Of a DNA stretch of 33,171 nucleotides, positions 1 through 33,171 are shown in pieces (the stretch's first letter is position 1; each line of letters begins with the position of its first letter). Below the pieces are notes generated by a model. The model was not told the DNA's origin, searched no databases, and worked only from the letters and a program-made list of their open reading frames with translations. Origin of the DNA: a virus; the IMG/VR virus record IMGVR_UViG_3300042907_001875, positions 1 through 33,171 of that record, one strand, 5' to 3'. Made by a program: the position numbers and the translations under genes.

Positions 1-153
1 TTACAGATTATCCAAATGAACAAACAGTATTTGATGAGAGCGACAAGTTTGATATTTCAGCAAAAATAGTAGGTGGTTATGAAAGCAAGTGGTATTCTCC
101 TGCTACATTATTTGCCAATGTTTACAATTACATTCAAAACCTTTTTGTTAAGG
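1..153. repeat. Left copy of terminal direct repeat (153 bp)
   Basis: Identical to 33019-33171 except for one base: G at 27 against T at 33045, which changes a Val codon (GTA) to Leu (TTA) in the appendage gene. This shows a circular map, circular permutation or terminal redundancy, with a unit of about 33,018 bp. It may simply be an assembly overlap of a circular contig. Confidence 0.95.
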
Positions 154-1037
154 AGTTTGTAGTTGACAGGGCTACAGCAATAGATTTACAGGATACAGGT
201 GCTTTAATACGTTATGCAAAGTATATCATAACTGATTCAGCTGTTACAGGTGGATTCCCAATTGTTGTTTATGCAGTTACTAATAACAAACTATCTGAAT
301 TTGGCTATTTACTTAGGACATACGGAGTAGGTCCATTTTCTCCAAATCCTGCTTGTTTTTTCTATGATGTTAATTTTGACACAATAAGACATAGTGATTC
401 AACATTTAGTGAAAGTAAATTTCAATTGGCTCTTTACTATAACGGTGGCTATTTTACAAGAGGGCAAACAATTGAGATTAATGATGCAGACCAAGGATTG
501 GTTAGAGTAGTGGCAATTAATGAGAATTCAACGTCTTCCGCAGCTACATTATTAGGTTTTCAAAACGGAGGAACAAGTCCAAATGTTACAGGTTATCATG
601 GAAATTATGACAATATTACTGACGTTTTTGTTCATGACATTGTTCACTTTAGAAGAGAAATAGATGCTTCTATTATTAACACAGGGACAGGAGCGATGGG
701 TGTATCGGTTGCTATTGATGAGTGCCTTCTACCTCCTGCAGGATACGCTTGGGAAGTTTTATCAGCAAATGTTTGGAGACAGGCAGGTTCAAGTTATGGA
801 ACAAATCCTATAATTTCAGTTGGATATCAATCAATATTGAAATTTCAATATTGGGATAACTCTATACACTTATTAAGGTTTACTCCAGAAAATTGGACGA
901 ATTTAACAAGAATTGATAATACAACATCAAAATGCATTGTAGAGGACGAAAGACTTACAGTTAACATAAGCAATGTATCACTTACAGGAACAGGGAGAAT
1001 CGTTGTTCATGGTACAGCAAGGTTAATGAAAAAGTAA
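1..1037 (+). CDS. Tail appendage/fibre-like protein, 3' part of gene crossing the junction
   Basis: The reading frame is open from the first base to the stop at 1035-1037. The same frame starts at ATG 33006 at the other end of the window, because bases 1-153 repeat 33019-33171. Joined, the protein has about 349 residues, beginning MGQKITDYPNEQT. No in-frame ATG supports a separate start near 426, where only a TTG exists. The protein is rich in Asn, Thr, Tyr and aromatic residues, with many short beta-type stretches and no membrane segment. I do not recognise a family. Its place, last of the tail genes and directly before the lysis genes, suggests a virion appendage or receptor-binding protein. 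That function is inferred from position only. Its stop overlaps the next start (TAATG). Confidence 0.8.
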   Translation, partial: TDYPNEQTVFDESDKFDISAKIVGGYESKWYSPATLFANVYNYIQNLFVKEFVVDRATAIDLQDTGALIRYAKYIITDSAVTGGFPIVVYAVTNNKLSEFGYLLRTYGVGPFSPNPACFFYDVNFDTIRHSDSTFSESKFQLALYYNGGYFTRGQTIEINDADQGLVRVVAINENSTSSAATLLGFQNGGTSPNVTGYHGNYDNITDVFVHDIVHFRREIDASIINTGTGAMGVSVAIDECLLPPAGYAWEVLSANVWRQAGSSYGTNPIISVGYQSILKFQYWDNSIHLLRFTPENWTNLTRIDNTTSKCIVEDERLTVNISNVSLTGTGRIVVHGTARLMKK

Positions 1038-1204
1038 TGGATTTTTTTATATACACTTTATGCTCAATTATCGCAATTGCAATATTAATTGATTTAGTGT
1101 TTCTTTGGCTATACAAAAGGTTTATAAATAAATTGATAAAAAAAATAAGCAAAATTGGTTTTATTTTAAGTATTATTGCATTCTTTAAAAACGATAGATC
1201 ATGA
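1037..1204 (+). CDS. Small membrane protein (55 aa), lysis-region
   Basis: The ATG at 1037 overlaps the stop of the upstream gene (TAATG) and the TGA at 1202-1204 overlaps the ATG of the next (ATGA), so the gene is translationally coupled on both sides. The protein has a hydrophobic segment at about residues 3-25, a basic stretch (KRFINKLIKKISK) at 28-39, a second short hydrophobic stretch at 41-50, and a charged tail. It resembles small phage holin or spanin-type components only in size, topology and location beside the endolysin. I cannot assign a family. Confidence 0.65.
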   Translation: MDFFIYTLCSIIAIAILIDLVFLWLYKRFINKLIKKISKIGFILSIIAFFKNDRS

Positions 1205-1512
1205 ATTTTTTATTCTTTGAAACAAAAGTAATTTTGGCAAACATTCGTGAATTCATTAGTTCGCACCTGACTATAAATGATAATTTTATGTTAGGATTTA
1301 TTTATACGATTTGCGGAACGAGCACCACAGGGCTAATGTTTATAAGCACTATTTCAACAAAGGAGGCTATTCAAACTATTTCAGCGTCTTTTGCCTTAAT
1401 TCCTGCCATAGGAATGTGCTTCCTGTTTTTAGTAAACAAATACTCTGAATTAAAGGAGGCTGCAAAAAAAGTAAAAAGAGGCTTTAAAAAATTATGGAAC
1501 AAATATTTTTAA
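1201..1512 (+). CDS. Holin-like membrane protein (103 aa)
   Basis: The protein has two probable transmembrane segments, roughly residues 30-52 and 58-78, followed by a strongly basic, Lys-rich C-terminus (about 83-103). Size, two membrane spans and a charged tail fit a class II type holin, the protein that permeabilises the inner membrane so that the endolysin can act. The start overlaps the preceding stop (ATGA). Three consecutive small membrane proteins upstream of a peptidase make a lysis cassette likely, but which one is the holin cannot be decided from sequence alone. Confidence 0.7.
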   Translation: MNFLFFETKVILANIREFISSHLTINDNFMLGFIYTICGTSTTGLMFISTISTKEAIQTISASFALIPAIGMCFLFLVNKYSELKEAAKKVKRGFKKLWNKYF

Positions 1513-1531
1513 TAACTATAAAAAACAACAA

Positions 1532-1771
1532 ATGAGGAACTTAAAACTTTTCAAGAACTACAGTAAGCCGACACCTTTAAAGTGGCGCAAGAGGGGTGAT
1601 TTCGCTGTAATTACAGCTATTATCATGACCCTTTTCAAGCCTTTAATAGATAGTAACCCGAGTCTTGCTGATGAGGCTGAAAAATTGATACCGAGTGTCA
1701 TTTCAGTCGTAATGCTTTTGTTTAAATTGTGGACCTCAACTCACTCTGTAAAAGAAGATGAAAACGAATAG
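1532..1771 (+). CDS. Small membrane protein (79 aa), holin/antiholin candidate
   Basis: After a basic N-terminus (about residues 1-22) there are two hydrophobic stretches, around 24-40 and 53-68, and an acidic C-terminal tail. Its last 14 bases overlap the start of the endolysin gene at 1758, implying translational coupling to lysis. It lacks recognisable enzyme motifs. Possible roles are holin, antiholin or another membrane-disrupting lysis factor. The A-rich stretch before ATG 1532 (aaaaaacaacaaatg) is like other starts in this genome. Confidence 0.65.
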   Translation: MRNLKLFKNYSKPTPLKWRKRGDFAVITAIIMTLFKPLIDSNPSLADEAEKLIPSVISVVMLLFKLWTSTHSVKEDENE

Positions 1772-2282
1772 TTTATTGGTTAACAAGTTTGGAATTCCTT
1801 TAGATAATTTAAGCACTCTTGACATAAAAGAGCAGTTATCTTTTGAAAGTAAGCACATGACTTTTTTCAACATTGATGCATCAATGGCAGAGTATTTAAA
1901 GGCTATGCCGAGAAGGATTTATTGCAATAAGAATTTAGTTTTACCTCTTAAAAGGGCGCTGACATCATTAATTGAGCAAGGTCTTCATACCGACTTAAGG
2001 ACTTATGACGGTTGTTTTAATATACGACCTATAAGAGGTTATGAGTCTCAATTTAAAAAGTTAATGAAGGAGGGCAAAATTGAAGATGCATCAACTTTCC
2101 TGAGCACTCATTCTTGGGGAATGGCAATTGACCTTAATGCATCGTGGAATAAATTAGGTGCAATACCAACGCTTTCAAGGGAGTTTGTTAATTGCTTTAA
2201 GAAGGAAGGATTTAAGTGGGGAGGGGAGTTTTCAAGAAAAGACGGAATGCACTTTCAAATTGATTTGCAGGTAACGTTTTAA
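1758..2282 (+). CDS. Endolysin, M15-family (VanY-like) zinc peptidase
   Basis: A 174-residue protein with the signature of M15 peptidases (Peptidase_M15_4/VanY-like L,D- or D,D-peptidases), which cut peptide cross-links of peptidoglycan. Visible hallmarks are TYDGCFNIRPIRG (about 82-94), the zinc-site motif STHSWGMAIDLN with His118 and Asp125, the downstream WGG at 154-156, and DGMHFQID with the third ligand His165. The length is typical of phage endolysins of this family, with no added cell-wall-binding domain and no signal peptide, so export needs a holin. The start overlaps the upstream membrane gene by 14 bases. A strong terminator follows 50 bases after the stop, ending the late transcript. 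Confidence 0.92.
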   Translation: MKTNSLLVNKFGIPLDNLSTLDIKEQLSFESKHMTFFNIDASMAEYLKAMPRRIYCNKNLVLPLKRALTSLIEQGLHTDLRTYDGCFNIRPIRGYESQFKKLMKEGKIEDASTFLSTHSWGMAIDLNASWNKLGAIPTLSREFVNCFKKEGFKWGGEFSRKDGMHFQIDLQVTF

Positions 2283-2294
2283 TGTTTATATTTG
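2264..2294 (+). promoter_or_regulatory. Bacteroidota-type promoter reading into a terminator
   Basis: TTTG at 2264-2267, a gap of 19 bases, then TATATTTG at 2287-2294: the best match in the window to the Bacteroidota TTTG-N19-TAnnTTTG consensus. It overlaps the end of the endolysin gene. Transcription would start near 2300 and meet the terminator at 2333-2360 within about 60 bases. Confidence 0.5.
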
Positions 2295-2299
2295 TGTTC

Positions 2300-2360
2300 T
2301 CTTTTGAATGAATCCCTTTGGTTTGGGTTTAGACCGTCTTGGAAACAGGGCGGTTTTTTT
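2300..2360 (+). ncRNA. Candidate short RNA or attenuated leader
   Basis: This interval lies between the consensus-like promoter at 2264-2294 and the terminator hairpin at 2333-2360. Initiation there would give an RNA of about 60 nucleotides. It contains no convincing ORF. It could be a small RNA, an attenuated leader of early operon 1, or a by-product of a chance promoter match. The RNA itself is an inference. Confidence 0.3.
2333..2360 (+). terminator. Strong intrinsic terminator after the lysis cassette
   Basis: A 9 bp stem (2333-2341 with 2346-2354, including two G-T pairs), a GAAA tetraloop at 2342-2345, and a run of seven T from 2354. It sits 50 bases after the endolysin stop and separates the late unit from early operon 1. 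Confidence 0.9.
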
Positions 2361-2425
2361 ATTGACTTTTTCTTATTTGTTAAAAATCGTTAAAAGAAAA
2401 TAATTATTTACTCAATGATTAGGAA

Positions 2426-2449
2426 GTAGGAAAAATTTTCCTACTTTTG
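2426..2449 (+). promoter_or_regulatory. Early promoter 1 with 19-bp palindromic operator
   Basis: GTAGGAAAA-A-TTTTCCTAC at 2426-2444 is a perfect inverted repeat whose right arm overlaps the -7 box TACTTTTG (2442-2449). An extra half-site-like TAGGAA lies at 2420-2425. A protein bound here would cover the promoter. A near-identical element sits before early operon 2 at 4276-4299. No good -33 box is visible. Confidence 0.75.
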
Positions 2450-2481
2450 CCGATGTAATAACAAACCAAAAACCAAACCAA

Positions 2482-2667
2482 ATGAGAAAAAAACACATTT
2501 TAACCAAGACAATCATAGTGACATTCGAGTGGGAAGATGCTGACCGCGAGGTTGGTATTATGGAAGGCGGATATATCTTAACGGATATAGTTGATGCAGA
2601 CACCAAAAAACAACTTGACTTTTCACTTAATGTTTATGAAGAATTAACCCAAGAACTTACTAAATAA
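2482..2667 (+). CDS. Hypothetical early protein (61 aa)
   Basis: First gene of early operon 1, 33 bases behind the promoter/operator. The start ATG is preceded by the leader AAACCAAACCAA seen before several early genes. The protein is acidic, without membrane segments or recognisable motifs, and alternates beta-like stretches (TIIVTFEWED, about 9-18) with a helical, acidic C-terminus. I do not recognise it. The next gene starts two bases after its stop. As the first early gene it could act against host functions or in regulation, but nothing in the sequence shows this. Confidence 0.65.
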   Translation: MRKKHILTKTIIVTFEWEDADREVGIMEGGYILTDIVDADTKKQLDFSLNVYEELTQELTK

Positions 2668-2669
2668 TC

Positions 2670-3221
2670 ATGAAATCAGAAAAGCAAATTTTAAGAGACA
2701 AGGGCAATGAATATGGATTCAAAGCCCTAACAGATAAAGAACTTTTAAACGTAGCAGGGTTCAAAGGGAAGCAAGAAGAATTCTACACTACGTCGGCCTA
2801 CAGGGCAATGAAAGAACTTGTAAGAAGGAAGGAAACAGCCGAATTGAAGCAGGTTAGGTCAAGCAATGATGCCTATGCTTTGTTTTCCTTTCTTGAAGAT
2901 ATGGATAAGGAGCAGTTTTGGGCAATGTTCTTGAATCGTTCTAACAAAGTGCAAGAAGTGAAATTCATTTCACAGGGTGATGTTTCAGGGACGGTTTGCG
3001 ATATTAAAGAAATATTAAAGACCGCGATAAACTTAAAAAGTTCGTCAATTATACTTTGCCACAATCACCCTTCGGGAAACAGGACACCTTCTCCTGCAGA
3101 CTTTTCACTGACAAAAAAGTTAAAGGAAGCAGCGGATTTAATCGGGAGTCAAGTAATTGAGCACATTATAATTTGTGGAGCAGGTAACTATTATAGTTTC
3201 GCTGATGAAGGAACTCTATAA
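2670..3221 (+). CDS. radC: RadC-like JAB/MPN-domain protein
   Basis: A 183-residue protein whose C-terminal two-thirds matches the RadC family. It carries the metal-site motif HNHPSGN at 131-137, followed by the conserved Ser141 and Asp144 of the JAMM signature and by DFSLTKKLKEAADLIG. The N-terminal part (about 1-60) is not the usual helix-hairpin-helix region of chromosomal RadC and looks like a short phage or mobile-element variant. RadC-like proteins are common in Bacteroidota mobile elements and phages; their biochemical role is not settled, although the JAMM fold implies a metal-dependent hydrolase. Second gene of early operon 1. Confidence 0.88.
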   Translation: MKSEKQILRDKGNEYGFKALTDKELLNVAGFKGKQEEFYTTSAYRAMKELVRRKETAELKQVRSSNDAYALFSFLEDMDKEQFWAMFLNRSNKVQEVKFISQGDVSGTVCDIKEILKTAINLKSSSIILCHNHPSGNRTPSPADFSLTKKLKEAADLIGSQVIEHIIICGAGNYYSFADEGTL

Positions 3222-3243
3222 AAAAGTCATTGAATCAAGTATT

Positions 3244-3519
3244 ATGGCACTAACAGTCGGTGACTTCATAATTGAAAAAGACAATAAAAAAATAACTTTA
3301 AAAAGTCAAATCAAACAACAAATATCAAAAATGGGAAAAAGGGAAATTGCAAGTTTTGAAATGAGTGCCGAATACTATCACTCATCGTGGATAAATGGAA
3401 ACAGGAATCATGTTAAGCAGGAGCTGAAAGAATTGAATCAAATCAGCAACAAGCTATTCAATAGAATCCTTTTTGACCTTCCAAAAGAAATACAGGTAAA
3501 GATCATTGATAATTTATAA
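3244..3519 (+). CDS. Hypothetical early protein (91 aa)
   Basis: The frame extends upstream into the radC-like gene, with an alternative ATG at 3205. I chose ATG 3244 because it lies just after the upstream stop at 3221 and has A-rich sequence before it. The protein is basic, with a predicted helical C-terminal half (KQELKELNQISNKLF, about 60-74) and no membrane segments. I do not recognise a family. It is followed at 19 bases by the next gene in the same operon. Confidence 0.6.
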   Translation: MALTVGDFIIEKDNKKITLKSQIKQQISKMGKREIASFEMSAEYYHSSWINGNRNHVKQELKELNQISNKLFNRILFDLPKEIQVKIIDNL

Positions 3520-3538
3520 ACCAACAAATCAAATAAAC

Positions 3539-3766
3539 ATGAAGCAATCAGAAGTAAACAAAGTAATCAAAAAAGTCCTTGCAAACCGAAAGGAAGGCAG
3601 GGGAGTTGAGAACGTCGAAAAGACAATCCACGAGGAAAATCCATCATGGTCAAGAAGGCAGATTTGGAACGTATTAACAGGTAAGGTGAATGCAAAATAT
3701 CCATATCATTTTGAGTGGTTACAAAGAGCAGGTGAGTTATTGAAAAAAGGAGGCAAAAATGCTTAA
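3539..3766 (+). CDS. Small basic, possibly DNA-binding protein (75 aa)
   Basis: I chose ATG 3539, preceded by an AAACCAACAAATC-like leader, over an ATA-rich upstream extension. The protein is Lys/Arg-rich and mostly helical. The segment about 24-55, including ENPSWSRRQIWNVLTGKV, has the spacing of a helix-turn-helix-like motif, which would fit a small phage regulator, but the match is weak. Its end overlaps the next start by 8 bases. As a basic protein of early operon 1, it is one candidate ligand of the palindromic operators at 2426 and 4276. This is speculation. Confidence 0.6.
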   Translation: MKQSEVNKVIKKVLANRKEGRGVENVEKTIHEENPSWSRRQIWNVLTGKVNAKYPYHFEWLQRAGELLKKGGKNA

Positions 3767-4265
3767 GGCCTTATTAACATTCAGACATTGGTATAAAGTT
3801 CCTGCAGGTGAGTACAATTGCAATGAGGGTCCTATTTTAACACGATTAAGGAGGGATTTTAATTGGGAGATACTTACAGATGCATCGTGGGGGAACACCG
3901 ACATTAACCCTGTAAAACATAGAGTAATAGGTTTGTCATTGGATAAGAAAATGGCAAAAGACAGTTTTAATATTTTCTATTCTTATTCGGTGCTTACAGA
4001 AAGAATAACATTTTATTGGGTGCAATACATTGAAGGAGTTTGCTATTCGTGGGAAATAAAGTCAGTTTGTGTTGGAGGGAAGGTATCAATAAAGCTTCAA
4101 TGGGACTGCAATTTAAAGACTCATAAAGTTTTCATTGACTCCGAATGCGCTCAATCAATAATGATCGCTGACAGGTATCGTTGGGGTTGGAGATTAACTC
4201 CATTGTTGTTTAAGACCTCAGCGAAAATGTGGGAAGTTAAAATAAATAAAAAAATATTTTCATAA
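3759..4265 (+). CDS. Hypothetical protein (168 aa)
   Basis: The last gene of early operon 1 overlaps the previous gene by 8 bases. An AGGAGG sequence lies at 3748-3753, just upstream of the ATG, unusual here since most genes lack Shine-Dalgarno sites, though these bases also encode part of the upstream protein. The protein is rich in Trp (ten or so) and basic residues, with Cys at about 21, 95, 103, 116 and 129. No known fold or motif is evident to me, and there is no signal peptide or clear membrane segment. Confidence 0.6.
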   Translation: MLKALLTFRHWYKVPAGEYNCNEGPILTRLRRDFNWEILTDASWGNTDINPVKHRVIGLSLDKKMAKDSFNIFYSYSVLTERITFYWVQYIEGVCYSWEIKSVCVGGKVSIKLQWDCNLKTHKVFIDSECAQSIMIADRYRWGWRLTPLLFKTSAKMWEVKINKKIFS

Positions 4266-4275
4266 AGAGTAGGAA

Positions 4276-4299
4276 GTAGGAAATTTTTTCCTACATTTA
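4276..4299 (+). promoter_or_regulatory. Early promoter 2 with palindromic operator
   Basis: GTAGGAAAT-T-TTTTCCTAC at 4276-4294 is an inverted repeat with 8 of 9 positions matching. Its right arm runs into TACATTTA (4292-4299), one base off the TAnnTTTG box. A directly repeated AGTAGGA lies just upstream (4268-4281). It closely matches the element at 2426-2449 in sequence and in position relative to the -7 box, so the two early operons are probably co-regulated. Confidence 0.7.
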
Positions 4300-4337
4300 C
4301 AGAACAAATAATTTAATAATCAATAAAAACAGACAAA

Positions 4338-4748
4338 ATGAAAAAATTATCAAGAAGGCAATTAATGTTAGAAACAGTGGAAATCACTAATTCACAGGAG
4401 TATTTAGAGTGGGCGAACAGGGTTGATTCTGCAAGAGAGCAGGAATTAATCAGTGAGTCAGACGTCGCGTGGCTATTTCATGTTTGCGCTGAACATTGTA
4501 ACGTCAAGAATATACCTATGAGGGAAGGTGATTCACCTTATTCAAAGAAAACAGTTGTGACCACAATTTATTCAGAAAACAAAATGGGGTTCACGATTCA
4601 GCAAGGAGTATCAACTATGTTAATTCTTGACAGTAATGGAAATGAAATTAATGCAGGTAGATTGAATAAATTAGAATTTGACATCGTTATGGGCTTAATG
4701 CGATACGCAAAGTCAGATATGGATGCAGAGTTAAACAAAGTAAATTAA
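4338..4748 (+). CDS. Hypothetical early protein (136 aa)
   Basis: First gene of early operon 2, 39 bases behind its promoter/operator, with an A-rich leader (aaaaacagacaaaatg). The protein is soluble and acidic with a basic N-terminus (KKLSRRQ), a helical first half and a beta-like middle (VVTTIYSENKMGFTIQQG, about 74-91). I recognise no family. Its position ahead of the ssDNA-binding-like and recombination genes suggests a role in replication or takeover of the host, but this rests on position only. Confidence 0.6.
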   Translation: MKKLSRRQLMLETVEITNSQEYLEWANRVDSAREQELISESDVAWLFHVCAEHCNVKNIPMREGDSPYSKKTVVTTIYSENKMGFTIQQGVSTMLILDSNGNEINAGRLNKLEFDIVMGLMRYAKSDMDAELNKVN

Positions 4749-4774
4749 TTATAAACCAACAAATAAAAAATCAA

Positions 4775-5062
4775 ATGTTAGAAGCAACAGGAATTATCAA
4801 GAGTATTGAAGCACCCGAGCAGGTGACTGACAGTTTTAAGAAATCAAGGTTAGTGTTAGAACTTGACTCAAACACAAAGTATCCACAGGAAGTGCAATTT
4901 CAATTAATCAACAAAAATTGCGACCTCGTAAATTCTTTTGCGGAAGGCCAAACAGTAACAGTAACTTTCAATTTAAGAGGCAGAAAAGGACATACAAGAA
5001 CAGGTGATGAGATTTACTATAATGCTCTTGATGTTTACAAAATCAAATTATTCACAATTTAA
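4775..5062 (+). CDS. DUF3127-like OB-fold, putative ssDNA-binding protein
   Basis: A 95-residue protein matching the DUF3127 pattern found in Bacteroidota and their phages: EVQFQLINKNCDLVNSF (about 39-55), then GQTVTVTFNLRGR (58-70) and a final beta strand. The predicted fold is an OB-fold, and such proteins commonly stand next to recombination genes, so they are read as single-stranded DNA-binding proteins. The neighbouring ERF recombinase and nuclease support that reading. There is no acidic C-terminal tail of the bacterial SSB type. The leader before the ATG is A-rich. Confidence 0.7.
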   Translation: MLEATGIIKSIEAPEQVTDSFKKSRLVLELDSNTKYPQEVQFQLINKNCDLVNSFAEGQTVTVTFNLRGRKGHTRTGDEIYYNALDVYKIKLFTI

Positions 5063-5077
5063 TCTAAAACAAACCAA

Positions 5078-5623
5078 ATGAACCAAATGAAATCAATCTC
5101 AAAAGCCTTGTTACAGGCTCAAATGGAAATGGGAAGTGCTTCAAAGACAGCGAGCAATCCATTTTTCAAGTCAAAGTATGCAGACCTAAACAGTATTCGC
5201 GAGGCTTGTATGCCTTCATTGAATAAATACGGAATAGTCCTGCTTCAACCTATCGTAAATATTGACGGTAAAAACTTCGTAAAAACATTATTGCTTCACG
5301 AAAGTGGCGAAAGTCTTGAAAGTTTTACCGAAATAGTTTACTCAAAAACCAATGATGCCCAAGCACAAGGTTCAGGGATAACTTATGCAAGACGTTACGG
5401 AATGCAGTCATTCTTAAACGTTGGGGCCGACGATGATGATGGGAACAAAGCTTCAAGTCCTAAAAGTGATAATACTTCCACAGGAAGAACGAAGTTAACC
5501 ATAGGTAGCACAGAGTACCAAAGTTGTATGAAGGCTCTTAAAAATGGCTTCACGATGGACCAAATCAAGTCAAAGTACGATATATCAAAAGAAGTTGAAC
5601 AATCATTAACAAACGAAATATAA
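5078..5623 (+). CDS. erf: ERF-family single-strand annealing protein
   Basis: A 181-residue protein with the two ERF hallmarks: NPFFKSKYADLNSI (27-40) and GSGITYARRYGMQSFLNVGADDDDGN (98-123). ERF proteins anneal complementary single strands and promote phage recombination and genome circularisation. The C-terminal part (about 130-181) is variable and shows a small helical region. Two in-frame ATGs (5078 and 5087) each follow an ACCAA leader, so the exact start is uncertain by three codons. Flanked by the OB-fold protein and, one gene on, a PD-(D/E)XK nuclease, it forms a typical recombination module. Confidence 0.92.
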   Translation: MNQMKSISKALLQAQMEMGSASKTASNPFFKSKYADLNSIREACMPSLNKYGIVLLQPIVNIDGKNFVKTLLLHESGESLESFTEIVYSKTNDAQAQGSGITYARRYGMQSFLNVGADDDDGNKASSPKSDNTSTGRTKLTIGSTEYQSCMKALKNGFTMDQIKSKYDISKEVEQSLTNEI

Positions 5624-5886
5624 TGGAAATAACTATTCAAGAAACAATCGCAAAGAAGGTAGAAATTACACTTCCTCATTATGTAAAGTCAATTGCTCAT
5701 TTTTATAAAGTGGTGAGTGAAAAAGATTGCATTCAAGTTTATACAGGTGATAGACTTGGAATAGGAATATATCATGCAGGTTTGGCATTTTGTGGCGAAG
5801 TAAAAGAATCAAACGAAGAGGAATTCAACGAAGCATTTCAATTAGTTATGGACCAACTAAACATCAATAAAAATGAAAGTATTTAA
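5623..5886 (+). CDS. Hypothetical protein (87 aa)
   Basis: The start overlaps the ERF stop (TAATG), and the end overlaps the next gene by 14 bases, so all three are coupled. The protein is acidic and soluble, with beta-like strands through about residue 60 and a helical C-terminus (SNEEEFNEAFQLVMDQL). I do not recognise a family. Being embedded between an annealing protein and a nuclease, it may be an accessory factor of recombination. Confidence 0.65.
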   Translation: MEITIQETIAKKVEITLPHYVKSIAHFYKVVSEKDCIQVYTGDRLGIGIYHAGLAFCGEVKESNEEEFNEAFQLVMDQLNINKNESI

Positions 5887-6610
5887 AGCGCACCCTTCAA
5901 GCCTGTCAAAAATAATGGGAGAGGTAGGATTGTCAGAGTCACAAACTGAAAGAATGAATGAGTTAAGAATCAGAAAAGAGGGGGGTGGGAAACCACTCAC
6001 CTCTAATATGGAGGCCGACCTTGAAAAGTTGACATTCGCATTCAACAATCCCGAACTTCCTGCCGGAGCGAAAACATTTTTGAATGAATGGTATTCAAAT
6101 GAATATGAGGAAATCCGCAATAAGTATATGGATAAAGGTAACTTCGTTGAGAACGAGGTCATAGATCTCTCAGCAAGAGTTTTGGGATTGGGTGACGTAT
6201 TCAAGAATAAGCAAAAGGTAGTTGATGAATATTTTGTCGGCACCTGTGACGTATTGCTTCCAAACTTAATTATTGACGTAAAGGCTTCGTGGAGTAACAA
6301 GACGTTACAGGCCGTTGCAGCGAACGGAGCGAACTCTGATTACATTTGGCAGGGCAGAGGCTACATGAGGCTATTTGACCGCGAGAACTTCATTGTATTT
6401 CATGGATTAGTTGACACTCCTGCAGAGGTAAATTATGGCAAACATATTTCATATTCCCACATTCCCGAAAGCGAAAGGTGGGTTGCCTATTCTGTAAAAA
6501 GGGACATGCAGATTGAATCAGAAATGGTGGAAAGAGTTAAGATGTGCCGACAATATCTCGAAGTGTATAGCAAATCTTTGACATCAAATTTGGGAAAAGT
6601 TCACTATTAA
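5873..6610 (+). CDS. PD-(D/E)XK exonuclease-like protein
   Basis: A 245-residue protein with the core of a PD-(D/E)XK nuclease: GNFVENEVIDL near 89-99 (candidate Glu93), GTCDVLL at 123-129 (Asp126), and the catalytic IIDVKAS at 133-139 with Asp135 and Lys137, followed by the Gln160 region (DYIWQGRGYMRLF) typical of RecB/YqaJ-type nucleases. Phages often pair such an exonuclease with an annealing protein; here it stands one gene after ERF. It probably resects double-stranded ends for recombination. It closes early operon 2. Confidence 0.82.
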   Translation: MKVFKAHPSSLSKIMGEVGLSESQTERMNELRIRKEGGGKPLTSNMEADLEKLTFAFNNPELPAGAKTFLNEWYSNEYEEIRNKYMDKGNFVENEVIDLSARVLGLGDVFKNKQKVVDEYFVGTCDVLLPNLIIDVKASWSNKTLQAVAANGANSDYIWQGRGYMRLFDRENFIVFHGLVDTPAEVNYGKHISYSHIPESERWVAYSVKRDMQIESEMVERVKMCRQYLEVYSKSLTSNLGKVHY

Positions 6611-6618
6611 CAAGGCTT

Positions 6619-6726
6619 AAAACACTTATACACATTGAAGGCTGATTTTATACATAACATACACAAAAAAATGTTATACTTGCAGACCTTTTTTAAAAAA
6701 GCAATTTCAAAGTGTATAAGTGTTTT
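6619..6726. repeat. 15-bp perfect inverted repeat with iteron-like boxes
   Basis: AAAACACTTATACAC at 6619-6633 is the exact reverse complement of 6712-6726. With one mismatch the match extends into TTGAA/TTCAA on the inner side. The core boxes recur in a rearranged order at 6761-6780. Confidence 0.85.
6654..6682 (+). promoter_or_regulatory. Possible promoter with operator before the primase-helicase gene
   Basis: TATACTTG at 6675-6682 is one base off TAnnTTTG. The inverted arms ATAACAT (6654-6660) and ATGTTAT (6671-6677) lie between the expected -33 region and this box, as an operator would. No clear -33 TTTG is present. Confidence 0.4.
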
Positions 6727-6810
6727 ATATCAATGAGAGCAAGGGAAAGCAATAAAAGTGAAGTGTTTTAAAGTGTATAAACCAAAATAAACCAAACCAA
6801 AAAAGAGAAA

Positions 6811-9204
6811 ATGCAGGTAACAATTTACAAATCGCTAACAGAAATCACCAATGGATTCCACAGGGATTCAGAATTTATCTTCAACAGGATAAAAACAGGG
6901 GTGTCAAAAGAACTTGTTTTAAAAATAAGACAAGAGCCCGACAAGGAAAAACAGAACGAACTTAAAAAGAGGCTTCCTGTAATAAACTTTCAAGGAGTAT
7001 TTAAGGAACGAAACGATAAAGGTATCAAGGACTTTTCAGGGCTTATGCCTTTAGACTTTGATAACTTTAAAAACCAATCAGAACTTATAGGGTTAAAGGA
7101 CTCATTAGTTGATTGCCCTTATGTTCACGCTATGTTCATATCTCCAAGGGGCAATGGACTTAAAGTGATAATAAAAGTTCCTGCAGAAGCACAAAATAAC
7201 TATAAAGGATATTTTGAAGCAGCAAAGGTATTTTTCAATAATGAATATTTTGACGTGTCAAGCAGCAACATTTCAAGGTTATGTTTCGAAAGTTATGATG
7301 AGGATATTTTCATAAACAATGATTCGCAAATATTTGAATTGGTTGAGGAGCCCGAGTATATTGACATAGGTACTAAAGAACCTATTTTTGCTATTCAGTC
7401 AGATAACAGGATAGTCGCAAACTTAACTCAATGGTGGCAAAAAAAGTATGGAGCGACACAGGGTTCAAGAAACACAAACCTGTTTAAATTGGCAGCCTCA
7501 TTGAACTCTTTTGGAATATCAAAAAATGAAGCTTTAAACGTCTTAATGGAATACCAAGACAAGGACTTTGGAGCAAAAGAAATAGAAGCACTTTGCAAGT
7601 CAGCCTACAAAAAAACAGATGCTCATGGCACTCAATTTTTTGAAGATAAGGTAACAAGGACAGCCATTGAAAAGCAAATCAGACAAGGTAAAACAGCCAA
7701 AGACATAATAAAAAAGATGCCTGAACTAAAGGCCGATAAGATTGAGGAGGCGGTTGATATAATTAGGGAGACAATTGACGTTCAAGATTATTGGTACTTT
7801 GACAGCCGAGGGAATATCACCCTGTCACCACATAAATATAAATATTGGTTGGAGAATAATAATTTCAGTAAGTTTTTTCCAACAACAAGCAAGACATTTA
7901 CATTTATTCAAATTGACCAAAATAAGGTTGAGGAAACAAGTGAAAAGCGAATTAAGGATTATGTGCTGCAGGACTTGCTCAATAGGAAAGACGTATCGTA
8001 TCAGCCTTACGACTTTATGGCATCAAGCAAAAAAGCATTTTCTATTGATTTTCTCTCACTACTTGATAGTGCCGACATTAAAATAAAAGAGGATACGCAA
8101 ACCGAATGTTTCCTTTATTACAAAAATTGTGTGGTTAACGTAACAGCCCAAGATATTAAGACCATTGACTACATTGACATTGATGGATTTGTTTGGAAAA
8201 ACCAAATAATTGACAGGGACTTCGTAAAAAGCGACCACCACGAATCAGAATTCAGGAAGTTTATTTGGCTTATCTCAGGGGAGTCAGTTGAAAAGTATAA
8301 TGTTTTCAAGTCAGTAATTGGCTATTTAATGCACTCCTTCAAGACTTCTGCAAATAACAAGGCAGTAATACTAAACGACAGCGTAATAAGTGAGAACCCA
8401 AACGGAGGCAGCGGAAAGGGGTTATTCTGTAATGCATTGAGTCACCTTAAAAAAGTGAGCAGCATTGACGGAAAGACCTTTGACTTCAACAAATCATTTC
8501 CCTATCAAACTGTTTCAACCGATTGTCAGTTATTAGTTTTTGATGATGTTAAAAAATCGTTTGACTTTGAACGTCTTTTTTCATTGATCACTGAAGGTAT
8601 AACGATTGAATATAAAGGTCAAGATGCAATAAAGTTACCTGTGCAAAGGTCACCGAAAGTTATCATAACCACAAACTATACTGTAGGGGGTGTCGGAGGA
8701 AGTTTTGAGCGCAGGAAGTTTGAGGTAGAATTAAGTGGATATTTCAACGAGGCAAACACTCCATTAATGGAATTCGGTAAGTTACTTTTCGATGAGTGGG
8801 ACGAGGCCGAGTGGGCGAGGTTTGACAATTACATGATTCAATGTTCACAATATTACCTGAATAATGGATTGGTTAAGGCAGACTTTGACAATATTGAAAC
8901 AAGAAAGTTTATAAAAAATACGTCATTCGAATTTTATGAGTGGACCAAGAATCATGATGTAATTGCCTTTGAGCAGAGAATGAGCAAGAACGAACTATTC
9001 AACCAATTAATTGAGGAGTACGCTGACTTGAAAAAGTGGTTATCTCAAAAGCGTTTTAAACAATGGCTTGAAGAATATTGCAAATATTATGGCTATACCT
9101 ATTCAGAAGGGAATACTCCATTAATTGGCAGGTACTATCATATAAGCAAATTTGAGAAGGGAGCATTTATTCCCGATGCAAAAGAGGAAGAAGATTTATT
9201 TTAA
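6811..9204 (+). CDS. Replicative primase-helicase (BT4734-like N-terminus, SF3-type ATPase)
   Basis: A 797-residue protein. The N-terminal part (about 70-185: GLMPLDFDNF, ISPRGNGLKVIIKVP, SRLCFESYDEDI) resembles the BT4734-like/VirE N-terminal domain of Bacteroidota primases. The C-terminal part is a phage helicase ATPase: Walker A NGGSGKG at 531-537, Walker B LLVFDD at 574-579, and sensor-type VIITTN ending at Asn622, followed by an arginine-rich GGSFERRKFEVEL. It should unwind and prime DNA at the phage origin. It starts directly after the repeat region at 6611-6810, in line with origin-proximal placement. It probably heads a transcription unit with the two following genes. Confidence 0.87.
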   Translation: MQVTIYKSLTEITNGFHRDSEFIFNRIKTGVSKELVLKIRQEPDKEKQNELKKRLPVINFQGVFKERNDKGIKDFSGLMPLDFDNFKNQSELIGLKDSLVDCPYVHAMFISPRGNGLKVIIKVPAEAQNNYKGYFEAAKVFFNNEYFDVSSSNISRLCFESYDEDIFINNDSQIFELVEEPEYIDIGTKEPIFAIQSDNRIVANLTQWWQKKYGATQGSRNTNLFKLAASLNSFGISKNEALNVLMEYQDKDFGAKEIEALCKSAYKKTDAHGTQFFEDKVTRTAIEKQIRQGKTAKDIIKKMPELKADKIEEAVDIIRETIDVQDYWYFDSRGNITLSPHKYKYWLENNNFSKFFPTTSKTFTFIQIDQNKVEETSEKRIKDYVLQDLLNRKDVSYQPYDFMASSKKAFSIDFLSLLDSADIKIKEDTQTECFLYYKNCVVNVTAQDIKTIDYIDIDGFVWKNQIIDRDFVKSDHHESEFRKFIWLISGESVEKYNVFKSVIGYLMHSFKTSANNKAVILNDSVISENPNGGSGKGLFCNALSHLKKVSSIDGKTFDFNKSFPYQTVSTDCQLLVFDDVKKSFDFERLFSLITEGITIEYKGQDAIKLPVQRSPKVIITTNYTVGGVGGSFERRKFEVELSGYFNEANTPLMEFGKLLFDEWDEAEWARFDNYMIQCSQYYLNNGLVKADFDNIETRKFIKNTSFEFYEWTKNHDVIAFEQRMSKNELFNQLIEEYADLKKWLSQKRFKQWLEEYCKYYGYTYSEGNTPLIGRYYHISKFEKGAFIPDAKEEEDLF

Positions 9205-9215
9205 ACTAAACCAAA

Positions 9216-10445
9216 ATGAAATTAAGAGACTACCAAATAGAAATATCAAATCGTGCACTTAAGGTCCTGCAGGAAAAAAGAATAGTTTACCTTTCAATGG
9301 AGGTTCGTACCGGAAAGACGTTAACAGCCCTTGAAATTGCTCACCTGTTTGGCGCCAAGTCAGTTTTATTCATGACAAAGAAGAAAGCCATAGAAACTAT
9401 TCAAGAGGACTTTAATAAGTTTGGATATACCTATAGCTTGAAAGTTATAAACGATGAGTCACAACATAAAGAGACAGGCAATTATGACCTTATAATTCAT
9501 GATGAGCACCACAGGTTCGGTTCTTTCCCGAAACCGAGCAAAGGAACATCAATGTTCAAGAAAAAGTATGGAAGGCTTCCTATGATATTTTTGTCAGGGA
9601 CACCAACACCCGAAAGTCATTCCCAATGGTATCACCAATTTTGGGTTTCTAACTACTCTCCGTTCACCGAGGCAAACTTTTACAAGTGGGCGAGCAGGTA
9701 TGTTTCAATAAAGCTAAAGTATTTGGGATATGCGACAGTCAACGATTATTCGGGAGGTATTAAGGAATTGATTATGCCTGTCATAAACGATTACATTATA
9801 AGGTTCACCCAAAAAGAAGCAGGATTTCAATCAATGGTCGCTGAAAATATTCTAAAAGTTAAGATGAAGCCGTTAACCTATAGGTTAATTGATACGTTAA
9901 AATCTGACTTTATTGTAAGAGGCAAAGAAAAAGAAATAGTCGCTGATACAGGTGCAAAGTTAATGAGCAAATTGCATCAATTATATTCAGGGACTATAAA
10001 ATTTGATGATGGAACGAGGCAGGTTATTGACGACTCAAAAGGAGTATTTATTCAAGATTATTTTAAAGGCAAAAAGATTGCGATATTCTATAAGTTTGTC
10101 GCAGAGCTTGAATGCATAAAACAGGTCATGGGGGAAAAGGTCACCGAAAATCTGCAGGAGTTCCAAACGTCAGATAAGTGGATTGCTCTGCAAATAGTTT
10201 CGGGGAGGGAAGGTATATCTTTAAAGGAGGCCGATTGTTTAGTTTACTTTAACATTGACTTTTCAGCGGTTAGCTATTGGCAGTCACGCGACAGGCTAAC
10301 AACGATGGAGAGGCTTGAAAACAGCGTTTATTGGATATTTTCAGAGGACGGTATTGAGCCAAGGATTTACAAAACAGTACAAAAAAAGAAAAACTTCACA
10401 AAACATTTATTCATAAAAGAGTATGGCATCACCTTTCCAAACTAA
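9216..10445 (+). CDS. SF2 DNA helicase/ATPase (SNF2/DEAH-like)
   Basis: A 409-residue helicase with motif I EVRTGKT (about 29-35), motif II HDEHH (about 95-99, DExH type), motif III LSGTPT (about 128-133), motif V-like GREGISL in the C-terminal RecA domain and motif VI SYWQSRDRL with the arginine fingers. An N-terminal LRDYQ is the Q-like motif of SNF2-type proteins. Phage SF2 enzymes of this length act in replication or recombination. The stop lies 22 bases inside the following VRR-NUC gene, suggesting a coupled helicase-nuclease pair. Confidence 0.88.
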   Translation: MKLRDYQIEISNRALKVLQEKRIVYLSMEVRTGKTLTALEIAHLFGAKSVLFMTKKKAIETIQEDFNKFGYTYSLKVINDESQHKETGNYDLIIHDEHHRFGSFPKPSKGTSMFKKKYGRLPMIFLSGTPTPESHSQWYHQFWVSNYSPFTEANFYKWASRYVSIKLKYLGYATVNDYSGGIKELIMPVINDYIIRFTQKEAGFQSMVAENILKVKMKPLTYRLIDTLKSDFIVRGKEKEIVADTGAKLMSKLHQLYSGTIKFDDGTRQVIDDSKGVFIQDYFKGKKIAIFYKFVAELECIKQVMGEKVTENLQEFQTSDKWIALQIVSGREGISLKEADCLVYFNIDFSAVSYWQSRDRLTTMERLENSVYWIFSEDGIEPRIYKTVQKKKNFTKHLFIKEYGITFPN

Positions 10446-10719
10446 AACAAAAAAGATCATGACCGAAAAAGGTTATAGAGTCTTAAAGGTTATACGATTG
10501 TCTGACAATGGCTTTCCCGATTTGCTTTGCATGAAGCAGGGGAAGTCAGTTTGGATTGAATGCAAGGAAAAAAATGACTCTTTGAAGCCTTTGCAGGAGG
10601 CAAGAATCGATGAATTAAACAATCTTGGATTTATAGCTTTTTGCCTTCAAGACCAAAAAGGTATAATTTATCCGAAAAAATATTTGGCTGATTTGCAGCA
10701 CTTTACAAATTATTTCTAA
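10423..10719 (+). CDS. VRR-NUC domain nuclease
   Basis: A 98-residue stand-alone VRR-NUC protein (PD-(D/E)XK fold). Visible are NGFPDLL with Asp33, WIECK with Glu46 and Lys48, and the downstream Gln58 of the conserved LxxxQ. Phage VRR-NUC proteins are thought to cut branched DNA such as Holliday junctions or flaps. It overlaps the SF2 helicase gene by 23 bases. The stop lies directly before an AT-rich inverted repeat. Confidence 0.85.
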   Translation: MASPFQTKTKKIMTEKGYRVLKVIRLSDNGFPDLLCMKQGKSVWIECKEKNDSLKPLQEARIDELNNLGFIAFCLQDQKGIIYPKKYLADLQHFTNYF

Positions 10720-10723
10720 TTAT

Positions 10724-10749
10724 TTTGAAAAAAAATTTTTTTATTCAAA
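10724..10749. repeat. AT-rich inverted repeat after the nuclease gene
   Basis: TTTGAA and TTCAAA flank complementary A and T runs with one bulged base. It could form an all-A/T hairpin in RNA or be a binding site. Lack of G/C pairs makes it a poor classical terminator. The following 60 bases before the next gene contain no clear TAnnTTTG box. Confidence 0.4.
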
Positions 10750-10811
10750 GTAGAATACTCTTCTTTGTAGAGCGGAAGGCAATGTAGCTGACCGACCTAA
10801 AACCAAACCAA

Positions 10812-11216
10812 ATGAACGCAAATTTAAAAGTTACCAAAATTACAGTTGAAGAAATGCTAAACCGTCCCGAGCAAGATTACAATCCTGCAGTTTGGAAGAA
10901 GCAAGTATTGAATTATGCAAAAAGTGAAAAGATTCAATTTTACGTTACGGAAAAAGGAAAAGGAAGTGGTTATGAATATTCAAGATTTTGGGCTTCATAC
11001 ATTACAAGTGACGGAGTATATCTTTTCAATTCATTTAGTGCCTTTAGTGGCTCAATAACAAGTAATGGATTCTGCAGAGTGATTATCAGAGAGGACGGAA
11101 CAGTTGAGAAGTTTTTATTCATGAATGACAAAGGTGAGGATGTTTTAGCTGAAAATTGCCCTGCAAACAGAAAGTTATTTATGAAATCAGGAATTTTAGT
11201 ATCAACATCAATATAA
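10812..11216 (+). CDS. Hypothetical protein (134 aa)
   Basis: Starts with a good AAACCAAACCAA leader. The protein is soluble, slightly basic, with many aromatic residues and a central beta-rich part (YSRFWASYITSDGVYLFNSF, about 56-75). I see no catalytic motif and do not recognise the family. It opens a run of small genes between the replication module and the PP-loop genes. Confidence 0.65.
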   Translation: MNANLKVTKITVEEMLNRPEQDYNPAVWKKQVLNYAKSEKIQFYVTEKGKGSGYEYSRFWASYITSDGVYLFNSFSAFSGSITSNGFCRVIIREDGTVEKFLFMNDKGEDVLAENCPANRKLFMKSGILVSTSI

Positions 11217-11224
11217 TATAAATC

Positions 11225-11419
11225 ATGAGCACTAAAATTAAAGCAAAAAAAGACATGTTTAATAATGGAAAATGCTTTTCTGCAGGAAACGAATATATCG
11301 TAAATAAGGAGGTTCCAAGCAGAGCAGGTCTATATGAATGCATGACCACGAATGACTTAAAAGAGAACCACTTAATAGGTGGTTGGTGGAGAAATTTTGA
11401 GATAGTTAATAAAAAATAA
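11225..11419 (+). CDS. Small hypothetical phage protein (64 aa), SH3-like pattern
   Basis: The sequence pattern (KAKKDMF, GKCFSAGNEYIV, then HLIGGWWRNFEIV) resembles small beta-barrel, SH3-like proteins frequent in Bacteroidota phages, where a G-x-x-Y turn is followed by an aromatic-rich strand. Function is unknown. It starts 8 bases after the previous stop and is followed by a further small gene with an ACCAAACCAATG start. Confidence 0.65.
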   Translation: MSTKIKAKKDMFNNGKCFSAGNEYIVNKEVPSRAGLYECMTTNDLKENHLIGGWWRNFEIVNKK

Positions 11420-11438
11420 ACCCTAAAAAACCAAACCA

Positions 11439-11612
11439 ATGACAAAGAAACATTTTGAATTAATCGCAGAAGCCTTAAAATCATTAAGAAATGAAAAGTG
11501 CATCACAAACGGAAACGACGCTGCATCGTATTTAGTAGGTTACCTTTCAATATCATTTAAAAAAGAGAACCCAAATTTCGATAAAGAAAGATTTGCTAAA
11601 GCCACAAAATAA
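11439..11612 (+). CDS. Small hypothetical phage protein (57 aa)
   Basis: The ATG follows the AAACCAAACCA leader; the product begins MTKKHFELIAEALKSLR and ends FDKERFAKATK. The helical beginning, a Gly/Asn turn and a C-terminal helix ending in NPxFDxERF form a pattern I associate with small proteins common in phages, usually of unknown function. Only one base separates its stop from the ATG of the PP-loop gene at 11614, so the two are likely co-translated. Confidence 0.7.
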   Translation: MTKKHFELIAEALKSLRNEKCITNGNDAASYLVGYLSISFKKENPNFDKERFAKATK

Positions 11613-11613
11613 T

Positions 11614-12435
11614 ATGAAAACAATACATAGTTTAAGCGGAGGTAAAACATCAAGTTATATGGCAGTACATTATCCTGCTAATTACAATATTTTTGCTCTT
11701 GTTAAAATTGATGATGTAAAATCTGCTCCAAAAGATAAAGCACTTATTAAAATTGTTTCTGATAAAATAGGAGAAGATTTTATTGCAACAGCGGAAAGTG
11801 ATTTAACATTAAAAGCAATGATTGATTTAGAGCAATTAATAGGAAAGGAGATTTTTTGGGTAAGTGGTGATTCATTTGACCATATAATTAAAAAAAGCGC
11901 AGGTTTTTTGCCAAACTCTTTTAGAAGATATTGCACCACCGAAATGAAAATACGACCTATTTTTGATTGGTGGTTTAAAAATATTAACGAAAAAGTAAAA
12001 ATGGGAATAGGTTTTAGATATGATGAAAAAGAAAGAGCCGATAGATTGAGCACATCATTTAAGGGAATTATAGGAAAGTCAATAAATGGAAATAGAAATA
12101 AGTGGGGTGAGGTGGAATGGAGGGAAGGATATTTTCCATTAATTCAAGATAGGATTACTCATTTGCAAGTAAAACGATGGGCGGACTCAACAAAGTTAAT
12201 ATTTCCCGCTGATTCAAATTGCGTGGGGTGCTTCCATAAACCAAAACAACAGTTAAGAAAAAATTGGGACGAGCATACTGAAAAAATGCAATGGTTTTCA
12301 AATTTTGAAAAAACAGGAAAGAGTTTTTGGAAAGATGACAAAATTACATATGAACAAATAAAAAAATTAGGAGTTCAACAAGATTTTAATTTTGGAACAG
12401 GCAGCGGATGTCAAGCAGGATTTTGTACTGATTAA
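11614..12435 (+). CDS. PP-loop ATPase, PAPS-reductase-like, cysteine-rich
   Basis: A 273-residue adenine-nucleotide alpha hydrolase fold. The PP-loop SGGKTS is at 8-13. Then come RRYCTTEMKIRPI (Cys107), CVGCFHKP (Cys203, Cys206) and GSGCQAGFC (Cys266, Cys271). The RYCT..K.P motif and spaced cysteines recall DndC-type and related phage PP-loop proteins, some of which hold an iron-sulfur cluster. That a cluster is present here is inference. The ECGxH motif of CysH is missing. PP-loop enzymes activate a substrate as an adenylate and then thiolate, aminate or reduce it. I chose ATG 11614; an upstream TTG at 11593 would overlap the previous gene. Confidence 0.85.
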   Translation: MKTIHSLSGGKTSSYMAVHYPANYNIFALVKIDDVKSAPKDKALIKIVSDKIGEDFIATAESDLTLKAMIDLEQLIGKEIFWVSGDSFDHIIKKSAGFLPNSFRRYCTTEMKIRPIFDWWFKNINEKVKMGIGFRYDEKERADRLSTSFKGIIGKSINGNRNKWGEVEWREGYFPLIQDRITHLQVKRWADSTKLIFPADSNCVGCFHKPKQQLRKNWDEHTEKMQWFSNFEKTGKSFWKDDKITYEQIKKLGVQQDFNFGTGSGCQAGFCTD

Positions 12436-12445
12436 TATAAAAAAA

Positions 12446-12625
12446 ATGGAAATCAAAGAAAAAAAGACACAGGGAGGTCGCAGAATTAATGCAGGTAGGA
12501 AGTCAGTTGTTGATAAAAAAGAAGCAATTGTAATCTACGTTAAAAAGAGCACTGTTTCAGCGCTCGGAATTGACTTTATAAAAGCAAGTACCAAGGACCA
12601 TATTCAAAGCCTTCTTGAATCTTAA
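12446..12625 (+). CDS. Small basic protein with GGRR..AGRK motif (59 aa)
   Basis: I chose ATG 12446 with a run of A upstream; a longer frame from 12392 would overlap the PP-loop gene. The N-terminal half is highly basic, with GGRRINAGRK at 10-19, a pattern frequent at the N-terminus of phage DNA-binding and small-terminase-like proteins. The next stretch (AIVIYVKKSTVSALG, about 27-41) has a strand-then-helix form as in ribbon-helix-helix proteins. A DNA-binding or regulatory role is likely but not shown. It lies just upstream of the promoter of the ParB/cupin/PAPS-reductase operon. Confidence 0.6.
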   Translation: MEIKEKKTQGGRRINAGRKSVVDKKEAIVIYVKKSTVSALGIDFIKASTKDHIQSLLES

Positions 12626-12656
12626 TTTTGTTGATTCAATTATTTGGTTATTTTTG
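12626..12656 (+). promoter_or_regulatory. Promoter of the ParB/cupin/PAPS-reductase-like operon
   Basis: TTTTG at 12626-12630, an 18-base gap, then TATTTTTG at 12649-12656: a good Bacteroidota-type promoter. The start would be near 12663, just before ATG 12671, and the box partly overlaps a longer, in-frame TTG-initiated alternative, which argues for ATG 12671. Confidence 0.7.
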
Positions 12657-12670
12657 CCAAAAATAAAAAA

Positions 12671-13285
12671 ATGAAAAATTCAATAAAAGATTTGAAGCAC
12701 GATCAAAGAAATGCGAACGTTCATTCTCCTGCAGGAATGAGAAAACTTGAAGAAGGAATCAAGAAAAATGGATTGGGAAGGTCAATCTTGATAAGCAATG
12801 ACAACGAGATTATCGCAGGTAACGGAGTTACTGAAACAGCCGAGAAGGCAGGTATCACAAAAGTAAGGATCATTGAAACTGATGGCAACGAAATAATCGC
12901 AGTAAAAAGAACTGACATTCACTCCGGCACGAAGCAATTTTATGAAATGGCCTTGTCAGATAATATTATCGCAAAGGAAAATATCGTTATGGACGCGGAA
13001 GTCACAAACGCTATTTGCGAGGAATACGAAATTGAGGAGTATTTTATCAGTCAAGCAGGTAGCAATGACTTCTTAAAAATGGGCGACCATTTCGATGATG
13101 AAAGAACTACTGCAGAAAAAAAGCCTTCAGCTACGTCAGACGACTATTCAGTATTTGAATTGATAATGATAAACACCAACAAGGTTTTGCTTTTGGAAAC
13201 ATTGAATAAAATAAAGCATGAATTTCTTTTTGAAAAACATGAGGAAGCGTTAATGGAATTAATAAGAATTTATAACAAAAAATAA
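12671..13285 (+). CDS. ParB-like nuclease/CTPase-fold domain protein
   Basis: A 204-residue protein with an N-terminal ParB/Srx-like domain: DQRNANVHSPAGM (11-23), KKNGLGRSILI (31-41), EIIAGNGVTETAEKAG (46-61) and VIETDGNEI-type strands up to the VKRTDI segment. The C-terminal part is helical and not recognised. Stand-alone ParB-domain proteins are widespread in phages, sometimes fused to DNA methylases; none is present here. ParB-fold proteins bind DNA and nucleotides. It starts an operon of five genes with overlaps or a one-base gap, just behind its own promoter. Confidence 0.82.
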   Translation: MKNSIKDLKHDQRNANVHSPAGMRKLEEGIKKNGLGRSILISNDNEIIAGNGVTETAEKAGITKVRIIETDGNEIIAVKRTDIHSGTKQFYEMALSDNIIAKENIVMDAEVTNAICEEYEIEEYFISQAGSNDFLKMGDHFDDERTTAEKKPSATSDDYSVFELIMINTNKVLLLETLNKIKHEFLFEKHEEALMELIRIYNKK

Positions 13286-13286
13286 A

Positions 13287-14090
13287 ATGACAAGAAGCGA
13301 AAATAGTGCTTTCATATCTTTTGGGAATGATAGAGCAGGGATAGTATTTGATGATTCAAAAAACAAAGAATATCCTATAAAGTATTACAATGTGATAGGT
13401 AACTCTTTTCCAAAAGGGGATAAAGATTGCTCTTATTATGGCTATGTTTACAAAGGACTTTTAAAAATAAAAGGAACAAACTTCCCTGAACTTTACGTTG
13501 GAAATGGAATGTACTTTTCAGTTTCGGGCGAATTTGAGATTGAAAGCGTTTTTTGCGGAAAGGCAATATTAATTGAGGTGCTTCACACAAAAGGTATTTA
13601 TCCATCAAATAACTTTAAGGCTATGTTTACAGTTGGTGGACCTATAGAGAACGAGGGCAGATTAAAGTACATTGACGGTTGCACTGACAGCATATTGATA
13701 CACCCTGTTAAGAAAGGCGACCCTTGTTTTAATCATTTGCATTTCCCGAGCAATATAAAACAAACACCTCACACTCACCCGAGTCACAGAATCGGAGTGG
13801 TGGCCAAAGGTAATGGTCTTTGTGTTACTCCATTTGGGAATTTGGAGTTAAAGCAGGGAATGATATTTGTCATAAAAGGTTGGGACGGAGTTTCTTTCGC
13901 TACAGGAGTTGACGGAGGTAAGTACGAAGTAGGAAATCATTGTTTCTTTACAAGTGATGAGCCAATGGACGTTATTGCATTTCACCCCGATAGTGATTTC
14001 GGTGCCGAAGATGAGAATCACCCTATGATAAACAGAACAATCGTTGACGGAGTTTCAGCAGCAAATATCGATTCAATAAAGACAAAGTAA
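13287..14090 (+). CDS. Cupin-like (double-stranded beta-helix) protein
   Basis: A 267-residue protein with a cupin-type metal-site pattern in its second half: QTPHTHPSHRIGVVAKGNG (159-177), with His162, His164 and His167 as candidate ligands, followed by the turn GMIFVIKGWDG and a second motif around NHCFF (His218) to FHPDSDFG (His233). The first half (about 30-115) repeats a strand-rich layout (YYGYVYKGLLKIKG, GNGMYFSVSGEF), so a bicupin is possible. Cupins include dioxygenases, isomerases and metal-binding sensors; the reaction here is unknown. The gene sits between a ParB-like and a PAPS-reductase-like gene with one-base spacing and stop/start overlap, so it should belong to the same process. 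Confidence 0.72.
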   Translation: MTRSENSAFISFGNDRAGIVFDDSKNKEYPIKYYNVIGNSFPKGDKDCSYYGYVYKGLLKIKGTNFPELYVGNGMYFSVSGEFEIESVFCGKAILIEVLHTKGIYPSNNFKAMFTVGGPIENEGRLKYIDGCTDSILIHPVKKGDPCFNHLHFPSNIKQTPHTHPSHRIGVVAKGNGLCVTPFGNLELKQGMIFVIKGWDGVSFATGVDGGKYEVGNHCFFTSDEPMDVIAFHPDSDFGAEDENHPMINRTIVDGVSAANIDSIKTK

Positions 14091-14800
14091 TGGATAGGTC
14101 AAAGATTTACTCGGCACGAAAAATAATTGAAACAGCAGCAGCCCAAGCACCTGCAGGACATAAATTCTTTTTGTTTTCAGGAGGAAAGGATAGTTTAATT
14201 GCCTGTCATTTAGCGAAACAGACAATCGGGCTCGTTGACGGATTTTGTGAGCTTAGCCTTTTGCCTAAAAAAACAGAAGATGAAGTTAAGTTTTTAGCAG
14301 AACATTACGGATACAATATTCAGTTTTCAAATAAATTAAACCCTGTCGCTTTTTCAGAAATTTGGGACTCTCAAATTTGCAATCCAAGGTGGAGGCCTTC
14401 TACTCTTGACAAAGAAAGACATTGGAAAGCAATTCCCGAGTTTGCAAAAAAAACGAATGCAGGGCTTATGCTATTTGGCAGAAGGAAGCAAGAGAACACT
14501 ATTCCGTCACCGATATACTTTAAAAAAAGTTTAAAGGCTATACAGGTTCACCCGATTTTAGATTGGACTCTGCAGGACGTATGGGACTATATCAATGAAA
14601 ACAAATTGCCTTTTCCTTCATGTTATACCGATGGTTCAAAGCATTTGTTTACTTGGGTTTCTTTGGCTCATGAAGTATTTAAGAGGACAGGTTCAAGAAA
14701 AGAGACGTATGATTTGATTTGGAAGTATGCTCCTGAATATTTAATCATAAGGGCAAAACAAGAGGAATTTGCAAACAGTTACATAAACACAAAAAAATGA
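14090..14800 (+). CDS. PAPS-reductase-like PP-loop protein
   Basis: A 236-residue PP-loop protein: FSGGKDSLIACHLAK with the ATP loop at 30-35, GRRKQENTIPS at 130-140, and HPILDWTLQDVWDYI at 154-168 followed by LPFPSCYTDG. These are landmarks of the PAPS reductase/CysH family. The C-terminal ECGxH motif with the catalytic cysteine of assimilatory reductases is absent, so it is probably not a functional CysH. The start overlaps the cupin stop (TAATG) and its end overlaps the next gene (ATGA). An annotation as a sulfur-assimilation auxiliary gene would likely be wrong. Confidence 0.85.
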   Translation: MDRSKIYSARKIIETAAAQAPAGHKFFLFSGGKDSLIACHLAKQTIGLVDGFCELSLLPKKTEDEVKFLAEHYGYNIQFSNKLNPVAFSEIWDSQICNPRWRPSTLDKERHWKAIPEFAKKTNAGLMLFGRRKQENTIPSPIYFKKSLKAIQVHPILDWTLQDVWDYINENKLPFPSCYTDGSKHLFTWVSLAHEVFKRTGSRKETYDLIWKYAPEYLIIRAKQEEFANSYINTKK

Positions 14801-15996
14801 CTTTAGTAAGAAGAAAAGAATATTCAGAGCAGGACGTTTATTCAAAAGCACTTGACAGAATCAGGTATTTATTTACAGCCTTTGATAATATAGTAGTAAG
14901 TTTTTCTGCAGGAAAGGATTCAACTGTAGTGTTAAACTTGACCGAAATAGTCGCAAAGGAGTTAGGTAGGTCGTTTCAAATAAACTTTTTTGATGAGGAG
15001 GCAATTCACCCTCCGACAATTGAATACGCTGAAAGGACACGCGAAAAGTTCGGTGACTCATTCCATTGGTACTGTCTTGAATTCAAACACAGGAACGCTT
15101 GTTCAAACGAAGAACCTTTTTGGTATTGTTGGGACTCTGAAAAGAAAGACCTTTGGGTTCGTAATTTGCCCAAAAATGCGATTACTTCTGACCCTCTTTT
15201 TTACAAAGGACTTTCGTTCCAAGAATTCAGCTCGTTGAAGCCGAGAAGGAGTGACGGTTTAACAGTTCAATTGACAGGGGTTAGGACACAGGAAAGTTTC
15301 CGAAGAATGAAGGCCGTTAGCGCAAAAAAGAATGATAACTATATCGCGAGGGAAGGTCACGTTTCAATTGCTCACCCGATTTACGATTGGAGCAGTGAGG
15401 ACGTTTGGTTGGCGGTCCATAAATTTGGTTGGGACTATAATAAGACCTACGATATATTTAATCAAACAAAATTGAACAATAAGTTTTTGGCGCAAAGAGT
15501 TTGCCCTCCATTTGGTGAGGAGCCTTTAAGAGGCTTATGGATCTATGCCGAGTGCTTTCCTGAAATGTGGCATAAAATGTTAGCAAGAGTTAAGGGAGTT
15601 GCTACAGCGTGGAGGTATGCAAACACCGAACTTTATGGAATCGGTAAAAAGGCAAAGCCCGACGGAATGACCTTTAAAGAGTGGATTGAAATTATTCTTG
15701 AAAGTTACGACACGATTGACATTGTCGCTGTAAAGAAGAACATAAATTCAATCATAAAAAGACATTACGATAAAACAGACGACAGCATTCCCGATGAGAA
15801 TGTTCACCCTTTGACAGGTACGTCTTGGGCTTTCCTTTGTAAGTTAGCCATAAAAGGTGACTTTAAAGGACGTACAGGACCCGCTCTTGAATCAGCCGCG
15901 ATTAAAGCTCAACGTGATTTAGGATTTACTACATTTGACCAAGCAATTGAAAAATTTGGAAGTGAAAAATATAAATTAAAAAGACGTAAAAAATGA
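14797..15996 (+). CDS. ibrA: IbrA-like PAPS-reductase-family protein
   Basis: A 399-residue protein with PP-loop SFSAGKDST (35-43), GVRTQESFRR (161-170) and HPIYDWSSEDVW (193-204), plus a long C-terminal extension (about 240-399) of the type seen in IbrA/DUF3440 proteins. The closest named relative I recognise is IbrA of an E. coli genetic island, which acts with the ParB-like IbrB to switch on prophage eib genes. As in IbrA there is no ECGxH motif. The next gene, overlapping by 4 bases, is an IbrB-like ParB protein, so the pair is preserved in order. Confidence 0.82.
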   Translation: MTLVRRKEYSEQDVYSKALDRIRYLFTAFDNIVVSFSAGKDSTVVLNLTEIVAKELGRSFQINFFDEEAIHPPTIEYAERTREKFGDSFHWYCLEFKHRNACSNEEPFWYCWDSEKKDLWVRNLPKNAITSDPLFYKGLSFQEFSSLKPRRSDGLTVQLTGVRTQESFRRMKAVSAKKNDNYIAREGHVSIAHPIYDWSSEDVWLAVHKFGWDYNKTYDIFNQTKLNNKFLAQRVCPPFGEEPLRGLWIYAECFPEMWHKMLARVKGVATAWRYANTELYGIGKKAKPDGMTFKEWIEIILESYDTIDIVAVKKNINSIIKRHYDKTDDSIPDENVHPLTGTSWAFLCKLAIKGDFKGRTGPALESAAIKAQRDLGFTTFDQAIEKFGSEKYKLKRRKK

Positions 15997-16490
15997 AACA
16001 GCCTTTAGATGAAATTAATTGGATTGATAGAGAACTATTAAAGCCAAACAATTATAACCCGAACAAAGTTGCTCCTGCAGAAATGAAGCTTCTTAAAATA
16101 TCAATTCTTGAAGACGGTTGGACTCAACCTATCGTTATTAACCCTGACCATACAATCGTTGACGGTTTCCACAGGTGGACTGTTTCGGGCTCAAAAGAAA
16201 TTTATGCTCTCACCGGAGGGAAGGTGCCGACAGTTATGGTTCACCCTAAAGACAAGGCTCAACAGCAAATGGCCACGATACGTCATAACAGGGCGAGAGG
16301 TACTCATGGAGTTCTTGAAATGTCAGACATAGTTACCGATATGGTTAACCAAGGAGTAACAGGTGAGGAAATCATGTCAAGATTAATGATGGAAAAGGAA
16401 GAAGTAGTTAGGTTGCTTTTTAGAGCAGGTATCCCAAAGTCAGAAGTGTTTAAGGATAAAGAATTTTCAAAGTCATGGACTCCAAAATAA
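15993..16490 (+). CDS. ibrB: IbrB-like ParB/sulfiredoxin-fold protein
   Basis: A 165-residue ParB/Srx-fold protein: LKPNNYNPN (16-24), LEDGWTQPIVIN (39-50), the nucleotide-site motif VDGFHRW (56-62) equivalent to the GCHR region of sulfiredoxin, and RHNRARGTHG (97-106). This matches the IbrB type. The C-terminal third is helical. It overlaps the IbrA-like gene by 4 bases and is followed after one base by the small terminase gene. Its function may be to guide the partner PP-loop enzyme to DNA, or transcriptional control as described for IbrAB in E. coli. Confidence 0.83.
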   Translation: MKQPLDEINWIDRELLKPNNYNPNKVAPAEMKLLKISILEDGWTQPIVINPDHTIVDGFHRWTVSGSKEIYALTGGKVPTVMVHPKDKAQQQMATIRHNRARGTHGVLEMSDIVTDMVNQGVTGEEIMSRLMMEKEEVVRLLFRAGIPKSEVFKDKEFSKSWTPK

Positions 16491-16491
16491 T

Positions 16492-16992
16492 ATGAATAAC
16501 AGGAACGCATACATTGATTTTATAACTGACCATTTAAAGACAGGGAACGTATCACGACAAAATGTGATGTCTGCTTTTGGCAAGAAATGGCAAACAAGCG
16601 AAAGAACGTTTGATAGAGCGTGGAAGGTCGCCAATGAGCACTATTCAGAGTATTTAGATGTTCTTAAAAAAGCAAAGGACAGCGAGCATACCGAGGAACA
16701 GTTGACAATAATCAAGACAAAAATAGGCAGCAAAACAGAACGTCTTTTGAATTACAAAGCAGAGGTTGACAATTGCATTTATGAACTATCAAACAATAAA
16801 ACATTTGACACAGTGGTCGTAAATGGCAGGGTGCAAAAAGTATCGCGTGAATTAAGCGTGTCTGAGCGTTCAAGATTACGAACTGTTATCATAGGACTGC
16901 AGACTGAAATAAGTAAAATAGAGGGAGACTATGCTCCTGCAAAGGGCGAAATGAAGGTTACCAATGAGCAGCCTCTTTTCAAACTTGATTAA
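16492..16992 (+). CDS. terS: Terminase small subunit-like protein
   Basis: A 166-residue protein directly ahead of the large terminase. The N-terminal half (about 5-50, with a WQTSERTFDRAWKVA helix-turn-helix-like segment) should bind the packaging site. The C-terminal helix RLRTVIIGLQTEISKIEGDYAP (about 131-152) is a pattern of Bacteroidota phage small terminases. It recognises phage DNA and presents it to the large subunit. It starts one base after the IbrB-like stop, so packaging genes are transcribed with the cupin/PAPS-reductase operon. Confidence 0.78.
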   Translation: MNNRNAYIDFITDHLKTGNVSRQNVMSAFGKKWQTSERTFDRAWKVANEHYSEYLDVLKKAKDSEHTEEQLTIIKTKIGSKTERLLNYKAEVDNCIYELSNNKTFDTVVVNGRVQKVSRELSVSERSRLRTVIIGLQTEISKIEGDYAPAKGEMKVTNEQPLFKLD

Positions 16993-16995
16993 TAA

Positions 16996-18147
16996 ATGGC
17001 CTTTCAAATAACCACAGCATTAAAGAAAATTTATGCAATGAAGTCACCTATTCGGGTGGTTCAAGGTGGGACTTATGCATCAAAGACGTATTCAATAATT
17101 CCGATACTTATAGATCGTGCAATTCGTGAGAAAGGTTTAAAGATTACGATTGTCGCTGAAACTTTAGGAGCAGTAAAAGACGGTGCTTTAGATATTTTCA
17201 AAGAAATAATGAAGGACACGAACAGGTGGAATGAGAATAGTTTTATAAACAGCCCTCTCCAATATACCTTTGCAAGTGGCAGCAAGATTCAATTTAAAGC
17301 GTTCGATGAGGCAGGGAAGGCTCACGCTGCAGGAAAGCGAGATATACTCTTTCTGAATGAAGCAAACTACATCAAGTGGGAAATAGCGAATCAACTTATG
17401 GGAAGGTCTGATGAGGTTTATATTGACTTCAATCCTTCAAGAGCATTTTGGGTTCATGATGAGGTTTTACCTATGAAGGCAGCCGAGTTTCTTTTGCTGA
17501 CCTATCTTGATAATGAAGCCCTATCACCGAATAAACTTGAAGAACTTTTAGAAAAAAAGGAAAAGGGAAAGCACTCTGAATATTGGGCAAATTGGTGGAG
17601 GGTTTATGGCCTCGGTGAAATAGGAACTTTGCAGGGCGCAATATTTCAAAATTGGCAGGAGGGTGAATTTGATGATAGTTTGCCTTTTGTTTATGGCCAA
17701 GACTTTGGTTTCAAAGACCCTGACACTTTAATAAAGGTAGCAATTGATAAAAAGAAAAAGATTATTTATGCAGATGAGGTAATGTATAGGTCAGGGAACT
17801 CATCAGAAAGGTTGATTCAAGAAATGAATTCATTGATCAAAAATAAAAACACTTTAATTGTGGCCGATTGTGCTGATGCCCGAGGCATCACAAACATTTC
17901 AATCGCAGGTTTCAATATCAAACCCGCAGCAAAAGGAGCCGATTCTGTGAGGAATACTATCAAGAGAATGCAGGACTATCAGATAATCGTAACACCCAAC
18001 AGCCTGAACTTAAAGGAGGAATTAAGGGCTTATACTTGGCATGATAAGAAGTCTGAAACACCTATTGATGCAATGAATCATTTAATTGACCCTTTGAGGT
18101 ATGCCTTTGATGAATTAATTCCTGCAGTCGCTTTTTATTTTGGTTAA
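16996..18147 (+). CDS. terL: Terminase large subunit
   Basis: A 383-residue packaging motor. ATPase: variant Walker A GGTYASKT at 24-31, Walker B DILFLNE at about 116-122. Nuclease (RNase H fold): YGQDFGFKDPDT with Asp236, VADCAD with Asp291, and the late PIDAMNHLIDPLRYAFDEL with the third acidic site. It cuts concatemeric DNA and drives it into the prohead through the portal. It is short but complete compared with the usual 400-500 residues. Whether the phage packages by headful or cohesive ends cannot be read from this. Confidence 0.95.
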   Translation: MAFQITTALKKIYAMKSPIRVVQGGTYASKTYSIIPILIDRAIREKGLKITIVAETLGAVKDGALDIFKEIMKDTNRWNENSFINSPLQYTFASGSKIQFKAFDEAGKAHAAGKRDILFLNEANYIKWEIANQLMGRSDEVYIDFNPSRAFWVHDEVLPMKAAEFLLLTYLDNEALSPNKLEELLEKKEKGKHSEYWANWWRVYGLGEIGTLQGAIFQNWQEGEFDDSLPFVYGQDFGFKDPDTLIKVAIDKKKKIIYADEVMYRSGNSSERLIQEMNSLIKNKNTLIVADCADARGITNISIAGFNIKPAAKGADSVRNTIKRMQDYQIIVTPNSLNLKEELRAYTWHDKKSETPIDAMNHLIDPLRYAFDELIPAVAFYFG

Positions 18148-18157
18148 AAAAAAGAAT

Positions 18158-18165
18158 TACATTTG
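18158..18165 (+). promoter_or_regulatory. Putative promoter before the portal gene
   Basis: TACATTTG matches the TAnnTTTG box, 18 bases ahead of ATG 18184. TTTTG at 18138-18142 could be the -33 element but the 15-base gap is short. Confidence 0.5.
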
Positions 18166-18183
18166 TAAAAAAATAACTATAAA

Positions 18184-19455
18184 ATGGGATTTATAAATTG
18201 GATTAGGTCACTCGGAACTACGGAGCAACAACGAGAAAATATTTATAAAATGTTTGGAAGTTTTGCAGCGAACTCATTAGCTTTAAATAATGGCTCTTTA
18301 ATAAGTCAAAGTTATGGTTCTAATGTAGATGTTTATTCAATAATCAGAAAGATAGTTGACGTAAGCAAGGCACAGGAATGGATAGTTGAACGAAGGTTTA
18401 ACAATGGAACGTGGAAGGAAGTCCAAAATAGCACCCTCTTTGATTTAATGGCAAACCCAAATCCTGCTAAAGGCTATAATTGGGGAGATGTTCATGAGTT
18501 GATATTACTATACCTATTAACCACAGGGAACGCTTACATCAAATGTGGAACTACTATAGAGGGGGATATTTACCAAGACATTGACATTTTGCCTTCTGAC
18601 TCAGTGACAATTCAATCAAACCAAGACTTCTTTATTCCTAAATATAAGTACCTGTTTACTTATGGAAGGACTCACAGAGAGTTTACAATGGAGGAGATAT
18701 CTCACATTAAATTCCATAACCCTTGTTTCAATTCTTTTAATGAAGACCTTTATGGTTTAAGCCCGATTCAAGTTGCTGCAATGGTAGTTAAAACAGGGAA
18801 CGACAGGTGGGAAGCCGATGCAGCACTCCTTCAAAACAGAGGGGCTATAGGTATGATAACCGATAAGTCAAATATACCAATGACTCCCGAACAAGCAAAG
18901 GAAGCCCAAAATACTTGGAACAACGAAACAGGTGGCACTCATAATTTCGGTAAAATAAAAGTCACCAATAAGGACCTCGGGTTTATCCAAATGGCTATGA
19001 GCTCAACCGATTTGCAGTTAATTGAAAAAGGGGTCGTGAACACTCGTGCACTCTGTAATGTTTATGGTCTTGATTCATCATTATTCAATGACCCCGAAAA
19101 TAAGACTTACAATAATAGGTTAGAAGCGGAGAAGGCAATGTATACAAATTGCATCATTCCATTAAGCAAAAAGGTTTGTGATGGACTTTCATTCATTATC
19201 AAGAATCATTATCCTGTAGGCGAATATAGATTGCGTCAAGACTTTTCAGGTGTTGAAGCTTTACAGGAGGACAAGTTAAGGAAGGCTCAAATATTTACTA
19301 TGGTAAAACAAAACGGAATATTAACAGCCAACGAAGTAAGAAGGGAGTTAGACTATGAAACTTTGCCCGAGGATAACGCTGATATTTTAATGATTGGTGG
19401 GGTGCCGATTGCAAATACTCCCGAGGAACAAAAAAATATTCCTGCAGTAAATTAA
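18184..19455 (+). CDS. Portal protein, HK97 type
   Basis: A 423-residue phage portal: LLTTGNAYIKC (about 115-125), DIDILPSDSVTI, HIKFHNP, YGLSPIQVAAMVV (about 194-206), a central region about the DAALLQNRGAIGM helix, and the late NGILTANEVRREL (about 377-389) before the flexible end. The dodecameric portal is the DNA entry channel and the binding site of terminase and connector. It is preceded by a TAnnTTTG box and followed by a micro-ORF and the prohead protease, as in the usual HK97-like order. Confidence 0.95.
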   Translation: MGFINWIRSLGTTEQQRENIYKMFGSFAANSLALNNGSLISQSYGSNVDVYSIIRKIVDVSKAQEWIVERRFNNGTWKEVQNSTLFDLMANPNPAKGYNWGDVHELILLYLLTTGNAYIKCGTTIEGDIYQDIDILPSDSVTIQSNQDFFIPKYKYLFTYGRTHREFTMEEISHIKFHNPCFNSFNEDLYGLSPIQVAAMVVKTGNDRWEADAALLQNRGAIGMITDKSNIPMTPEQAKEAQNTWNNETGGTHNFGKIKVTNKDLGFIQMAMSSTDLQLIEKGVVNTRALCNVYGLDSSLFNDPENKTYNNRLEAEKAMYTNCIIPLSKKVCDGLSFIIKNHYPVGEYRLRQDFSGVEALQEDKLRKAQIFTMVKQNGILTANEVRRELDYETLPEDNADILMIGGVPIANTPEEQKNIPAVN

Positions 19456-19463
19456 ATTATTCA

Positions 19464-19471
19464 TACATTTG
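19464..19471 (+). promoter_or_regulatory. Putative -7 box before the micro-ORF/protease genes
   Basis: TACATTTG fits TAnnTTTG and lies 12 bases before ATG 19484, so the transcript would have a very short leader. No -33 TTTG is seen at the right distance. Confidence 0.4.
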
Positions 19472-19483
19472 ACATCGAAAGAA

Positions 19484-19570
19484 ATGGCAAAATTATCAAA
19501 GAAAGAAGTTGAAGAAGTAAAAAAAGCGAGGGAGCAATTAGTAAAAACAAAGAAAATTGTGAAAAAATGA
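19484..19570 (+). CDS. 28-residue, highly charged helical micro-protein
   Basis: Frame from ATG 19484 to TGA 19568-19570; the stop overlaps the protease ATG (ATGA), a typical sign of a real, coupled gene. The product starts MAKLSKKEVEEVKKAREQ and is almost entirely Lys, Glu and Val/Leu in a heptad-like arrangement, so a single amphipathic helix. It lies where phages may carry a scaffold-related or leader peptide. It is too short to assign, and it could serve only to couple translation. Confidence 0.5.
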   Translation: MAKLSKKEVEEVKKAREQLVKTKKIVKK

Positions 19571-20379
19571 CCGAGTTTGCAACGAAAGAATTAAAGTTTA
19601 AACACTTCAAAGACAATGCGAAGTTGTATATCGCGCAAAAGAAAGCATCAATGAAAATTGCTGACTCTGTAATTTGCCCTGTAAGCGAGTCAAAAGTAGT
19701 TAAGCAATCAGCTAATAAGGACGACTACGAAGATACGTTAGAGTTAATAAAAAGCATATCAGTCAAAGCTATAATCAATACAACGAACGTTCTTGATTCT
19801 CATGGAGACGTCCACATTAAAGGCTTATGGAAAAAGACTTTAAGTGAGCAAAGACAATTATATCTCCTGCAGGAGCATAAAATGGTATTTGAAAACATCA
19901 TTTCAGATGAGGTTAAAGCAAGTGCCGAAATGTATTCGTGGTCTGATTTAGGTTATCCTTCATTTGCAGGAGTAACAGAAGCTTTGGTTTTCAATGCAAA
20001 AGTAGAGGCTGAAAGAAATGAATATATGTTTGAGCAGTACACTAAAGGTTATGTTAGGAATCATTCTGTAGGAATGCAATACGTGACCTTGTTTCTTTGC
20101 ATAAATTCAAGTGACTCTTACTATGCCGAGGAGAAAGCAAATTGGGACAAGTACATTGGGCAGGTAGTAAACAGACAAGATGCCGAGGAACAGGGAATGT
20201 TTTGGGCTGTTACCGAAGCTAAAATCATTGAAGGAAGTGCTGTCGTAATTGGCAGTAATCAATATACTCCGACCATTTCGGTTGAGAGCAAAGTCATTGA
20301 AGCCGATATAATCACTTCAAAAGAGTCGGATACCTCCACTCAATTCACTAAAAACAAATTAATTCACTTATTAAACTAA
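19567..20379 (+). CDS. Prohead (head maturation) protease, S78-like
   Basis: A 270-residue protein between portal and capsid genes. The pattern NTTNVLDSHGDVHIKGLW (71-88), QEHK with catalytic-type His104, and RNHSVGMQY with Ser167 matches the HK97 prohead protease family (peptidase S78), in which His and Ser form the catalytic centre. The protease removes the scaffold domain of the capsid protein and itself during maturation. The C-terminal part (about 215-270) is less conserved and may be a scaffold-like tail. Confidence 0.85.
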   Translation: MTEFATKELKFKHFKDNAKLYIAQKKASMKIADSVICPVSESKVVKQSANKDDYEDTLELIKSISVKAIINTTNVLDSHGDVHIKGLWKKTLSEQRQLYLLQEHKMVFENIISDEVKASAEMYSWSDLGYPSFAGVTEALVFNAKVEAERNEYMFEQYTKGYVRNHSVGMQYVTLFLCINSSDSYYAEEKANWDKYIGQVVNRQDAEEQGMFWAVTEAKIIEGSAVVIGSNQYTPTISVESKVIEADIITSKESDTSTQFTKNKLIHLLN

Positions 20380-20384
20380 AAAAA

Positions 20385-21698
20385 ATGAACAAAGAATTTA
20401 AAGAATTAAAGGGCGAGGAGTTAAATACCTTTTTAAAGGATGCTTCTCCTGAACAATTAGCTGAGTATTACAATGCTAAAAATGAAGCTTCAAGATTAGA
20501 GATTAAAAGGTTAATTGATGAAAGTGCTGAAAAGAATCTTGCTACGATAAAGGAAATGCAGGAGAATTTGGCACAGGATAGAATTGACCAAATGAAATCT
20601 TTGAATGAAATTCTAAAGCAGCACGGTCTTATGATCAAAAAGTTATCTGAAAACGAAAAAAGCGGAACTAATTTAACTTTTAAAGACAGCGTTCGCAAAG
20701 GTTTGGAGGATAATATTGAAAAATTAAAAGCGTTAAAGAACGGTGAACTTCATGACATCAAAGGAAATGAGTTTTCTTTTGCGACAAAGGCTGCAGGAGA
20801 CATGACCATTACAGGTAATGTTTCAGGTGGTAACGTTCCTGTAGAGCAAAGAATCACAGGTTTAAATGTTATTGCGACTCGCAGAGTACGTTTAATGGAT
20901 TTGTTTGCAAGTGGAACAGCGACTTCAAACATCATTTCTTGGGTTTATCAAGCTAACAAAGACGGTTCTGCAGGTGGAACAGCGGAAGGAGCAACAAAGA
21001 ATCAAATTGACTATGATTTAGTAGTGGCTTCACAAGCAGTGATTAAGCGTACTGCATTTATTAAAGTTTCTACAGAAATGTTAGATGATATTGATTTCAT
21101 TAACGCTGAAATTAACAATGAGTTGTTAAGAGAATTAATGAAGGACGTTGAGAATACAGCCTACAGTGGTAACGGAACAGCACCGAATTTAAATGGTATC
21201 AGAACAGTTGCTACAGCATTTGCTGCAGGAACTTTCGCGACAGGTTCAGCGAATGAAGTTGACAATCCAAACGAAGTTGACGTTTTAGTGGTGGCAATGA
21301 ATCAAATTGCACTTGCAGAACAAGAAATGCCAACAGCTATTTTGTTAAACCCGACAACAATTGCAGCTTTGAAAACCAAAAAGGTATCAAGCACCGACAA
21401 AAGATATATCGAAAGATTGTCATTGGTTGCAGGTCAATTATTATTGGACGGAGTGCCTATGATACCAACTACACTTGTAACTGTAGGAACGTATTTAGTA
21501 GGAGCATTTGATATGGCTACATTATACACGAAGCAAGGAGTTAGAATCTCAATTGGTTTGGACGGAAACGACTTCACCAAGAATTTGAGAACTATTATTG
21601 CTGAGTGGAGAGGTGCTTTAGTAACCAAAAATAACGATAGAACAGCGTTCGTTAAAGGTACTTTTGCGACTGATATTGCAGCAATCAAAAAAGCATAG
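20385..21698 (+). CDS. Major capsid protein, HK97 fold
   Basis: A 437-residue protein with an N-terminal helical, charged region (about 1-110; DESAEKNLATIKEMQENLAQ and following) that would be the cleaved delta/scaffold domain, then the HK97 core from about residue 125: NVPVEQRITGLNVIATRRVR, VASQAVIKRTAFIKVSTEM, NELLRELMKDVENTAYSG, and the late GVRISIGLDGNDFTKN region. It is followed within a few bases by a perfect hairpin terminator, in line with high-level expression. The start follows an A-rich tract (aaactaaaaaaaatg). Confidence 0.95.
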   Translation: MNKEFKELKGEELNTFLKDASPEQLAEYYNAKNEASRLEIKRLIDESAEKNLATIKEMQENLAQDRIDQMKSLNEILKQHGLMIKKLSENEKSGTNLTFKDSVRKGLEDNIEKLKALKNGELHDIKGNEFSFATKAAGDMTITGNVSGGNVPVEQRITGLNVIATRRVRLMDLFASGTATSNIISWVYQANKDGSAGGTAEGATKNQIDYDLVVASQAVIKRTAFIKVSTEMLDDIDFINAEINNELLRELMKDVENTAYSGNGTAPNLNGIRTVATAFAAGTFATGSANEVDNPNEVDVLVVAMNQIALAEQEMPTAILLNPTTIAALKTKKVSSTDKRYIERLSLVAGQLLLDGVPMIPTTLVTVGTYLVGAFDMATLYTKQGVRISIGLDGNDFTKNLRTIIAEWRGALVTKNNDRTAFVKGTFATDIAAIKKA

Positions 21699-21705
21699 TT
21701 TAAAC

Positions 21706-21735
21706 GGGAGGGGAAACCCTCCCTTTATTAATTTT
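21706..21735 (+). terminator. Intrinsic terminator after the capsid gene
   Basis: GGGAGGG at 21706-21712 pairs perfectly with CCCTCCC at 21717-21723 around a GAAA tetraloop; T-rich sequence follows (TTTATTAATTTTT). It begins 7 bases after the capsid stop. Partial read-through must supply the next genes, as I find no clear promoter between. Confidence 0.9.
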
Positions 21736-21750
21736 TCAATATAAAAAGCA

Positions 21751-21957
21751 ATGGCAAAATCAAAACAAGTTGAATCAAGCGACGTTCAGGAGTCAGTTGA
21801 GGTAGCAGTACCAAAGACTTACAAAAACCCTTCAGAACCAACAGAAATAGTTATTATCAAGAGTGGTGAAGGTATGCAGGAAGGCGAAATCTTTAATGTA
21901 GGGATACAGGTAGCAGACGTTTTAGTATCAAGAGGCTTTGCAAAAATCGTTGAATAA
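21751..21957 (+). CDS. Small hypothetical head-region protein (68 aa)
   Basis: The N-terminal 30 residues are polar and Ser/Glu/Lys-rich (MAKSKQVESSDVQESVEVAV); the rest (EIVIIKSGEGMQEGEIFNVG, then VSRGFAKIVE) is a compact alpha/beta pattern seen in small proteins next to the capsid gene of many phages. A decoration, completion or connector accessory role is plausible. It ends directly against the next start (TAAATG). Confidence 0.65.
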   Translation: MAKSKQVESSDVQESVEVAVPKTYKNPSEPTEIVIIKSGEGMQEGEIFNVGIQVADVLVSRGFAKIVE

Positions 21958-22467
21958 ATGGGAATAATTATCAATCTTTCGGACTTTAAAGGAAATTACG
22001 CAATTGCGACTGATGTTTATACGTCAGCGGAATTAACTGAATACATTGAGGAACGTGAAGAAAGGATACTTATTGAACTTTTAGGAAAGGAATTGTATGA
22101 CCTTTTTGTAGCTGATTTAGTTGGCGGAGTGCCTCAATCTTTAAAGTTTCTAAAGATATACAATAAGTTTTTTGAGGTAATAAATGATGAAAACGTTGAT
22201 AGTCAGGGAATGGTTATCATGTTAGCAAAGTTTATCTATGCAGGATTCTCTTCCGAGCAAAGCCAAAACAATACTATTGCAGGAAACTCGCAAAGTCAAA
22301 GCACAATTAATTTACCGAGCAAGATAAATTACAATACTATAATGTTCAGATTTAATGAGGCCTTGTCTTCTTATTTATCAATTCAGTATTTTATTGAGGA
22401 GTATTTCATTGATCTTGAATATACAGGATATGATGGAAGATTAAAACTACCTATCTCATGGGCTTAA
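21958..22467 (+). CDS. Head-tail connector-like protein (gp6-like)
   Basis: A 169-residue, mostly helical protein (SAELTEYIEEREERILIELLGKELYDLF, about 22-49, then three further helices) of the form seen in neck/adaptor proteins downstream of the capsid gene in Bacteroidota phages. It would bind under the portal. Assignment is from helical pattern, length and gene order, not from a sequence signature. It overlaps the next gene by 10 bases. Confidence 0.6.
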   Translation: MGIIINLSDFKGNYAIATDVYTSAELTEYIEEREERILIELLGKELYDLFVADLVGGVPQSLKFLKIYNKFFEVINDENVDSQGMVIMLAKFIYAGFSSEQSQNNTIAGNSQSQSTINLPSKINYNTIMFRFNEALSSYLSIQYFIEEYFIDLEYTGYDGRLKLPISWA

Positions 22468-23141
22468 TAACTACGGACCATATCAGAAATATCATTAATG
22501 CAATTGACCTAAACATCATAATTGCAGACTATGAAGATTTGGGGGATAACAGGTACAAACTTTACTCAACAAATACGAAGTGGGCTTCTTTTGGGAAACT
22601 ACTCTCCGGCATGACAATCGTTGAAGTTGAAATGAATGTTTCAATAACAGTTGAAAGCATTATAGAACCTGTAGAATCAGTTTACCAATTAGCAGTACCT
22701 TTCTTTTACTACGGAACTTTTTTGGAGGTAAACTCTGAATTAATAAAAGTAAAGAGCAGTAATTTTAAACTACCTTTTATTTACCTTCACTTAAATGCGA
22801 AGGAAAGTTTTGAAGATGATGAGAGCACAATTGACTACGTTTCTGATTGCGCTATTTATTTTATGGTTGATTGCGACCCAAAAAATTGGCTTCGTGGTGA
22901 CCATATTGAAAATGCAATAAGGCCGATGAAACAATTAGTAAAAGCCTTTGAATTATCACTTAAAAATTACGCTTACACAAATGCAGCGAATAAAATTTCT
23001 TATGAGGAAAATGACTATGCAAGTTTCGGGGAGGTAAGTATCTCGGGAGTAATTAAAAAGATTTTCGATGATAATATTTCAGGAACTGAAATGCTCATAA
23101 AAATACCTTTCAATAAAAGTTTTACAGCCTGTTTAAATTAA
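22458..23141 (+). CDS. Neck/tail-completion-like protein (227 aa)
   Basis: A soluble alpha/beta protein lying between the connector-like gene and the probable tail tube gene. No motif is recognised. Position suggests a head-closure, tail-completion or tail terminator protein. The start overlaps the previous end by 10 bases. Beta-rich segments at about 55-110 and a helical region around 150-175 (HIENAIRPMKQLVKAFELSLK) are visible. Confidence 0.55.
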   Translation: MGLITTDHIRNIINAIDLNIIIADYEDLGDNRYKLYSTNTKWASFGKLLSGMTIVEVEMNVSITVESIIEPVESVYQLAVPFFYYGTFLEVNSELIKVKSSNFKLPFIYLHLNAKESFEDDESTIDYVSDCAIYFMVDCDPKNWLRGDHIENAIRPMKQLVKAFELSLKNYAYTNAANKISYEENDYASFGEVSISGVIKKIFDDNISGTEMLIKIPFNKSFTACLN

Positions 23142-23168
23142 TTATTCACAATAATAAAAAATAAAAAA

Positions 23169-24122
23169 ATGAGTTTATGTTCATGTGATGTATCACTTCA
23201 AAATACAGGAAGACCAAACTGTTATCCAATTATTGGAGTACAAAAACAGTTCATTTTAGTACCTCTTGTCGCTAACGACGGAACCGAAAATAGTGTTAAC
23301 CCTTTGGTTACTTTAAGTAGTAACTTTTTTACGCAATTAGTAAACGAGGCCGACGACTCAAAGCGTTGGTATCCTACAGGCGAATTAAAGAATGTAGCAG
23401 GAGAAAGAGCAGAGCCTGTTTACGAAACCTTTGAAGACCAAAGTAAAATCCTTATTCGCCAAGGGGTGAGAAATGTAACAGCCTTAATTATTAAAGGCAG
23501 CCCTGAATTATCAGGTCAATTAAACGCAAATCAATGTTCAACATTCGGTATTTTTATCATTGACAATAATGGTAATTTAATCGGTAAAGTAAAGAACAAT
23601 GATGGATTGCTTTATCCTATCGCAATTGATGCAGCGACTTTTAACTCAAAGTTTGTTTTCACAAACGATTCAGCGGTTCAAAAGTTAATGCTTTCTTTTG
23701 AGTGGGCAATTGATGAGAGAGACGAGGACATGAAAATGATTTTAGCTTCTGACATTACAGGTATTAACCTTGTTAACTTAAAGGGCTTGATGAATGTTTA
23801 TGCAACAGTTGTAAGCACAAGCCAAACAGAAATGGTTGTTAACTTGAAAATTAAGCAGGGTGACATTATTCATGAAACTCCTGTTCGTGGTTTAACAATC
23901 TCTGATTTCATATCAAGTGACAGCTTACTTGCAAGTAGAATCTATAATATTACAGATGCTTCTGACGTAACGTTAGTGAGTGTAGTTGAAAGTACGACAG
24001 TTGCAGGTCAATATACGTTAACGTATCCTTCTCAGGTAGTGGCTGACGTTTTACAGCCATTGCTTAAAAAGAATTCACTTGATGCTTCAACTATGTTAGG
24101 AACTACAGGAGTCGTAGTTTAA
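23169..24122 (+). CDS. Probable tail tube (major tail) protein
   Basis: A 317-residue, largely beta-structured protein without membrane segments or enzyme motifs. Gene order (after connector and neck genes, before tail-assembly genes and the tape measure) and the strong terminator right after it point to the major tail protein, produced in high copy. Its N-terminus carries three cysteines (Cys4, Cys6, Cys18). The C-terminal portion (about 235-317: an Ig-like DASDVTLVSVVEST and QYTLTYPSQVV region) may be a surface domain, as in other tail tube proteins. Confidence 0.65.
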   Translation: MSLCSCDVSLQNTGRPNCYPIIGVQKQFILVPLVANDGTENSVNPLVTLSSNFFTQLVNEADDSKRWYPTGELKNVAGERAEPVYETFEDQSKILIRQGVRNVTALIIKGSPELSGQLNANQCSTFGIFIIDNNGNLIGKVKNNDGLLYPIAIDAATFNSKFVFTNDSAVQKLMLSFEWAIDERDEDMKMILASDITGINLVNLKGLMNVYATVVSTSQTEMVVNLKIKQGDIIHETPVRGLTISDFISSDSLLASRIYNITDASDVTLVSVVESTTVAGQYTLTYPSQVVADVLQPLLKKNSLDASTMLGTTGVVV

Positions 24123-24141
24123 CAAATTAATTAACTTAATG

Positions 24142-24174
24142 AAAAGCCCTATCGTAAATGTTAGGGCTTTTTTT
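24142..24174 (+). terminator. Intrinsic terminator after the probable tail tube gene
   Basis: A 10 bp perfect stem, 24142-24151 with 24162-24171, has a GC core (GCCCTA/TAGGGC) and a 10-base loop, then a run of T (24168-24174). Confidence 0.9.
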
Positions 24175-24175
24175 A

Positions 24176-24183
24176 TACATTTG
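24176..24183 (+). promoter_or_regulatory. Putative -7 box fused to the terminator, before ATG 24188
   Basis: TACATTTG fits TAnnTTTG. It directly follows the terminator T-run, and ATG 24188 is only five bases downstream, so an mRNA from here would be nearly leaderless. No clear -33 element. Confidence 0.4.
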
Positions 24184-24187
24184 CATC

Positions 24188-24646
24188 ATGTGGAATCTTG
24201 AATTATTTGCAAATAAACTTCATAAATTATCGAAAGATAAGGTAACAAAGGAGGTTATAAGTAGTAAGGAAATCCAAATGGAAGCAATACATTTAAACAA
24301 AGACATTCAATTATTTGAAAAAGGGGTTGATGTTTTTGGGGTGGCAATGAGGTCAAGAAGGGCTCGGCCGAGTGAAGTCTATACCGACTTTACAATCGCA
24401 ATGAAGAAGGAAAAAGGGCAGCCTTATGACAGAGTTACGATGCGAGATACAGGGCTTCTTTATTCAACTTTTAAAACTAAAATAGTCGCGCTTGAATTAA
24501 TGCTTTCAGCGAACACAATAAAAGAGGGGAAGGATTTGCAAAAATCATTTGGTCAATTCGTGGGGCTGAACGAGTATAGCATTGAAAAGTTAGTTGAAAA
24601 ATCAAAACCAATAATAATTGACTATGTTAAAAAAAGTATTTTATAG
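24188..24646 (+). CDS. Tail-assembly or tail-completion-like protein (152 aa)
   Basis: I chose ATG 24188, since an upstream ATG at 24158 lies inside the terminator hairpin. The protein is basic and mainly helical; the region RDTGLLYSTFKTKIVALEL (about 96-114) and the following G.DLQKSFGQFVGL pattern recall virion-morphogenesis or tail-completion proteins, but the match is weak. It lies where lambda-like phages have tail-assembly chaperones. It overlaps the next gene by 23 bases. Confidence 0.6.
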   Translation: MWNLELFANKLHKLSKDKVTKEVISSKEIQMEAIHLNKDIQLFEKGVDVFGVAMRSRRARPSEVYTDFTIAMKKEKGQPYDRVTMRDTGLLYSTFKTKIVALELMLSANTIKEGKDLQKSFGQFVGLNEYSIEKLVEKSKPIIIDYVKKSIL

Positions 24647-25076
24647 CAGCATTGATGAGATGCCTATTCATAATTACTTTAAAGTAATAAATGAAAACAA
24701 ATACGAATATATTGTTAAAAAAAAGGGATATTTTGGCGACAGCGTAAAGGCTCTTGAAAATATTCAACGACAATTAGTTGATGAGTTTGGAATTTCAGAA
24801 CAATTCAAAGAGCAGATTGACCTCCTGCAGGATATATGTTTGTTAGAACTTGAACTTGCAATTACAGGGGATAGGTTTAACTTAACATTAATTGAATTAA
24901 AAATAAATGAATTAAAGGCTCTTGAAGAACTAAAAGGTGTCGGCCTGTCAAGTACAAGGCTTATGTTAGAAAGATGGTTTGGATTCAAGATAAACCTTAA
25001 AAAAATAACTGTTTCCGAATGGTATGGATATTTAAGAGAATATAATAAGGAGCAATCACTTAAAAATAAAAATTAA
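24624..25076 (+). CDS. Tail-assembly chaperone-like protein (150 aa)
   Basis: The ATG at 24624 is preferred over a TTG two codons upstream. The protein is acidic-basic mixed and mostly helical, with no known motif: a helical core (QLVDEFGISEQFKEQIDLLQDICLLELELA, about 48-77) is followed by a second helical block. Its place directly before the tape measure gene and its overlap with the preceding gene fit the chaperone pair that guides tape measure assembly. No slippery sequence for the frameshift seen in many phages is evident to me. The tape measure starts one base after its stop. Confidence 0.6.
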   Translation: MLKKVFYSSIDEMPIHNYFKVINENKYEYIVKKKGYFGDSVKALENIQRQLVDEFGISEQFKEQIDLLQDICLLELELAITGDRFNLTLIELKINELKALEELKGVGLSSTRLMLERWFGFKINLKKITVSEWYGYLREYNKEQSLKNKN

Positions 25077-25077
25077 C

Positions 25078-27630
25078 ATGAGTACAGGAAAAGCGTTATC
25101 AGCAAGTGACCTATTTGAAAAAGATGCATTTAAAGATGCGATTTCAAGCAGCGAAAAGTTTCTGCAGATAGTTAGGGATACCAAGAACGAATTGAAAGGT
25201 TCTATGGAGGTTCAGAAGCAATTTGTAAGCACTTTTAAAGTGAAGTCTTATGATGATGTAAAGAAACTTAATCAAGCAATCGCAGAGTCGTCAGCTTTAA
25301 TTAAACAAAAAGCACTGATTGAGAAAAGCGAAATTGAAGTGTTAAAGCAATCTGAAAAGTTGCTGCAGGAAAAGGTTAGAACTCAACGTGAAGTGATCAA
25401 GAACACCGAGTTAACTAACAGGCAAAACAGAGCAGCCGAAAAGTCATTGAACGCTTTAAATGGTGAATACTCAAAAGGCACAAAGCACTTAAATGAGATA
25501 AAAAAACAGCTAAAGGAATTAGAGTTTACAGGAAGGACCAATGGTAAACTTTACAAATCTTTGGGTGAGGAATTTCAAGCACTTGATAAAAAGATTAGGA
25601 ATGCCGAACAATCGGTGGGCGAATTTCAAAGAAATGTCGGGAACTATCCAAAGCAATTAAAAGAAGTACAAAAGGCTTTAATGGATTTAGAGCCAGGAAC
25701 CGAAGAGTTTATAAGATTAAGTCAAGCAGCAGGGGAGTTAAAAGACAAAATAAATGACTCTAAAGAAGCAACTAAAGCATTTGCCACAGGAGCTAAAACG
25801 ACACAAGCAAAAAATATATTTGGCCAAGTAGGTAATGATTTGTCTGATTTAGATTTTCAAGGAGCAGCTGAAAAAGCAAAAACATTTGCGTCAGTTATAA
25901 GTAGTATTTCTTTAACTGAAATAGTCTCGGGGTTAAAGGCCTTAGGGGTTGCATTGTTTAACGTAGGGAAGGCTTTATTGTTGAATCCTTTGACTTTAAT
26001 TGCAGCAGCGATAGCAGGTATAGGTTATGTTACTTATGACGTTATAAAGTCATTCACTTCGTTTTCAGACATCACTGAAACATTGAATGAAAACATTGAA
26101 AGAACCACTACAAACATTAAAGAGTTAGGCAATAAACAGGCTGAATATTTAATAAAATTATCAGAGGCGCAAGGCAAAATCACAAAAGAACAGGCCGATA
26201 TTAAATTAAAAGAACTGCAAAATAGCAACGAAAGGAAGAAAATATCAAAAGATTATTCCGATGCAGTTTTAAAGTTAGCTAAAGAATTAGATTTAAACCT
26301 TTCAGAGTTAAGGAATGGAAGAATGGAGGAGGGCTACAGGGGTGACTACAAAGAAATGTTAAACAAAAGGAAATTTAACAGGGACTTGCTTGAATTGCAG
26401 AAAAACTTTAAGAATGAATCATCAGCACTTATAAAAACTCAGGTTCTTGAAAAAGAAATAGCAGCAGCCGAGGCAGCCAAAGCCGAAAAAGAGGAGGCTG
26501 CAAATAGGGCAAAAGAGTTAGCAGCGGAGGAAAAAAAGCAAAGGGAGGAAAGGGATAAAAAACTTGAAGATTGGGTTAACGCTCGAAGGGAAAGGAGCAA
26601 GGAACTTCAAAGGTTAATTGATGAGGATAACATGACTGTCGCAAAAACAAGGTCTGAAACAATAAATAGTGAAATGCGAGAGGTTCAATCTTTAATTGAT
26701 AAGATGAATGAAAAAAGAACTTCATCATTTGAAGCAGCTCAAATCGCAGGAGCAGTTGAATTTAACACTACTCAAAAAGCATTAATGGAGGAGTTTTATG
26801 CAAGTGAAATTGAATCTTTTGAGGAGTTTCTAAAGCAAAAAAGAGAGGCCTTAAAAAAGGACGCTGAATTTCAAAAGCAAATTCAAAAGGACATTGCTGA
26901 AACAGATAAGGTGGTCGCAAACCTTGACAAGGCTTTAAAGGAAAGGTATAAGTTAAGGGCTGATGCTTTAGCTGCAGAACAAAAGTTAAATGAGGAGGCT
27001 ATATCTTTGCAGCAAAGACTCGCTGAAAGGGGTTTAGAAAACACCCTCGCTTTTGAAAGACAGAAACAGGCAAAGTTGGCACTTGAAAGTGAGAGGCAAA
27101 AACAAAAGGAAGTTAGGGAACAAAAGATAATTGCATTCTATAACCTATTTTCAAGTTATGCCAAAACAGAGCCTACTACAGCCCTCCAAAAAGCAATCAT
27201 AGACACTACTTTGGCAGCAGTTATTTCAGGGAATTTTATTGAAGGAACTGAAAACGTAGGTCGTGACCTTCAAGGGAGCAAGGTTCACTCCGGCACCGAC
27301 GGTTATGTGATTGCAGTTGACGGAAAAGAACGTATTTTTAATCCTTCACAAAATCAAAAGATTGGGAATATCTCAAATGATGAAGCAGCAAATGTTCTTG
27401 AAGCCTACAATAAAGGGATTCTCTTGAACTATGGAAGTGTTTCAAATAAGGTGGAGCAGTCACCTAAAAGTGTTATGGACTTTAGAGTATTACAAAAGTT
27501 AGACATGATTGCAGAGGCCATAAATAATAAACCTGTCCAAAATGTAGAGTTAAGTAATTTGGGTGACATCATAAAAACCACAGTAAAAAAGGGAATGAAA
27601 GATATAACTATTCATAAAAACAGGATATAA
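25078..27630 (+). CDS. Tape measure protein
   Basis: An 850-residue, mostly helical coiled-coil protein with long Lys/Glu/Ala-rich heptad regions (about 45-190 and 450-690), and a hydrophobic segment at about 280-330 (LLLNPLTLIAAAIAGIGYVTYDVI), as usual in tape measures that enter the host membrane during DNA ejection. It sets tail length; with the common rule of about 0.15 nm per residue, the tail would be near 130 nm. This fits a siphovirus. The stop overlaps the following start (TAATG). Confidence 0.92.
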   Translation: MSTGKALSASDLFEKDAFKDAISSSEKFLQIVRDTKNELKGSMEVQKQFVSTFKVKSYDDVKKLNQAIAESSALIKQKALIEKSEIEVLKQSEKLLQEKVRTQREVIKNTELTNRQNRAAEKSLNALNGEYSKGTKHLNEIKKQLKELEFTGRTNGKLYKSLGEEFQALDKKIRNAEQSVGEFQRNVGNYPKQLKEVQKALMDLEPGTEEFIRLSQAAGELKDKINDSKEATKAFATGAKTTQAKNIFGQVGNDLSDLDFQGAAEKAKTFASVISSISLTEIVSGLKALGVALFNVGKALLLNPLTLIAAAIAGIGYVTYDVIKSFTSFSDITETLNENIERTTTNIKELGNKQAEYLIKLSEAQGKITKEQADIKLKELQNSNERKKISKDYSDAVLKLAKELDLNLSELRNGRMEEGYRGDYKEMLNKRKFNRDLLELQKNFKNESSALIKTQVLEKEIAAAEAAKAEKEEAANRAKELAAEEKKQREERDKKLEDWVNARRERSKELQRLIDEDNMTVAKTRSETINSEMREVQSLIDKMNEKRTSSFEAAQIAGAVEFNTTQKALMEEFYASEIESFEEFLKQKREALKKDAEFQKQIQKDIAETDKVVANLDKALKERYKLRADALAAEQKLNEEAISLQQRLAERGLENTLAFERQKQAKLALESERQKQKEVREQKIIAFYNLFSSYAKTEPTTALQKAIIDTTLAAVISGNFIEGTENVGRDLQGSKVHSGTDGYVIAVDGKERIFNPSQNQKIGNISNDEAANVLEAYNKGILLNYGSVSNKVEQSPKSVMDFRVLQKLDMIAEAINNKPVQNVELSNLGDIIKTTVKKGMKDITIHKNRI

Positions 27631-29441
27631 TGGCAAGTGATATAAAGTTTTATTTAAACAATTCAATCATAAACCCTCCTTCAAATTGGAGAGAATTGTC
27701 ATTAGAGGTCAACTTTTCAGATAATGAATTCAAGTCAGAGCAAATAACTATCAATGATTGGAATTTTGTTCGTGAAAACATTGACGCTGTTAACACTTGG
27801 ATAACCAATGGCTATATTTTTGAGGGGATACCTTTTAGAATTGAGCAGTCAGACTCACAGGGTGCTACGTCAAGCGTGTTTGATGGATACATTGACCTTT
27901 CAGACAGCACTGTTTTCAATGAGTTTGGAATAACAGCAAAGTCAAAAGCAAACTATTCACTTGATTGGTTGAATGATGTGGCCTCGGGATTCTCATTCGA
28001 ATATCTTTTTTCAATTGGCGTAATTACTCAAAGTGACTTTATAGATATTCCATACATTATAAGCAGCATACCTGACTATCAGAAAATGATTACAATGACG
28101 ATAGGTTTTGCCTTTGTAACTCAATCTTTAATTGCTGCAGGAAAGGATTTGATTTCAGCCATAGCAAGTTTGACCGCTGACCCTATAAGTTATGGAATGA
28201 TATTCTACATCATTATTCAAATATTAAAGTTTACTACTTTGTTAATTGCTTGTATTTTGTTGGTAAAACAAATATTCGCTTTAATAATTCAAAGGGTAAA
28301 ATATCATAAAGGTATTTCTGTAAGAAGGTTATTTGAGAAAGGTTGTCAGCATTTACAATTGACATTTCAAAGTTCAGTAATTCCAAACGATTACTATATA
28401 ATTCCAAAGAAGTCGGTCGTTCCTGTTAACCCTCAAAATGAATTTAACTTTGGAATATTGGGAGCCTTCTCACCAAATGAGTTTCCGCAGTTTGGATTTC
28501 CTGCAGGTACTTTTGCTCAATTTATAGTAGATCAAAAAGATTTATTTAATGGCAAAATAATATTACAGGGAAGCACCTTAATATTTGAAAGGAAGGACTT
28601 TTCAACATCAACTCCGCAGTACACTATACCTGATATTTATAACCCTGAATTCACGTTAAATACAGATGAGTTTAAGGCTAACTTTGATAGTAGTTTTAAG
28701 TGGGATTTAATTGAATCAAACACTATAACAGATTGGAAGGGAACTAATTTTCAAGTTACTGTAAAACCAATAAATGTTATTAATCAAAAAATGGTATTGA
28801 TGAGGGGTTTGCAGCAAGTAAATTTCAACTTTGCCCTCGGTAAAAGGAAGTCAGAGTTAACACCTATAGAGAAATTTTTTGATGCAATTAATGAGGTTTT
28901 AGATGCAATTATAATTCCTACAGTAAACGCTTTGAATGCAGTAATTGGGGTGATCAATGATATTATTGATTTAATAAATGATGCGATAAACTTCATTGAA
29001 ACATTCGTTTCTTTTGACTTCCCTGATATTCCTACAATAACTCCAATAGTTTATGACCCTTTGGGTGACGTTTTGGATAATAGGATAGGAATGCTCCTGC
29101 TTCAAGCAGATTCTTTTTCTGAAAATAAATTGTTGGCGCTTGGCACCGACGGTAAATTAAAGGTTAATCAGCCTACAGCAAAAAAGCACTTTGACAATTA
29201 TTATTCTATAGATTATTTCTCTCAATTTAAAAAAAGAACGTTTCCAACAGTACCTTTGACGGTGCAAAACTACCTATCATTGAAGAATAACCCGAATGCA
29301 TTTAATGAGTCAGGTGAAATTATAAAAATAGAGTCTGTAAAATTCAATATTTGGAATAACTTTGCAGAAATAAAAACAAAAGAACCTTATATTTACACCA
29401 ATAATTTAAGTTATGTTTTCACAGAACCAACAGGGGAATAG
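27630..29441 (+). CDS. Tail/baseplate protein with hydrophobic segments (603 aa)
   Basis: First gene after the tape measure, where distal tail and baseplate proteins stand. The N-terminal 145 residues and C-terminal part are beta-rich and structural in style. Unexpectedly, residues about 153-222 contain two strongly hydrophobic stretches (including YGMIFYIIIQILKF and FTTLLIACILLVKQIFALII), and about 423-465 holds a further amphipathic helix series (NALNAVIGVINDIIDLIND). Such segments could insert in the outer or inner membrane on infection. I recognise no family. The next gene starts inside its end, 29 bases before the stop. Confidence 0.65.
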   Translation: MASDIKFYLNNSIINPPSNWRELSLEVNFSDNEFKSEQITINDWNFVRENIDAVNTWITNGYIFEGIPFRIEQSDSQGATSSVFDGYIDLSDSTVFNEFGITAKSKANYSLDWLNDVASGFSFEYLFSIGVITQSDFIDIPYIISSIPDYQKMITMTIGFAFVTQSLIAAGKDLISAIASLTADPISYGMIFYIIIQILKFTTLLIACILLVKQIFALIIQRVKYHKGISVRRLFEKGCQHLQLTFQSSVIPNDYYIIPKKSVVPVNPQNEFNFGILGAFSPNEFPQFGFPAGTFAQFIVDQKDLFNGKIILQGSTLIFERKDFSTSTPQYTIPDIYNPEFTLNTDEFKANFDSSFKWDLIESNTITDWKGTNFQVTVKPINVINQKMVLMRGLQQVNFNFALGKRKSELTPIEKFFDAINEVLDAIIIPTVNALNAVIGVINDIIDLINDAINFIETFVSFDFPDIPTITPIVYDPLGDVLDNRIGMLLLQADSFSENKLLALGTDGKLKVNQPTAKKHFDNYYSIDYFSQFKKRTFPTVPLTVQNYLSLKNNPNAFNESGEIIKIESVKFNIWNNFAEIKTKEPYIYTNNLSYVFTEPTGE

Positions 29442-29637
29442 AGTTAAAGATGATGTAAAAAATATCACAAATGGTATTGAGTCGCTTTTTAAACAAGTTG
29501 AAACAATGCTTAATGATGCCAAAGACAATGCAGGAACAGATAATGAAAAGCTAAAAATGGCCACAGCATTAAAGGAAAGCGGACTATTAAAACAAATTGA
29601 AGAAATAAAGGAAAAGTTTAAAGAAGTTAATCAATAA
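29413..29637 (+). CDS. Small helical tail-region protein (74 aa)
   Basis: The start overlaps the preceding gene by 29 bases. The product is polar and helical (NITNGIESLFKQVETMLNDAKDN and, later, LKQIEEIKEKFKEVNQ), a probable two-helix coiled coil. No motif. It may be an accessory or assembly factor for the neighbouring baseplate proteins. The frame is well conserved in codon style with its neighbours, supporting a real gene. Confidence 0.6.
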   Translation: MFSQNQQGNRVKDDVKNITNGIESLFKQVETMLNDAKDNAGTDNEKLKMATALKESGLLKQIEEIKEKFKEVNQ

Positions 29638-29641
29638 AAAG

Positions 29642-32068
29642 ATGGCTGTTACGATAATTTCAAGGAAAATAATTGATAGGTTAAAGCCTTCAACAAGCGT
29701 TCATTGGTCGTTGTTTGCAATTGGCGAGCCGTTAACAATTGAGATTGATTTTGAGTGCTTCACTCAGATTTCTTTTACAGCCAACAGCCCTTTAACTACT
29801 CAAACACCTGTTTTCCAAAATCAATTATTCAATAATTCAGGGAGGTTTTCTCCATTAAATGTTGGTGACACTATAAACATAGTTGGGACAGGATATTTTG
29901 CGACAAACAATAAGTTTACTGTTATAAATAAGTTTACAAATAACAATATTCTTTTAAGTAATTGTTTGACCACAGGCAATCCGCTTCCAAATAACTACTC
30001 TGACTTTGACATGATAATAAACAATCTGTCAATTATTACAGGGGTTTCGATGCCTTATGGATTTATTGAAAACAATGAGCCGATAAATTTCTTATCAAAG
30101 GTTGACGGTCAATTTCAAAGTTTAACAGCATTGAATATTCCTGCGACAGGAACTCCTATCGTTCCTATGGTATTTAATGGCCTTCCTCCATATCAAATAG
30201 GCTCAGCTACAATTAACAGACTCGCTACGGATACAGCTACAGGTAGGCAAAGTTTTAGAATCATTCATGAAACAAATGTTCTCCCGATTTTTTTAGCACC
30301 TCAAATAACAGATTTGCAAAACATTATTGCACCGAGTTATTACATTAACAATAAATGTTTAAGGCATGTCTATCAAATAAGAGCAGCAGCTCAATTTCAA
30401 AACCCAAACTCAAATCAAAGTACGGATTGTCCTTTAGAGTTGGGGAATAGTGGGTGGTTTAACGAGGTATTTAATGGAGGAACACAGAATATATTTATAA
30501 CAAACGTAGCTTTTTCATACGGAGGGGTTCCTAAAACATCATTAATATTAACTGCCTTAAGTGGTATTCAGTTAGTAGAATTTGATATAGAGGCCACAAA
30601 CGTTACGTTTACGGACGTTACAAGACTTCTGCTTGGCCTATGCAAGATTCCTAATTTAGAGGCCGAATATCAAACAAATGGCAGGGATTTTGAAACAAAC
30701 TTTGTTTTTAAAAATGAAGCAGGACAGTCTGATAGTATTTGGAAATATCCTGTTGATTCAGGAACAGCGTCGGGAACGATATACAGGTGGAAAGTTGACA
30801 TAGTTAATGACTATAAGCTTCACGTTCAAATGGAGGTTTTAATTGGAAACGATGCCTATTTAGTATTTAAAGAAAGCCAAACACCGAGGTTCCTTTTTTG
30901 GGTTACGATTGCTGACTTAACAAGTAGTGCTGCAATTCAAAATAAACAGGCAATTATAACTCAACCTTATGAGTTTGATACGACACCAAATCCTGCAGAT
31001 TACAATAACTATATTTATCTTTTCAGACATTGGGAAGATGAGACAGATTCAGGTACTGTTTTGCCGACCACTTTCAAGAATGATGAGTGTGTTATGAGAT
31101 CAAGGATAATAGGAAGTTTTTCACCAATCCCAAATCCCGACATAATTGACATCACTGAATTTAGACAGCAAATAGTAGCAAAAAGAATATCAGACGGAGC
31201 CGAATTCTTGTTAGAAAGTTGGAATTTACCTGTAAATATGATTTACATTGCAGGTCAGCCTGTGATGAATTTCTCAACTCCACGAATATTTCAAATTCCT
31301 GCAGGTGAAATACGCAAAAATATTACTATAGAAACTGTTTTTATAGGTGGAGGAACTGAATTTTATGTCAATTATCCATTTATGATAAGGTGGGAATATT
31401 GGGTTCAATTGATAGGAGTGAACACCGATTTCTTTAACCCTTCTCAACCAAACAATGGAAGCAATCAAGATTGGCTACATTATATCACATCAGATTGGGA
31501 GATATATTTAAGAAGTGGAGTAAGCGGAATCGTTGACGGTCAACAATGGCAGCAAGACGACGACCTTTTGCTCCATATAAATGACTATGCCTCAAACCCT
31601 ATTTTCACAACAAAAGAAGTAGAGTCTTTTACACTTTCGGGAACACCTCTTTCTGCAGGTGGAATAGATTACATTCAAGCATTTGCACCTACATTAATAA
31701 GGGCTACATTTGAAAGGACTACTCCTTTTGATATTGCTGACGCTGTAGTTGTTTTTGGAATTGAGGTTTATGAGCAGGGAGGTATTGGAGGCAGGAATAG
31801 ATATTCAAGTCAATGGGAAACACCAACACCTTTGACTTTATTTACACCTATTTCGGGGCTTGATGAAAAGATTGTTTTGACACAGGTAAACCCAACAACG
31901 ATAAAGGCCGAGGCTGTTATAGATAATACTTTGCTTCCTACAGGGAACATTAATTATACAATCGTTGCAAGAATTTATGAAAAAGATGAGGTTACCGAAG
32001 GTGGCAAAATAACAGAGGATAGTCAAGATAAATTAACGGAGGACGGTCAAAATAAAATAATCGAATAA
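29642..32068 (+). CDS. Large tail/baseplate structural protein (808 aa)
   Basis: A long beta-rich protein with no enzyme signature, Asn/Thr/aromatic-rich throughout, and with an end (about 784-808) of short, acidic TED/SEQ-like repeats (GGKITEDSQDKL, TEDGQNKI). Such repeat ends occur in Bacteroidota phage tail proteins, where they may mediate contact to the next structural protein. By position it is a baseplate or central tail tip component. It begins 4 bases after the previous stop and is followed after 11 bases by another structural gene. Confidence 0.7.
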   Translation: MAVTIISRKIIDRLKPSTSVHWSLFAIGEPLTIEIDFECFTQISFTANSPLTTQTPVFQNQLFNNSGRFSPLNVGDTINIVGTGYFATNNKFTVINKFTNNNILLSNCLTTGNPLPNNYSDFDMIINNLSIITGVSMPYGFIENNEPINFLSKVDGQFQSLTALNIPATGTPIVPMVFNGLPPYQIGSATINRLATDTATGRQSFRIIHETNVLPIFLAPQITDLQNIIAPSYYINNKCLRHVYQIRAAAQFQNPNSNQSTDCPLELGNSGWFNEVFNGGTQNIFITNVAFSYGGVPKTSLILTALSGIQLVEFDIEATNVTFTDVTRLLLGLCKIPNLEAEYQTNGRDFETNFVFKNEAGQSDSIWKYPVDSGTASGTIYRWKVDIVNDYKLHVQMEVLIGNDAYLVFKESQTPRFLFWVTIADLTSSAAIQNKQAIITQPYEFDTTPNPADYNNYIYLFRHWEDETDSGTVLPTTFKNDECVMRSRIIGSFSPIPNPDIIDITEFRQQIVAKRISDGAEFLLESWNLPVNMIYIAGQPVMNFSTPRIFQIPAGEIRKNITIETVFIGGGTEFYVNYPFMIRWEYWVQLIGVNTDFFNPSQPNNGSNQDWLHYITSDWEIYLRSGVSGIVDGQQWQQDDDLLLHINDYASNPIFTTKEVESFTLSGTPLSAGGIDYIQAFAPTLIRATFERTTPFDIADAVVVFGIEVYEQGGIGGRNRYSSQWETPTPLTLFTPISGLDEKIVLTQVNPTTIKAEAVIDNTLLPTGNINYTIVARIYEKDEVTEGGKITEDSQDKLTEDGQNKIIE

Positions 32069-32079
32069 ACTGAAAAAAT

Positions 32080-33006
32080 ATGTTTGACGGAGAAACAGCT
32101 ACAAAAACATTTCAAACCCTTAACGCTAATCAAGGAGGAGGGCTTCCAAGTTTATTATTGCCAAATAAAGAACTTTGGGATTGTTGCTCACAATTTAAAA
32201 TAAAGGTTCTTGCAAACGTTGATGAGCCAAATGATAATTTTCAAAATGATTTTACATCGTTTATTGAGGCTTGTTCATCTTCCGCAAGTGGAGCAGTTTA
32301 TAAGTTATGGAAAGGCTCAACTTTAGTAGGTACAATGAGTGGCGGTTCTATTTATGGAACTGATTATCCTTTTGGATTCGTGACTTCACAGGGTCGCAAA
32401 TATGTTGGCTATAAAGTAAATTGGGTTGATGTTCTTGGAAATCATGGAGACGGAATTTATAAGGTATCTCTTGAAATAACAGACTCTTTATTAGGTAACT
32501 CAGAAGCGTTCAGCTTTGAGTATAGCTTATGCAGATATAGGGCAGATAGGGCTGACGTAACTGTTAGGCTTCAATGGTACTTAAATGGCACTATAGGAGA
32601 CGTTAGGAGTGAAAGAATGACCTTTGATTATCTTAACTTAAATTGGGTTAATCAAATAAGAATATCAGGCTTCTTTGGATTTCCCGAGGGGACCTATACA
32701 AAGGAGAATGTTCAATATCAAAATGGAGTTAGGGAATGGACGTTTGATGAAATGGAGCAGAGTTACAAAATAAAAACAAAGCCTATTCCGTCACATATCC
32801 ATAACCTATTAATGGTTCAAACAATGCAGTCAGACAGGTGCTTAATCACTGACTACAATGCTAAAAATACGGAAAGCTACGTTGATAAAGAAATCATGTT
32901 TGAAACGGAGTATAAGCCCGATTGGAAACCTCTTGTTAGCAGACTCGCTCCGGTACAACTATCAGTGAAATTAAGATTTAATAATTATAAAAAACGAAGA
33001 TTCTAA
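32080..33006 (+). CDS. Tail structural protein (308 aa)
   Basis: A soluble, aromatic-rich protein with alternating beta segments (about 30-180) and no recognised motif or membrane segment. Its position between the large baseplate protein and the junction-spanning appendage gene suggests a tail tip or fibre-linking protein. The stop TAA overlaps the next start (TAATG at 33004-33008), implying coupled translation with the appendage gene. Confidence 0.65.
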   Translation: MFDGETATKTFQTLNANQGGGLPSLLLPNKELWDCCSQFKIKVLANVDEPNDNFQNDFTSFIEACSSSASGAVYKLWKGSTLVGTMSGGSIYGTDYPFGFVTSQGRKYVGYKVNWVDVLGNHGDGIYKVSLEITDSLLGNSEAFSFEYSLCRYRADRADVTVRLQWYLNGTIGDVRSERMTFDYLNLNWVNQIRISGFFGFPEGTYTKENVQYQNGVREWTFDEMEQSYKIKTKPIPSHIHNLLMVQTMQSDRCLITDYNAKNTESYVDKEIMFETEYKPDWKPLVSRLAPVQLSVKLRFNNYKKRRF

Positions 33007-33171
33007 TGGGACAAAAAATTACAGATTATCCAAATGAACAAACATTATTTGATGAGAGCGACAAGTTTGATATTTCAGCAAAAATAGTAGGTGGTTATGA
33101 AAGCAAGTGGTATTCTCCTGCTACATTATTTGCCAATGTTTACAATTACATTCAAAACCTTTTTGTTAAGG
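33006..33171 (+). CDS. Tail appendage/fibre-like protein, 5' part of gene crossing the junction
   Basis: Start of the gene that continues at base 1 of the window (see 1-1037). ATG 33006 overlaps the preceding stop. The product begins MGQKITDYPNEQTLFDES; at the left end the same residue 14 is Val instead of Leu because of the one-base difference between repeat copies. Confidence 0.8.
   Translation, partial: MGQKITDYPNEQTLFDESDKFDISAKIVGGYESKWYSPATLFANVYNYIQNLFVK
33019..33171. repeat. Right copy of terminal direct repeat (153 bp)
   Basis: Equals bases 1-153 with one mismatch (T at 33045 for G at 27). See the left copy. Confidence 0.95.

Follow-up and report, generated by a model that had tools for sequence, protein, structure and literature searches.

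The locus and its operon

The question raised by this locus is what a phage does with a tightly joined run of PP-loop, ParB-like and cupin-like genes; genes of this kind usually receive annotations for sulphur metabolism and plasmid partition. The run was studied in the IMG/VR record IMGVR_UViG_3300042907_001875, of which positions 1 to 33,171 were analysed (33,171 nt, referred to here as the window, which may be a fragment). Between positions 12671 and 16490 lie five ORFs, all on the plus strand, namely ParB1 (12671-13285, 204 aa), a bicupin (13287-14090, 267 aa), the PP-loop protein PP2 (14090-14800, 236 aa), IbrA (14797-15996, 399 aa) and IbrB (15993-16490, 165 aa). ParB1 and the bicupin are separated by a gap of one base (13285/13287), the bicupin and PP2 overlap by one base at 14090, and both the PP2-IbrA junction (14797) and the IbrA-IbrB junction (15993-15996) are four-base ATGA overlaps, so that the first-pass annotation of five joined genes holds. 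The profile searches it had proposed place PF01507 above the cut-off in PP2 (14090-14800, 6e-15), a PAPS-reductase-family protein and optional member, as well as in IbrA (14797-15996, 2e-12, 47.6 bits), where it is combined with DUF3440 (PF11922, 3e-11, 43.8 bits). Both ParB/Srx-fold proteins fall into PHROG families of ParB type: ParB1, which is common to other DNA-modification loci, matches PHROG 620 and 498, and IbrB matches PHROG 2159 (4e-64).

The operon extends past IbrB. A putative small terminase gene (16492-16992, plus strand) follows after a one-base gap and is assigned by its place before terL, having no family match in Pfam or PHROG, while the large terminase gene (16996-18147, plus strand) matches Terminase_3C (8e-14) and Terminase_3 (3e-9). 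This continuation into the presumed terminase genes is absent from the first-pass annotation. Just 5' of the cassette there is a promoter-like site of the Bacteroidota type (TTTG-N18-TATTTTTG, 12627-12656, plus strand), found by pattern match. The "good promoter" described earlier thus corresponds to a matching site, but four such matches occur in the window against 2.55 expected, which is not above chance, and only the position of the site speaks for it. A third PP-loop gene upstream, PP3 (11614-12435, plus strand), encodes an SspD-like protein (PADLOC SspD, 3e-13) and had been counted as part of the cassette; it is judged to lie outside, since no relative stands beside any other cassette, and relatives of PP3 occur in other phages.

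Conservation of the cassette

Conservation was surveyed in 53 non-redundant viral contigs carrying the bicupin, with ratios taken over testable loci. ParB1 lies upstream of the bicupin in 50/50 loci, IbrA downstream in 50/50 and IbrB downstream in 47/47, while PP2 is present in 20/50; terL follows the cassette in 30/34. Four loci (L155, L156, L187 and L189) have a rearranged order with the genes still together. The five-gene cassette is therefore real, conserved and widespread; one gene order recurs in tens of viral contigs that are independent of one another, which is far beyond chance. The linkage of IbrA/IbrB to a cupin and a second ParB, which had been suggested as a check, was found in every testable locus, and the conserved gene order bears out the view that the genes form one functional unit. 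In a collection of 50,697 records of isolated phages, two different query proteins gave no bicupin match, so that no isolated phage is known there with the full cassette, and a description of the cassette was not found in the literature searched.

The proximity of the terminase genes could suggest a packaging accessory: the ParB-like proteins would mark the sites at which the adjacent terminase packages DNA, with the enzymes as bystanders. The continuation of the operon into terS and terL, and the 30/34 loci in which terL follows, would fit such a role. In 36 non-redundant cassettes, however, the mean distances of the bicupin, IbrA and IbrB are 0.36-0.46, compared with 0.72 for TerL, which indicates that the cassette is not bound to one terminase type; the enzymes would also be left unexplained, and this role is considered highly improbable. 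In Mantel tests (p 0.003-0.013) the distances of the bicupin, IbrA, IbrB, ParB1 and TerL are all correlated with one another, and co-divergence alone thus cannot separate the cassette from the phage background. Plasmid partition by a ParA-ParB pair was rejected, since no ParA family was found among the window proteins (Pfam; PHROG, best 25 of 27 families).

Exchange with DNA-modification genes

The sample of ParB1-terminase slots comprised 80 loci. Sister loci were found through TerL; 55 have the frame of ParB1 upstream and the terminase downstream, and among the 53 that were counted, the slot between ParB1 and terS-terL is filled in 47. Known DNA-modification genes occupy 42 of the 47 filled slots: a TET/JBP oxygenase, in some cases with ADDT or TAGT (13 loci), the TET-associated glycosyltransferase TAGT alone (12 loci), Mom (8 loci), a fusion of ParB with an N6/N4 methyltransferase (8 loci) and 7-deazaguanine genes (1 locus). 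ABC-GNAT is found in three further loci and IbrAB without the cupin in two, while in six there is only a terS-like gene or none that can be assigned. Representatives of the slot genes were confirmed by Pfam and PHROG, and outside the slot they account for 2/469 ORFs, a low count that is partly circular because the representatives were themselves taken from the slot. A related ParB is also found in cultured phages: Bacteroides phage BS-TP3 has the order ParB-MTase-terS-terL, and Leptospira phage LE3 has ParB-GNAT. Serratia phage eta, considered as a phage that might combine a ParB gene and a modified base, was dropped, since its DNA has been shown to be unmodified. A point against DNA modification is that the IbrAB genes of Streptococcus phages lie away from the terminase.

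The window has the same layout, with ParB1 upstream, the enzyme genes in between and the terminase downstream. The cassette shares with the sister loci a ParB1 homologue and the place before the terminase, and ParB1 proteins from other cassettes reach 41-60% identity with the ParB part of a ParB-MTase. By contrast, it supplies PP-loop proteins and a bicupin as its enzymes, none of them from an established DNA-modifying family, and none of the TET, TAGT, Mom, ADDT and 7-deazaguanine representatives was found in the cassette loci. Since known DNA-modification genes and the cassette replace each other at a single fixed position, the cassette most likely modifies DNA, and the slot position argues strongly for DNA as the substrate. 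The cassette is therefore probably a system by which phages, those of Bacteroidota among them, (hyper)modify DNA after its replication. DNA modification had also been the reading of the first-pass annotation, and it is the slot exchange that now makes it the best one; the link to phosphorothioation drawn there is not supported, as discussed below.

The PP-loop proteins and IbrB

All three PP-loops are intact, with SGGKDS in PP2, SAGKDS in IbrA and SGGKTS in PP3, so that the inactivating changes which had been named as evidence against a function are found in none of them. The catalytic CysH motif ECGxH, noted before as missing from the two PAPS-reductase-like proteins of the operon, is absent from IbrA, PP2 and PP3 alike. 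This speaks against auxiliary sulphur metabolism, in which the PP-loop genes would encode PAPS reductases (cysH) aiding sulphate assimilation by the host: the PF01507 matches agree with such a role, as does the annotation that phage records commonly give, but no NCBIfam cysH cut-off is reached and the gene context is one of DNA modification and packaging, which makes it scarcely credible, and it was rejected for the lack of ECGxH.

IbrA had been named correctly, as it is a PAPS_reduct and DUF3440 protein with an adjacent ParB-like gene, IbrB, which it overlaps by four bases (15993-15996). Its model (pLDDT 91.9) has FAD synthase and CysD as the closest folds. It shares with IbrA/IbrB of E. coli prophages and many phages, among them the cultured Streptococcus thermophilus phage CHPC877 and Escherichia phage PhiR5_2 with plain IbrAB, the same domain combination, the ParB-like neighbour and an invariant PP-loop, but the bicupin-linked IbrAs, including that of the window, form one separate clade with full support (100/99) and are accompanied by ParB1 and the bicupin, both of which the classical pairs lack. 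On the IbrA tree the bicupin link changes five times, compared with 17.1 times in shuffles.

IbrAB of E. coli is reported to activate the eib genes. The E. coli complex has been mentioned (PMC4541368), and GenBank records use the name IbrA/IbrB for the pair. The genes could accordingly encode a transcription co-activator of phage genes that performs no chemical modification of DNA, especially as both ParB-fold proteins may bind DNA. The PP-loop motif is invariant in 57 IbrA relatives, which renders a pure DNA-binding regulator unlikely, and the partners in the slot are DNA-modification enzymes rather than regulators. Co-activation alone is therefore unlikely, but it is compatible with modification, which could be the way in which IbrAB alters transcription.

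A second possibility is a sulphur-based modification of the backbone resembling phosphorothioation, with IbrA or PP2 replacing DndC or SspD. The PP-loop proteins of the cassette have their fold in common with DndC and SspD; IbrA weakly matches DndC (PADLOC 1e-7; NCBIfam 21.4 bits), and PP3 matches SspD (3e-13). For TIGR03183 (DndC), however, the scores of 21.4 bits for IbrA and 14.1 bits for PP2 compare with a cut-off of 290.4, and scans of the window proteins revealed no cysteine desulphurase (DndA), DndB/D/E or Ssp partner (PHROG, best 25 of 27 families). Furthermore, neither IbrA nor PP2 contains CxxC, and the conserved cysteine C236 of IbrA is not universal, being missing in 13% of relatives. 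Together with the glutaminase of relatives, which favours nitrogen, this makes a phosphorothioation-like reaction very unlikely.

The glutaminase in question is a class II glutamine amidotransferase encoded between the PP-loop genes in eight cassettes, with the motifs Cys2, R, NG and D all present; it had been absent from the first-pass annotation. These eight cassettes carry a longer PP2 subtype, while PP2 of the window is shorter and has no linked glutaminase. The presence of the enzyme in relatives points to nitrogen chemistry. In Synechococcus phage S-B43 the asparagine-synthetase-like ligase CmoY makes an amide on 5-carboxymethylcytosine in DNA, and a second group of CmoY-type ligases has a glutaminase domain; linkage to ParBc genes is frequent (PMC12783734). 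The reactions of these ligases are a precedent for the chemistry considered here. The CmoA-CmoX-CmoY system of S-B43, with its ATP-dependent ligase acting on phage DNA, is thus comparable with the cassette in the glutaminase of some relatives and in the linked ParBc gene, but the PP-loop proteins of the cassette belong to the PAPS-reductase family and not to AsnB, and the bicupin is additional. A counterpart of the DNA C5-methyltransferase CmoX was sought in the window, which may be a fragment, and Pfam scans of its proteins gave no methyltransferase family.

The bicupin

The gene at 13287-14090 had been called cupin-like. Its match to a Pfam cupin family is weak (0.004), and a search of its sequence against solved structures gave only one match, at chance level (E 0.17). 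The AlphaFold2 model, in contrast, predicts two cupin barrels (pLDDT 95.1) and matches solved structures of DUF861 bicupins (Z 18-19), so that the protein can be assigned with confidence as a predicted bicupin. His162, His164 and His218 (H162, H164, H218) are conserved across 63 proteins, and a C-terminal motif, HPDSDFG...HPMINRT, is specific to the family. Ureidoglycine aminohydrolase and other bicupins (YlbA, BacB, AerE) have the same fold (Z 15-19 across some 190-212 residues) but are only 8-14% identical to the cassette protein (8-13% in the comparison with ureidoglycine aminohydrolase). The nearest folds include an aminohydrolase and isomerases as well as dioxygenases, so that the fold gives no decision between the oxidative step suggested in the first-pass annotation and other reactions.

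A further point against DNA modification is that bicupin genes are also present in cells, independently of phage cassettes; there they adjoin asparagine-synthase-like PP-loop genes and biosynthetic genes. Genes with the PP-loop motif SGGxDS lie within 5 kb in 16/52 cellular loci, a frequency to be read without a comparison with random loci. By eye, gene clusters resembling those for sialic or pseudaminic acid are seen near the bicupin of Maricaulis, and other cellular neighbourhoods are scattered. As a guide to the reaction, the cellular neighbourhoods are suggestive, not decisive.

TilS, TtuA and LarE are examples of PP-loop enzymes that have tRNA or cofactors as substrates. Structural matches to these three enzymes, and the cellular bicupins beside asparagine-synthase-like and biosynthetic genes, would be in line with a cassette whose target is not DNA but RNA or a small molecule, such as a base in tRNA or a metabolite directed against host defence. 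Such a target would account neither for the common ParB1 nor for the way in which TET/JBP, TAGT, Mom and ParB-MTase genes take the place of the cassette in the slot, and it is regarded as quite unlikely.

A possible mechanism of DNA modification

For a system that modifies DNA, the following steps can be proposed, in which adenylation and nitrogen chemistry are inferred from knowledge of the protein families and the order of events is speculative. IbrA, as a PP-loop ATP pyrophosphatase, would adenylate an oxygen on the target and attach a nitrogen-containing group. IbrB and ParB1, with their ParB/Srx fold, may bind DNA or NTP and guide the enzymes to the phage DNA ahead of its packaging. The bicupin and PP2, in some relatives with the class II glutamine amidotransferase, would make or finish the small group that is attached.

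More tentatively, IbrA/IbrB might modify DNA wherever they are present, including in E. coli prophages, with the PP-loop protein adenylating a DNA oxygen and a nitrogenous group being added; the cassette with bicupin, PP2 and optional glutaminase would then be an elaborated form that makes a new DNA base. If true, this would also explain the activation of the eib genes.

Implications

The cassette is probably an undescribed phage route to the decoration of DNA. Members of its families have been counted as cysH sulphur genes in viromics surveys, which the gene context and the missing motif contradict in the present case, and this bears on claims of viral sulphur metabolism. The slot between ParB1 and the terminase offers a practical tool, since unknown genes found there are candidates for new DNA modifications. 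If the cassette does modify DNA, PAPS-reductase-type PP-loop enzymes and bicupins would extend the set of enzymes by which phages are known to modify their DNA. IbrAB, to which only the co-activation of prophage genes has been ascribed, would then gain a testable chemical mechanism.

Gene Order and Conservation of the Cassette

The five-gene series proposed in the first-pass annotation was recovered at positions 12671-16490, with neighboring genes overlapping by one to four bases or separated by a one-base gap. The genes encode ParB1 (12671-13285), a cupin (13287-14090), the second PP-loop protein PP2 of the PAPS-reductase family (14090-14800), IbrA (14797-15996) and IbrB (15993-16490), all on the plus strand. 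IbrB does not end the series, since a putative terS follows one base on and terL is next. The viral record of 33171 bases is linear and possibly a fragment; its other genes, including portal, capsid, an ERF annealing protein and a BT4734-like primase domain, are consistent with a phage of a presumed Bacteroidota host, as is a promoter match of Bacteroidota type.

A cupin profile (A1) matched 296 related stretches in IMG/VR, and the best 80 of the 296 were retained. Each gene was then counted in 53 non-redundant viral loci, only where enough flank was present. ParB1 is located upstream of the cupin (50/50 loci), while IbrA (50/50), IbrB (47/47), terL (30/34) and PP2 (20/50) are located downstream. 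The order is sometimes altered, with the cupin after IbrB in the comparison loci L155, L156, L187 and L189, yet the genes remain clustered, evidence that the cassette is a working unit. The third PP-loop gene (11614-12435), previously assigned to the cassette, has no relative in any other cassette locus compared, so that its membership was not borne out. This SspD-like protein carries SGGKTS instead of SGGKDS, as well as CxxC and two C-terminal cysteines, and has a relative in Cellulophaga phage phi19:3 (48% identical).

The Slot Between ParB1 and the Terminase Genes

With a TerL profile (A5) built from cassette phages, the 80 best matches were taken as sister loci, none of which contains the bicupin cassette, although a ParB1 homolog is still present upstream of the terminase in 55/80. 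Contents of the slot, i.e. the stretch between ParB1 and terS-terL, were counted in the 53 sister loci whose ORFs in the interval from ParB1 to terL could be read. The slot holds a TET/JBP oxygenase, in some cases with a TAGT glycosyltransferase or ADDT amino acid:DNA transferase (13/53), a TAGT-type glycosyltransferase alone (12/53), Mom (8/53), a ParB-N6/N4 methyltransferase fusion (8/53), an ABC-GNAT protein (3/53), 7-deazaguanine genes (1/53), IbrAB without cupin (2/53), or nothing besides a terS-like or unassigned gene (6/53). Class representatives confirmed by Pfam and PHROG scans were Tet_JBP, TAGT, Mom, N6_N4_Mtase with ParB_N, ADDT, GTP cyclohydrolase I, PTPS and a TGT-like protein. 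Families known or predicted to modify DNA thus occupy 42/47 filled slots, a count drawn from the 80 best TerL matches, many on contig fragments, with classes counted via representatives themselves taken from the slot. Based on these slot contents, DNA as the target of the cassette is well supported.

Several cassettes have a ParB1 that shares 41-60% identity with the ParB half of one methyltransferase fusion, and no TET, TAGT, Mom, ADDT or 7-deazaguanine representative was found in the 131 cassette loci searched. The same frame is present in cultured phages, namely Bacteroides phage BS-TP3 (related ParB, then methyltransferase, terS and terL) and Leptospira phage LE3 (related ParB and GNAT). 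Two slots (L287:3209-6491 and L288) contain a rich hypermodification locus with TET/JBP-like, class II glutaminase, GNAT-like, ADDT and P-loop kinase genes. The protein encoded at L224:1820-2626 matches PHROG 6059, labeled queuine tRNA-ribosyltransferase, but is a Tet_JBP oxygenase according to Pfam, so that the label looks wrong.

Cassette Proteins and the Two Kinds of IbrA Locus

The PP-loop is kept in IbrA (SAGKDS) and PP2 (SGGKDS), and both lack ECGxH, as had been noted from the sequence. Invariant positions across 57 IbrAs include the PP-loop and the DxE that follows it. Fold comparison of the IbrA structure model (pLDDT 91.9) places FAD synthase first (Z 15.4, 167 residues at rmsd 3.4) and CysD next (Z 14.7, 168 residues at rmsd 3.3), ahead of PAPS and APS reductases and FMN adenylyltransferase; most matches stop near residue 256 of 399 and barely cover the DUF3440 part. 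The cupin is confidently modeled as a bicupin (pLDDT 95.1), in which the histidine pattern H162, H164 and H218 is conserved across 63 proteins; it most resembles the folds of DUF861/ureidoglycine aminohydrolase proteins (Z 18-19), with BacB and a range of dioxygenases and isomerases ranking next. Profiles assign the ParB/Srx fold to IbrB and ParB1, and IbrB weakly matches Spo0J.

A separate IbrA scan revealed two kinds of locus, IbrA with ParB1 and cupin, and plain IbrAB pairs. The proposed neighborhood survey of IbrA homologs linked both cupin and second ParB to a single clade in the tree of 57 IbrAs (100/99 support), on which the bicupin label requires 5 changes compared with 17.1 for shuffled labels. 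In the few loci of this clade without bicupin, another gene is present or the contig is cut off (L182). L186 carries a different, single-domain cupin (Cupin_2 confirmed), assigned by eye or similarity also in L179, L185, L191 and L192; in L179 an aldehyde dehydrogenase gene (3602-5005, E 5e-104) lies between the small cupin and IbrA. A TctC-type solute-binding protein gene replaces the bicupin between ParB1 and IbrA in L167 (2756-3598), L172 (4160-5014) and L168, a periplasmic binding protein being unusual within a phage operon. In L184 (3590-5032) and L188, which have no bicupin, an SSF sodium:solute symporter is encoded between ParB1 and IbrA, with a 2OG-Fe(II) oxygenase gene immediately upstream (scanned in L188). 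Between IbrA and IbrB, 13 cassettes (e.g. L077:6166-6780) encode a protein whose match to a PD-(D/E)XK nuclease is below threshold, and 16 loci (e.g. L177:774-1295) one of ~174 residues without convincing family match. A short-SET-domain-like protein (by eye) directly follows IbrB in two contigs (e.g. L038:3521-3889).

Possible Chemistry and Role

In eight cassettes (L027, L032, L037, L043, L053, L061, L062, L069), PP2 and IbrA flank the gene of a class II glutamine amidotransferase domain protein, which retains the motifs MCGIWG, R of IG[HQ]xRL, HNG and D of [NL]D[ST]E; the adjacent PP2 is a longer subtype than that of the window. Cellular bicupin genes have an SGGxDS-motif protein within 5 kb in 16/52 loci, several directly adjacent, one being an asparagine synthase (Pfam-confirmed). 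The glutaminase and these SGGxDS neighbors suggest nitrogen rather than sulfur transfer. In Maricaulis and relatives (L089, L091, L095, L098-L100, L112), cellular bicupin lies beside NeuB-, PseG-, cytidylyltransferase-, ATP-grasp- and sulfotransferase-like genes (by eye), suggesting a separate role of the family in surface-sugar synthesis. A published parallel to the nitrogen chemistry, which we infer with moderate confidence, is Synechococcus phage S-B43, where CmoY, an asparagine-synthetase-like ligase, couples glycine to carboxymethylcytosine in DNA; the same study describes a second ligase group that has a glutaminase domain, as well as frequent ParBc neighbors (PMC12783734). The methyltransferase of the S-B43 system was not found in the window.

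No description of the cassette was found in the literature searched, mostly open-access papers, so an earlier mention may exist. To our knowledge, the only role described for IbrAB is that of a co-activator. The cassette is most likely a DNA (hyper)modification system, with IbrA and IbrB as its putative core, while the bicupin, PP2 and the optional glutaminase would make or finish the attached group; an adenylation step would follow from PP-loop family membership, and the order of the steps is a guess.
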